DNA of 64,000 nucleotides, taken from assembly GCA_036346225.1 (NCBI GenBank), contig JARFIW010000588.1, positions 3,291,501 to 3,355,500 of the forward strand, read 5' to 3'. A program made the translations under genes and the position numbers. How positions within the stretch are numbered: the first letter of the stretch is position 1; the number at the start of each line of letters is the position of its first letter. A model generated the notes under the pieces. That model was not told the origin of the DNA. It did not search any database and saw only the letters and a list, made by a program, of their open reading frames with translations. This document shows, piece by piece, positions 1 through 64,000 of this stretch. The stretch comes from Platerodrilus igneus (Eukaryota; Arthropoda; Insecta; Coleoptera; Lycidae).

Positions 1-675
1 CGGTGTAAACATTTGTACAGCGACTGTGGTACAAACTTTGTCATTGCCCATCGCCAACTGGTTTCCTTTGCTAAAGCCGCAGCTTCCCAAGAACTAATTG
101 CTTTGCATTTTAATCCACCTTCCGCGTCCCATTTTGGGGGTCTTTGGGAAGCTGGCGTCAATTCTACTTCGTGTTGTAGGAGAGCCGGTTCTAATCTTTG
201 CAAAGTTGTCAACCGTTTTCATCCAAATTGAAGCTGTCTTCAATTCGCACCCTCTGACCCCAGTTAGTAATGATCCTAACGAACTTAGTTGTTTAACGCC
301 GGGTCACTTTTGACCCCTTCCGCTCTTTCCGTCCCGTCTGGTCCCGCACTGACGGCACTACCTTTAAATCGTTTGTTTCGATGACAATTATTGCAGCGTA
401 TCTACCAAGACTTTTGGACGCGCTGGTCCCAGGAATACTTGCATACCCTTCAAGTAAAATCCAAATAGCATGTAGCCAAAAATAATATTCAACCGGGAGA
501 CTTTGTTCTAATTAAAGTCGATTCTCTTCCTCCTCTTCAGTAGTCACTTGGGCGTATTATCTCCGTAAATCCTGACACCAACGGGATTGTCGGCGTTGCC
601 ACCGTTAGAACAGCACGTGGTGAGTTTAAGCGTCCTGTGGTCAAACACTGCCCACTCCCTCTAAATGAAAATTAA
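1..675 (+). pseudogene. BEL/Pao integrase C-terminal remnant
   Basis: Decayed 3' end of a BEL/Pao pol gene. Frames from position 13 carry the second integrase acid region (YSDCGTNFV) and the glutamate region (PPSASHFGGLWEAGV). Another frame (98-313) continues with FIQIEAVFNSHPLTP and CLTPGHF. Further shifted frames at 370-670 carry YQDFWTRWSQEYLHTLQ and ATVRTARGEFKRPVVK, the usual C-terminal domain after the BEL/Pao integrase. The order matches the intact integrase on the minus strand at 11950-13161 in this window. At least two frameshifts and stops make it non-functional. The 5' part lies outside the window. Confidence 0.9.
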
Positions 676-700
676 AATGTTTTCATTTTGGTGGGCGGTA

Positions 701-1162
701 TGTTCCGTTTAACTCTGTATATATTCATTTAGTTTCTTTATATTATTACTATAAAATTTAAGTTTATTTGTTAATGGTAATATCTGCTCTTTTATTTAAA
801 TTTTATAAACCCGGTCGCGTTCTCACTTTCAATGTTCTATCTTGTTTGCCATATGTTTGGTGACTGCGCGGCCTAATACAGTCTATTGTCACCGCTTGGA
901 GAATAAGTTTCTGTTTTGGCGGTCAGTCCCCGTATAGGAGTAACTCACCGCTTTATATTATTTTTCAAGTGTAGTAATAAGTGTTTTGGAGCCAAGAATC
1001 TTCACCGCTCTAACTGTTTGGTTATACACCAGCTTTTCTCTTCTGAGTATCTTTATATGTACTCAAGAGGCATTGAGGTGATTTAGGCGATAAATAATGA
1101 TTTGTGCATTGTAAGGTGCATGTAATGTTGTTCATTTTGCAGGTACAGCGATTACTTATACA
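701..1162 (+). repeat. Probable 3' LTR of the BEL/Pao remnant
   Basis: The integrase tail is followed by a short purine-rich stretch (GGTGGGCGGTA) and then TGTTCCG, the expected polypurine tract to LTR transition. The start is therefore well placed. The end is less certain: I put it at ...TTATACA, immediately before the SINE. No second copy is present in the window to confirm the boundary. Confidence 0.55.
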
Positions 1163-1461
1163 GGCGGCTCCGTGGCGTAGCTGGTATGTGTGTGACTACT
1201 ACGCCCAAGGTCCCGAGTTCAAATCCCGACACGATCCGCTTGAAAAATGTCAGGCGAGCATTTTTCACAAAAATACACCCTCGTTCGGATGAGAGGTAAA
1301 ATGGAGGTCCCGTGTGTGAATGTTGTCACGCACGTTAAAGATCCCTGCCTTGTTTGGAACAGCAAGGGTTCGGCAAAATTCAAAAATTTTTAGGTAAAAA
1401 AAAACCCTCGCTTCCTGGCAAATGTAGTACCTTCGGTTGGAGCATTGGAAAATTACATGTA
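1163..1461 (+). mobile_element. tRNA-derived SINE, full-length copy 1
   Basis: A 299 bp SINE. The head is tRNA-like, with an A box TGGCGTAGCTGG and a slightly mutated B box (GAGTTCAAATCC). The body contains GGATGAGAGGTAAAA, GAGGTCCCGTGTGTG and CACGTTAAAGATCCC, followed by a tail ending GGAAAATTACATGTAA. It aligns end to end with the minus-strand copy at 44937-45234. From memory the body resembles the conserved central domain of Deu-type SINEs; that is an inference. No target duplication is obvious for this copy. Confidence 0.85.
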
Positions 1462-1477
1462 AGGTTGCTTAGACAAA

Positions 1478-1550
1478 GCGGCCCTGTGTCGTAGTTGGTA
1501 TGCGTGTGACTATTACGCCCAAGATCCCGGGTTCGAATCCCGACACGGGA
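1478..1550 (+). mobile_element. SINE tRNA-like head, 3' truncated
   Basis: A second tRNA-like head 16 bp after the full SINE. It has A box TGTCGTAGTTGG and a perfect B box GGTTCGAATCC, and ends CCCGACACGGGA. It matches the heads of the two full-length SINEs, but the SINE body does not follow. I read it as a truncated SINE and not as a working tRNA gene, because it lacks a clear cloverleaf acceptor pairing. Confidence 0.7.
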
Positions 1551-1837
1551 TTGTGACCCTTCCGTAAAGTCTACTTCCTTCAGGATTCTGTTTACCAAAA
1601 CCAGTTTAGTTAAAGGATGTGCTCGTACGGCGGCTTCTAAATAAGCATACCCAGACAACATTTTTTCTACGCTGTTCTGTGCATAAATTATGTTGAACAG
1701 TTCTTTTAATTTGCTTTCTGCCAATATATTGCCAATTAAGCCCTTGTAAGACATCAGTAAATGAAAACCACAAAGCCTGAGTTTAACATTGCTCAACTCA
1801 AGATGATTTCCATTTTCCAATATATTCTGGAACTTCA
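1551..1837 (-). pseudogene. C-terminal fragment of unclassified conserved TE-associated protein
   Basis: On the minus strand an open frame contains KLRLCGFHLLMSYKG, ILAESKLKELFNIIYA, NSVEKMLSGYAYLEAAVRAH and LTKLVLVNRIL. I recall this pattern (GGFHLLMSFLGSIG ... ELxxxIYAxNSVxxMLxGxAYxRAVRAH) from a multicopy protein family of unknown function in arthropods and cnidarians. I cannot name the family or its element class. The frame runs on into unrelated sequence at both ends, so this is a fragment. The minus-strand remnant at 5300-7410 appears to hold the middle and N-terminal parts of the same family. Confidence 0.5.
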
Positions 1838-2290
1838 TGTTTAACGGTTGGTCGGATGTAACAAAGCAGGAGTTGATAACAGGGCACGGCGCCCTGAAGG
1901 CGTATTTACAAAGGTTCGGTCTATCCAACAGCGACCGCTGCGAATGGGGTGAGGGCGCGGAAAGCGCAGAGCACGTGCTCTTCGACTGCCCGCTTGAGGC
2001 GGTAAATCGAGGGTTGGCTGATAGCAAACTAGCTGTCGTAGGTCTGGCATGGCCAAAGAACCTAGAGGAAATCGGGGAAGTGGCTAACCAGAAGGCGTTC
2101 TGGACAGCCTTAAAAGAATTCGCGGGAAGGGTCGCGAGATTGGACAATGACAACCGCGTGTAAAATTCGGTGGGGTTGGTGGGAGGATTGGAAAATTTTA
2201 GATTGGCTTGGCGTGAGTAAGGATACGAGCATAGAAATAACCAAAACCTGATATAAAAATTAACAAAAAAAAATAAAATAAAAAAAAAAT
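1838..2290 (+). pseudogene. LINE ORF2 C-terminus and 3' UTR, R1/Jockey-like
   Basis: The frame to 2163 reads LITGHGALKAYLQRFGLS, then RCEWGEGAESAEHVLFDCP. This is the C-terminal zinc-binding region found after the reverse transcriptase in R1/Jockey-type non-LTR elements. One expected Cys of the knuckle is Trp here. The stop TAA at 2161-2163 is followed by about 100 bp of 3' UTR and an A-rich tail at 2262-2290. This is a severely 5'-truncated insertion; everything upstream of the last ~105 codons is missing. The exact clade is unsure. Confidence 0.7.
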
Positions 2291-2705
2291 AACATGATAA
2301 TTATACCCAAACGTCCAATATGCACGAGAAACTCCCCACACCATTAATACAGTCACTGCCTATCTTCATAATTATGTGCGGAAATTCTGAAAATCGGGAA
2401 TAAATAATAACAGATAAACAATAACAAATAAATCAGAAACCCTCATTAAATTAAATCAATAAAATAAACCAAGTTAATAAAATAGAGTGAAACCGCACAT
2501 CCCCCAGGACTTGAAAGTGGAGTGATAGTGATAGTGATTGTGACACCCCCAAGAACATTTAGTGCATACCCACCAGGACTTTAACAGTGCACCCCCATCT
2601 TCCCCTTAGAAGTAAGTTACAGTTAGATGTAGACAGACGACCAGATCTTCGGATGCTGGAGAATTTTATTATCGAGGTAAGACTTAAATTGTGGCGGCTG
2701 TACTC
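2291..2705. other. Unassigned AT-rich spacer
   Basis: No coding frame or repeat boundary was recognised. It may be 3' UTR of the preceding LINE, or sequence flanking the LTR that starts at 2706. Confidence 0.4.
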
Positions 2706-4447
2706 TGTAACGTGCAGTTTTGTAGTTTTAACCTTTTCCGCTGTTTCCTCAATTTATCAATACATTTCTACAAATTACTATTTCTATATTTAATATTTTA
2801 ACTCGTTGACAAATGCGTCGTGTTATAATGAATAGATTGCATCGTTCTTGTCTTGCCGTAAATATAAATTTTGTTCCTTATGTGGATATACAAGTCTAGA
2901 TAAGATACGATAAGCGGTTGTAATAGAACGAGTTGAATAAACAGACGAAGAGTCGATTTTTGTTCTTTGTTCCAATATACTAAGTACGTTAAAAATACTG
3001 TTTCCTTTTTGCTTTGACACTAGTGAGAATAAATGCGGGATTTTAATTTTCGTATTGTTCATGTACGAGCACGGCACGATTTTTTAGATGTTTTTTTGTG
3101 AAATAAAAATTGTATATTAACTGTACAAAGTGTAGTTCTAATTCTTTTTTGATGGAAGTATGCCTGATAGTCGAACGTGTTGACTCGACCTGCACGTGTG
3201 TTTTACGGAACATTTGACGGACGGTTTTTATTGCTTACGCGTGCCTACTAACTGTTTTTAGTTGTTTTTTTCTTGTGAGATAAATGTTTTAAGGAACATT
3301 TGACGGACTTGCTTTAGTGATACACGTGCTTTACCCATTATGGTTCTTTTTAGTTGTTTTGTCTTTTAATATTGAAACTGTGTGTGCGATCTAGTTTCGC
3401 GGTCCTTTTCTTTTCAGAGTAGCGCATACTTTGGATTATTTAAATACAGTGATACTGTAGTTTCCGAATTTTCTAACAACAAAGAATCTAAAATAGATCA
3501 TTGCTAGCGCAAATTTCGTTATTTGTGAAATATAACAGATTACCGGCTTACAAAGCTATTGGTTAAAATTTCTCACTGCTTTTTGGGATGTTTATGAAAA
3601 TAATATACCTTTGGTCCCAGTTGAAATTAAACTAGTGTTTTAGAATATTTCAAAATTGTTGTCTTAGGAAATAGAATTACCAAGAAATTTATCAAGGCTA
3701 CATAGTTCCGACGCGGGATAATGTCTGCTGCTAACACCAGTGAAATACGTAGGTGTGATTAGTGTAACGTGTGATAAGTTCCATCAACACCCTCACAGTC
3801 AAGGGTGAAGTGCTTCGTTAGTGCAGGACATCGTTGAATCCCACACTTCAGTTGCAAGGAAGCGTTGCTGAAGGACTTTTGTAAGTTGAACTATTTCTTA
3901 CTGGTTATTACTTTAAATATCTATCCGTTGCTTTACCATATCTTTGTCGTTCTGATACCTTTTACAATAGACTTGCATACTATTCTAAAACATAGAAAAG
4001 AAAAGAAAGAAAAAAAAATCAATACTACTAAATTACTCATACCAATTGTGTCTTATCTATTTATCTTGTGTCAACATTTTTTCTGATTTATGTTTAATTG
4101 GTGTGTGAGGAAATGTTTCTGCTACTCCCCAATATTACCTCACTTTGTACTAAACATTTTTCTGCATTGCTTTTACCGTTGTTATATTATATAGTTTATC
4201 TAAACAGTTTCTTTTTTTTACATTCTACAAAGTACTGAATAACTTAAACTTTTCATTGCTGCTATACTTATTCTCTTTTTTTTCAGGTTTGCTTAACTAA
4301 TTTTTTTGCAGGTAGTGTCACTAACTCCTTACCGCCGCATACAATATATGTTGGTCTGCTTTCTACAACCCCCCCTACTCTCCGATTGAGCCCGGTCATT
4401 TTTTCTTTGATTTTCTTTGTGTTACGCACGAATTACGTAACGTAACA
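2706..4447 (+). repeat. Gypsy-type 5' LTR, family A (1.74 kb)
   Basis: It starts TGTAACGTGCAG and ends ACGTAACGTAACA, and is followed after four bases by a PBS. A diverged copy starts at the same TGTAACG boundary at 62110 with a different left flank, which fixes the start. Conserved landmarks in both copies are ATACAAGTCTAGATAAGA near the start, ACACCAGTGAAATACGTAGG near 3740, and CAGTCAAGGGTGAAGTGCTT near 3800. The two copies stop matching around 4321. The coding frame at 3865-4086 inside it is a chance frame. Confidence 0.75.
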
Positions 4448-4451
4448 TTTT

Positions 4452-4467
4452 TGGCGCCCAACGTGGC
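4452..4467 (+). other. Primer-binding site, TGGCGCCCAACGTGGC
   Basis: This tRNA primer-binding sequence lies four bases after the LTR end, as in LTR retrotransposons. The same TGGCGCCCAACGTG core follows LTRs at 24820 and 45426 and occurs in reverse at about 52889, so four elements share one primer type. Confidence 0.85.
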
Positions 4468-4490
4468 TGCCACGAAAAAAAACGTAACAA

Positions 4491-4590
4491 CTCGCACAAG
4501 CATTGATTTACATTAATTAGTAGTTTTTGAAATAATTTAACAAGCACGTTTTGTGCGTAATGGCGCTAGCCGACATAATGCTTGTGCGAG
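4491..4590. repeat. 14 bp perfect inverted repeat in the leader
   Basis: CTCGCACAAGCATT at 4491-4504 is exactly inverted as AATGCTTGTGCGAG at 4577-4590, with a 72 bp loop. It lies just downstream of the PBS. Confidence 0.8.
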
Positions 4591-5213
4591 TGCACCTGAT
4601 AAATAGGGTGATGCTTTTGCTATTTTGTGGACTGCTATATGCTTAACGCTTATTAGACATTTATTTATATATTTATATAATTATATTTATTTATATTTTA
4701 TATTTACACTTTATATTTATTAGCATGTATTGCAGTATTTTGTGGCATATTTGTTTTGTTTGACGTTCGGTCGCCATTTTGGTTGCAGTATATATTTGGG
4801 AAGGAAGAGTAAAATTGTGAAGATTGTAATCATAATATAAATCAGTTAGGGAATGATAGGGAAAGCTAGGGATGAATTCAAATTAGTTAGCTAGATTTGG
4901 ATAGTTTTAAGACGACCCTTCAGGTCGCACTGGTAAGCAGAGCCGGCGTCTGCTATCCGGTATTACGGATCCCTCCCCCTCTCATTTTTGCTTGTGTCTT
5001 GTTGATCGAGTACACTCCAAAGTCAGCGCTAGGGATACCATTATTTTCAACCCTGTTTTTAGTTTTTGTTTTTAGTTTTTATTTCAGTTTGTCAGCTTTT
5101 TAGGTTTGTTAGATTGTTAGAGTTTGTTAGATTTTTATTTAGTTTTTTGTTTAGGGTGGATTAACTATGAAGTTAAAATGAATTAGAAGCACGATTATTT
5201 TTCGCGTTTAAAC
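4591..5213 (+). other. Leader or internal remnant after family A LTR
   Basis: No gag-like coding was recognised. The sequence is AT-rich with T-rich runs at 5045-5150. The internal region of the element appears deleted or unrecognisable. Confidence 0.4.
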
Positions 5214-5245
5214 CCAATGTAGTACCTCCGGGTGGAGCATTGAGG
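5214..5245 (+). mobile_element. SINE tail fragment
   Basis: AATGTAGTACCTCCGGGTGG and AGCATTGAGG match the tail of the two full-length SINEs (near 1422-1450, and 44955-44985 in reverse). There is no tRNA head. It could be a 5'-truncated SINE, or a piece of the partner LINE that supplies the shared tail. Confidence 0.6.
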
Positions 5246-5299
5246 ACGTGGCCGCAGGTATAGCGGCCGTTATTCAAATTATAATGCAACAAAGCAGGT

Positions 5300-7410
5300 T
5301 TGTAAACAATGTTTTTTGCTCTTCTTTCTTGCTGCTAAAAGGGCTGTTAGTAATGTATCATAATCAGTAGGTAATAATCTGATGAACGAGAACAACACAA
5401 TTTTTGAACGCATGCGGTCAGTAGAATGAGCGACTTGCTTTATAAAGCCATTCCAGCCGTGTACATTAGGAATATTAGACTAATTTCCAAACAACCACAT
5501 CATGAGGTCTGGAGCCAATGGCAGTATAGCATTATCAAGAAGCATAATATTCTGTAATTCAGTAATTGATATAGCTGACAAACCTACATTTTTCTGCGTG
5601 TTAGTGTTTTATTTCAATGGAAGCAACAGAGTTTACTGCATCAGCAGATACATACTCTTTTATTCATGGAATGTTGCCGTCTTTAGGGAGGGCAGTATGT
5701 GGGGTTACGTACATTATACCACCCATTTCATGGAATACATTGGGACCATTATTGGTATTAATATTTATATTTGCATTATCAGACACAAACTGCAGAAATG
5801 CTGAGTCTGTTGAAGACCTCAAATCCCAGTGCTGAATACAGACTGGCGAGGAGTTTCGATTCAAAAATTCCGTAGAAATAGGCGGTGACCCCAGTCAAAC
5901 CGAAAAAATGAAAGATCGAGGCCTAACTACAGAAATGATTGAATGTGCCAACACTACACATTTATTTCTCCATCCATTTCGTGAACCCCGCGCGTGTTTT
6001 AAAATAACCGTTTCCGCAATCCGGGATAACCAAATTGGCGTCACGCAAAAAGTCGTCAGATGGAGAAAATTCAGACGTAATATAACAAGACTTTGATAAA
6101 TTGTAAACTATTTTTATTGTATCTAAATTTCGAATGTTTTTTGTATCAATTCGTCGAGACATAATTTTGTCATTAATAATCTGATTAAAGCCCGAGAGCT
6201 TTAGCTCGAGAGCTTTAATCTTCGTCATTAATAATCTGAGGGATTTGATTATTAATGATAAAATTATGTCGAAATGAATTGCAAAAAATAGTCGTTGATT
6301 TATCAAGGTCGCATTATATTTGGGAAGTCGATATCTTGTTTTGATTGGTTTGATTCATAACAGAAGCGAAAGTGTGATTGGTAAATAGCTTAGATTTAAC
6401 AGATTAATGAAATTATCAGTGTTATTGTAGATTACTGAACGAATATCTTACAATATAATTTCAGCTGCCGCTTGAATAACTTTCAGCCGTTCTTCGTGGA
6501 TGTCATTCATTTTGTTCTGGTACCATGAATCATTTAGGATTTTATGCCCAAAGTTGTTTAGACAAAGAACTTGTTTTTTTTTGAGTACACCTGTGTTGTA
6601 ACAATATCCTCATTATACTCTTCTTAAAGATGAAGTTTTACAGTTCTTGCATCAGGAAGATGTTCTTCCTCTATTGCTCCCATTGGATCATCAAGAAAAC
6701 TGATTGTTTTCCGGATACAAGAAAATGTATTCCATAGCACGGTCAACATTTGTAGCTGGTTGATATCTCTCTTTTGAGTAGTTTTTGTTGGAGTATAGTA
6801 CAATTTTTTGTGGCACAAGTGGTGATACCTTACATCTGCTGCCAGTAAATCATTTACATTTTTAATACGCTCGTTCTTCAGCAGTTGCTACTACGTTTTC
6901 TGCATATCTAATTTTTCAACCGTACGAACAGGATTTCATCGTGAATGCAGTAATCCAGCCTGAAACTTGATCAAATCCTCAGTTATTTCATATCCATACA
7001 AAAAACAAAATGTTTTTCAACATTTCTGTCAGCCCACTTGACGTTCTGAAAGATTGTTTTTGTGGCTGTGAGACACAGTTCTCGGCCACGACGTATTAAT
7101 GCTGAAATTATTTTTCCTCGATGTATTTCTTCCGGCAATTGTCATGAACGTGCACCTCTTTCATAACTAAAAAAAGGTTATTTAAATCAGGGTGGAAATA
7201 CACAAATAAAAAAATTGCAGAGGGCGCCAATTCATTCACTTTTTTGTTGTGGAAGGAGGGGGAGATCAATCCTAAATGTTTTACGACCTCAGGAACATTT
7301 AGTAAAAGGCGTTGATTACAAATCATAAATTTGTTAGTCTTATTTATGATATGAGACACTTTACTGGGATTCTGCCCGTGGTGGAATTCTGCGATCTTGA
7401 CCAACATGCA
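5300..7410 (-). pseudogene. Decayed gene of the unclassified conserved TE-associated family
   Basis: Several minus-strand frames look like pieces of one protein. 7410-7108 ends with VHVHDNCRKKYIEEK, a His/Cys N-terminal pattern. Around 6640-6560 is KLHLKEEYNEDIV-like sequence. 5864-5664 carries FLQFVSDNANININTNNG followed by FHEMGGIMYVTP. I remember the last motif (DNAD.N..T.DG..TFH.MGGI..VTP) as part of the same family as the fragment at 1551-1837. The frame is broken by many stops and by a foldback repeat at 6139-6289. Function is unknown to me; assignment rests on motif memory only. Confidence 0.4.
6139..6289. repeat. Foldback element with ~45 bp imperfect arms
   Basis: The left arm contains ACATAATTTTGTCATTAATA (6159-6178). 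The right arm, near 6249-6268, holds its near-exact inverse. Arms continue outward through TTTTTTG / CAAAAAA. The loop holds a second inverted motif built on GAGAGCTTTAGCTCGAGAGC and a direct copy of GTCATTAATAATCTGA. Confidence 0.7.
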
Positions 7411-8321
7411 TCATGACATGGAATACTGCCATATCACGTGGAGGATATTAGGTATTGGGCATAAATGGCTTTGTCTTTCGTTTTTTTACCACTACCTTCT
7501 GTTACAATTTAAAAGTTCATAATACCCACTCCGCAAGCGCAGTATACTAGACACCACGGCAGTTGGTAGCACTAATCTTTATACAGATTTTGGCGCGTCC
7601 ATCTGTCAATGACGTCACCAATATACAAATTAAATGCGCAATTGACCGAAAATACATATTAAATTCGCAAACAATTATGACAATAAGGTACTCACATAAA
7701 CAGGTTCAGATTTCCACGAAGTACGCCACATCAAAATTAAGCTAAGGATGGTTTAGTGCCAATTTGGCACGTAAAACTTCTTAGTGTTGAAAATTCTTTA
7801 ATAAGATCATACCCCTTGCCCATTTTTTTACCAGTACCTTCTTAGTGTTAAAAATTCTTTACTAAGATCATACCCCTTGCCCCTTCCCGCAAAAGAAGCG
7901 GCGCCCTAAATAAATATTCAAAATTGTTTCCCTTTTAGGAAAGAAACGTTGTCGTAAAGTCCACGTTTAATGCTAACAGTTTTCAGGGTAGTTATGCCTT
8001 TTCTCTAATTACAATTACTTCACTCTCATCCAAATTGTTGCGGCATATAAATCATATGCCAGGTTCTATGACGGACATTACTTGAAAAAAAACGCACGGC
8101 ACTGAGCTCGACCGTTCCTTACAAAGGCCATCGACGAAGTCCGAGTTCTTTTCAAAGCATTAAACTACCGTCATATGAGTGACATTACGATAACGCAGTC
8201 GCGTTCATAGGACTGTCTTATTTTACAATTGTTTGTAGTTTCTAATGAATACGAAACAATCGTATTTTTGAAACTTTGTAGTTTGAAAACTATAGCTCGT
8301 AGAGCAAAAACTCATATATAT
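7411..8321. other. Unassigned; short tandem duplication at 7777-7885
   Basis: No coding signal. A segment with TTCTTAGTGTTGAAAATTCT and GATCATACCCCTTGCCC is present twice, about 63 bp apart. Confidence 0.5.
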
Positions 8322-8592
8322 TGCTATGATAAGGGGTTATTTAGGGGTATACTGAGTCATAATGGTTACCCAACACATGTAAATAGTAGTAGGAGTTAAA
8401 AAACCGCATTTATTTAGCATTAAAAATACGTAATTTGTATATTATGCAAAGAACAAACATTTAACACCCTGTATAAGGATCGCAGTTGATTTTAATTAAT
8501 GCCGAGTAGCATATCATTCAACAATAAACACTGATTCAGCAAAAGAAATAACTCTACACGCAATCAAAATTGTCCTAAACCAAAAATGTTCC
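8322..8592 (+). repeat. 5' fragment of family G LTR
   Basis: It starts TGCTATGATAAGGGG and continues through CTGTATAAGG landmarks in the same order as the family G LTRs at 20945, 32970, 43337 and 49121. It is cut off at 8593 by LINE sequence. A short TATATAT precedes it. Confidence 0.75.
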
Positions 8593-9110
8593 ATCATCAT
8601 CATTAGGTCTTCAGTCCTAGAACTGGTTAGACGCGTACCATCATTGTTCCCTATTCTGAACTAACCTACAGATTTCCCTAAAATATGCAGAGTTTGCATC
8701 TATAACTGTCTGATCTAGGTCTACATCTACCTCTTTTTTCCTATCTCTGCTTGTAATATATCACATACTATTCCCCAAAAATGCCTTAGAACATATTCCG
8801 CCCTACTATTTCTTTTTTTCCCCAGATATCCTTGTTCCCCTACTATTTCTGTAACTTATTTGTTATTATCTTTGTCTGTCCATGCTATCGTCCTCATACA
8901 TCTGAAGCACATCATTTCAAAAGGCTGCTACCGTTTTTCTGTCTGCGTTTCAGACTTCCCGTATTTCATAGGCATACTGTGCTGTGCTCCACACATATGC
9001 TTTCAACAATTTTCTTCTTATTCTATGTTTGTTGTTTTTCCTCATAGGCGATGTTCTTTCTTGTTAGATGCAGTTCGATCACTTTCTATTGTTTTACAGT
9101 TATATGCCCT
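8593..9110 (-). pseudogene. LINE 3' end fragment (RTE-like)
   Basis: The minus strand matches the 3' part of the LINE at 10557-11429. It has the same end-of-ORF region (10593-10800) and the gene-internal stretch around CTGTGCTCCACACATATG. The 3' terminus shows (GAT)n on the minus strand, typical of RTE-clade tails. Frames are broken throughout. Confidence 0.7.
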
Positions 9111-9430
9111 ATTTCTCCGACCTTCAATGGTTGTGAAGGGAGGTAAGCAGCCTGTGGCTGCCAAGTTCCCCCAACACTTAACCATTTGGCGATTTAATAT
9201 ATTTTCCTATTTATTTTTTCGCACAGTCAACATTAGTTGCAGGTATTTCGCAACCAACAACTAGTTGTTTATACTAATCATCAGATTTATCTGTGCTTAT
9301 TTTTTCGTCATTAGGTTTTCCGTCTCAAAACTGGTTGGGCACGTACCTGCACTTATTTAAATTCTAAGCTAGTCTACATAGTTCCCTGAAATTCTCACAC
9401 AGCATGTGTATTCAGGTTAATCTTCTTTGG
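9111..9430 (-). repeat. Duplicate of 10345-10690 (LINE 3' end plus flank)
   Basis: GAAGGGAGGTAAGCAGCCTG, CCCCCAACACTTAACCATTT and then a LINE 3' terminus (CTGGTTGGGCACGTACCTGC) occur in the same order as at 10405-10625. The shared block therefore spans the LINE end and adjacent sequence. Confidence 0.6.
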
Positions 9431-10344
9431 GAATTAAAATCAACTTTATTTACGTTTCGATCCATGACCTAGGATCCTTGTCAAAATAATAATAAAAACT
9501 TCAAGTTTGACATTTATGACATAAATTGAAGGTGACTTTGATTTATTGATGTTTGAAATATTTGGTTTGAGTATACTAAGCAAATTTTTTTTTTAAAGTT
9601 TAACAGAATAATTACCTTCAATTTGTGTTGCGACCTGCGATCGGCTTTCTTTAGGTAGCCAATACGCTTAACGTGAAATCAGCTGATTAATTTTTATTGG
9701 TGAATTTCATATAAATTCAATAACTTGGAATTGGAAAACATTTTTTAACATGTTTCTATTTATACAATTGAGAGGATGGTTATTAAAAAAGTGTGCGATT
9801 GCATTATTAAAAGGCTTAAGTAGTCGTTTTTTTATATTTATTTTGAGGGGGAAAATTCATTATGATTTAAGTTACCTCTTTGGTAGATTTTAACATGGTT
9901 CTGAGGCGACTCTATGGCAGGTTTACACTTGTCAGATACCAGTACTGTTCAACGGAGATTGTATATGGTTTTGAGGTAACCTTATTGTGGATTTATACTT
10001 GTCAGATACCAATGCTGTTTTACAAGGATTGTTAATATGCTTATTTTTATGTAATTAGTTATTTTATGTATAAATAGAAATCATGTATGTAGGCTGTATT
10101 TCATGTTAATATTGCAAGGAAAACCCAGGAAAAACTTGCAATGCTACCTAGATATTGTGGGCATTTGATTTTTATTTGTTATTTCTTTTGTTATTTCTTT
10201 TAGTAATGGAATCCATTGTCTACTAAAAGTCACGGATTCGTTTGCAGCTCAGTTATTTTTATGTAGGGTTATATAAGCAGCTTTTTTGATTTTGCGTTTT
10301 TGGTGGTTTTCTTCTTTTTCTTCTTTTCTTCTTTTCAGGGAGTA
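9431..10344. other. Unassigned; 69 bp tandem duplication at 9896-10034
   Basis: A unit with ACTTGTCAGATACCA is repeated twice with about 80% identity by eye. No coding frame was recognised. T-rich and TTCTT runs occur near 10305-10340. Confidence 0.5.
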
Positions 10345-10556
10345 TGTGTATTCAGCTCGTTCCCTTTCTATTGTTTTCTAATTTTATACCCTATTTTACC
10401 GAGATTCAGTGAGGGAGGTTAAGCAACCTGTGGCTACCAAGATCCCCCAACACTTAGACATTTGCCGAAATAATGGTTTTCCAGTAAATCCTTTCACACA
10501 CTTAACATTATTCGAGAATATTGCCCAACCAATTCTTGTAGTTACTTATAATAATC
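10345..10556. repeat. Repeat adjoining the LINE 3' end, copy of 9075-9290
   Basis: Matches the block at 9075-9290, including GAGGGAGGTTAAGCAACCTG and CCCCCAACACTTAGACATTT. Either part of an extended LINE 3' region or a flanking duplication. Confidence 0.5.
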
Positions 10557-11429
10557 ATCATGTTTAAGCACAGTTATCTTTTCGTCATTAGTTTATCCAT
10601 CTTGGGATTGGTTGGATGCGTACCTCCATTGATTTCTATTCTGGGCTAGCCTACACATCTCCCTGAAACCTCTACAGCCTACATCTTTTACTATCTGTGT
10701 GCAGTAGTCTAATCTAGGTCTGCCTCTTCTTCTCTTTTTTCCTATCTCTGCTTCTAATATATTACGCACTATTCCCTCATGCCGTAGTATGTGGCCTATC
10801 ATCCTATCTCTCCTATTTTTTACCGTTTTCTACATATTTCTTTCTTCCCCTACCATTTTTAGTACCTCTCTGTTCTTAACTTTGTCTGTTCATGATATCT
10901 TCATCATACGCCTGTAACACCACATTTCAAAGGCTTCTATCTTTTTCTTGTCCGCTTCTCCTACTGTCCAGGCTTCACAGCCGTACAGTGCTGTGCTCCA
11001 CACATATGTTTTAAGCAATCTTTTCCTTGTTTCTATGTTTGTGGTCTTTGAGCACAGTAGTTGCTTTTTTTTGTTAAATGTAGCGCGACCTTGTGCTAAT
11101 CTTTGTTTTATATCTTTTGTGCTTTTACCATCTTGCGTTATTTGGCTTCCTAGGTAGCAGAAATCCTTAACCTCTTGTAAGTTCGTGTTAAATACTTGTA
11201 TTCTTGTTTTTGATTTATTTTCCCCACCTTTGCAAACTAGAACTATAGTTTTAGTTTTGTTAATTTTCATACCGTATCTCTCTGTTAGAACCGTTTCCAT
11301 TTCATTAAGAGCAGCTTCTAACTCTTCCTTGCTAGACGCTAACACCGCTATATCATCTGCAAATCTAAGCATATCAATTTTTTGTCCCTGCATAGTAATT
11401 CCAAATGTCTTCCTGCATTTGACAGTATT
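10557..11429 (-). pseudogene. RTE-like LINE, 3' half (RT C-terminal part)
   Basis: The 3' half of the LINE whose 5' half lies at 17842-20300; a BEL/Pao element separates them. From the insertion point the minus strand reads the RT catalytic motif LRFADDIAVLAS, then YGMKINKTKTIVLVCKGG, VKDFCYLGSQITQDGKS, TYVWSTALYGCEAWT and FEMWCYRRMMKIS. A frame change follows, and 10802-10593 continues with MIGHILRHEGIVRNILEAEI and RGRPRLDYCTQIVKDVGC before a stop. The 3' UTR ends near 10557 with ATGATGATTATT, consistent with an RTE-type microsatellite tail. The FADD residues are intact but the frame is not. Clade assignment is from memory. Confidence 0.85.
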
Positions 11430-11851
11430 TATTAATGCTCGGTTAAGACACAATGGACTGTATTTTTTAAACATGAATAAACAAAAATAATGCAATGAAC
11501 TTACCCAAGATCTGCAGCTCGCTTTAAATAGGCGTTTAAAGGGTGAGATGTAGGATGGTCATTGAAGGAAGGCAAGGATCACCAATGTAGAAATTTAACG
11601 TTTTCGAACCCACGCTAAGACGGGTGCAAGGGGTTATTTTGACGTGCACACCGATGCCACAGTTTACTAGCGAACCGAATCACACCGATGCTCGTTACTA
11701 TCTGTCTTAATTTAGTTATTGTCAGAATTGGCACATGTTTCAATTTATCTATAAATTAAAATAACCTGAATTGAATGCTATTCTGGCAATAATTTATCGA
11801 ATTAATAAATTGTAATTTTAAAATAAAAAGAAGTTGTTGCCGGCGTCACCA
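11430..11851 (-). repeat. BEL/Pao 3' LTR
   Basis: On the minus strand it runs from TGGTGACGCCGGCAAC to GAGCATTAATA. It is preceded by a purine-rich GGCCGGAGGATA, the likely polypurine tract. It differs from the other LTR at about five positions by eye. Confidence 0.95.
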
Positions 11852-11949
11852 TATCCTCCGGCCTTAAAATAAGATTTTAACAAAATGAAAAATTCATATT
11901 AAATGGAAAAAAAAAAAAGAAAACTATATACAGCGCATGTAAAAAATGT

Positions 11950-13108
11950 TTACTGCGTGGGGAGTGAACACAGCTTTGCTACTGGACGGGTATAAACCCC
12001 ATCTTTTGTACGTACTGTGACAACCCTAATAATGCCGTCTTTTCCGGGGTGAGTCTGTTCAATTACACCTGTTGGCCACTGCAAAGGCGGGCAATTATCG
12101 CGCATCACTATCACGACTAAACCTGGCTCAACAGGACAGGAAGGTGTATTCCACTTCTGTCGGGATTGTAGTTCACACAAGTATTCCCTAGACCATCGCT
12201 TCCAATTGGATTGAACAATTTGATTTAAAAGTTGCTTGTGATTTACAAGCGCAAGCGCCTTTCCGGTTTCATCGGCAGCGGGCAAGAACTGCAACGGGGT
12301 GAGAGTTAAAAAATGAGCAGGCGATAATGCGAGAGGTTCCGAAGGGTCTGAACTAAGCCAGCATACCGGACGTGAATTTAACAACGCTTCGATTTGTGTT
12401 AAAACCGTTGAAAATTCTTCATAAGAAAGTATTTGCTCTCCCACAACTTTCATTAAATGACCTTTCACGCTTTTAATATTCGCCTCACATATTCCTCCAA
12501 AATGAGGAGCCGAAGGCGGATTGAATTTCCAATCAATGCGCCTTTGACTAAGTTCATGGCCAATGGCATTTAGGCAATTTGAATTTCGGAAAAATTCTTG
12601 AAGGGAATCTAAATAATTTTTAGTGCCCACGAAATTTGTCTCGCGATCGGAATACATAACCGCACATGGTCCCCTTCTAGCAAGGAAACGCTTAAATGCC
12701 GCAAGGAATATGTCGGTTGACAAACTTGACGCTAATTCTAGATGCACGGCACGAGTTGTTAAACAAACAAATATGCATATATAGGCCTTTTGAGCTTTAA
12801 CTCCCCGGTGTCTACTAAGAGTTATATTAAAAGATCCGGCAAAATCAGTGCCAGTATGCATAAATGCTTTGGCCTGATTAACCCTAGGAGACGGTAAGTC
12901 AGCCATAAGAGGAAAAGAAGGTCGAGGTTTTCTTCTGAAACAATGATTACAATTTTGAACACGAGTCCGAACCAAATTTCTAGCCGCTATAATCCAAAAA
13001 TGCTGACGTAATAGAGAAAGCAGAAGATGTGGCCCTGTGTGTAAATTTTTTACATGAAAATGATCAATTAATAAATCGGTAAAACGATCTTTCTTAGGTA
13101 AAAAAAAG
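11950..13108 (-). pseudogene. BEL/Pao integrase and C-terminal domain
   Basis: The integrase part of pol, which inserts the cDNA into the chromosome. The true reading enters near 13108 at LPKKDRFTDLLIDHFHVKN; upstream codons of this frame are out of phase. It has the zinc-binding H..H and C..C (VQNCNHC), the first catalytic Asp (HTGTDFAGSFNI), the second (YSDRETNFVGTKN) and the Glu (PHFGGICEANIKSVKG). The C-terminal domain follows, with WKRWSREYLCELQ and VVTVRTKDGVYTRPVAKL. All three catalytic acids are present, although the usual SDNGTNF is SDRETNF and GGLWEA is GGICEA. An eight-T run at the frame junction suggests a slippage indel. Confidence 0.9.
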
Positions 13109-13708
13109 AACTGGATGCTGCTGATCATATGAAATATTTGCATTTGACAGACGACCGCCAACTCTAATTAAGTTATTTGAAAGAAAAGGATTCAAATGTC
13201 GAAAGGGTTTCGAACAAAGTTGTTCCTTTTCCAGAAAAGTCTTTTCGGAGAAAAAATGTTTATCTTGCACTGCTAAAATTAGAATATTTTCTGCCGCAAC
13301 AAGATCTTCCGCAGAAATGCGGTTCCTTTTAGGCAAACGTTTAACAAATCTCAAAACATAAACAGTTATGCTTAACAATTTAGAGTAAGAACTGCATCTA
13401 TCAATCAGGGCGTATAAGGGATGAACTTCTGATTGTGTCACAGGAAGTGAAACCAATTTCTGTTCAAGTTTATTGTCAGCCAAAATAATTTCTTCCGTGT
13501 CAATGATTTTAATAGGCCAATCGCTTTCTTGAGAAAGAAGCCACGATGGCCCCTGCAACCACAACTCGGCGTTAAGAAATTGATTTGGAGATATACCGCG
13601 AGACGCACAATCGGCAGGATTTGAAATGCCATCAACATGAAACCAGCGAGTTACTGGTAATAAATTTTGAATTTTTGCCACTCGATTGGCTACAAAGTTT
13701 TCCAACAA
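13109..13708 (-). pseudogene. BEL/Pao RNase H to integrase linker
   Basis: A separate frame carries VANRVAKIQNLLPVTRWFHV, NPADCASRGISPNQFL and LRFVKRLPKRNRISAEDLVA. It ends at IRVGGRLSNANISYDQQHPV, the standard BEL/Pao stretch between RNase H and the integrase zinc region. It is continuous in sequence with the frames on both sides but offset by one base at each end (near 13695 and 13105). It was one polyprotein before two indels. Confidence 0.9.
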
Positions 13709-16700
13709 TGGGGCGATTTATGAATCCAGTTAAGAACCACCATGGAATCAGAAAACGCAAAAACTTGTTTGATAGTGCATCGTGAGGAATATGTGCGAAT
13801 GATGCAATTTAATAGTCTTGCAAGCAATAAAGCAGCACATAACTCCAAACGAGGAATAGTGACAGTTTTTATTGGAGCCAATTTAGCTTTACCGCATAGT
13901 AAAATAATTTTGACTTCGCCATCCAGAGACACTGTTCGGGCGTATACGACGGCACTGTATGCCTTTTCAGAAGCATCGCAAAATCCCACAAGTTGTAATG
14001 ACGTTACTGATGAATATCCGATGTTTCGGGATATTTTAAAGTCGGAAAGTTGAATTATTTTTTGCTGAAAGGTATTCCACAAACCTTTAATATATGGAGG
14101 GGTTTCTTCATCCCAAGACAACTTTAATATCCATAATTCTTTGATTAGTAGTTTGGCAAATATTGTCACGGGAGATAAGAGCCCTAATGGATCCCACATT
14201 CTAGCTACAGTGAAAAGAATATTTCTCTTTGTACAGATTTCATTTGGACCTTTAACCGCAAATGTTAAATTATCAACCTCTGGATGCCATTGAAGACCCA
14301 ATACCTTTAAAATATTGCTTTCGAAATCTACAACATTGTCCATTCGAATATTTTCAGATATTTCGTTTGTTAAATGCGAAGAATTTGTGGCCCATTTAAC
14401 TAACTGAAAACCTCCGGCCGTGAAAAGCCCGAGCAGTTCATGATAAAGGACTTTGGCATTATCTAAAGATTTCACCGAAGAAATCACGTCATCTACATAC
14501 ATATCTCTTTGTACAACTGCGGATGCAAGCGGAAATTTTTTTGCTTCATCTAATGCTAGCTGAAGTACAGTACGTAGAGCTAAATATGGAGATGATTTGA
14601 CACCAAAAGTAACTCTTGTGAGTTGATACGTTTGTAATGGTTCATCTATGCTGAATCGCCAAAGCAAACGTTGATAAGATTGATGTTCGGAACATATTTT
14701 TATTTGGCGAAACATCTGACGAACGTCAGAAATTAAGGCAAATTCCATTAATCGAAAATTAATTAATATGCAAAATAAATCGGTTTGCAATTTTGGACCG
14801 GCATAAAGGCAGTCATTTAAAGATTTATTAAATGCATCTTTAGACGATGCATCAAAAACGATGCGTAAAGGGGTAGAAACCGATTCTTCCTCAAACACCC
14901 CGTGATGAGGAATAAAATATCCTTTGAAATGAGGAGTACAATTTGGAATAAGGTTTATATGACCTTGCTCAATATAATCTTTCATCGCCGCACTATAGGC
15001 TACTCTGTATGACGGCGATAAAGAAAATCTTTTTTCTAGAGAATAAAATCTGCGCAAAGCTGTAGAAAATGAATTTCCTAAGTTTGGCGGATATTCTGTA
15101 AAAGGTAAAGCAACAATGTATCGACCAGTATCATTTCGTTTTGTTGAAGTAGAGAACAATTCTTCATATTTAATATCATCGGAACTACGAGTAACGACTT
15201 CACCTACTTCTTCAAGCTCCCAAAATTTCTGAAGCAAAGGTTCTATGACCTCGGACCCTTCAACACAACAATAAACCTGTAAATTGGTCGTGACATTTTG
15301 AATTGGAGTTTGACCCATAATTATAAATCCTAAAGTGGAATTTATGGCAACGGGTAAATCGGGACTTGAATATTTGAATGATTCCAAAATATGTGGTACA
15401 AGTTCAGCGCCTATAATTCCGTGAATTTCTCCAGGACGAAAGAAAGTTTCATCGGCTAAACGTAGATTGCTGAAATGTTTACAAACTGCTGGGTCGACAG
15501 CACAAGATGGCAAACGATCCGTGATTTTGTCTAACACGAACGCTTGCATTTTGTATTTAACATCTGCATCATGTTGAGATGTAAATGCTATTTGCGTTTG
15601 ACCGCGAACAGGTTTGAAAGACGCACCGATCCCTGAAATAGACGTGTAAGTTTTATTTACAAGTAATCGAAGCAATTGACAGCATTTAGATGTAATGAAG
15701 TTACATTGACTAGCACTATCAATTAGGAATCTCAACCGCAGGTGAGTACCCATTGTTGATTCAACTTTAACGATCGCAGTCGGTAACAGAATCGTGTAAT
15801 TTTTATCTGAACTTTCCTTAGTCGACGTTGAACAAAGACTCACATTAATTGCTTTATTTGTATTTATAGGATTAGATAACGCTTGATTATTCGTGTCAAC
15901 AATCGGACTAGGAATGTGTAACACTGAATGATGACGGTTACTGCACAACCTACATGAATACGTGGAAGGGTATAACGACAAAGCGTGCTTAGAACTGAGA
16001 CAGTTAATACACAATCTTTGATCTTTAACAAAAGAAATTCGATTTTGCGGAGAAAGATTAAGAAATTTGTAACACCTAGCTAATCGATGACGTTCGCCTT
16101 TACAATAAGCACATTTCAAATTGTCGTGATTATTTACTTCTTTTGTGGCGAAGGCATGTAAGACCTTCGTCTTGTTTGTGTGGCCATTACTTTGCTTTGT
16201 TTTGCTACTGCTGGTTCGATCTAAAATTTTAACTTGTTCTTTTACGAACGTGGCTAGCTCATCGTAAGTAGAAATCGAACCTCCCTTTAAAGATTGTTCA
16301 AAAATTCGTCGTGTATGATTGTCTAGCTTTGATAAAGCAATAGAAGTAAGAATAAAATCAGACAAGTTTGTAATGTTTAATTTACGAAGAGCATTGATTG
16401 CAGAGTCGACCTTTTCTATGAATGAATTTAGACTGATAATACCTTCCGTTTGAAGCGCTTTAAAGTCGAAAACCTGAGAAAGATAAGTGTTAGCTAAAGC
16501 GCGTTTATCTTCATATTTTTCAATTAAAGCGGTCCATAGTATAGAGTAATTTTCAGCCGTCGGTAACATACCAGAGCTTAATGCCAGAGCGCTACCCCGT
16601 AATTTTCCTAATAAATAATGCATTTTGCAAGTATTGTCCAAATTAGAATTATTATGGATAAGGCTTTTAAATGTTTCGTAGAAAAGAGGCCATTTTAGAA

Positions 16701-16745
16701 AATCGCCGTTAAAATCAATTAGATCAATTTTGGGAGACGAACAGT
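13690..16745 (-). pseudogene. BEL/Pao gag-protease-RT-RNase H
   Basis: Main polyprotein of the element, open from about 16745 (first in-frame Met at 16641, giving 983 residues). Numbered from that Met: gag to ~170; Cys/His knuckles at 177-190 (CAYCKGERHRLARC) and 211-243; aspartic protease with LIDSAS (Asp308); RT from ~500 with IVFDASS (594), LISDVRQMF (636) and the catalytic YVDD at 715-718; RNase H with FCDAS (Asp889), RLELC (Glu933) and FSDS (Asp965). Every catalytic residue I looked for is intact. The frame is lost after SPHCWKT by a one-base indel. Confidence 0.95.
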
Positions 16746-17096
16746 AGCTTCAGCTGCCTGCATAGTTTGATTTTGAGAAGATTGATCGGTAACTTTCGAA
16801 GTGATTAGACCGGTAGCAACATCCTGAATGTAACAATAAAGTTCATCGATAGCGTTTAATTCATTGTAGTTCGGTTTAAATTCTGGATCCGTTTCAAACC
16901 CTATCGTATTGATTTCATCTATGATTTCATCTAATTTACGTTTTGTGTCATCTAAAGTTGCGTGTCTTATCTTAAATTCCTTTAAAATTACCGAATCTTG
17001 AATGTTTTTACTTTTATCGTAAAGAATTTGAATTCTTTGAAAATAGGTTTCCTTTTTAGATTGAAGTGATTTTAATCTATTAACAGCTTTACTCAT
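16719..17096 (-). pseudogene. BEL/Pao gag N-terminus
   Basis: It starts MSKAVNRLKSLQSKKETYFQ and runs 125 residues to VRLPKLI. It is the likely true start of the polyprotein. The Lys/Glu-rich helical N-terminus and the LPK junction fit BEL/Pao gag, where this sequence normally continues into a FxGDxxxWPxF motif. That continuation (DFNGDFLKWPLFYETFKS) is found in the next frame, so a single-base indel lies between about 16722 and 16745. The leader between this Met and the 5' LTR is 323 bp. Confidence 0.9.
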
Positions 17097-17419
17097 TGTA
17101 ATATTAATAATTCGGTGATTAATAACAAATTGCAGATGTATAACAAATATGTAAATTTAGAACGAGAGATTTGTATTGTTTACGCTATTTCAAATGTACT
17201 CACTATTGCAAGGATAGATAAGCGAATTTGAAATAGAAAAGCATATGCGATAACAGAGCGCGAAAGGTCTGTTTAACATACACCTGTTTAAGTTATCTAT
17301 AGTGAACGATTCTTGTAAATGAACTGTGGCATGAACGAGCAAAATAACCCTTATAACCCGGTATTTAGTAGAGTGCTAAATTCCCGCTACTAACAATCCG
17401 TGCCCGAAGGTAACCAAAA

Positions 17420-17841
17420 TATTAATGCTTGGTTAAGAAACAGTGGACTGTATTTTTTAAACATGAATAAACAAAAATAATGCAATGAACTTACCCAAGA
17501 TCTGCAGCTCGCTTTAAATAGGCGTTTAAAGGGTGAGATGTAGGATGGTCATTGAAGGAAGGCAAGGATCACCAATGTAGAAATTTAACGTTTTCGAACC
17601 CACGCTAAGACGGGTGCAAGGGGTTATTTTGACGTGCACACCGATGCCACAGTTTACTAGCGAACCGAATCACACCGATGCTCGTTACTATCTGTGTTAA
17701 TTTAGTTATTGTCAGAATTGGCATATGTTTCAATTTATCTATAAATTAAAATAACCTGAATTGAATGCTATTCTGGCAATAATTTATCGAATTAATAAAT
17801 TGTAATTTTAAAATAAAAAGAAGTTGTTGCCGGCGTCACCA
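17420..17841 (-). repeat. BEL/Pao 5' LTR
   Basis: 422 bp, with the same termini as the partner LTR. The leader after it begins TTTTGGTTACCTTCGGGCAC, which should contain the primer-binding site. The tRNA was not identified. Confidence 0.95.
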
Positions 17842-17996
17842 GTATTCATTGCCTCTTCTATGTACAAGTTAAAAATCAATCGGGATAGGGCACATCCCTG
17901 TCTCACCCCTTTCCTAATGTTTACTTTTCTACGTTCCTGCTCTAATTCTATTACTGCTGTTTGCTCTTTGTATAAGCTATGCACTATTCGTCTATC

Positions 17997-18437
17997 CTAT
18001 AACTCATTCCAATCTTTTGAGTATTTCAAACATTTTTTCCAATTTACATTGTCGAATGCTTTTTCCAGATCTACAAACCCTATATACATGCTTTCCCCTT
18101 TTTCTATTGTTTTCTCCATTATCACTCTCAGAGCTAAAATAGCCTCCCGTGTTCCCCTGTTTCGCCTAAACCCAAATTGGTCGTCTCCTAGTATTTCTTC
18201 AGCTCGTTTTTCCATTCGTCTTTGCACAATTCTATTTAATATTTTTGACACGTGTGCTGTCAAACTTATTGTTCGAAAATTTTCACATCTATCCGCGCCT
18301 TTCTTTTTTGGTATAGTTACTATGATGCTACGTTTGAAATCTTTGGGTATCTCGCCTGTCTCATACATATAGCTTACAAGTTGGAAGAGACGTTCTGTTA
18401 CTGCTTGTCCAGCGGCTTTTAGAGTTTCTGCTTGCAC
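17997..18437 (-). pseudogene. LINE reverse transcriptase N-terminal motifs
   Basis: Continues the LINE in a new frame: GEIPKDFKRSIIVTIPKKKG (RT motif 1), FRTISLTAHVSKILNRIV (motif 2), DDQFGFRRNRGTREAILAL (motif 2a/3) and GFVDLEKAFDNVNW (motif A with its catalytic Asp). It ends where a one-base loss in an A-run moves the frame. Motif B lies just beyond in the next frame. Motif C is on the far side of the BEL/Pao insertion. Confidence 0.9.
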
Positions 18438-19888
18438 CTTATCTGTACCCGGCGCCTTACCATTTTCAGACTCTTTAATGCTAATTCAAACTCGTCTCGA
18501 AGTATAGGATATCCCAAGTCATCATTTTCAATGTCTGATTCCTGTTCTAATGCAGTTAGTTCCTCTCCTGCATATAAATTCCCTATATATTCTTGCCATC
18601 TACTCACTCTCTCTACGTTTTCTATAATGACGTTTCCTTGTGCGTCCCTTATATTGTTGCTATACGGTTTTATATCCCTAAAATTCATTCTAATTAATTT
18701 GTATGCTTCGTCTGTCTTTCCTATTTCCATCTTAGTTTGTACTTCTTTGCACTTTTCATCAATCCATTGCTCTTTAGCTTTCCTGCATTTTCGAATAATT
18801 TCCCATTTTATGGCTTTGTATCTCTGTTTTCCTGTTTCGTCTGATTTATTTTTGTATTTTCGTCTTTCTTCTATTAAATTCACGATATCCCTTGTTATCC
18901 ATGGTTTCTTATTTTCTTTTTGTGTATACCCCAAAATATCTCTGGCCGCCATGTCTAGGCTGGATTTAATGTTATTCCATTCTGTTTCTACTTCCTTAGT
19001 TTCAGATATTTTCCCGATATCATTCAGCAATTTATTTGACTTTTTTTCGAATCTTACTTGAATATCTTTATCTTTTAGTTTCTCTAAGTCCAAGTGCTTT
19101 TTCCCGTTCCTTTTTTTCAGATTTTTAAATTTAAGTGCGGCCTTCATAATTACGATGTTGTGATCAGTATCTATATCTGCTTCTGGGTAGCTTCTACAGT
19201 CTTTTACTGGATTCCTAAACCGTTGTCTAACAAGAATGTAATCTATTTGATATCTTCCTATATCTCCTGGCATCTTCCACGTATATCGTCTTCTAGCATG
19301 ATGTTGAAATAATGTGTTTGTGATGATTAAATTGTTCTTGTCGCAAAATTCTACCAGTCTATTTCCCCTGTCGTTTCTGGTGCCTAAACCAAATAAACCT
19401 ACTACCGCTCCTACCCTACCCTCACCTACCACGGCATTAAAATCCCCCGTAATTATTAAATTTTCATGTCCTTTTACGTATCTTAATATGTCTTCGATAT
19501 CTTTGTAGATGGCTTCTACCTCATCGTCACTGTAGCTAGATGTGGGCATGTATACTTGTATTATTACTGTGTTTACCGGTTTAGATTCTAATCTAACCAT
19601 GAGTACTCTTTCGTTCTTTTGTAAGTAATTTTCCACACAGTGTCCTATCTTTTTCCGCATAACTATCCCCACACCCAAATTTCCTTCCTCTGCTCCTGTA
19701 TGAATTACCCTGAAGTCTCCACTCCAAAAATCCCCCGCCTCTGGCCACCGAACTTCGCTGATCCCTACTATGTCTAGTGATAACCTATTCATTTCGATTT
19801 TTAGGTTCTCTAGCTTACCTACTTGCTTCATACTTCTAACATTCCACGCTCCGACTCGCAGAATGTTCCCGACTCTTATTTTTAACAT
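18419..19888 (-). pseudogene. LINE APE-type endonuclease and start of RT
   Basis: A 489-residue frame starting MLKIRVGNILRVGAWNVRSM. The apurinic-like endonuclease (residues ~10-240) nicks the target DNA. The expected motifs are all present: AWNVRS (Asn), GISEVRW (Glu), ITGDFNAVVGEG (Asp-x-Asn), QIDYILVRQRF and DTDHNIVI (Asp-His). The region to ~485 is the usual linker into RT, ending FELALKSLK. The frame is then lost one base before the NGKAPGTDKVQAE-type motif. Genomic annotations often label such proteins craniofacial development protein 2-like; here it is a transposon domain. Confidence 0.9.
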
Positions 19889-20300
19889 TCCGATCGCATC
19901 CTCCGAAGTAGTCCCCTCCCGGAGATCCGAATGGGGGACTATTTTAACTCAGGAATCTTTTACCCCAGAGAATGCCATCATGTTTGTTACAATTTAAGTA
20001 CGCTGTGTACTTGGGAGATAATGTGGTGGTTTGCCGTTGCCTTCCACATCGCGGTAGTGTGTCTTAGACTGCCATACCGACCCCTATGGTCTCTGCCAAT
20101 CTAAGTACCGAAAGAGCCGCTGTCCTCTTTCTGGGACCTGTCTTAGTCTGGTTCCTCACTAACGACCCTACTACTTTGGTTGGACCTGTAGTTTGTCTCT
20201 TTAGCTCATTAGAACACACAAGCCATATCACCTGTTCTAGTAATTTAGAACTTCGGCAAGGTGCAGGTCCATTCGAAATGGCAAAAATGTTCATAAATTA

Positions 20301-20929
20301 TAAATTAATACACGAAAAACCTAGAAAAATCATAATACAATTCACATTAAACAAATGATAATAAAAGCAGATAGCATAGTATCCTGATAAGAAACGCATT
20401 CTTCTAAATAAATACGCTTCGGAAACGCAAAAATGTAAACAGAAATATGTTAATTTACGTCCCTTTGCATACATGATTTTCTACATGGAGTTAATACGAT
20501 TCTCAAAGTATTATCTTAACAAACAACGCCATAAGAGAAATTACGTGCCAAACCGAATTAGGAATTCCTGTAACAACATCAAAACAGACGCTATTAATTA
20601 AATACAAACCAGAAACATACGAGTACCTACGTGATCAACGGATCAGGAGCTAATTTTATCATACTGTTAAACAGATTCAGCTGTGAATAGTAAATCATTT
20701 TTCTTTTCTCATTATACAAATATTAATCGATTTCGTTTTATCATTCAAATCAGATAAGGTTTTAGGGAAAAGGGGTAAACTATTTGATTATCGTAACGTT
20801 GTGCACTCTGTGTGAATTAAACTGGGCTACCCGAGGCAGATTTAAAATTTCAGGAGAGTAAAACACACAGAGCGGTGATCAGAAAAAGACTATTTGAAGA
20901 ATTACATCGATGTGCAGCGTTATCCTATC
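20301..20929 (+). repeat. Family G LTR, internally deleted 3' part
   Basis: The end (20690-20929) matches the family G LTR 3' ends at 22475-22700 and 34465-34690, including ATCGTAACGTTGTGCACTCT and an ACACAGAGCGGTG landmark. The part before it shows only scattered matches (CTGATAAGAAACGCA, AAATAAATACG) to the LTR middle. Confidence 0.6.
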
Positions 20930-20944
20930 AATATATATATATAA

Positions 20945-22727
20945 TGCTGTGATAAGGGGTTGTTTAGGGGTGTATTGAGTAGTAAGGGTCGCGTAGTAAC
21001 TGTAAATAGCAATGGGAATCAGAAAACTGCATTTATTTAGCAGGAAAATAAATAATTCGCACATTATGTAAATAGCAAGCATTTAACACCCTGTATATGA
21101 ACCGTAATTAACTTTAATCAATGCCAGTATGCATATCTTCCAATAATATAACGTGTATTCAGCAGAGAAATAATCATACAGGTAATTAAACTACGTTGAG
21201 GAGTGTTCAACAAGTTATAAAATAAATACGCAGAAGATAAGATAAAACCTAGTAAATCTTCATGCAATTACGCTGAAACAATAAGCGCTTTGATAAGAAA
21301 ACGCACTTTCAAAGTTGAGTTTAAATAAATACATAAACGAAAACAGCAATCGTGTTACATCATTTATTTTTGTACAATCCTCCAAAAGCTTTATCTACAC
21401 AAAACAACAGACATAAACTAAAAGTCCAGCAACGATAATAAGAACAAGGCGATCAAAGATCGTAAAACAATCGTAAATAACAGCATGATACAGAACTCCA
21501 AAATAGTTTCATCAGAAATTAGCTTGAAAATATACTAGGAATATTCAAGACAAATATTGTTGATCGCAACAATTTGCAAGGCTGTTTGGAAAACCAATCC
21601 AAATGTAGAGGGAAAAAGCTATATAACGGCCAGAAGTAATAAAAAACAGTCAGTCTCAATTTGAAGTACGTCGAATCCACAATACTCTTAATCAAATATT
21701 TATGCGTCAGATAAATAAATTTTATATTATAGTGCAAAACATTGCTGTGTAAGAATTGCGTTAAGAATACATAAAAAAGCTTTTGCCGTTTTTGCAGAAA
21801 ACGGGAGTAGAAATTAGTTAATTAATTTAAATTAAATATTTATAACGATATAGGGCTTCTAATCCATGGTCCTAAGGCTGGTATTCTAATCCGCGTCTAA
21901 TACAATTTTAGTCCACTTATAATACAATTCTAAATTCATAATACTAAGTAACCTACGAATTCCAAGTGGTACTTAAGTGAAGAGGTCTAAAGCGTATTCA
22001 GAGAAATATAGAATAAAGCACGAGGTGAATTTTGGAAACAAGGGGTAACCGTACTGAATTATTGGTTTAAACATAAGGAGTACAAAGCAGAGCATTGGTT
22101 TTAGATTGAAGACAATAAGGGGGTGCTGATCTACAACATGCAACAGCTCATCAAAATATCACAGGTCAGAGCTACCTAGTTTTAAGGAATCTCTTCAAAT
22201 TTAAATTTTAACACTGAATATATAAATTTTTTCACAAGTTTGTAAAAGGTCAACAAGAGTATTGAATACGTTGAAACTTATGTAAAAATCATAAAAAGTT
22301 CTTGAACGTTCCAGATTTTTTTTGTAAAGGTGTCGTTTTTGGTGACTTTATATTAAATTAAAAAGGATATAAATTTTGGGATAAACGATCCATATAATTG
22401 ATCCATTAATTGATAGAAAGGGTGTATTAAAAGGATTACAAAAATTGTGAAGTGTAAATATTATTTCCTTTCATTATATGAATATTGATTGACTTCGTTT
22501 TATCAATTCAAACAGGTAATCATAAAGGGGTAAATGAAAATTGATCATCGTAACGTTGTGCACTCTCTGTAAATTAAAAAGGGCTAGCCGTGGCATAATA
22601 AAATTAGATGATTAGAGAGAAAAACACAGAGCGGTGGCGTTCAGCTGGACGTTTATTACATCGGCGTACGGCGTAATCATATCAATATTTGAATGACGCA
22701 AAAACGTGGGGCGTAAAAAACATAGTA

Positions 22728-22730
<3 letters not shown>
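20945..22730 (+). repeat. Family G LTR, full length, between (TA)n tracts
   Basis: About 1.79 kb, from TGCTGTGATAAGGGGTTG to ...AACATAGTA. There is a short TA tract on the left (20930-20943) and (TA)n on the right. The U3/R part has a TATA-like GCTATATAACGGCC near 21619. The 3' landmark ATCGTAACGTTGTGCACTCT is near 22545. The same family forms the two LTRs of the element at 43337-50723, so I call this a solo LTR. Confidence 0.7.

Positions 22731-22763
<33 letters not shown>
22731..22763. repeat. (TA)n microsatellite
   Basis: About 33 bp of TA between a family G LTR end and a family M LTR start. Confidence 0.95.
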
Positions 22764-22765
<2 letters not shown>

Positions 22766-24792
22766 ACGTGGAATTATAGGTTAAATAGGTGTATGTAGAC
22801 AATAAAATTTTATCAACTGTGTATATAGAAAATAGGAGCAAATTATTTACGCACCAAATTAATCAGTTTATATAGTGAAAACGGACGGTTATTAAGATAT
22901 TTTTCTATTTTTAAATTGGAATGTTAAAATTGCATAAGGGAAGAAGCTTTTGAGTACATAAAACTCAAGAATACGCATAAGTAATTATAATCATTTTAAA
23001 TCAAACGCATGGAAGCAGAAATAGAGCTTTCACGTATAGAAAACCAATAATTTTAATCGCATCTTTCCATTTACATAAAAGCAAATGTTCGTTTACAAAT
23101 ACTAAGAAGGGGAGAAACTAGAAATTGTTATTTTAAACGGTCGGTTGCTTCAAAAAACACCTGTTGGTTAAATGTCGAGTTCATAGAACTTGATTATACG
23201 TTAGCACAATATTCTATAGAAGTTTGCTTGCAACGGTAACGGTATAAGCTGATAAAATAACAAGTGCCTTGAAGACTGAGTGAAATAAACGATCGATAAT
23301 GTAAGACAGACAGAGAAACGTATAAAGAAAGCGTCTAAATACACGGGGAAATACGAAGGCCAACAACTATATCGATTTTCTGTAGTTGAGAAGGGTTTCT
23401 AAATGAGACAATAAATATGGGTAGAACGGAGAAAGATAGCTGATAGGTGGAGCGTTGTGACGAGGGAAAACTATGTCATTGGTTTAAAGCTAGGCAATTT
23501 GGAGAAGCGCGCGTCCGTTGAAAGATTAAACAAAATTCAGTGTCACAGTATAATGATCTCGGAATTTTTCAGACGTTACGTTCAGAATTTATAGAAGTGT
23601 TTTTAAAAATAAGCTTTTCAATGGAACTAGGTTCCATGGGGTGTATAGAAAAGCGTATAAATACTCGAACAAAGATATTAAAGCTCTCTTTCCATTTAGC
23701 ATTTAGCATACAACATCTTGTTTGAATTTATGTAAAGCTGTAGTTAGGTACCGCAAAAGTTGTAAAAGTGATATTGCACGAGTTGGTGTTGTTGTCTAGA
23801 TAAAAGGTGCCGTTACTACAACGACTCTATCGAATGAAGGGATGGTGCTTGAGTAAGCGAAGCCTAAAGCTTAACTTGTATGCATGGAGTATATTTAATA
23901 TTTGGTATGGAATGTTTCATTTGAACAAAACAAATATCTGGGTAGAAGAATAGGGGTGGTAGCAGAGATTTGGATGGTGGGAATTAGTTGGATCCAGGCA
24001 TAATCGAAGTATATGGACACAACGACGAGGGTTTCTGGTACCCATCTTCAGAGGTGACGACGAACGAAGGCTACTGCAGGTAAAGAAACTTGATTTTTTG
24101 ATTTTGGTATAAACATTTGTGTTGATATTTTTGTGTTTGTGTGTTTTGACTTCTTGGGGGTGTATTTATTATCTTAAAAACTTGTTTAAAGGGGTATATG
24201 TGCAGGACAATTAATTTTGATTATTAAAAAAGGTTTATTGAGGATATATAAATGTTTATTTATGATATAAAATGTTGTTGTAAGGACTAAACGAGTCTTT
24301 AAATTTGTTTTTAATAAAAATGCAAGGTTTAAAAGCATTTAGAAGAACTGGGTTATAATGAGCTCAAAATAGACCAGAATAAAGTTAAACTAGGGTTGTA
24401 TGTGGGGCCCATCTACTCGTATTATATAGAATTTGTTAAACATATTAAATCTAAGGACTTTAAAGTATTTGATGATTGAGGTGGTAACAGTTTTAGCAAA
24501 CTGTCTGTACCAAGGTGTAAATATTTTATTAATAATGAAAACTTGTTAATATGTGTAAATAAAAAGGTTGTATGTTTTGTGGCATTATTTGAGTGGTAAT
24601 TTCATTTGACTGCGTGTGTGAGGAAGGTATGTACTTAAAATGGTAGGTATTCAAGAAGAGGCCGATTGCCGAGCTAGCCAGGGTGAGCAGAAATAAGGAG
24701 GCGTTTCAAAAAGAAAAGTAAGAAAATTTTTTTATTTTACTTTTTCAGAAAATTTTATTGGCCCAATTCGTGGGGCAAGAATTTCAATAGCA
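22764..24792 (+). repeat. Family M LTR followed by a PBS
   Basis: It starts TGACGTGGAATTATAGG and ends ...TTTCAATAGCA. The start matches, in reverse, the copies ending at 27399 and 28845 (GTATATAGAAAA and AATTATTTACGC landmarks). The region near 24410 (GTGGGGCCCATCTACTCG) matches 25680 in reverse. GGCTACTGCAG/GTAAAG near 24077 looks like a splice donor. A PBS follows at 24820. Confidence 0.65.
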
Positions 24793-24819
24793 TAATTCCC
24801 CGATACCATGGCAATTTTA

Positions 24820-24834
24820 TGGCGCCCAACGTGA
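24820..24834 (+). other. Primer-binding site, TGGCGCCCAACGTGA
   Basis: Same PBS core as at 4452 and 45426. Only about 25 bp of leader follow before a (AT)n tract, so the rest of the element is absent. Confidence 0.75.
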
Positions 24835-24858
24835 GCACAAATTTTTGTGAGTTCGACG

Positions 24859-24860
<2 letters not shown>

Positions 24861-24922
<62 letters not shown>
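24861..24922. repeat. (AT)n microsatellite, ~62 bp
   Basis: Longest TA tract in the window. It separates the PBS remnant on the left from a minus-strand family M LTR on the right. The frame that reads through it as Ile-Tyr repeats is not a gene. Confidence 0.95.
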
Positions 24923-24924
<2 letters not shown>

Positions 24925-27399
24925 CTATGAACTGGAATTCTCGAGCCCCTTCGTTGTGCTGTTATATTATTTTTGCGGTGAACTCTAAATTATTAGCGCT
25001 CCATCCTTTGGACGACCATTTTAATATTTACTATGAATAAACAAGATTGTAATTATCTTCTCCGACGTTGGGCTGTCTTATTAATATTGCTATCAATTCC
25101 CTCCAGAAACTTAACTGGATTTTATCTTGAAGCAACCTTGTCTGCCAATAGCAAAATTCGATACGTTACCGCCTTACTTGTTATCAATTTGCCATTCAAC
25201 TCGTAGCTCCTCCTTGAACTATATAAATTAACAAATTACTTCCATTGACTTTATCTTATGACCTCGGCTAGCATTTATTTGGAATTATAAAATTCAGTTA
25301 ATTTCGATTTTATATAATGAAACCAATATATTATGTACAGCTTTTGTGAATTATTTGTAATGCACTTTTCAATGAGTTAATGTTGAAAATTTCCTTTTAT
25401 TAAACATCATATCCTATTTACTCAAAACCCAAAGTCACCAAAAAAACCTATTATCGGCTTATAGACATACCTCTTTCACACTCGCACACCATTCAATAAA
25501 ACTACCAAATAATACCACAACCATACAACCTTTTGTTTATGCCTATTAACAGATAAATTATATTTACATGTGTTAAAACAGTTTGATACAATAATTATAA
25601 AACTTAAATTATGGTATGTTTATAAAGTCCTTGATTTTTCTAATGATTTTTAAACAAATTCAATGAGATATGAGTAGATGGGCCCCACATGTTACCCTAA
25701 ATTGACTTCACACTGGAGTATGGTGAACTTATTATAACCCAGTTTAGTTTGTATATACGTTTTAAACCTTGCATAAATTAAAACAAATTTTTACAGACCT
25801 GTTTACCCTTTGCAATTCAATTTTTATCCTGAATAAAATTTTGGATGTTCTAAATACACCTTTATTCAATATTCTACATCAATAAAATGTCCAGTACATG
25901 TATCTTTCACAATAAGTTTCTACAACCGTAAATATACCACCAAAAGAAGTCAACCACACAGCACAAAATTTCACAAATGTTTATAAAACAACAGAAATTT
26001 TAAATAAATTACCCAGAGAATTCTTCAGGCTTTCTTCACGTCGGAGATGAGTGCCAGAACACCCCTTCGCGTTGTCTTGATTTGCTGTGCTGCTCAGCGG
26101 ATCCTCAGGCCTCTACCATCGGCTACCACTGTAAGCTATGTGCCTCGTCTCACAGTACCATTCCATATCATGCATGCAAACTCGATTACTCGTGGTGCTT
26201 ACCCTATATAACATGCTTCCATTTAATGATCTTTGTGTTGTAGTAGCCGGACCTTTATTAATTTAAAATGCACTACTCGTACTTCACGTCAATAATTAGA
26301 GGTCCGCTACTACTACTTTCTACTTGCTACACCCTATTTACAAAACATAATCACATAAAATAATACTCACCAAAAAAAACTTTATTGTATGCTGGTATGA
26401 ACCAGCATTCAGCACTTTGTCGCAGTACTCGTAAATCGAAGAGAAGGCAAGAGAAGAGGTGAGAGCCTCAATAAACTAGGTTGGGTATTTATATGCTTTT
26501 AAAATCCCCTTAGTGGACGTTCTTTCAGCGAAAAGCTTATTTTCAATACCGTTTCTACAAATTTTGAGCATATCCGTCGGTTGATTGTGAAAATTTTTGC
26601 CGCCGTGCTTGTTGTATATTTCGAATTTGCTTACAACCGTCGCGTGTGCATTCGTTTCTAACACTGTCGACTTTCGACCAATAACAAAGATTTTTCTGTC
26701 GTCACAAACCCCGCCTAAGTTCTATTTATCTTTGTTTTATACATGTTTACGGTCTCGTTCAAAACCCCACTTGAGTTACAGAAAATTGATATTGATGACA
26801 TCCTATCTAAACTCCACGTGTATAGTGTACGTGCATTTCCATTTCTTGCTTGCTTTATATCTATCCATATCTGTTGTATATAACCGATTGTGCACTACCC
26901 TCACTCCTTAAGATGTTCGTTACCCTAGTTGTTTACACCAACTGACGGTTGAAAATATTTTCTCTGAAATCCTATCTTAACACACGCTCGACTTAGTCGA
27001 ACGTAACCTTTTAAAACGCAGGTGTTTATGTTAATTATCGAACGTTTGAACATAACAACTTCTTGGACTTTCTGCTTCTAGGTATCTGATAAAACGAATA
27101 CATTTGCCTTGGAATTATTGATTTTCTTACACAGCACGTTCGCTTTTGCTTATATGTGTTTAGTTAAAATAACTTATGGTTAATTATGCATATCCTTGAA
27201 CTTCTATTTGCTTTAAAACTATTTTTCTTTATGTAATCCTAACATTCCAATTATTAATTATAAAAATACGTTAATACTCGTCCGTTCTCCTTAAATAAAT
27301 TAAATTAATTTTTGCGCGTAAATAATTTTCTCTTTTCTATATACAGGGTTGTTGAAATTTTATTGTTTTACTCTGCTTTAACCTTTTGAATCCACAACA
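24923..27399 (-). repeat. Family M solo LTR (2.48 kb) between (TA)n tracts
   Basis: On the minus strand it runs TGTTGTGGATTC to ...CAGTTCATAGCA, TG to CA, with (AT)n directly on both sides. It aligns with the plus-strand M copy at 22764-24792 and the partial copy at 27573-28845. It holds a short inverted repeat at 26241-26315 and a CAATAAAG/GGTGAGTATT region near 26370-26385 on the minus strand, possibly a poly(A) signal or splice donor. No internal coding adjoins it, hence solo. Confidence 0.75.
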
Positions 27400-27423
27400 A
27401 TATATATATATATATATATATAT
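27400..27423. repeat. (TA)n microsatellite
   Basis: About 24 bp of TA between the M solo LTR and a family G LTR fragment. Confidence 0.95.
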
Positions 27424-27572
27424 TGTTGTGGTGAGGGGTTGTTTAAGGGTGTATTATATAACAAAGTTCGTGCAGTAACCATAAATTGCGATAGGAAGCA
27501 GAAAACTGCATTTATTTAGCAGAAAATTAAGTAATTTGGATATTATGTAAATAGTAAGCAATTAACACCCTG
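27424..27572 (+). repeat. 5' fragment of family G LTR
   Basis: It starts TGTTGTGGTGAGGGGTTG and follows the G family through AACTGCATTTATTTAGCAG to AATTAACACCCTG. There it joins family M sequence across a CGCCTATGCGCCCCTATGCG stutter. Confidence 0.75.
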
Positions 27573-28839
27573 CGCCTATGCGCCCCTATGCGCCTTGTCT
27601 CACGATACCATTTCATATATCATGCATACAAACTCGATTACTTGTGGTGCCATATAACATGTTTCCATTTAATGATTTTTGTGTTGTAGTAGCCGGACCT
27701 TTATTAATTTAATACGCACTACTCGTACTTTACGTCAATAATTAGAGGTCCGCAACTACTGTTTTATACTTGCAACCACTATATTTACGGTAACATAATC
27801 ACATACATAAAATATTCACAGAAAGCTTTACTGTTATGCTGGTCTGAATCGGCATTCAGTACTTTATCGACGTAAATGAAAAGCGAAGAGAAGAACCTTA
27901 ATAATCTAGCTAGGGTATTTATATCCTTCTAAAATCCCCCTAGTGGACGCGCTTCATGCAAAAAGCTTATTTTCAAAACGAATTCCAAAAATTTCGAATA
28001 TAACCGTCTCTAGATTTGTAAAATTTGCTCGGTCCTACGTGCTGTATACCCCGAATTCGCTTTCAACTTTTCTGTGTGCGTACGTTTGGAAGACTGTCTG
28101 CTTTCAACTAATGACAAAATTCTCTGCCGTCACAGACTCCGCCTAAGCTCTATTTATCTCTATTTTATACATGTTTGCTGTCTCGTTCAAAACCCCACTT
28201 GAGTTACAGAAAATCGATATTGTTGACATCTTATCTCAACTCCACGTGTATATGGTACGTGCATTTCAATTCCTTGCTTGCTTTATATCTGTCTCTATCT
28301 GTTGTATATTACTGATTGTGCATTTCCCTCGCTCCTTAAGATGTTTGTTACCCTAGTTGTTTATACCAAATTGACGGTTGAAAATAATATCCATGAAATC
28401 CTATCTTAACATACGCTCGACTTCTTTGAACGTAACCTTTAAAAAGCAGGTGTTTCTGTTAATTATCGACCGTTTGAACATAAACAATCCTTAGATTTTC
28501 TACTTTTCCGTATCTTATAAAACTGACGTTGGCTTTTACAACGAATACAATTGCCTTAGGATTATTGATTTTCTTACACAGCACGTTCTCTTTTGCTTAT
28601 ATGTGTTTAATTAAAATAACTTATGGTTAATTATGCGTATCCTTGAACTTCTATTTGCTTTAAAGCTTTCCTCCTTCCAGTGATCCTAACATTTCAATAA
28701 TTAAATATAAAAATACTCTAATATTCGTCTGTTTTTACTAAATGAATTAAATTAATTTTGCGCGTAAATAATTTGCTTTTTTTTCTATACAGGGTTGTTG
28801 AAATTTTATTGTTTTACACCTATTTATCTCTTTGAATCC

Positions 28840-28845
<6 letters not shown>
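27573..28845 (-). repeat. Family M LTR, partial
   Basis: Close match to 26140-27399. It starts on the minus strand at TGTTGTGGATTCAAAG and loses the 3' half at the junction with the G fragment. It retains the inverted repeat (27686-27759). Confidence 0.75.

Positions 28846-28884
<39 letters not shown>
28846..28884. repeat. (TA)n microsatellite
   Basis: About 38 bp of TA directly after the M LTR end. Confidence 0.95.
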
Positions 28885-28888
<4 letters not shown>

Positions 28889-29705
28889 AAATACATGTTT
28901 ATACTTATCGTTGTTCATTAATAAAAGCATCAGGTGTGCTTAAGGTCATTCTATTGAGATATCGAGAAAAGGAAATTAATGTAGAAACAACGTAGGTGAT
29001 CGTAGGATGGTTATTGGCTTTTGTATAACACATTTGCAATTATTATTTTGGAGAAATTAACAAAGTATGTCAAGTCTAATGCAATATTATACTTAATTGG
29101 AATAATCTAAAAGTAAACAGTTTCTACGTTGTTCAATATTTGCCAAATACCATCTAAAATTATATGGGATTGATTTCCAATTGAAAATTCAAACCAATAA
29201 ACTACTTCAAACGCATATGGCATTGGATATTCTATGTAATTACGTAAACGTATTATATTGACATTTAATTATTTTTTTTGATAAGTAGATTCAGTCATCA
29301 TTGTGCAATCACCATTATAAACACCATTATCAAAACTAGAATAGTTGCTCATAAAATTCATTAGAATTATTGACAAATAACTACATCAGGACGTGAAGCA
29401 TTAAACATTTTTATTCAGGGAACGTGAATACAGAGGCAGGGTCCGGTCTGTGGGCTTATGTTTTCTTTTTTTTTTATGTTTTCCTTTAAATTTATGTTTT
29501 TTGATGTTTTTATGTTTTAAAACAAATTATAATAATTTGGCGTGGTTTAAACTTCAAGGTGTAAAAAGAAAAAAAAAACAAATGCAATAAATCAGTAATG
29601 TAAGGATGCGAAATATTTCAGAACTCCGTAACAGTTTATAGTGACATAGTAATTTTTTTTGTTGAAGCTAGAGTGGCCAATTCATAGTATCAAGTACAAA
29701 TTTTA
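28885..29705. other. Unassigned AT-rich sequence
   Basis: No coding or matching repeat was recognised. A T-rich low-complexity stretch lies at 29455-29520. Confidence 0.4.
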
Positions 29706-29782
29706 GTTAAATAGAGTTGATCCATACTAGAATTTTAGTATCATTTTAGTCTCATGTACTTACACCACTGAGCTAACGGACC
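29706..29782 (-). mobile_element. Degenerate tRNA-like SINE head
   Basis: The minus strand begins GGTCCGTTAGCTCAGTGG, with a perfect A box TTAGCTCAGTGG. A weak B box GGATCAACTCT lies about 58 nt on. This is a different head from the SINE at 1163. The cloverleaf is not convincing, so it is a SINE or tRNA relic. Confidence 0.4.
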
Positions 29783-29821
29783 ACAAAAGTTAGGTTCTAA
29801 GAATAAACCGGAGCAACATAA

Positions 29822-29824
<3 letters not shown>

Positions 29825-29860
<36 letters not shown>
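29825..29860. repeat. (TA)n microsatellite
   Basis: Runs directly into the left arm of the palindrome. Confidence 0.95.
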
Positions 29861-29870
<10 letters not shown>

Positions 29871-30023
29871 AAGATGTATCTGTAAACAAACTCTTATGAA
29901 AATAATAAGAGCCATTGACAAATACAAATCGGGCTGGTAGTTATATAGCCATTAACACATATTTGTCAATGGCTCTTATTATTTTTATAAGAGTTTGTTT
30001 ACAGATACATCTTACTTTATATA
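29861..30023. repeat. 163 bp palindrome with 64 bp arms
   Basis: The left arm (29861-29924) and right arm (29960-30023) are inverted copies with one mismatch that I can find (GAAAATAAT against ATTATTTTT). The arms include GTAAGATGTATCTGTAAAC and AATAAGAGCCATTGAC. The loop is ~35 bp. (TA)n tracts lie close on both sides, as expected for a palindromic element with a TA target duplication. Confidence 0.9.
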
Positions 30024-30059
30024 CAATTTTCTTATTGCGGACTGCAAATAACTTGTCTT

Positions 30060-30064
<5 letters not shown>

Positions 30065-30101
<37 letters not shown>
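30065..30101. repeat. (TA)n microsatellite
   Basis: Borders the start of a family N LTR. Confidence 0.95.
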
Positions 30102-30103
<2 letters not shown>

Positions 30104-31415
30104 TCTAATTTAGACCAGGGTAGAAAATTAATTAACGACATCAAATAATTTTAATCACCGTGTATAAGGACGCTTTGGGTAATAATACGCTTCATTTAAA
30201 GGCATGTTGGATAAATTCGTCATTTACTTCTAAACATAGGGTTTATATTGTTTAGATAATGTTAAACACCATGTATATCAGAGTAGTGTAAAATAATACG
30301 CTTAATTAAAGGCCTACTGTGTAGATTTAAATCATTCAATTAGAATGTAGGGTTTGTATAGAATCATAATCAACGTGTAGAAGGAAGTAATGTAGAATTT
30401 TATTAGAGCATAAAAATTTATTCGTTTCGTTAAAAATAAGGGGTTTAGATTATTCACTGGACGCTTTCTATAAAAAGAAGCCGAGTTAAAATGTTCAACT
30501 TGTATTTAATTTAATCTTTCCAAGTACTAAAGCTATCGAGAAATTATAACGACGTGGGGAAGTCACGTAAAAGACTTCAGCGTATTAAAACTCAGAACAC
30601 CTGCAAAAATAACCATGTATATGATAGTCGATAAACTTTAAGCTATATGAGTGCAAGTAAGAAAGCTAGTTTGTGGTATAAAGACAAGCGAGAGGGAATG
30701 CATTGGTGGTTAAATGAAAGGAAATATGTAAAACAAGAGCACAGGTTGTAGATAGAACGAACAGACTAGATTGGCGAGTAAGGTTGAAATAAGATGCAAA
30801 CATGGGAGGTGGAAGAATAACAATTTCTATATAAAATTAATTAGTTGTTTGCGGACGTGTTGCGAGGCGTGTGGAAATTTCTTAGATTTCAACTCGGACG
30901 AGTGCAAATTTCAGAAGAATCATTGTGCCGAGCCATCGGTAGGGAAAATAGAATGCGAATTTCTGAAAATCGTCCGTCGCGGTACAAATTCGACTTGCAA
31001 GCGAGCCATTATATAAACCCGTGCTGATAGGAGTTTAGCTCTCTTTATTTTTGATTTTATTCGATACTTCAAGCAGAATAGATGGTGATTACGTGCTACG
31101 ATACAAGTTATTATACATTAGTGCACTTAGAGAAGATAGATAAAGGTAATAAAGTCTAGTTATATTTGCGGGTATTACTGTACCAATTATCCAAATTAGT
31201 AACGATAAATAAATAAATAGAAGTATGCAGTTTTGGTATAGCGTGAAAGTATTATGAATTTCATTGCTATTTTTCGGGAGTGTTAGTAATCAAGTGTTAT
31301 TCATAAACGTGATTGGATCCACAAAACAAGATTTAGATATACATAGATGAGTTCCTGAGAAGCCCTGAATCCTTTTAGACGAATGGTGGTGTAGAAAATT
31401 TTTAAAGGCGGCCAG
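30102..31415 (+). repeat. Family N LTR, 3' truncated
   Basis: From TACTCTAATTTAGACCAGGG it matches 50762-52190 in order: AATTTTAATCACCGTGTA, then TAGTGCACTTAGA, then GGATCCAC.AAACAAG near 31316. A TATA box (ATTATATAAACCC) lies near 31009. It stops where the hammerhead array begins. The Cys-rich frame at 30771-31016 is not conserved in the other copy and is not a gene. Confidence 0.7.
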
Positions 31416-31665
31416 AAATCCGAGGTTTTTAGCAACAGTCGGCACGGAGGAGATCCGGCTCAACTGCCTTTTTCCATAGCCAAAAGTTATAATTTAAAAG
31501 AAAAGTAGGTTTAATGAGTCAAATTAATACAATGTAAAAAGAAATTATTGGCAAGTGACTCAATTTCAGCCACGAGGGTATCCTGTCGACGAAGACACAA
31601 ATTGTGAGCTAGGTGATGCTGTACTTCCCATAAGGTCTCTGTATTAAATATTACAACTTTGCTAC

Positions 31666-31710
31666 TCCTGTCCTGATGAGCCCCAACTAGGGTGAAACAC
31701 GTCGACAGGA
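31666..31710 (+). ncRNA. Hammerhead ribozyme copy 1 (variant)
   Basis: Stem I TCCTGTC/GACAGGA, core CTGATGA, stem II GCCC/GGGT (one G-T pair), GAAA, then CACGTC as stem III and cleavage triplet. The core is intact; stem III differs by one base from copies 2-4. Confidence 0.85.
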
Positions 31711-31964
31711 TGCCCTCATGGCTGAAATTGAGTCACTTGCCAATAATTTCTTTTTACATTGTATTAATTTGACTCATTAAACCTACTTTTCTTTTAAATT
31801 AAAACTTTTGGCTATGGAAAAGGCAGTTGAGCCGGATCTCCTCCGTGCCGACAGTTGCTAAAAACTTGCTATGTCAGGTGAAGCGATACGAAGACACAAA
31901 TTGTGAGCTAGGTGATGCTGTACTTCCCATAAGGTCTCTGTATTAAATATTACAACTTTGCTAC

Positions 31965-32009
31965 TCCTGTCCTGATGAGCCCCAACTAGGGCGAAACGCG
32001 TCGACAGGA
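31965..32009 (+). ncRNA. Hammerhead ribozyme copy 2
   Basis: Type I layout. Stem I is TCCTGTC paired with GACAGGA (7 bp). Core CTGATGA. Stem II is GCCC-CAACTA-GGGC (4 bp, six-base loop). Then GAAA, a minimal stem III (CGCG) and a GTC triplet with cleavage predicted between C32002 and G32003. All invariant core bases are present. The very short stem III suggests activity as a dimer, as described for Penelope-element hammerheads. Confidence 0.92.
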
Positions 32010-32264
32010 TGCCCTCATGGCTGAAATTGAGTCACTTGCCAATAATTTCTTTTTACATTGTATTAATTTAACTCATTAAACCTACTTTTCTTTTAAATTA
32101 AAACTTTTGGCTATGGAAAAAGGCAGTTGAGCCGGATCTCCTCCGTGCCGACAGTTGCTAAAAACTTGCTATGTCAGGTGAAGCGATACGAAGACACAAA
32201 TTGTGAGCTAGGTGATGCTGTACTTCCCATAAGGTCTCTGTATTAAATATTACAACTTTGCTAC

Positions 32265-32309
32265 TCCTGTCCTGATGAGCCCCAACTAGGGCGAAACGCG
32301 TCGACAGGA
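32265..32309 (+). ncRNA. Hammerhead ribozyme copy 3
   Basis: Identical by eye to copy 2 across stem I, core, stem II and cleavage site. Predicted cut is after GTC at 32302. Confidence 0.92.
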
Positions 32310-32561
32310 TGCCCTCATGGCTGAAATTGAGTCACTTGCCAATAATTTCTTTTACATTGTATTAATTTAACTCATTAAACCTACTTTTCTTTTAAATTAA
32401 AACTTTTGGCTATGGAAAAGGCAGTTGAGCCGGATCTCCTCCGTGCCGACAGTTGCTAAAACTTGCTATGTCAGGTGAAGCGATACGAAGACACAAATTG
32501 TGAGCTAGGTGATGCTGTACTTCCCATAAGGTCTCTGTATTAAATATTACAACTTTGCTAC

Positions 32562-32606
32562 TCCTGTCCTGATGAGCCCCAACTAGGGCGAAACGCGTCG
32601 ACAGGA
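32562..32606 (+). ncRNA. Hammerhead ribozyme copy 4
   Basis: Same catalytic sequence as copies 2 and 3. The sequence just downstream differs (GATGCTTTCATGG in place of GATGCCCTCATGG). Confidence 0.92.
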
Positions 32607-32861
32607 TGCTTTCATGGCTGAAATTGAGTCACTTGCCAATAATTTCTTTATACATTGTATTAATTTGACTCATTAAACCTACTTTTCTTTTAAATTAAAA
32701 CTTTTGGCTATGGAAAAAGGCAGTTGAGCCGGATCTCCTCCGTGCCGACGGTTGCTAAAAACTTGCTATGTCAGGTGAAGCGATACGAAGACACAAATTG
32801 TAAGCTAGGTGATGCTGTACTTCCCATAAGGTCTCTGTATTAAATATTACAACTTTGCTAC

Positions 32862-32906
32862 TCCTGTCCTAATGAGCCCCAACTAGGGCGAAACGCGTCG
32901 ACAGGA
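32862..32906 (+). ncRNA. Hammerhead ribozyme copy 5, core mutated
   Basis: The core reads CTAATGA in place of CTGATGA, changing invariant G5, which should abolish self-cleavage. The stems are otherwise intact. Confidence 0.88.
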
Positions 32907-32969
32907 TGCTTTCATGGCTGAAATTGAGTCACTTGCCAATAATTTTTTTTTACATTGTATTATATATAT

Positions 32970-34697
32970 TCCTGTGATAAGGGGTTGTTTAGGGGTGTAT
33001 TGAGTCGTATGGGTTGCGTGGTAAATGTAAATAGCAATAGGAATCAGAAAACTGCATTTATTTAGCATGAGAATAAATAATTCGCATATTATGCAAATAG
33101 TAAACATTTAACACCCCGTAATAAACTGTAATCAATGCCAGCAAGCATATTTTTCAATAAAAGAACACATATTTAGCGAAGAAATAATTATTCATGCAAT
33201 TAAACTACTTCAAGAAGCGTTCAATAAGTTTATAAAATAAATATGCATGAGATAAGGTAAAACCTAGTAAGTCTTCATGCAATTACACATGTGATAGAGA
33301 AAGGATAATAAAGCGCTTTGATAAGAGACGCACTTTTAAAGATACGTTTTAAATACGAGACGTAAACAGGAACACGTGGATTTACATCACTCATATTACA
33401 TCAGTTATTTATTCAATTCTCTAAAAAGCTTTACCTACACAAACAACAGACATAAGGTAAATTAAAGTCCAATAATAATAACAAAACAAACAGTAAAAGA
33501 TCGTAAAATAATAGGAATGCAAGCATAACATGTAACTACAGAATAATTTTATCAAAAATAAAGATTGAAAACTCCTAGGAATGCCCAAAACAACTATGGT
33601 TGGTTACAACACTTGGTATGACTGTTCTTATAAACCAATCAAAAATGTAGATAGGGAAAGCTATATAACGCCCATAGTTGATAAGAAGAGGCAGTCTCAA
33701 TTTGAAGCACGCCGAACCTGCATCACTGTTACTCAAAGATTTACGCGTCGAAATAAATTTTAAATTAAATTATTGCAAAAAAGTGGTGTTGTATAATAAT
33801 AGTTGATGACAAATTACGTTGAAGATATGTGAAAAAGCTTTTGCAGTTTTGCTGAAAACGTGAGTAGAAATTTGTTAATTAATTTAAATTAAATGTTTAT
33901 AATAATGTAAGGCTTTAAGAAATCTAAGTCAGAACTCTGTCAGAAATTTAAGAAGTATCTAAGGTGTATCTAAGGGATCTAAAAAAGATCTGAGGCGTAT
34001 CCAAAAAAATACAAAGTAAAGCACGAGGTGAATTTTGGAAACAAGGATTAACAAAACTATTGGTTCAAAGCACGTGAAAGAGTACAAAGCAGAGCATTGT
34101 TTATCGATTGAAGCTAATAAAGAGGCGTTGTTCTGTTGAGCCACAACACGCAACAGCAAATCAGGAAATCATAAGTCAGGGCTAACTAGTATAAGTAATC
34201 ATTTCAAATTTAAATTTAAACACTGAATATATATTTTTTTCTAATTTGTAAGGAGTCAACAAAAAATATTTAATACGTTGAAATTTACGTAATGAGGATA
34301 AAAAGGTCTTGAACGTTCTAGATTTTTTCGTATAAGGTGTCGTTTTTGGCGACTTTAAATTAAATAAAAGGGATATAATTTTTGGGATAAATGATCCAAA
34401 TAATATTAAATGATTGAAGGGTTTATTTAAAGGATTACAAAATTGTGAAGTGTAGATATTATTTCCTTTCATTATACGAATATTGATTGACTTCGTTTTA
34501 TCATTCCAAACAGGTAAGATTTGAAGGGGTAAATTTATTTGATCATCGTAACGTTGTGCACTCTGTGTGAATTGAACTGGGCTAGTCGTGGCAGACTTAA
34601 AATTAGAATATTAGAAAAACACAGAACCGTGGCGTTCAGCAGGAAATTGGACGTTTATTATTACATCGGCGTGCGGCGTTATCATATCAAATTATAT
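32970..34697 (+). repeat. Family G LTR
   Basis: It begins CCTGTGATAAGGGGTTG after a short TATATAT and ends ...GGCGTTATCATATCAAATTATA. It aligns with 20945-22730 throughout, including GCTATATAACGCCC near 33660 (TATA-like) and ATCGTAACGTTGTGCACTCT near 34545. The frame at 33581-33763 is incidental. Confidence 0.75.
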
Positions 34698-36402
34698 TGT
34701 TACGTAGTTTAAAGGTCTGTTGACTTGAGCACCACCATTGGGCGTCATTTTGTTCTGAAGTTTAGCACCACCGTTAAGCGCCACGTTTGGAACATCAGTT
34801 TGTTTTGAAGCTTACCTGGGATGAAAGCTCCTTGCTTATGTTGGCCTAAATACTTCCAGCTTTTTGCTATTAATTAAAAAAACTCAGCTTCCTCAGTGAA
34901 GTTCGCCACGGCTGCTCAGCTGCTATCTGAAAAATACTACCCTACTGTATGATACAAGAAAACTCGACTACTACAATGCTCCTTGACTTAGTCGAGCAGA
35001 AAAATACAACAAAAATCCTTTTCAATAATTATTTCCTTCATCATCATCATTACATATATCCTCGTTTCAAAATAATACATTTTCTTTCCAATATTGCCTG
35101 ATAAAGTTTTATCTAACAATAAACCATATAAAGTAACCGGGCTTAACCATGAACATTACGTTACCCCCAGGTTTAATAAGAACTCATAGTAAGACCTTTA
35201 AATACCTGTGCTCAATTTTCCACTACAAATAACTAAAAGCCCCTTTTACTTTGTACATCAATAAATATTATAAAATTATTTTACAAATTAACTCCTGTAT
35301 AAAAGTATTGTCGAAGAATCGATCATAAAATGTTTTAAGTAACTCTTTAGTTCAAAGAGTTTATAAAAATTATACCACTAAAATAGCAAATAAGCACATA
35401 AAATCAAAGTTTCACAAAATTTGTTACCTGGAATGCACTACCGCTCGTGGATTGGCAATCACACCATCGGTGACTGTTGTCCTCTACTTAGACTGCACGT
35501 TCTGGCACCACTCTGAGTTGTAGAACACCATCCGTGATGGCAATCTGCTACTTAAATTTCTCCAACTACCAATAGACTGTACATTCAAACTTCCACACTC
35601 CCGTACTGGTCTATTTACCATAGGTAAACCATCCAATCCATCCATCAACACTTTCTAATTCATTTATGTGCATAACTTGCACCCACAACCAAAATATAAC
35701 TCAGTCTTTACTTACATTTTTCAATCAAGCTTTGTATTTTTCAAAGTACTTCATAAGACTTTCGGACTGCTAGTGAATATTACACCAACTTGTGTAATCA
35801 ACTTTCTTACAACATTAAAATCACTTATAAATTTGTTCACTAATATAAGTCAACGCTTGGACGTTCAGGCAAAGATCCTATGAAAAGCAAGAGAGCAAGA
35901 ACGCAAGAGACCCTCTCACTACCTCTTCGTGCTTATATAGACGAATCTACCCGCCTATACTTAAAATTTCTTAAAATCTCTTAATACACACAAACAAGCC
36001 TTCTTGGTAATCTTTCCCAACGGTCACAACATTTCTCAAAACCCACATCAACAATTTTCAACTGCCAATTTTTAATTCCACTAACATACGAGCTAATGCA
36101 CAAACCGTCTCCAAAATCCGAGAATTTTTAACAAAACAAACCAACTTTTCGTACGCCTGTTTTTTGCAATTAATACGTAAAATTAAATGGTTCTACTCTC
36201 TATCATTTAAACATTGTGAAAATTCTTTGAGGATATTTACACACGCTAAAAATGAAGCAAAATTAACTCTGAAAATTGTTAATTCCTACACTAAAGTTTT
36301 GGAAAAGCTTCTCCAATTTTTAATGAGTTTTTTTTACATGCGGTAACTTGCCATAAATTATTACCTGACTTATCTAATTACTTTTAATCTATAAATTCCA
36401 CA
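34698..36402 (-). repeat. Probable 3' LTR of Gypsy element H
   Basis: On the minus strand it starts TGTGGAATTTATAG, right after a polypurine tract (TAGGGGGATTATA), and ends CTACGTAACA. The TG/CA ends and the PPT support an LTR. The start resembles family M; the end resembles family A. Near the end are two PBS-like repeats (34728-34792). No full second copy was found to confirm the limits. Confidence 0.55.
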
Positions 36403-36415
36403 ATATAATCCCCCT
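36403..36415 (-). other. Polypurine tract of element H
   Basis: TAGGGGGATTATA on the minus strand, at the junction between the pol remnant and the LTR. This is the usual plus-strand priming site. Confidence 0.65.
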
Positions 36416-36707
36416 ATTTGAATATAACTAATAACTAGAATTTTGTTTTATTTGAATTCAAATATCACTAAACCTATCCATTATTAACTATTATTTATAC
36501 CTATTAGCTATCATTGATACCTATCAACTATTATTCCTATATATTAACTATTATTGATACCTATCATTATTAGTACCTATATGTATTATTATTTAGACCT
36601 ACTCTTACCTACATTTTATTTACAACGATTCCCTACTAATTACTTGAACCTAACTCTCTTCTTTATCCTAAAAGTCGTTCTTTATACATATTTAACGACT
36701 TTAACTC

Positions 36708-37384
36708 TTAACTTCTCCTTATTTCTACCTCTATCTGTACAACTACTTCCCGGAACATTAAATCATCATTGATTTTACTCTCCACTATCTTTGCTTCAGA
36801 CAAACCATACGGTACCACTTCTGAATTATCAACGTTTCCCTCTACACATAATCCTGTGTACCTTCTAGAATTTGTATATAACGGAATCAACCAGAAAGAA
36901 TTCCTCACATCAATCTTACTAAAATTTATTTTGCCACTTAACCTCGTTAAAAGTATGCCATCACTTAACATTTTTGCTAATTCCTGATTTGCTTGCTCCC
37001 TATATGCTGCAGGTATTGGATATATTTTTGAATTAAAAGGTTCGGAATTATTTACCTCCAAAACATGCTTGTAACCTAACGCTGTGCTCGCCTCTACACC
37101 TACTAGCTCAGAATGTTTGTTTAACAACGCTTGAACCTCTTCTAACTTTTCATCTGGACATTTAACAGTATTAAATTTTTAAGAGCTGCATTCACAGAAA
37201 GTTCCTTTGTCTCAACACATAAAATCATACTATTTTCATCAGTTTCATCTATTATTTCTATCCTTTCAACATCACCTTTTGCAGTTTCCATTAATTTTGT
37301 CTTTTTTCTTAAAAACGTTACAACTTCTCTCCTAACTTCACCAGGACACTTAATACTTAAACTTTTATCTTCTTCCCATTTCAA
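36708..37384 (-). pseudogene. Gypsy H reverse transcriptase remnant
   Basis: Two frames (37384-37142 and 37127-36708) give the region upstream of RT and the first RT motifs: LLNKHSELVGVEAS, NTGEP-like NNSEPFNSKIYPIPAAYREQ, LAKMLSDGILL, SKIDVRNSFWLIPLYTNSRR and VVPYGLSEA. These parallel the element at 47335-48058 (KLDLKSSFWLIPLA, VVPFGLSSS). The segment that should supply conserved RT positions after the GIL motif is missing, and the catalytic YxDD region, RNase H and integrase are absent. The element cannot encode a working polymerase. Confidence 0.85.
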
Positions 37385-37573
37385 AATCTTCTCAAATTAA
37401 TTCAAATTATTACAATCACCTTGTACCTCTATATGGACTTCTTCGTCCCATTTAATTCTTTCATCTCCCATAATTATCACCTTACTCTCGGTATCTATTA
37501 TACCTTTCATCTTACTTATAAAATTCATTCCCAGAATGGCATAAACTCTTAATCCTGCCACTATCAAAAACTC

Positions 37574-37800
37574 TTACTCAACCTCCATCTTTCCAAACTT
37601 AACTTTCAGAATTATGATACTCTTGATAACTGCAAACTTCTTATTATTCGGAAATACTAAATTATTTTTTTCAATAGAGATAACTTTCTGCATTAATTCC
37701 TCTGAATTATCTTTAATAAAACCTTCACTTACTAATGTTGCTTCAGCTTCTGTATCTACCAGTAATTTTATCTCTTTTCCCACTACTTGAAATTTTATTA
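37574..37800 (-). pseudogene. Gypsy H aspartic protease remnant
   Basis: The frame contains IKLLVDTEAEATLVSEGFI. The catalytic triplet DTG is DTE here, which should inactivate the protease. It lies between gag and RT, as expected. The other copy (near 47190) has DTGAEAPLV. Confidence 0.8.
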
Positions 37801-37879
37801 TAGGTAGTGAACTATTTTTTTCATTAACTTTTCATCATTTTCCAACTCAAATTTTATAAATTCACGCGCATGTTCATCA

Positions 37880-38670
37880 TTGTTAATTCTATATTTTCGT
37901 TGCTTGATTTGTCTGCCTACTGGACGTTCCAGATTTATTAACTATTTCGGCATATGTCCTATTTTCGTTGCTACTATTCAAGCTATTTCGCTGCGCGTTT
38001 GCCATATTTCCCTTACTTGGGTAACGATTCTATTCTCATTGGTCCGGGATTCATTATTCTCCCTTCCTCCGTCTCTCATAATAGCATTTCCTCTATTCCA
38101 ATTATTTCTTTGGCTATTCCCCCTTTTAAATGGTCTGCCTTGATATCTCTCCAGTCCATTATTCCTCTGCAACTTAAATGTGTTCATGGGCTGGCTTCTT
38201 GGTCTGGCCTTCATTCTCCTTGTTTGACCCATATCATCCTAACGTCGAAGATATTCTAAAAACACATCTTTGTTAACAATATTTTGTAAGACTATGCATT
38301 GCCTTACTCTTGTTTTGAAATGACCTGCTAAATACTTTATAATTTGTTTGTCCTCTAAAGGAGGATCAAGTTGTTTGGCAACGCTAAATTTCTTGATCGC
38401 ATACAACTCTGTTGTCATGCCTAAATGGCTATTATATTTACCTATTAATAAATTATCTCTGACTTTAAATTGCTGGTTGTCTCCCCAGAAATGCTTTAAA
38501 AGTTTAATGTCGAAGTCTTTAAACGAATTCAACTCACATTCAATCAGTCCAAATCAAATTTCGACACTACCCTTGTACATAGACCTCACAACATTTAATT
38601 TTGTTTGCTTATTCCAGCTAATTTGTATTAAAGTTTCTAAGTTATTTAAAAATATTTTAGGGTTAAGTTT
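37880..38670 (-). pseudogene. Gypsy H gag, C-terminal part
   Basis: Frames at 38736-38554, 38532-38239 and 38232-37978 together cover capsid and nucleocapsid. KLNPKIFLNNLETLIQ, LLKHFWGDNQQFKVRDNLLI and DPPLEDKQIIKYLAGHFKTR match the gag of the element at 45621-47029. The tail is Arg/Asn-rich (GRPFKRGNSQRNNWNRGN) with no CCHC zinc knuckle, as in errantivirus-type gag. Codons upstream of KLNPK belong to the foreign insertion that begins at 38671. Confidence 0.85.
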
Positions 38671-40978
38671 GAAGTTTGAAGTTTCTAAGTCGAGTTCCCA
38701 TTGGTTGATAATTATTGCAAATATTATAGTGTACATTTCGATATTTCAAGGTATTTTTTAGAATAGCTCAGTAACCACTTGCAGGTTTCTGAACGCATTC
38801 CGTTATGTCAGAATAAGGGACGCATGTGTACAGAGGATAGATCGAGTCGACGGGGTTAAAACTACTTTGTTTTGGGCTTTTAAGATGGATGGTTGAAACA
38901 TTTCACTTGGCGGTTTTTTATTAAAAGTAATGTTTTTAAGTTTATAATGTAGTGGTTATTTAAGGTAATCTGATCACATCTTGTAATCAGAGCGTTGTTT
39001 TGCATGTGATGTTGGTGCTTATTGTAAAACCATTAGTTGTTTAACCATTGAAGAAAATATTTTTATGATTATCTGTTGCTTTTTTGAGATTGATGTATAC
39101 AATGCTGCTTTGCCGTTTGTTTTATTTGTGATGCTTAATATAGGTGATTTACGTTTTTATTGCACGTTTTATGTATAAATGAGTGTTGCTTGGTTTAACA
39201 ACTGAAAGCTAATACTTATTTATTTGAATTGTTTAATTAGTAGTTAAATTAGAGTAAAACTAATATTTGTTTATTTGAAATAATGTTTATTTAGTATTTA
39301 ATACGGAGTTGTAACTCCAATTGCATGGCACCTTTTACCGAATCAATAGTAAATGTATCCTTACTGTGATTGTATGAGCAGTTTGTACCAACATCATCCT
39401 TCGATATATTAAATCAAATTATAAGGCAAGTTTGAATACGAACAGTATTATATTTCAATGTTGTATTTGTTTTGTGTTTTATTGAATTAACCACAAAGTT
39501 GTATATATTTTCAACGAACTTCGTTCGTTTATGAAATCGATTTGTCGTCCGTCTGTCTGTCCGTCTGTCCGTCCAAGGCCTTTCTAATGGTCGGACATCA
39601 ATGTGTGATACATCAATCGATTCAGCTCGGTGTCCTGAGCTTAAGTTTTGATGTCAGTTGAAATCGGGCCACGGGGACGCCGTGCCCCCGCGATATTCCG
39701 TCGGGAAAATTAAAATTTCAAATAGGTCCAAAATTAATGTGCGATACATATTTGGACTCCCCTAACATAGCTGAGTCGAAATATGGTACCCCCCACAAAA
39801 TCTGACCACGGATACCCGACCCTCCCCCCCCCGGGAATTAATTTTTATTTTATCTGAATACTTATAATTATTACAACATAATAATTTTAACTTCTTTAAA
39901 TTGTTTTAAAGTAAGTCTACATTTGGAAGTTCGTTGCGACAATGCCTTGCATTTTCAACTTGTTTTGTTTGTAATTTGTAATGCCACGATAAGTTTAAAT
40001 TTTACAGAGTAGGTTTTAACCGATGCAATCATAATGAATAATTTTTAACGTTTGCTTACTAGGTTTAATATATTTAACTAACATGCATTTATATAAAGTT
40101 TTAGCGCCTGGCTCTGGGCTTGTTTTTATGATGTAAAATTTTGATATGTTTTTGTTGCCTACAAGTTTTATAATGTTTGATATTTGTAATGCATTTGACA
40201 TTTTTATTTTATGTGTAATTGTTTATTTCAGCATATCACCCACATATTCCACTGCATCACTCATATCTCGGTTTAAATGTCGGCTAGCCTTTGTGAAATA
40301 CTTTGCAACACGGGCTGGAATTTGTTAATGTATGTATGTGGGCGCGTGTGTTCGAACCTTGTTGAATATTACTAACATTTTATGTCCATGCAGGGAGGAA
40401 CATTAGTAGTCAAGGCAGATTTTACCTTCCTGGTGTTCCTCTTCTTTTAACTTTAGCTGGGTAGTATTAATTATCCGACCTCAGTACCTGTCAGAAAAAA
40501 CTAGCTAACGTACACTAGCGTTTCTTCAGTTATCATGTGTGGTATGTCTGGGTAACAGTTGACATCCCGTTAAATTCAGTGTTGGTGACCTGGGTACTTG
40601 TACGTTTCCTGTCTTTGTCGAGATGTGCCAAATGCAGTTTGAAGTGCAAGGGCAGTTTGCGGTTTTCTCTGCCGTGCTCTTTCCCCAATCGCCCAGGTTG
40701 AGTACGGCACTGTTTGCTTTGAATGTCATTTTTCTATGCTTTCATGCCAATGACCTATTTAGTGGTTATTATTTTGATTAAAAGTCAAGTTGAGTAACTG
40801 CTGTAGTTTTATTTCAAACCTTCCCGCCTTAACGTCATCTTCCCAGTGTGAATTTGGGTTACATTATAATAACACAACGTAGGAGTCTTCGAGCCACTGC
40901 CACTAGATGTTAGATCATGGACTCCGGTGTTTTGTTTATAGAGGCCGTTTGGGTCAGTCTTCAGGTCTGTTACACTAC
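38671..40978. mobile_element. Unclassified 2.3 kb insertion with 6 bp target duplication
   Basis: It interrupts gag of element H exactly between GNNKL and NPKIF. The hexamer AAGTTT is present on both sides (38665-38670 and 40979-40984), and removing the insert plus one hexamer restores the gag frame. It starts GAAGTTTGAAGTTTC and ends GTTACACTAC. Inside is a CCGTCTGT-type repeat (39545-39582) and GC-richer stretches at 39660-39840 and 40540-40720. I found no transposase, terminal inverted repeats or poly(A). The class is unknown. Confidence 0.75.
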
Positions 40979-40984
40979 AAGTTT

Positions 40985-41777
40985 ATTATTCCCATAAAAT
41001 TTTGAGTGCTGTTCCAACGCACCATTGGTTGGATTTCATCTAATCGGTTCCCCAACATGAATATTTTTAACTTTATCTTTATTACCTATGTCTGTTTTAA
41101 GATTGCCCAAATCATTTTTAAATGTTTTAAAACCAGCTTCACAGTTTCCCTCTATTTCATTTACTTTTCTATCTAACATTTTAATTTTCCCATTAGTTTC
41201 TCTTTCGCTTGCTTCCTGTTTCGATTTTATTTGAACTATTTCTTCTTTAACACCATCCATATCCTCTAAAATTTGTACTACTTTTCCTCTAATTTCAAAT
41301 TTCATTTCTTTGATGGTTTTGTTAGTTTTCTCTAAACCCAAAGTTATTCTTTCACTACTCTCTTTAAATTTTCTTTCAAGCTTTTCACTTTATAATCTTA
41401 AACTTTCCCTCAATTGTGCAATATTCTTTCCAAATTCTGCTTGTTAACTCCTGAGTATTTTTATCCAACTTGTCACCCATTTCGTTGATACATTTCTCAC
41501 CCATTTCTTTCAAGTATTTCTCATTCTTTTCACTCATTTCTTTCATTTTTCTTTTTGTTTCTGCATACTTTTTTCATTCCTTTCACTCGTTGCTTTTTAT
41601 TCCTGCATACATTGATTTAGACTTAATAAGAAAGTCATCATTTTTGATTCCTTGGCCTCTCCTACACTCTTAACCTCTGGATTCTCCTTTTCCACATAAA
41701 CACTTTCTTGAGAACCAATTTCTACTTCCTCAGCTCTCAAACTTTCACAAACTTCTTTCATTCTGTCAATCAGATAT
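40985..41777 (-). pseudogene. Gypsy H gag, N-terminal part
   Basis: The start resembles gag of element G: SLRAEEVEIGSQESVYVEKE against GMGIGSQESVIIQETS. A long charged coiled-coil-like stretch follows (41341-41036: KTNKTIKEMKFEIRGKVVQI, GVKEEIVQIKSKQEASERET) up to HVGEPIR and EQHSKFYGNNKL. It is broken by several stops between 41400 and 41640. The coiled coil would drive Gag self-assembly in an intact protein. Confidence 0.8.
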
Positions 41778-41865
41778 TACAAAAAGAACAAAAACAACTC
41801 AAAAAACAACTCCAAAAGCAAATCCTACGAGACAAGAAACTCTAATTTACAGACGAATTATTCGT

Positions 41866-41935
41866 GACACGCGTTGGGTCGCCGCTAAAAAGTGCTGTGA
41901 TAACGCCTAGCTTTGGGGCGTTACTAAAAAGATAT
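41866..41935 (-). other. PBS-like tandem repeat upstream of gag H
   Basis: Two ~38 bp units, each with a degenerate PBS (GCGGCGACCCAACGCG; AACGCCCCAAAGC on the minus strand) and a TATCACAGCACTTTTTAG-type spacer. The position fits the LTR/leader junction of element H. Confidence 0.55.
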
Positions 41936-43336
41936 TGTGAAACATATTTGAAATGTGTAAACTTGAAATTGTTCACTTACCATCGTTTCTAATTTTGCCT
42001 GGCTAGCTCTACGAAATTTACGAAGTTTTCAAAGCATTTATACAATATGAAATATCTTCTTTCATACAAAAGCATTTACAACATCGTTTCCTTCAAACAA
42101 AATAATTTCTAAGAAGTCTTTGTTACAAACAAAATTATTGTTCCTTACTTTATTTTACATTTACAGAATTAAACTTATTCTTTTGAGGATCTTTCATCTG
42201 GTTATAAACTATTTCCACGCTGGTAAGGTTTGTTTTGGGCAAAAAAATCCTTGACATATAATCTATTAAAGGTCAGAGTATACGAACTCTGAACACAAAC
42301 TCGTGGTAAAAAAAAACCCTTGCACAAGAAAATTATTAGGATTATCTAAAACTAAATCTAAATATTCTAATATCAGTTAAAAGTAAATCTAACAGTAATA
42401 CCTGCAGAATCCACAAAACGTTTCTCGTAATTAAAAATCTTCTTATTTTAAATTGATCTCCAACTCGGCTTACAAGTTTTTCCAAAATTAAAATTCCTGA
42501 TTTCCAACAGCAATTATCAAAGTACCTTTTTGGGTTAAATCTTCTTTTCAATTATTTAATACGTCTTTAAAAATAGCTTTATATTAAAGAATTTTTGTTT
42601 TTTTCTCGTAATTAATAATTTCATTTTTGTATGTAATTTGGGTTTAAAAACAACGGTCCAATATTCATTGCAACCTCGCAATTATGTTTTACTGCATACT
42701 TCTATATAACGCAACGGCTAGCGTTTTAAAATAATATTTCTTGATCTACTTTACGCGTCGACAGCATCGGATCAAAACTATAAGCGCTCCTCTTTATATA
42801 TAAATTGTCTTTTTTCTGGAATTTCTGGAATATAATCTCGAACATTATGATGTAAGCTTCCCGGAATACCCAATTAGCGTATAAAATTTTGACATTTTAT
42901 TACCTTCTTATCTGTTCCAGCTACTCGTGACACTCGCTTTTGTCCTTGTTTATCATATGCTATTATTGTTGCGTATCACTTCTCTCCAACAGTGAATGCG
43001 AAGATCATAAATTATTTATTATCAGTTTTTCCAGGGATTTTACGTTTTATTTTTAATGTTCAAGCTGTTTCTTGGAATATAAATGTTTATTTAACGGGTT
43101 TATACGAATTTGACGTCTTCCTAAATTCCGATGACTTATCTTTTTATATTGTAGAGAATTCTCTATTCAAATGAATTGCAATATCGACGGAATAATTAAT
43201 CTAAACTTTCATTGCTCTTTAATGCAAAAGGGTTTGCGCTGTATAGGAAATATTTGCTTTCGGTACACAAAATTATTTATTAATTTTGGGGTTTTAAAAT
43301 ACATGTTGATTTTAGTTTTTCAAACTAAATGCGTAA
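41936..43336 (-). other. Possible 5' LTR remnant of element H, unconfirmed
   Basis: The position upstream of the PBS-like repeats suggests a 5' LTR, but I could not match it to the LTR at 34698-36402. No coding was recognised. Confidence 0.3.
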
Positions 43337-44922
43337 AGCTGTGATAAGGGGTTGTTTAAGGGTGTATTTTATAGCAATGGTCGTTTAGTAACCATAAATT
43401 ATAATAGGAAGCAGAAAACTGCATTTATTTAGTAGAAAATTGAGTAATTGGGATAGTATGTAAATAGTAAGCATTTGACACCCTGTATATAGAGTATAAG
43501 TAGTCTTAAGCGACGCAAATAAACACACCTTATAACAATAGGACGCATAGTTAGCATAGAAATAAGTAATTCATGCATTAGGTATATAACAAATATTTAA
43601 CACCCGTTATATAGAGCTTTAGTAATTTTAAGTAATGCAAACAACGATATTTTCAGTTAAAGCACGCGTATTTAGAGGAATGGTAATTAAACACGCATTC
43701 AAAAAGGACTCTAATTAGTTATGATATAATACGGAGACAAAAGATAAAACTTAACAAAGTCTTGTGTAAGTGCGTACAAACAATCAACATTTTTTGATAG
43801 TAAATGTAATTAAGGATGCGTAAATAAATAAACATACTTAAAAATCGAAATTCAAATTGCATCAGGTATTTTAGTATAATATGGAAAAGCGATTATTTAT
43901 TTAAAACACCGCATGGTCTGATAACAAAGCATCTGTAGCTAACAACCATTACTCGAAAAGCCAAGAATGTTACATCAGAAAATCACTTTAAGTGTAGGAA
44001 GTATAAAAACCTCATTGGTTAAGATTAGTAAGCCAAGCCCACATACAAAGGGGGATCAACCCATATATTAACAACGAGCAATGATAACGGAGCTCAGTTT
44101 CAACTCAAAAAGGCTAAACTGCGTTACTCTAAATCTAAGAGTAACGCGTAATAATATCTTTATAGTGTAATTGTATAGTGACAGACAATGCTACGAATAT
44201 GAAAATTTCTATTGCCGATTAACGGCTCTAAGTCTGACAATAATAATCCAGAGGGGAACGACAATAATTCTGAAGCTGTTTGACGAAAATAATTCGAGGC
44301 TGATTATAATTTCGAAATTCCAAAGGGGTGCATAATTCAGTAGATAATATTTCAAATGGGTACAGAATAATTCCGAATTGGTGGAGAATAATTTCGAATA
44401 CGATGTTAGTGATCCAAATGAATGGTATAATAATGCATGGAAAATTCTAATTGATGTTGGTTGATAATGGATGCGTCGATAATCTTGGTACAATTTTGAG
44501 TTGCGAGAAAGAAATAAAGAAGCACGAAGTAAACAGACCAGGTTAGATCTTTTTAGTTTTAAGACATTTTTTTCTATTTGAATTTGAATATTGAATTTGC
44601 CTAAATAAGATAAACTTGTGTAACAGAGTCAGCAACGAACTTTGCATTCGTAGAAAGTATGTAATATAATAAAGGGGTTTTAAACGTTCCAGGTTTCTTT
44701 GATAAAAAGAATAGTTTTTGGTGACTTTAGATTGATTGCAAAGCATATGAATTTTTGAGATAAATAAGACTTACAATATTGATTGATTGAAAAGTGTATT
44801 TTAATAATTTTCAAAACCTGTACATAATATTTCTTTTCATTATATGGAATTAATTAACTTCATTTTATAATTCAAATAATAGCTAGCCGAGGCAGAATAA
44901 TAAAATTAGTGGGAGTGAAATT

Positions 44923-44936
44923 TGATAATTTAAACA
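44923..44936. repeat. SINE target-site duplication, left
   Basis: TGATAATTTAAACA, repeated exactly at 45235-45248 on the other side of the SINE. Confidence 0.95.
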
Positions 44937-45234
44937 TTACATGTGATTTTCCAATGCTCCACCCGAAGGTACTACATTGGCCAGGAAGCGAGTTTTTTTT
45001 TTACCTGGAAAATTTTGAATTTTGCCGAATCCTTGCTGTTCCAAGCAAGGTAGGGATCTTTAACGTGCGTGACAACACTCACACACGGGACCTCCATTTT
45101 ACCTCTCATCCGAACGAGGGTGTATTTTTGCGAAAAATGCTCGCCTAACATTTTTCAAGCGGACCGTGTCGGGATTCGAACCCGGGACCTTGGGCGTAGT
45201 AGTCACACACATACCACTACGCCACGGAGCCGCC
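44937..45234 (-). mobile_element. tRNA-derived SINE, full-length copy 2
   Basis: 298 bp on the minus strand. The head is GGCGGCTCCGTGGCGTAG with B box GGTTCGAATCC (perfect). The body has GGATGAGAGGTAAAATGG, GAGGTCCCGTGTGTGAG and CACGTTAAAGATCCC. The tail ends GGAAAATCACATGTAAT. A perfect 14 bp target duplication frames it and fixes both ends. It is fresher-looking than copy 1, since its B box is intact. Confidence 0.95.
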
Positions 45235-45371
45235 TGATAATTTAAACAGAGAGGTGGAGTTATAAGTGGAATACGCCATTGACACCGAGTACGGCGTTAT
45301 TATATCAAGTATTTATTGGACGGCACTACGACGGGGCTAGAGAGTACCAGTTAATACATAGCATATTTATA

Positions 45372-45440
45372 TGTCGCAACAACGTGAGGGCACGATAATT
45401 CTTGTTAATACATAGCATATTTATATGGCGCCCAACGTGA
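45372..45440 (+). other. Duplicated primer-binding site of element G
   Basis: The functional-looking PBS TGGCGCCCAACGTGA is at 45426-45440. A degenerate copy TGTCGCAACAACGTGA is at 45372-45387, part of a 54 bp duplication that also repeats the LTR end TTAATACATAGCATATTTAT. Confidence 0.8.
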
Positions 45441-45620
45441 TCACGAATTAAATCAAAATAAATTTGATAATACGACCGTGAGATTTAAAATAAAATAATT
45501 AAATTAAACCGGGAATTTAAAGAGTTTTAATTAGCAAAAAATCAAGAAATTTGTACATTAATTAAATTTAGATAGATTTATAGTATTTAAAAGTTTAAAG
45601 TAAATATAATAATTTCAAAA

Positions 45621-47029
45621 ATGGATAAAATAATTCGGGAAACAAAGGAAGCTCTAAGAAATCAAGGAATGGGAATAGGATCCCAGGAGAGCGTGATAAT
45701 CCAGGAAACCAGTTTTATTGAAGAAAGACGCACTTCACAGGAAACTAAGATGATGGAAATCCTAATGGCATTGAATAATAAAATGGACAAAAACGAGGAA
45801 GCCATGAAAACCATATCTACGAAAATGGATGAGACAGCGAAAAGCTAGGTAATGAAATTAAAATTCTTAGTGATGGACTAAAGAAAACTAACCAAACGAT
45901 TGCTGAGATGAGAGCACAAATGCAAGAGAAGATTGTCAGGGTTACTGAGGAGATAGACTGTGTATGGGATCATATTAGCATAGTTAAATCAAAGCAAGAA
46001 AAATATGAAAGCGAGTCCAATGATAAAATTACGAATTTAAATATTAAATTAGGGAACATTGAGGAAAATTGCGAAACCGAATTCAGATCAATAAAACGAG
46101 AAATAAATAATTTAAAAAGTAATTTTGGAAATTTTAACAGTAGGGAATCAATTAGGCTAATTCAACCAAATCTTTCAATTGAACAGTATACTAAATTTTA
46201 CGGGGAAGGAAAATTAAATCCGAAAATATTTATGAAAAATTTTAAAATGTTAATACAAGGTTCTACAGATGAATTATATAAATTAAATTTAGTCAAATCA
46301 ATGCTGAAAGGAAATGCTGAAATATGGTACAATTTAGTTGAGAGTGAAATCGAAACATTTCAACACTTAGAGCAGAACTTTTTACGTCAATTCTGGGGGG
46401 ACAATCAGCAAGATAAAATTCGAAATAACCTGAGCATGGGAAAATACAATTAAGAAAAAGGAATAACGCGAGAATTATATGCTATTGAGAAGTTTACTGT
46501 AGCGAAACAATTGGATCCTCCTTTACAAGATAAACAAGTTATAAAATATTTAGCAGGGCATTTTAACGCTGAAGTAAAGATATACATAACGACGCAGAAT
46601 ATAGTAGATAGGGATACATTCATTCAATATTTGCAAAGATATAATGATTTGGAATCTAATTATAAAATGGAGAATAATATTAGGGATCGACGCACGAATT
46701 TTGTAAGGACGCAGAGAAATAATAATGAGACTCGAAATAATTATCAACGGAACAATTACAATTATGATCGTGGAAGAAATTTTAATAGGGCGAACTATAG
46801 GAACTTTAATAATGATTTTAGGCAAAACAGGAACGCGGGTCAGATACCAAGACGACGAATAGAGAGAACGAATCATGAAGGAAATAATAGAGGAATAAAT
46901 AGGCAGGAAAATGATGATCGACGGACAAAAGCAAGGAACATTAATAGCACGCAAATAAGAAATACGAATCGCACATACGCATGGATAACGAGTCGGGCAG
47001 GACCTTCAACGCAAAACCAGGATTTTTGA
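45621..47029 (+). pseudogene. Gypsy G gag, errantivirus-like
   Basis: Structural Gag protein. The N-terminal part (45621-45848) starts MDKIIRETKEALRNQGMGIG. A frame change then leads to the 45908-46453 frame, which has a charged coiled-coil region, then LNPKIFMKNFKMLIQG, LNLVKSMLKGNAEIWYNLVE and FLRQFWGDNQQDKIRNNLSM (capsid). An in-frame TAA at 46451-46453 interrupts it; the same frame resumes with DPPLQDKQVIKYLAGHF. The C-terminus (46660-47029) is extremely Arg/Asn-rich and lacks a CCHC knuckle, a trait of errantivirus gags. pol overlaps in the -1 frame from about 46981. Confidence 0.85.
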
Positions 47030-47340
47030 GTACGGACGAACCAAGAAGAATTCTACGCATTAACGAATATGAACACCAGTGCGAGTTTATTAAACATGAA
47101 ATGGAAGATGAATTAGGAAGATTTGAAAGGAACTTATTACCAATAATTAATTTAAAGGTGGAAGATAAATAGTTAAAGTATTTGTAGATACTGGGGCAGA
47201 AGCACCACTTGTTGCGGAGGAATTTGTTAAACGAAAGAAATTGGTGCATAACGCGAAACCTATAACGAGGTGTAATTTGGTGGCACCAAATAATAAAAGA
47301 TTTAGTATAATAAATGAAATGGTAATTCTGAAATGTGAAA
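46981..47340 (+). pseudogene. Gypsy G protease region
   Basis: The -1 frame overlapping the gag end starts MDNESGRTFNAKPGFL and runs to NLKVEDK. After a frameshift near 47170 the aspartic protease motif KVFVDTGAEAPLVAEEFV follows (Asp codon near 47190). The DTG triplet is intact, unlike in element H. An overlap in the -1 frame fits programmed frameshifting for Gag-Pol, though no slippery site was verified. Confidence 0.75.
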
Positions 47341-48390
47341 TGTGAAAATGATTTTATGGTAGTACCTGGACTAAAGATAGATGTTATATTTGGGATGAAT
47401 ATTATAGATAAGTTGGGGTTGAAGATAAATGCGGAATGTAAAGAGATTGAGTGTAATGGTAAATATATTAAATGGTATGAAGAAGGGAATATTGAAATAG
47501 AGGATGACTGCGTGAATATTAATCAGTTTAGTGATGAAATAGATAATAAGGGTAATGAAAATGAAGAGATTAAGTGTCCAGATGATTTAAGAAATAGGGT
47601 GAAAACATTATTGAGTAAGCATTCAGAATTAATAGGGTCGAAGTCGAGAATTGTCACGGGTTATGTGCACAAGTTAGAAGTAATAAATACAGAACCGTTT
47701 AACACTAAAATATATCCTATTCCAGTAGCATATAGGGATAGAGTGAAGGAAGAAATTAAAGAAATGTTACGTGAAGGTATTATAGAAAGCTCCGGTACAT
47801 ATTTTGTGAATCCATTAGTCGTCGTGAAGAAAAGTGATGATAGCATTAGGTTATGTGTAGATGCAAGAAAGATAAATAAGCGAACGAAGCCGCAATACAA
47901 TTGTCCACCAATGATAGATAGTATATTAGGGAGAAGAGGTAATAGGAAAATTTATAGCAAATTAGATTTAAAGAGTTCATTTTGGTTGATTCCATTAGCG
48001 TGAGAATCAAGGAAGTATACGGGTTTTTCAGTAGAAAGAAAAAGATATCAATTTAGGGTGGTCCCGTTTGGTTTGTCCTCGAGTACTGCTGCATTAGTGA
48101 AGGCGATGCAGAATATTTTGGGATCGTACGAAGAATATAGTATCCACTACGTGGATGAAGTATTAATATTTAGTGATAGTGTAGAGAAACACTTTGAACA
48201 TTTAGATAGGATTTTGTTAGAGCTGAATATAGCAGGTTTAATTTTGAATTTAAAGAAGTGCGAATTTTTTCAAAGTAAGATTAAATTTTTAGGATATAGG
48301 GTAGATAGTAAGAGTACAATTAGGAAATATGAGTTAAAAGGACCCAGATTCAAGAGTAATAAGGGGGAAGTTAGAAATAAATTTGATTAA
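47335..48390 (+). pseudogene. Gypsy G reverse transcriptase, truncated
   Basis: One frame with an internal TGA at 48001-48003. Upstream: IFGMNIIDKLGLKINAECKE and LLSKHSELIGSKSRIVTGYV. RT motifs in order: YPIPVAYRDRVKEEIKEMLR, GTYFVNPLVVVKKSDDSIRL, CVDARKINKRT, KLDLKSSFWLIPLA (stop), VVPFGLSSSTAALVKAMQNI, then the active site YVDEVLIFSD and KKCEFFQSKIKFLGYRVDS. The catalytic YVDD is YVDE, so polymerase activity is lost. Sequence after RKYE (about 48340) is not recognisable as the RT connection domain, RNase H or integrase. Confidence 0.88.
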
Positions 48391-48651
48391 CACATACAAA
48401 GCGACATGAATAAATAAACAAAATGTAAAATAAATTTAGGAATAGGTTTACATAGAGTAATAGAATAGGATTTGGATATAAGAATAAGTATAGGTATGAA
48501 TAGTGTAGTAAAATAGGATATAGGTATGAGATTGGATAGATGTAAATAGAGAATTAATAAAGGAAGAGTTAAATTTTTAAAAGAAAATAAAAATATAAGA
48601 ATTCTAGACCAATGTGAGTTTAAGTTCACGTTGGGCGCAAAAAAGGGTATT
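48391..48651 (+). other. Element G 3' internal remnant
   Basis: Purine-rich, with no recognised domain. An inverted PBS-like sequence (CACGTTGGGCGC) lies at 48628-48639, just before the solo LTR. Confidence 0.5.
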
Positions 48652-48656
48652 GTTCT

Positions 48657-49085
48657 TGCTAACGCCGGCAACAAATTCCTTTTATTTTTAAATTACAGTT
48701 TATTAATCCGATAAATTATTGCCAGAATAGCATTCAATTCAGGTTATTTTTAATTTATAGATAAATTGAAACATATGCCAATTCTGACAATAACAAAATT
48801 AAGATAGATAGTAACAAACATCGGTGTGATTCGGTTCTCTAGTAAATTGTGGCATTACGGTGTGTACGTCAAAATAACCCCTTGCACCCGTCTTAGAGAG
48901 TGGGTTCGAAAACGGTGAAATTTCTAAATTGGTGATCCTTGCCTTCCTTCAATGACCATCTTAAATCTCACCCTTTAAACACCTATTTAAAGTGAGCTGC
49001 AGATCTTGGGTAAGTTTATTGTTTTACCTTTTGTTTGTTCATGTTTAAAAAATACAGTCCACTGTGTCTTAACCGAGCGTTAATA
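48657..49085 (+). repeat. Solo LTR of the BEL/Pao family
   Basis: 429 bp from TGCTAACGCCGGCAAC to GAGCGTTAATA. It is homologous along its length to the 422 bp LTRs at 11430 and 17420 (for example CCTTGCACCCGTCTTAG and GAGCTGCAGATCTTGGGTAA). The target duplication GTTCT is at 48652-48656 and 49086-49090. It lies in the 3' internal part of element G and is clearly more diverged than the other two. Confidence 0.95.
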
Positions 49086-49120
49086 GTTCTAAAATTTTAT
49101 GTTTTAATTTGGGGGAATAA

Positions 49121-50721
49121 TGCTGTAATAAGGGGTTGTTTAAGGGTGTATTTTATAGCAATGGTCGTTTAGTAACCATAAATTATGATAGGAAGCAGAA
49201 AACTGCATTTATTTGGTAGAAAATTGAGTAATTGGGATAGTATGTAAATAGTAAACATTTAACATCCTGTATATAGAGTATAAGTAATCTTAAGCGACGC
49301 AAATAAACACACCTTATAACAATAGGACGCATAGTTAGCATAGAAATAGGTAATTCATGCATTAGGTAAATAACAAATATTTAACACCCGGTATATAGAG
49401 CTTTAGTAATTTTAAGTAATGCAAACAACGATATTTTCAGTAGAAGCACGCGTATTTAGAGGAATGGTAATTAAACACGCATTCAAAAAAGACTCTAATT
49501 AGTTATGATATAATATGGAGACAAGAGATAAAACTTAACAAAATCTTGTGTAAGTGCGTACAAACAATCAACATTTTTTGATAGTAAATGTAATTAAGGA
49601 TGCGTAAATAAATAAACGTACTTGAAAATCGAAATTCAAATTGCATCAGGTATTTTAGTATAATATGGAAAAGCGACTATTTATTCAAAACACCGCATGG
49701 TCTGATAACAAAACATCTGTAGCTAACAACCATTACTCGAAAAACCAAGAATGTTACATCAGAAAATCACTTTAAGTGTAGGAAATACAAAGACCTCATT
49801 GGTTAAGTTTAGTAAGCCAAACCCACATACAAAGGGGGATCAACCCATATATTAACAACGAGCAATGATAACGGAGCTCAGTTTCAACTCAACAAGACCA
49901 AACTGCGTTACTCTAAATCTAAGAGTAACGCGTAATAATATTTTTATAGTGTAATTGTATAATGACAGACAGTGCTACGAATATGAAAATTTCTATTGCC
50001 GATTAACGGCTCTAAGTCTGACAATAATAATCCAGAGGGGGACGACAATAATTCTGAGGCTGTTTGACGAAAATAATTCGAGGCTGATGATAATTTCGAA
50101 ATTCCAAAGGGGTGCATTATTCAGTAGATAGCATTTTAAATGGGTACAGAATAATTCTAAATTGGTGGAGAATAATTTCGAATATGATGTTAATGATCCA
50201 AATAGATGGTATAATAATGCATGGAAAATTCTAATTGATGTTGGTTGATAATGGATGCGTCGATAATCTTGGTACAATTTTGAGTTGCGAGAAAGAAATA
50301 AAGAAGCACGAAGTAAACAGACCAGGTTAGATCTTATTAGTTTTAAGACATTTTTTTCTATTTGAGTTTGAATATTGAATTTGCTTAATTAATATAAACT
50401 AGTGTAACAGAGTCAGCAACGAACTTTGCATACGTTGAAAGTACGTTGAACGCTCCAGGCTTTTTTGATAAAAAGAATAGTTTTTGGTGACTTTAGATTG
50501 ATTGCAAAGCATATGAATTTTTGAGATAAATAAGACTTACAACATTGATTGATTGAAAAGTGTATTTTAAATTTTTTCTAAACCTGTACATAATTTTTCT
50601 TTTCATTATATGGAATTAATTAACTTCATTTTATGCCATTGACATCGAGTACGGCGTTATCATATCAAGTATTTATTGGACGGCACAACGACGGAGCACG
50701 ATAATTCCTGTTAATACATAG

Positions 50722-50723
<2 letters not shown>
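49121..50723 (+). repeat. 3' LTR of element G
   Basis: From TGCTGTAATAAGGGG, just after the polypurine tract, to TTAATACATAGCA, followed directly by (AT)n. It is highly similar to 43337-44890. It lacks the SINE and ~100 bp around its insertion point. Confidence 0.88.

Positions 50724-50761
<38 letters not shown>
50724..50761. repeat. (AT)n microsatellite
   Basis: Sits exactly between the end of the G LTR and the start of a family N LTR. Confidence 0.95.
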
Positions 50762-52820
50762 CTCATATTTAGACCAGGGTAGAAAATTAAATAAGCACAT
50801 CAAATAATTTTAATCACCGTGTAGAAGCTTTGGGAAAAAGTACGCTTTATTAAAACCGTGAAGCATAAATAAATTCGGTCGTTTTATTAAAATTAAGAAA
50901 TTTAAATTATTTATAAGACGCTTTATATAAAAGGAAGCAGTATTAGAAAACTTTACGGGTAATTTAATTATCCCTAGTAAAGAAGCAATTGGAAATTACG
51001 TGCAAGATTTATATTAATTAACCCTATTTTAAGTAATCGGTATTAAACAAAGTGTACACATAATAATTAACATTTAATTTGTATTCGTTAAAAATGAAAG
51101 GATAGAAGTCAATTTTAGTTGGAGTTAATTAAACCATTATTAATAATAAGCATAAAAGTCTGTGAAAATCCAAGATTATAATACTTGAAAATAAAGCTCT
51201 GAGAATTAATATTATGTTTGAACACCTGCGTAGTTTAAATGTCATGTACGGCGAAAATTTTGTAGATAACAAATGGTTTCAAAGAATCTTGGAGAAACCG
51301 TGGCTTAATATTCACGAGAAGGTGCGATACGGGGTTATTTAACCCAGATAGCCCACATGGACTGAAATAATCGATAATAAGGAATATCAATTTGCATCAC
51401 TAAGAACAGGTTAGATAGAGACAGATAATATGCACAAGACCGAGACACATATAGTAAAAGGCGTGATTTAAACAACGTCACGAGGGTCACAATTGGTTGA
51501 AAATAGGATGCAAATATCAGAGGTAGAAACAACGATTTCTGTATAAAATTTAATTAGGTATTCTCGGACATGTTTGCGTGCCGTGTGGAAATTTTCTGAG
51601 ATTTAACTGGGCGAGTACAAAATTCGTAAAACCGACGCGCGGGCTACGGAATGGGAACAGAGCATGCGAAATTCTAGAAACTGGCCGTTTTGAGGACTCG
51701 ACCGACAGACAGGCGAACTTCTATATATACCCAGGTGAATATAAACAAGCTCTCTGAGATCTTCGACTTGATTGAACGCGTTAAACAGTGCTTTTTAGTT
51801 TTCCGGTTTTAATATTAAATAATTTAAACAGTTTGCTCGAATATTATGTGATTTAAAACAGCTTGTTCTTTACGTGCTACAATGAATGTACGTTAGTGCA
51901 CTTAGAAAAGAAGATACAAGGTAATAAAGTTTAGTATCACTGTACCAATTGGTAAAATTTACTATGACAAATAAATACACAAAAGTAGGCAGTTTTGGCG
52001 TATCTTGGTGAAAGAAGTATGAATTTCTTTGTTATTTTCGGGGTATTAATACTTAAATGGTGCATAAACGTGTCTGGATCCACGAAACAAGGGTCAGATA
52101 TACACAGAGGAGTTCCGGAAAAGCCCTGAAACAACTTTAGATGAATGGTGATGGAGAAAAATTTTTAAAGCGTTGAGAATCAGAAGCCGTAAATATAACC
52201 CAGTTGGAATGGTGTGATTAACAAAAGGGACGATGTACATTGAAGCTACGAGTGCAAGTAACCTTCAGGTAAATTATACTATTTTGTTTGAACTTTGAGA
52301 TTTTGGTGTGTGTTGAATAACTTTCTAATTTGTTTATTTAAAATGGACAGTAGTGAAATTGTACTAACAATAATATTTTAATTTTAAGGTGAAATTTGCT
52401 TGTTTAAGTAGAAAGGGTATTTAGTATTGATGATCTGGATTATGATAAAAATATGGGTATGTCTTTGAGCTCAATTAGACGAACCTGGTTAATTAACGTA
52501 AAGGGGTGGTAGATGCTCCCTTTGTACTCTGCATATATTGTTATAGTAATTAGTAGGCATCCTACAAGGACTTTAATTCTGGATGCACATTAAAATGAAA
52601 ATAAATTTAATTTTGAAATTTTCCGATATTAAAATTTATGCTGAATATTAATTTTGAAATTTTAATGTATTGTGAATATTGATGTAAATAGAGTTGACGT
52701 TGATGTTTGTGGTAGGAATGTGTTTGTTTTTATGTATGAGGATGAAAGCTATCTAGAGGAGCAGCCGAGGCGATTAACAGAAGAAAATCAACAGACCAGG
52801 TAATTCAAGAGGTTTCACAG

Positions 52821-52821
<1 letters not shown>
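50762..52821 (+). repeat. Family N LTR (~2.06 kb) between (TA)n tracts
   Basis: It starts TACTCATATTTAGACCAGGG and ends GTTTCACAGCA, with (AT)n on both sides. The TATA-like CTATATATACCCAGG is near 51722. Splice-donor-like CCTTCAG/GTAAAT is near 52265 and AGACCAG/GTAATT near 52797. It is a full-length match to the truncated copy at 30102. Confidence 0.7.

Positions 52822-52860
<39 letters not shown>
52822..52860. repeat. (AT)n microsatellite
   Basis: About 39 bp, between the family N LTR end and the PBS-like tandem repeats. Confidence 0.95.
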
Positions 52861-52861
<1 letters not shown>

Positions 52862-52864
<3 letters not shown>

Positions 52865-53035
52865 ATATGATAACGCCCACGTTGGGCGCCACTAAAAGAG
52901 TACTGTGACAGCGCCTCGCGTTGGGTGTTGCTAAAACAGTGCTATGATTCGACCGAACTTTGATTCGCTGCTAAAAGAGTACTGTGATAAGGCTTCACGT
53001 GAAGTTCACTAAAAAAGTGCTGTGACAATGCCTCG
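52862..53035 (-). repeat. Four tandem ~41 bp PBS-like units
   Basis: On the minus strand the unit nearest the (AT)n has a perfect PBS (TGGCGCCCAACGTGG). The other three carry increasingly altered versions, each joined to a TATCACAGTACTCTTTTAG-type spacer. The same spacer/PBS pairing occurs at 41866-41935. Confidence 0.75.
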
Positions 53036-54667
53036 CCGGATTCTGCAAAGTTGAATTTTTTCTAGTGGTATTAGTGTCTAATATATCCCAGAATTATAGA
53101 TACTCGGCCTTTTGCATTGAATCCAAATTTTTTGTATAAATTGACTGGGCTATATATACAATAATCATTAATCTTTGAAGATCAAACTTATTATATTGCC
53201 ATATTATTCACCATTTTTATCGCTAACAGATATGATTGTAACACGATACCTATGAATCATTCTTTCTTATCGCTAAATAGATATAAAGCCGCTTTAGTAA
53301 GAACCCAATAAGCGTTCTTTCTAGAACGTTCTATATACTATTTAATTACTGTTACAGTATGCATTCCAGTCTTCTAAGCGTGACTCAGTAGTATATGTTA
53401 CTCGCCAATGACTACAGCCGTTAAAAAAACGATTTTAATTTTGATTTCGTTATAATGAGAATCTAGCATTCGTTTTTAATTGGAAACATCTTAAATGAAG
53501 TAGGTACTATTCCTTTTGCAAGACCGAAAGAGTTATTTCGATTCGCATTACAGTATGTATTACATATTTGCTCCATTCTATAATCAATTCCGCTGCCAAA
53601 AACCATGTTCTGCCTTATTTAAATAATGGTGTATTAAATGTAGGTATATAAAATAAACAGCTGCAAGAAACATTTTTATTACTGGCACACATTTACAGTT
53701 ACGCCACGATTTATTTATAAAACAATGTAGTATGCTACAAAATTAAAGTTCAAGGAAAATGTTACAACTGCGAGTACAAACACACTTGCAGTAAAAATAA
53801 TATTTGCGCTGACATTTATAAACTTCCTCTAAATAACATCACATCGTTAGCATAATTGCAATGTTTATATCGTGCGAAATTAGAACGCGAGGAAATCGAG
53901 AGAACTTAAGAAAGAACTCGACGGTTTTTATGAGGAGAAAGTTGTTGTTTTTATTAACCTGTTTATGCCCAGAACTATTTTTGTTCAAAGATGGTACTGA
54001 TTTTTTAATATCCGTGAATTTAGGTTTTACTTATCTTCAGAAGTTTAAAAAAATAGTTGCTGAGTTTTGAAGTGAGTCGTTAAGGATCTCCTACTATAAC
54101 AAATACAACCTAAACGGGCGTTTCATTAACGATGGGACAATGATTGACTGGAGATACTATGCATCAAATAATGACCATCGAGCCAAACTTTTCTTATCCG
54201 AATATTGATCGTTTAAGTACAGGATTTTGAACGTTATACATATTTCATTATTTGGTATTATTCTGAAAATTTTTGCTTGAAAATTTGAATCTTTATGTTT
54301 TGAATACAGATAAACAGAATATGATACTATTTTTGACTTTGGTCATAGAGGGCGTTACTTACAACTTCTTTTTATGGTTAATTAGCAATAACCTTTTACC
54401 CTCTAAATCTCCAAATCGATGAGTAATTTATGCCCATTGCCGCACTTAAACGACGGGTACTTATACCTGGATTTTCCTACATTTTAACCAAAATCTCCTT
54501 TTCTTGCTCAACAGAAATAGTTTTTGGACGTTATTTTCACTTTTGGGACGAAATGAACCCTTCTCACCTAAACAATTGTACAGATTTTAAAACAGTTTAT
54601 GATTCGGTTGTCTTCTTTGGGAGTGTTACTGGGCGTACCTTTGGATCGCAGCGCAGCACTTTGAGAA
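53036..54667. other. Unassigned AT-rich sequence
   Basis: No repeat partner or coding motif was recognised. The frames at 53861-54070 and 54430-54672 have no recognisable domain; the second runs into the LINE and is probably chance. Confidence 0.4.
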
Positions 54668-56625
54668 ACTAAAAGATAAAGATATCCAAGAAAGATTTGA
54701 AAAAAGTAAAATGTATTGCTGAAAGATTTCGGGAAAATTTTATATATTAAGGAAGTGGAAATAGAATGGAATAACATTAAATGCAGCCTAGACATGACGT
54801 CCAAAGATATTTTAGGATATACACTAAAAGAAAATAAAAAACCATGAATAACAAGGGATATCCTGAATTTAATAGAAGAAAGACGAAAATACAAAAATAG
54901 ATCAAATGAAACAGGAAAACAGGCATACATAGCCATAAAATGGGAAATTATTCACAAATGCAGGAAAGCTAAAGAACAATAGATGGATGACAAGAGCAAA
55001 GAGGTACAAACTAAGATCGAAATAGGAAAGACAGCTGAAGCATACAAACTAATTAGAATCAATCAAAACCGTATAGCAAAAATATAAAGGACACGCGAGG
55101 AATCGTCATTATAGAAAATGTAAAGAAAGCAGGTAGATGGCAAGAATACATAGGGAATTTATATGCAGGAGGGGAACTAACAGCATTGGAACAGGAATCA
55201 GACATTGAAAAGGAAGACTTGGGATATCCTATACTTAGAGATGAGTTTGAATTAGCATTAAAGGGTCTGAAAAATGATAAGGCGTCGGGTACAGATAAAG
55301 TGCAAGCAGAAATTCTAAAAGCCGCCGGACAAGTGGTAACAGAACGTCTATTCCAACTTGTAATCTATATGACTAAGACAGGCGAGATACCCAAAAATTT
55401 CAAATGTAACATAATAGTCACTATACCAAGAAAAAAAGGCGCGGATATATGTAAAAATTTTCGAACAATAAGTTTGACAGCATCCATGTCAAAAATATTA
55501 ACAAGAATTGTACAAAGACAAATGGAACAACGAGCTGAAGAAATACTAGGAGAAGATCAATTTGGGTTTAGGCAAAACAAGCGAACACGGGAGGCTATTT
55601 TAGCTCTGAGAGTGCTAATGGAAAAAAGAATAGAAAAGGGAAAGTGTGTATATATGGGGTTTGTAGTTCTGGAAAAAGCATTCGACAATGGAAAGTTTTT
55701 CAAGATACTCAAAAAGATTGGAATGAGTTTTAGGGATAACTTATACAAAGATCAAACAGCGGTAGTAGAATTAGAGCATAAACGTAGAGTAGTAACTATT
55801 AGAAAAAAGGTAAGACAGGAATATGCCGTATCTCCATAAATTTTATATTGTACATCGAAGAGGTAATGAATACTATCAAATGCAAGAAGACATTTGGAAT
55901 TATTATGCTCGGACAAAAGATTAATATGCTTAGATTTGCAAACGATATAACAGTATTAGCATCTAGCAAGGAAGAGTTAGAAGTGGCCCTCAGTGAAATG
56001 TAAACAGTTCTGACAGAGAGATACGGTATGAAAATTAACACAAATAAAACTAAACTACTAGTATGCAAAGGAGAGGAAAATAAATTAATAACTAAAATAC
56101 AAATAGGTAACAAGAACTTACAAGAGGTTAAGGATTTCTGTTACCTAGGAAGCTAAATAACGCAAGACGGGAAGAGCGCAAATAATATAAAACAAAGATT
56201 AGCATAAATTCGTGCTATATTTAACAAAAAAAGCAACCACTAGGTTCAAAGACAACAAACATAGAAGCCAGGAAAAGCTTGGTTAAAACATGTGTAGAGC
56301 ACAGCATGTACGGCTGTGATGTCTGGATAGTAGGAGAAGCGGACAGGAAAAGGAGAAGCCTTTGAAATATGGTGCCACAGACATATGATAAAGTTATTAT
56401 AGACAGACAAAGCCAAGAACAAAGAAGTACTAGAAATGCTAGGGGAAGAAAGAAATATGCGAAAAAACGTAAAAAATAAGAGAGATAGGATGAATGGCCA
56501 CATACTAAGGCATGAGGGAATAGTGCGAAATATATTAGAAGTAGAAATAGGCATAAAGGGAGGTAGACTTAGGTTAGACTATTGCACACAGATAGTTAAA
56601 GACGTATATAACTTGTGCTAAGGAT
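54668..56625 (+). pseudogene. RTE-like LINE, second copy, 5' truncated
   Basis: Second copy of the LINE at 10557-20300, on the opposite strand. It starts at KDKDIQ, downstream of the endonuclease, so the 5' end is missing. The best frame (55186-55839) has ASGTDKVQAEILKAAG, FRTISLTASMSKILTRIVQR and DQFGFRQNKRTREAILALRV. Motif A is FVVLEKAFDN (catalytic Asp to Val). Motif C near 55931 is RFANDITVLAS (FADD to FAND). Many stops follow, then HILRHEGIVRNILEVEIGI. Loss of both RT aspartates and many stops make it a long-dead copy. It shows that BEL/Pao interrupted the other copy between IEEAMNT and the next residues. Confidence 0.9.
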
Positions 56626-57381
56626 TTGGAATATGTATATCAAAAATAGTTACCAATAAGCCCCCTTGAAGTGTCTTGGAGGAGTGATTGAGTGTGCTGT
56701 TGACTAGGTGCGGAAGGTAGTGCAAAAGATTCATTCGGGTTTTAGAAGTAAGGGTGAGTGGTTGCAGCCGCTCATTAAACCTCATGACAAAGAAAGTCAG
56801 CAAAGATTTGTCTGCGGTAACTACGAGTGAGTGTAGCCGCAATCCACTAGCTGTAGCAGAAGAAGTATAATTGTAATCAAAGCTACTAAGAGAAAAATAA
56901 TCACAATTGTGCCGTTGCAATCAGATCACAGAACAGGAAGTTGTCCTAGCGACCTACATCAAGGTTAGTGTATAATTTTTTGACTTTGGTCATTAGTGCT
57001 TATTTTATTAATTAAATGGGTGTTGGCTCTAGCAATTACTAAATTTAATGATTAATTATCCCTATTAATAATTGACATTCCTGTTTATGCATTTGGGGTG
57101 GTATTTTGATTTAGTATGTCTAAATTAAATTATGTTTATGATTCTATTGTTTATCTATTGTGTGAATACCTACGTGATTCATAAGAGATCTAAAGTTATC
57201 AAATAGAGCGATACCTACAGACGATCCTGTGAAGAAGGAGAACTCACTTTGTTTATCAATTAGTCGTGGCATATTAGTCAATCATAGTGTGATATTATTA
57301 TGATCTAGTTGCCTGATGTTGTTTATAGACATTCACTTTCCTATCTGTCATTAGTTTTAATGTGTTTAGTATTTACTCTAA
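56626..57381. other. Unassigned spacer
   Basis: No coding or repeat was recognised. This is where the 3' part of the integrase and the LTR of the following minus-strand Gypsy would be expected; neither was found. Confidence 0.4.
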
Positions 57382-57800
57382 TTAACTGTTTATTAAAACC
57401 TTAAAAGAGGTTCTCCATTTCATTACAGGAATTCCAAAGAGATAAAAGATATTTTTGAGAGCAGCAACGATAATTGAAGAAGTCATATCTGGACAGGCGA
57501 TGGCAAAAGGATAGCGTGAGTATTTGTCAATGATTGTGAGAATATAACGGTGATTGGTACAGGATGGAAGAGGGCCTTTAAAATCCACATTTAAACGTTC
57601 GAAGGCGGAAGTAGCTTTTATGAGCCTTCCCTTAAATATATAGAATCTAGGCTTAATTTCACAACATACTGGACAAGAAGAAGTCATTTTCTTTACATCT
57701 TCCATAGAATAAGATAAATTTTTTATTCGAATCCAATGATAGATTCGAGTAATTCCAGGGTGACATAAAGTATTATGTAAATCCATAAGTCGAGCTTCGT
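57382..57800 (-). pseudogene. CsRn1-like Gypsy integrase, truncated
   Basis: MDLHNTLCHPGITRIYHWIR and MTSSCPVCCEIKPRF form the HHCC zinc domain. FERLNVDFKGPLP gives the first catalytic Asp, and TIIDKYSRYPFAIACPDMTS continues the core. Coding stops after LFGIPVMK, where a second catalytic Asp (normally IHSDRGxQF) should follow. The rest of the integrase is lost. It could still be enzymatically meaningful only in a complete sister copy. Confidence 0.88.
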
Positions 57801-58823
57801 TAGCAGTTGTTGCAGAACAAATACGAGAAAGTGCATCTGCAGCAGTATTCTGAGGTCCAGGTCTATAAATAATATCGTAACTAAAACACGATAATTCTAA
57901 TCTCCACCGTAGATTTTTTCGTTCTTTATTTTGCTTTTGGATTTTAGATCAAACATAAATGTAACGGAGCGTTGATCGGTGATTAGCTTAAAATATCTTC
58001 CCATTAGGAAATGCCGCCACTTTCTAGTTGCTTCAACGATCGTATATGCTTTTTTTTCTACAGACGAGTGTCTACATTCTGATTAAGAAAGAGTTCTTGA
58101 AAAGAAAGCAACAGGATGTCCAGATTGTGAAAGAGTTGCTCTTATTGCTTCATTTGAAGCATCAGTTTCTACTGTAAACATATCCTCACTACGTATAGGT
58201 GCGAACGAGGCATTTTCTATCTCTTTTTTTATACTATAGAAGACTTTTAGAGCTTCAGGAGATAGTGGGAATTTGCTATGAGAAAGGATATTTATTTTGT
58301 GTGAACAACAAGGAATATAATTTGAAAAATGTGCAAACATTCCAACGACTCTTTTTAGTGAAGTTGTGTTATTTGGAGGCGGAATTTCATGCAACGCTCT
58401 GAGTCTATCAGGATCAAGCCTAATAGAATAGTAGGATATCAAATATCCTAAGAGATGAATCGAACGAAGAGAGAATTCGCTTTTCTCATTATTTATGGTT
58501 AGGTTGAATTTCTGAATAGCTTCTATAAAACGCCGAAGATTCTTATCATGTTCCTTCTGATCTCTACCACAAACAGTGATATCATCCAGGTAAGTATATG
58601 TATCTGATAATTTTTCATTGCGAATAATGTAGTCTATGCCTCTTTGAAACGCAGCTACTCCATTCGTTACTCCAAAGGGGATTTACTTAAACTGTAAAAG
58701 TATACACAAGCCTCGAATGCAGTATATGGCCGGTCTTCCTTTTTGATGGGAAATTGGTGATATGCACTTTTCATGTCAATTTTGCTGGAGACTTGATATT
58801 TAGACACACTATTTACAATATCT
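57801..58823 (-). pseudogene. CsRn1-like Gypsy RT C-terminus and RNase H
   Basis: Shifted frames hold NEKLSDTYTYLDDITVCGRD, with the RT active site YLDD near 58587. They continue with LTINNEKSEFSLRSIHLLGY and RLDPDRLRALHEIPPPNNTT, then RNase H FTVETDASNEAIRATLSQSG and GHPVAFFSRTLS (58442-58083). Below 58083 SSVEKKAYTIVEATRKWRHF is readable in another frame. The motifs are near-intact; stops occur near 58684 and 58083. Confidence 0.85.
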
Positions 58824-59093
58824 TCAATACGCGGAAGAGGATATGCGTCTAACAGTAAATCTATTGATTGTCTGAGAATAATCGATTACCATACGTTTGC
58901 GGTGATTTTCTGAAGATATAACTAGCACTTGCGCTCGCCAGGGTGATTTACTTTCTTCAATTATATCCTCAGAGAGTAAGCGCTTAATTTCAGCTTCTAT
59001 GAATTTGGAATTACTTTCAGTTTGTCTGCGAGATTTTGTAGCAATTGGTCTACATTCAGGTGTTAAATTTTCAAAGAGAGTTTTCAGATTCAA
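58824..59093 (-). pseudogene. CsRn1-like Gypsy RT N-terminus
   Basis: LTPECRPIATKSRRQTESNS, FIEAEIKRLLSEDIIEESKS, SPWRAQVLVISSENHRKRMV and IDYSQTINRFT form the start of RT. The phrasing (RPIATKSRR, SPWRAQV, DYSQTINRFT) is what I associate with the CsRn1 group of Gypsy elements. It overlaps the protease frame by 23 bp in a different phase, so a frameshift lies there. Confidence 0.85.
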
Positions 59094-59496
59094 TACTAGC
59101 TGTAGCTAAAGCACAAATTTTCAACGAAGGTTTTAAGTCACCAAATTGAACTTCCACTTTAAAGTGTTGTTTCATAAGATCGTGGCCAATTATTATATCT
59201 GAGCAAAGATTAGGGAGAATAGACAGACGAACATTATGATAGAAGTGATCTTTGGTACGAAGATTAATAATACACTGTCCAGATGTTCTAGAGTTGAAGG
59301 ATGTAGATGCCATTGTAACAGACTCTTGTGAAGACGTTATAGGTAATTTAAGTTTCTTTACAGCTTGGTCACTAATAAAACTACAGGAACTACCAGTATC
59401 TATTAGTGCATAGAGAGAGGAATTATTAACTTCTACACGAATCACAGCTTTTGCCAAACATTCAGGTATGGGTTTGGTATTGATAGAGCTAATCAT
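59071..59496 (-). pseudogene. CsRn1-like Gypsy aspartic protease
   Basis: NSSLYALIDTGSSCSFIS contains the catalytic DTG. LCSDIIIGHDLMKQHFKVEV is the conserved C-terminal IIGHD region of retropepsins. The two are ~70 residues apart, a normal protease size. The core motif is intact. Confidence 0.88.
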
Positions 59497-59511
59497 AGAA
59501 GCAGAGTGATT

Positions 59512-60050
59512 TCAGTTGGACCCATTCTTTTGTGATTTGCATACCTGAGAGTAGTGACCTTTTATTTGGCATATATTACAAAGACTATTTCGAGCTGGAC
59601 CTTTGGATCGAATATGCCATTTAAATCCACAGTAAAAACACTTTCTATAAGTAGCCGCTACTGTTTCTTTAGTTTCACTATATGGAACGTTTTCATTTTG
59701 AACTTCTTGCTTCAAAGGGACCGCATGATTGACCGGATTGTGGGTTTGTATAGAGTTTACATTCAGAGATTGATTGTAAAGCATCGATTGTTGCAGAGCC
59801 ATTTCTAATGAATCGAGCTTTTTCATATGTCTCGTTTAGGGTCAATAGAGGACCTTCCAAAAGTCTCTGCCTAATATTGGTATCAGATAAACCACGAATA
59901 AAGGCATCCCGAGTGAAATCTTCTCGATGCTTTTCAGCGGTAACAGCTTTAAATTTACAATCTTTAGCTAGAAGATTTAAAGCTTGTAAAAATTGGTCAA
60001 CATTTTCTTCAGAAAAAATTTTAACGGGGTATTGACAAAACAAGTATAAT
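59512..60050 (-). pseudogene. CsRn1-like Gypsy gag
   Basis: Frames at 60043-59693 and 59826-59512. The first has LNLLAKDCKFKAVTAEKHRE, TRDAFIRGLSDTNIRQRLLE and TLNETYEKARFI (capsid). The second carries CFYCGFKWHIRS, NSLCNICQIKGHYSQVCKS, a double zinc-binding region. The pattern C..C...H with a second C..C....H....C is like CsRn1/Mag gags. One expected Cys (CPAR) is Gly (GPAR). A frameshift lies near 59800. The upstream start was not found. Confidence 0.85.
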
Positions 60051-61597
60051 ACACTACAAGTGCGGGGAGATCTTTTCCAAAATTAAAAATTATCTCAGGA
60101 ACCGCACTTCACAATTCAGATTAGACGATTATCTCTCTTGGCAATAGAACACGACACTGCTAAAAATATGTATATCAATGATACAATAAATGAATTTGCA
60201 GCAAAACAGGCGAGAAAAAATTTTAAATTTGATTTTGAGTGTCTGCTATTTTGTGTTTTGTTTTGTTGCATCAAATTTTGAACTGTAAACAATTTTCTTC
60301 GGCGTATAATAAATATATAGTATTAATGTCAATTTGTTTATAAGATTTTAATTTGTCATTTGGTTGTAAATTAAAGCACTTGATTAATATACAATGTATT
60401 TCATTACATACTGTTTTCTTTTCTATAGTTACTATAATTAAAAAATACGCAAAAATATAGGCCAATAATAAAAAAGAAGGCCTACATGAGGGGCAGGGGG
60501 GAGGGGGGCAAAAACGTATTTTCTCCACTACAGATAGCCATAGTTAAAATTCGTTTTTAAATGCAGTTAATACAATAATAATAATACTCATTCTTACCTA
60601 AAATTAACCAAAAGTGTTTTTAAAAACGAAGCGCCCACGCTCGTACTCCGAAAGTATTTTTGTTTATAATAAATTCGCATACAATTTATTTTTCACACCC
60701 GAACGCATAAATGGAGAACACCTGTTCGAAAATTAATTAGAACTGAAAATTAATGTTTGTTAACATTCCAGAATATACGAGATAAGATAACATAAAGGAT
60801 TAAGTACCAAAAGTTGCGTACTTCACAGATAGTATCACTATATAGTTCATTCTCTTTAACTTTAGGATAACTTCATAACTGAATAAAATTCTACATTGCC
60901 AATGTTAGCTTAAACTATATTTTAATAAAAGATACACCAATATTTCCATTGGCAAAAGGAATTGGTGGCAACATCATACAGAAATGCTAACTTTTATTGT
61001 GTTAAATAACAATATCTCTAAAGCGCAAATTTAGCTATTTGTTTGCATATAATTGCCAATACTCATTACTACATTTGATGTCATCCTAAAGTTAAATTGA
61101 ATGGATTATATAATAAATAATTTATAAGTACTTTCATTTATTGATTACAGTGTACTAGAAAACCATTACAATTTCTTTTAAACTGTGCTGGAATGTCTAA
61201 AAACTAATTATTAACAAAAAATGCAGGTATTACACTATTTTTCGAATAACTACTGTTTTAATTTAGTATAGGAAGTTCAAGGTTATTGCTGGAATAGATA
61301 TTTGACCCTAACCACAATACTTTAGAGAGCTTCGAATTATTAATGCACGTTAACTCACCTCCAGGATTACAAATACTAACGACAGTACGATCGATTACAT
61401 AATTTCTAATTTCTGCCTTAACAATGAACAGACCACCCGTTATTACAAATAACATTTCTGATCACGAAGCAGTCCTTACATCCTTTCCTGTAAATACCAT
61501 CCAATTGAACCCAAATTTCACAGGTCGTTCACTTTCAGAAAAAATTTTCTTTACTTTTCAAGCGATCAGTATGATATCAAGAAAGTAGCAATACTAA
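60051..61597. other. Unassigned; G-rich tract at 60486-60510
   Basis: No coding was recognised. A purine run (GAGGGGCAGGGGGGAGGGG) stands out in otherwise AT-rich sequence. No LTR of the adjacent Gypsy was identified. Confidence 0.4.
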
Positions 61598-62109
61598 GCG
61601 ACTATGGACCCAAAGTAAGTTAGTAGGTCCACTGGTCCCAAAGTAAATACGAGTGTGGACCCAAAGTAGGTCAGTAGGATAAAACTGCTCTCAAAGTCAA
61701 TGTGATTATCGATTCAATGTAGGTCAATCCACTAAAAACAACGTGGTTATGGACCTAAATTAGGTCATTCAACTAAAAGAGTATAATACTTTGATCCCAA
61801 AGTCAATGCGATTAAGGACCCAAAGTAGGTCAGTAGGTCAAACTGGTCCCAAGGTCAATGTGGCTATGGACCCAACGTAGGTCAGTAGGTCAAACTTGTC
61901 CCAAAGTCAATGTGGCTATGGACCCAAAGAAGGTCAGTAGGTTAAACTGGTCCTAAAGTCAATGTGACTATCGATTCAATGTAGGTCAATCGACTAAAAA
62001 CAACGTGGTTATAGACCTAAAATAGGTCATTTAACTAAAAGAGTATAATACTTTGATCCCAAAGTCAATGTGACTAAGGACCCAAAGTAGGTCAGTAGAT
62101 CAACTAATC
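61598..62109. repeat. Higher-order minisatellite, ~52 bp base unit
   Basis: Three unit types recur. A is ~52 bp (GGACCCAAAGTAGGTCAGTA...). B is ~41 bp (CGATTCAATGTAGGTCAATC...). C is ~65 bp (GGACCTAAATTAGGTCATTC...). They are ordered A-A-B-C-A-A-A-B-C-A. It ends at the first base of the family A LTR copy. Confidence 0.9.
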
Positions 62110-63685
62110 TGTAACGTGCATTTTTATAGCTTAAACATTTTACGCTTTTTCCCAATTCGTAAATACATGTCTGCAATTACTATTTCTATATTTTATATTT
62201 ATTAACTCGTTGGGGAATGCGTCGTATTATAATGAGTGGATTGCATCGTTCTTGTCTTGCCGTTCGTATAAATTTTGTTGCTTATGTGGATATACAAGTC
62301 TAGATAAGAGACGATAAGAGGTTGTAATAGCAACGAGTTGATATAAAACAGATGAGCAGTGGTAGTTTGTTCTTGGTTCCTATATATTAATTACGTTGAA
62401 AATACTGTTTCTTTTTGCTTTGACAATAGTGAGAATTAATGCGGTATCAATTTTCGAATTGTTCATGAACAAGCGCGGCACGATTTTAGTTGTTTTTCTT
62501 GTAAAATAAAAGTTGTATATTAACTGTAGGCGAACGTGTTTGGTCGACGCACGTGTGTGTTTAAGGACATTTGACGGACGGTTTTATTGATTACGCGTGC
62601 CTTACTAATTGTTTTTTGTTGAGTTTCTGTTGGAAATAAAAGTGGTAAAACTTGTTAAACTCGACCTGCACGCGTGTTTTACGGAACATTTGACGGACTT
62701 ACTTTAGTGATACACGTGCTTTACTCATTGTGGTTTTTTTGTTGGTGCTTCGTCTTTTGATATTTAAACTGTGTGTGCGATCTAGTTTCGCGGCCCTTTT
62801 TTTTGTATCAGAGTAGTGCATACTTTGGATTATCCAAATACAGTTGATACTGTAGTTTCTGAATTTTCTAACCTCAAAGAATCTAAAATGGATCATTGCT
62901 TGCAATATAACAGATTACCGGTTTACAAAGGTATTGGTTGAAGTTTCTCACTGCTTTTTGGATGTTTATGAAAATAATATACATTTGGTCCCAGTTGAAA
63001 TTAAACTAGTGCTACAAAATATTTCGAAATTATTGTCTCAGGAAATAGAATTAACAAGAAATTTATCAATTCTACATAGTTCCGTCGTGTGATAAGGTCT
63101 GCTGCTAACACCAGTGAAATACGTAGGTGTGATTAGGGTTACGTGTGATAAGTTCCATCAACGCCCTCACAGTCAAGGGTGAAGTGCTTCGTTAGTGCCG
63201 GACATCGTGAATCCCACACTTCAATTGCAAGGAAGCGTTACTGAAGGACCTTTTTGTAAGTTGAACTATTTCCTACTTGTTATTACTTTAAATATCTATC
63301 CGTTTGTTTTGCCATATCTTTGTCGTTCTGATACCTTTTACAATCGAATTGCCTGCTATTAAGAAACAAAAAAAAAACAATCAATACTACTGGATTACTC
63401 ATATCAATTGTGTCTTACCTATTTATCTTTTGTTAACATTTTGTCTGATTTATGTTTAATTGGTGTGTGAGGAAACGTTTCTGCTACTCCTCAATATTAC
63501 CTCACTTTGTACTAAAAATTTTTTGTATTGCTTTTACCGTTGTTATATTATATAGATTATCCAAACAGTTTTTTTTTACATTCTACAAAGTACTGAACAA
63601 TCTATGCTCGATAAGCATGCTATGCTTTTTCTTTATTTCAGGTTTGCAGGACTAATTTTTTTTTATTGCAGGTATTGTTACTAAT
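62110..63685 (+). repeat. Family A LTR, second copy, 3' end missing
   Basis: It starts TGTAACGTGCA, exactly as at 2706, and aligns to about 4321 of the first copy, with shared CAGTCAAGGGTGAAGTGCTT near 63171. It is diverged by many small indels. The terminal ~126 bp of the first copy, and any PBS, are absent. Confidence 0.8.
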
Positions 63686-63789
63686 TTGTTACGCTCCCTT
63701 AATGTCAGCGTACTTAAAATACATCGTTTTGAATAGCTGGTTGCATAAAGGTTGATTTACATTAATAAATAATTATTCGTCTTATAAAT

Positions 63790-64000
63790 TTCGTTACTTA
63801 TGCAATTATCGAAGTGGAGATAAGAGGCGCAGGTGTTATGTTAACAACTTTTATATATAGACAGATTAACGTAGTTGGTAGTTGTTCTTTGTTCCTATAT
63901 AGAATGAATTGTAGATTAACTGTAGAGCAGAGTTCTAATTCGATTGAAGTATGCTTTATTAACTGTGTTGTAAGAGCATTGCCGTACTTTTAGTGATATG
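63790..64000 (+). repeat. Family A LTR, third partial copy
   Basis: GTTGTTCTTTGTTCCTATAT and AGAGTTCTAATTCGATTGAA-like sequence follow the order of 2900-3180 in the first copy. It runs off the window edge. Confidence 0.5.

Follow-up and report, generated by a model that had tools for sequence, protein, structure and literature searches.

Insertion scars suggest that a hammerhead retrozyme is copied by the Penelope-like elements of its host genome

What moves a tandem array of hammerhead ribozymes that encodes no protein able to copy it? The question is raised by a ~300 bp repeat in the window analysed here, a stretch of 64,000 nucleotides, and the answer that I will argue for, at a probability of roughly 0.7, is that the array is an insertion of a non-LTR metazoan retrozyme copied by the Penelope-like elements (PLEs) of the same genome. 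Both this kind of element and its proposed mover are already in the literature: Cervera and de la Pena (2020; PMC7229834) described metazoan non-LTR retrozymes with type I hammerheads and named PLEs "a strong candidate" as their mobiliser, and PMC7761336, in the excerpt used here, also has retrozymes with type I hammerheads and PLEs as the suggested mover. What is added here is the evidence of the scars that these insertions leave.

An initial annotation, made from the letters alone, had claimed a tandem hammerhead array of ~300 bp units, and this was borne out: TRF gives a 300 bp period with 4.6 copies and 98% matches, and type I hammerheads, five in all and each on the plus strand, recur every 297-300 bp between 31667 and 32905. 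The extent that it gave, 31416..32958, holds for an array at this place, while the element itself runs from about 31425 to 32960 and its first 163 bp, which that annotation had missed, are inverted, lying outside the direct array. Numbering the unit from the first base past the predicted cut (u1 = 32003, u300 = 32302, with unit 2 as the reference), the parts are as follows.

About 31425-32960: the whole element
31425..31587, minus strand: inverted partial unit of 163 bp, from u163 down to u1 (BLAST, 97% against the direct units; segmentation)
31589..31703, plus strand: partial unit u186-u300, closing in hammerhead 1
31667..31709, plus strand: hammerhead 1, 28.6 bits, predicted cut after 31703; stem II has a G-U pair at its base, and stem III reads CACG for CGCG
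31704..32002, plus strand: full unit 1, 299 bp
31966..32008, plus strand: hammerhead 2, intact, Rfam match, predicted cut after 32002
32003..32302, plus strand: full unit 2, 300 bp, the reference unit
32266..32308, plus strand: hammerhead 3, intact, Rfam match, predicted cut after 32302
32303..32599, plus strand: full unit 3, 297 bp
32563..32605, plus strand: hammerhead 4, intact, Rfam match, predicted cut after 32599
32600..32899, plus strand: full unit 4, 300 bp
32863..32905, plus strand: hammerhead 5, predicted inactive, core CTAATGA in place of CTGATGA
32900..32960, plus strand: 3' tail, 61 nt past the last cut, the shorter of the two tail lengths in the genome
32961..32969, no strand: (TA)n target remnant, 9 bp

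The inverted arm has its inner end at most 3 nt from the cut site and its outer left end at u163, beside ordinary DNA and with no (TA)n. The idea that it stops exactly at the cut site was given up, as the segmentation runs 3 nt further, assigning the first three bases of 31589..31703 to the inverted arm so that the direct arm begins at u189, and as most other loci end elsewhere. Units 2-4, called identical in the initial annotation, are so in their 43-nt hammerheads and differ at a few sites over the rest of the unit. Some sites are common to neighbours: unit 4 agrees with the tail at u11-12, and units 2 and 3 agree at u68. Local exchange may therefore have acted as well, or else a mixed template. 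The element has a GC content of about 40-41%, its longest stop-to-stop frame is 73 aa in 1538 bp, and no reverse transcriptase (RT) or GIY-YIG domain was found within it (no frame >73 aa). Elsewhere in the window are nested tandem repeats with periods of 262 bp and 52 bp (61602-62103) and, on the minus strand at 11950-17156 and 18419-19948, remnants of an LTR element, BEL/Pao-like as judged by eye on its frames, and of a LINE with a frame that resembles endonuclease proteins and has its best named match in the psyllid Cacopsylla melanoneura (52%); a tRNA search of the window found none.

Searched with the Rfam model Hammerhead_1 (RF00163), as the initial annotation had proposed, copies 2-4 score 35.8 bits against a gathering cut-off of 34, and copies 1 and 5 fall below it at 28.6 and 28.2 bits (E 2.7e-4 and 3.7e-4 in 2.6 kb searched). 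The layout claimed for every unit, namely stem I, the core, a 4 bp stem II, GAAA and the GTC triplet, is there, except that only three of the five ribozymes are intact, copy 1 having weakened stems and copy 5 a changed core. Stem I has 7 bp; loop II is CAACTA in the window and CAAATA in 9/10 other arrays compared, the Rfam consensus being CAAAUA. Rfam's three-pair, loopless stem III is impossible as a single-copy hairpin, which reduces the stem to a single A-U pair capped by the palindrome CGCG, and the cut-site sequence is itself palindromic (GTCGAC). In ViennaRNA predictions a lone copy misfolds (-17.7 kcal/mol) and two strands form a double hammerhead (-41.5) with a common 6-bp ACGCGU stem III; a 380-nt tandem RNA is also predicted to take this form as its most stable structure at 37 C, and at 25 C the best fold is a different one. 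These models make a ribozyme working in pairs more likely than a monomeric one, and I infer from them that a transcript of the array would cut itself at its hammerheads. A circular unit is predicted to fold with no unusual self-pairing (-61.5 against -59.7 +/- 4.6 for 100 mononucleotide shuffles).

The same unit is dispersed through the 2.71 Gb assembly, where the Rfam hammerhead model has at least 60 matches (74 of 337,018 first-look candidates scored) and the unit as query at least 181 (40 of 1292 candidates scored), both of them lower bounds because only part of the candidates was scored. Among the unit matches listed, all 11 loci with both strands are, by eye, arranged minus-then-plus with tails outward. 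The ends were surveyed at 28 loci, comprising the window, 9/10 arrays from the Rfam search and 18/20 loci from the unit search, after C1118 was dropped because its left end is out of view and L066 and L067 because their right ends are. Inverted arms occur at 20/28 loci, a frequency biased upward since 7/18 of the unit-search loci were known to be two-stranded when picked, and at 9/10 in the window and the nine Rfam loci. Two arrays are long, C1118 (L015, L016) with at least 54 hammerhead units and extending beyond the fetched stretch, and C1094 (L017, L018) with at least 19; the remaining surveyed loci are short insertions.

It is the ends of these insertions that carry the argument. On the right, 25/28 adjoin a (TA)n tract of at least 8 bp, the exceptions being L055 (a shorter TA run only), L068 and L069, and outside the 28 the right end of C1118 is also without such a tract; as background, a tract of this length was found 30-150 nt away for 3.2% of 17,384 sampled window positions. 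The last unit base before (TA)n falls at u49-61 in 13 of the 25 direct ends and at u87-97 in ten, with one each at u37 and u191, and 1-5 unaligned bases precede the tract in seven (five bases in L070 and C1052). Left ends lie at (TA)n in 13/28 loci by script and in a fourteenth, C1023; one of these 14 (L053) is a direct arm, and the 13 inverted arms end at u49-56 (3), at u82-96 (8) or elsewhere (2, at u115 and u246). A tail terminus stands beside (TA)n on both sides in ten loci, whereas C1065 has the left one and a right end at u191; the window is excluded from the two-sided loci, as the outer end of its arm is u163, next to ordinary DNA. Direct arms start within u285-u27, near the cut site, in 10/28 loci against 4 expected (p 0.004, for a range picked after looking), a weak hint that cut RNAs may have served as templates. 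A common stable tail hairpin, seen by eye as TGAGTCA/TGACTCA in the unit and GACCT/AGGTC in several PLEs, was rejected, since the tail regions of 6 sequences are not more stably folded than their shuffles (z -0.42 to +1.37). In the window a repeat beginning at (TA)n with sequence like TTGCTGTGATAAGGGGTTGTTTAGGGG occurs at 8314, 20936, 27415, 32961, 43339 and 49117, and several (TA)n tracts lie between CACAGCA and TGCTGTG, which are placed in mirror order. Since other repeats also adjoin (TA)n, the target alone is not diagnostic, and the case rests on the two tail lengths and the outward pairs.

Both features recur in the PLEs of this genome. The GIY-YIG domain (PF01541) has at least 149 matches (150 of 6529 candidates scored), and the best 30, as loci of ~3.2 kb each, were taken as the PLE sample; in L039 and L047 the frames hold RVT_1 with GIY-YIG downstream, and a PLE RT of the genome has its best named match in a beetle, Coccinella septempunctata (47%), which together with the psyllid match of the LINE in the window makes an arthropod host likely. 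A (TA)n tract of at least 14 bp lies downstream of GIY-YIG in 21/30 loci and is absent in 9/30. In a scan with stems I and II, the UGA and A of the core and GAAA as requirements and with core positions 3 and 8 left free, sense-strand hammerheads appear in 17/30 loci, 16 of them followed by (TA)n, at 60-65 nt past the cut in six and 87-119 nt in ten, and one, L044, by none; two opposite-strand hammerheads have (TA)n at 82 and 103 nt. GIY-YIG pairs less than 10 kb apart are minus-then-plus with tails outward in 10/11 cases (10/13 within 20 kb), as against 0/9 for LINE endonuclease pairs within 10 kb (Fisher p 1.2e-4), a comparison in which a single cluster supplies four of the nine and the LINEs exceed the PLE pieces in length. 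Five inverted PLE pairs, chosen because a single locus contained two outward-facing hammerheads, border on (TA)n at each of their outer ends.

L009 4379-5518: inverted pair, arms 99.6% over 488 bp
L017 900-3183: inverted pair
L019 4643-4999: inverted pair
L032 909-3105: inverted pair
L050 836-2420: inverted pair

The pairs in L009 and L019 lie directly beside retrozymes and share a (TA)n tract with them. The initial annotation had advised looking for a Penelope-like RT next to the unit, and this neighbourhood exists at some other loci, along with the common scars, while common sequence does not: BLAST of the unit against the 30 PLE loci (~3.2 kb each) gave no match >18 bp. Rfam on 20 PLE loci and two PLE tails returned no hammerhead family match, the matches being mostly microRNA families on (TA)n-type repeats (L049 had none).

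In the PLE hammerheads themselves, core positions 3 and 8 form Watson-Crick pairs in 20/20 scan hits, many of them copies of one family (G-C 12, C-G 5, U-A 3); counted over 11 of the 12 distinct sequences, the pairs are G-C 6, C-G 2 and U-A 3. A second search model built from those 11 sequences, with columns 3 and 8 unpaired, gives 34 hits at E <0.01, of which 33 have both letters and 33/33 pair; its three non-pairing hits have E 0.04, 0.32 and 0.54. The G-C or U-A cores lie at PLE ends in L022, L024, L028, L030, L032, L037, L038, L039, L040, L042, L043, L046, L049 and L050, with the canonical C-G in other loci. Read from these predicted cores, the 3-8 pairs are a natural covariation inside the catalytic core. 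U3-A8 is known from nature in the excerpt of PMC3088659, and a C3G/G8C double mutant works partly in that of PMC11167929; no report of a natural G3-C8 was found in the portions of the literature examined.

How, then, might such an insertion arise? That the array is a retrozyme depending on another element, as the initial annotation proposed, is well supported, with no frame >73 aa of its own and PLE frames for RT and GIY-YIG in the genome, and the match between its scars and those of PLEs suggests that PLEs move it. A multimeric transcript would be cut once per unit by paired hammerheads into ~300 nt RNAs or circles, and a Penelope-like RT/GIY-YIG protein would cut a (TA)n tract, where, since (TA)n is self-complementary, the two cut strands expose identical 3' ends, either of which can act as primer. 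Each could start copying RNA ~57 or ~90 nt past the ribozyme cut, tandem copies would come from reading through several units of an uncut multimer or a circle, and the two cDNAs, once joined, would give a head-to-head insertion with tails outward, a product found complete in ten loci and partial in others. Priming from two strands at (TA)n fits the extension of both strands by one PLE in vitro, in the excerpts of PMC11167929 used here. It is also rather probable that a single machinery copies retrozymes and PLEs alike, priming on both (TA)n strands, starting at two fixed points after a dimeric hammerhead and joining the products in pairs with tails outward.

Other movers have to be weighed against PLEs. 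LINEs are abundant in the genome (at least 150 endonuclease matches, with 150 of 33,694 candidates scored) and L1 twin priming is known, in the excerpt of PMC2837659, to yield inverted insertions, so a LINE-type RT could be thought to move the retrozyme and leave the inverted arm as ordinary twin priming; this is unlikely, as twin priming should not put both outer ends at the same internal tail positions by (TA)n (11/13 inverted arms), as LINE pairs, longer pieces and partly from one cluster though they are, showed not one tails-outward case in nine, and as the retrozyme 3' ends are internal to the unit and without poly(A). One cDNA folding back or switching strand, in place of two primers, would account for junctions that are often near the cut site (the same 10/28, in a post hoc range), for the palindrome at that site and for the outer end of the window arm at u163, off the tail sites, and it leaves the two-sided tail termini by (TA)n at ten loci unexplained, which makes it very improbable.

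Nor need a retrozyme move as RNA at all, if the unit were an inert satellite, spread and homogenised as DNA by unequal crossing over, with hammerheads as relics. The long arrays (54 hammerheads in C1118, 19 in C1094) and the right end of C1118 away from (TA)n speak for this, the sites common to neighbouring window units suggest local exchange, and units diverge by a mean of 0.5-4.7% within arrays against 5.5% between them (range 0.3-17%, dominated by C1118 and C1094). Against it, precise RT-type ends are common to many separate loci, and the hammerhead is better conserved than the rest of the unit (mean divergence 0.050 against 0.091 over 18 loci, rank 16 of 300 windows), though the units were located with a pattern that fixes nine hammerhead bases and restricts a tenth. 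I consider the satellite improbable and the retrozyme copied by PLEs the better account, one in which cleavage, circles and a PLE protein acting on retrozyme RNA would all have a part.

If a single machinery does copy both, the mobiliser of animal retrozymes is named and the inverted ends of PLEs are explained. The matching scars make the role of PLEs testable, with (TA)n as target, u1-u97 as template and, as products, two tail lengths and the extension of both strands; they also give natural support to the two-strand priming seen for one PLE in vitro (PMC11167929, in excerpt). In the parts of the open-access literature searched, no description was found of the tails of retrozymes, of (TA)n as their target or of pairs with tails outward.

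Set beside the metazoan non-LTR retrozymes of PMC7229834, the likeness is close: each ~300 bp unit has one type I hammerhead, units measure ~150-450 bp (here 297-300 bp), GC is <45% (as here), tandem arrays range from the dimer to many copies, long ORFs are absent, PLEs occur in the same genome, and dispersed copies have ends of the retrotransposition type. The differences are that inverted arms, a pair of tail lengths and (TA)n as target do not appear in the main text of that paper, that circular RNA was demonstrated there whereas the array here is known from DNA, and that the highly self-paired circular fold, which I read as typical and not as defining in that paper, is missing from this unit. 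The axolotl hammerhead HHR_Amex1, with a one-pair stem III and a palindromic tetraloop, cuts far better as a dimer (PMC7229834). The newt and axolotl satellite hammerheads thus share the stem III architecture of the array and its expected action as a dimer, and it is in this architecture that the likeness lies, the host here being arthropod-like.

PLEs with minimal hammerheads were reportedly described by Cervera and de la Pena in 2014 and by Lunse in 2017. The array is unlike them in that it lacks RT, GIY-YIG and any sequence match, and in that its stem I has 7 bp and its loop II is near the Rfam consensus. It is like them in its (TA)n or AT-rich target, its dimer-type hammerhead, two internal places where RT starts, about equally far past the hammerhead, and, in the host genome, pairs with tails outward. 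According to the excerpts of PMC11167929, purified PLE protein cuts both strands and extends them, has a preference for AT-rich DNA and initiates reverse transcription internally, and its insertion in vitro is independent of hammerhead activity. Copying of the anole PLE begins 111-118 nt into the ORF with the hammerhead cut at +26, which by my own arithmetic from those excerpts places the start 85-92 nt past the cut, with an optional tail of 30-40 bp.
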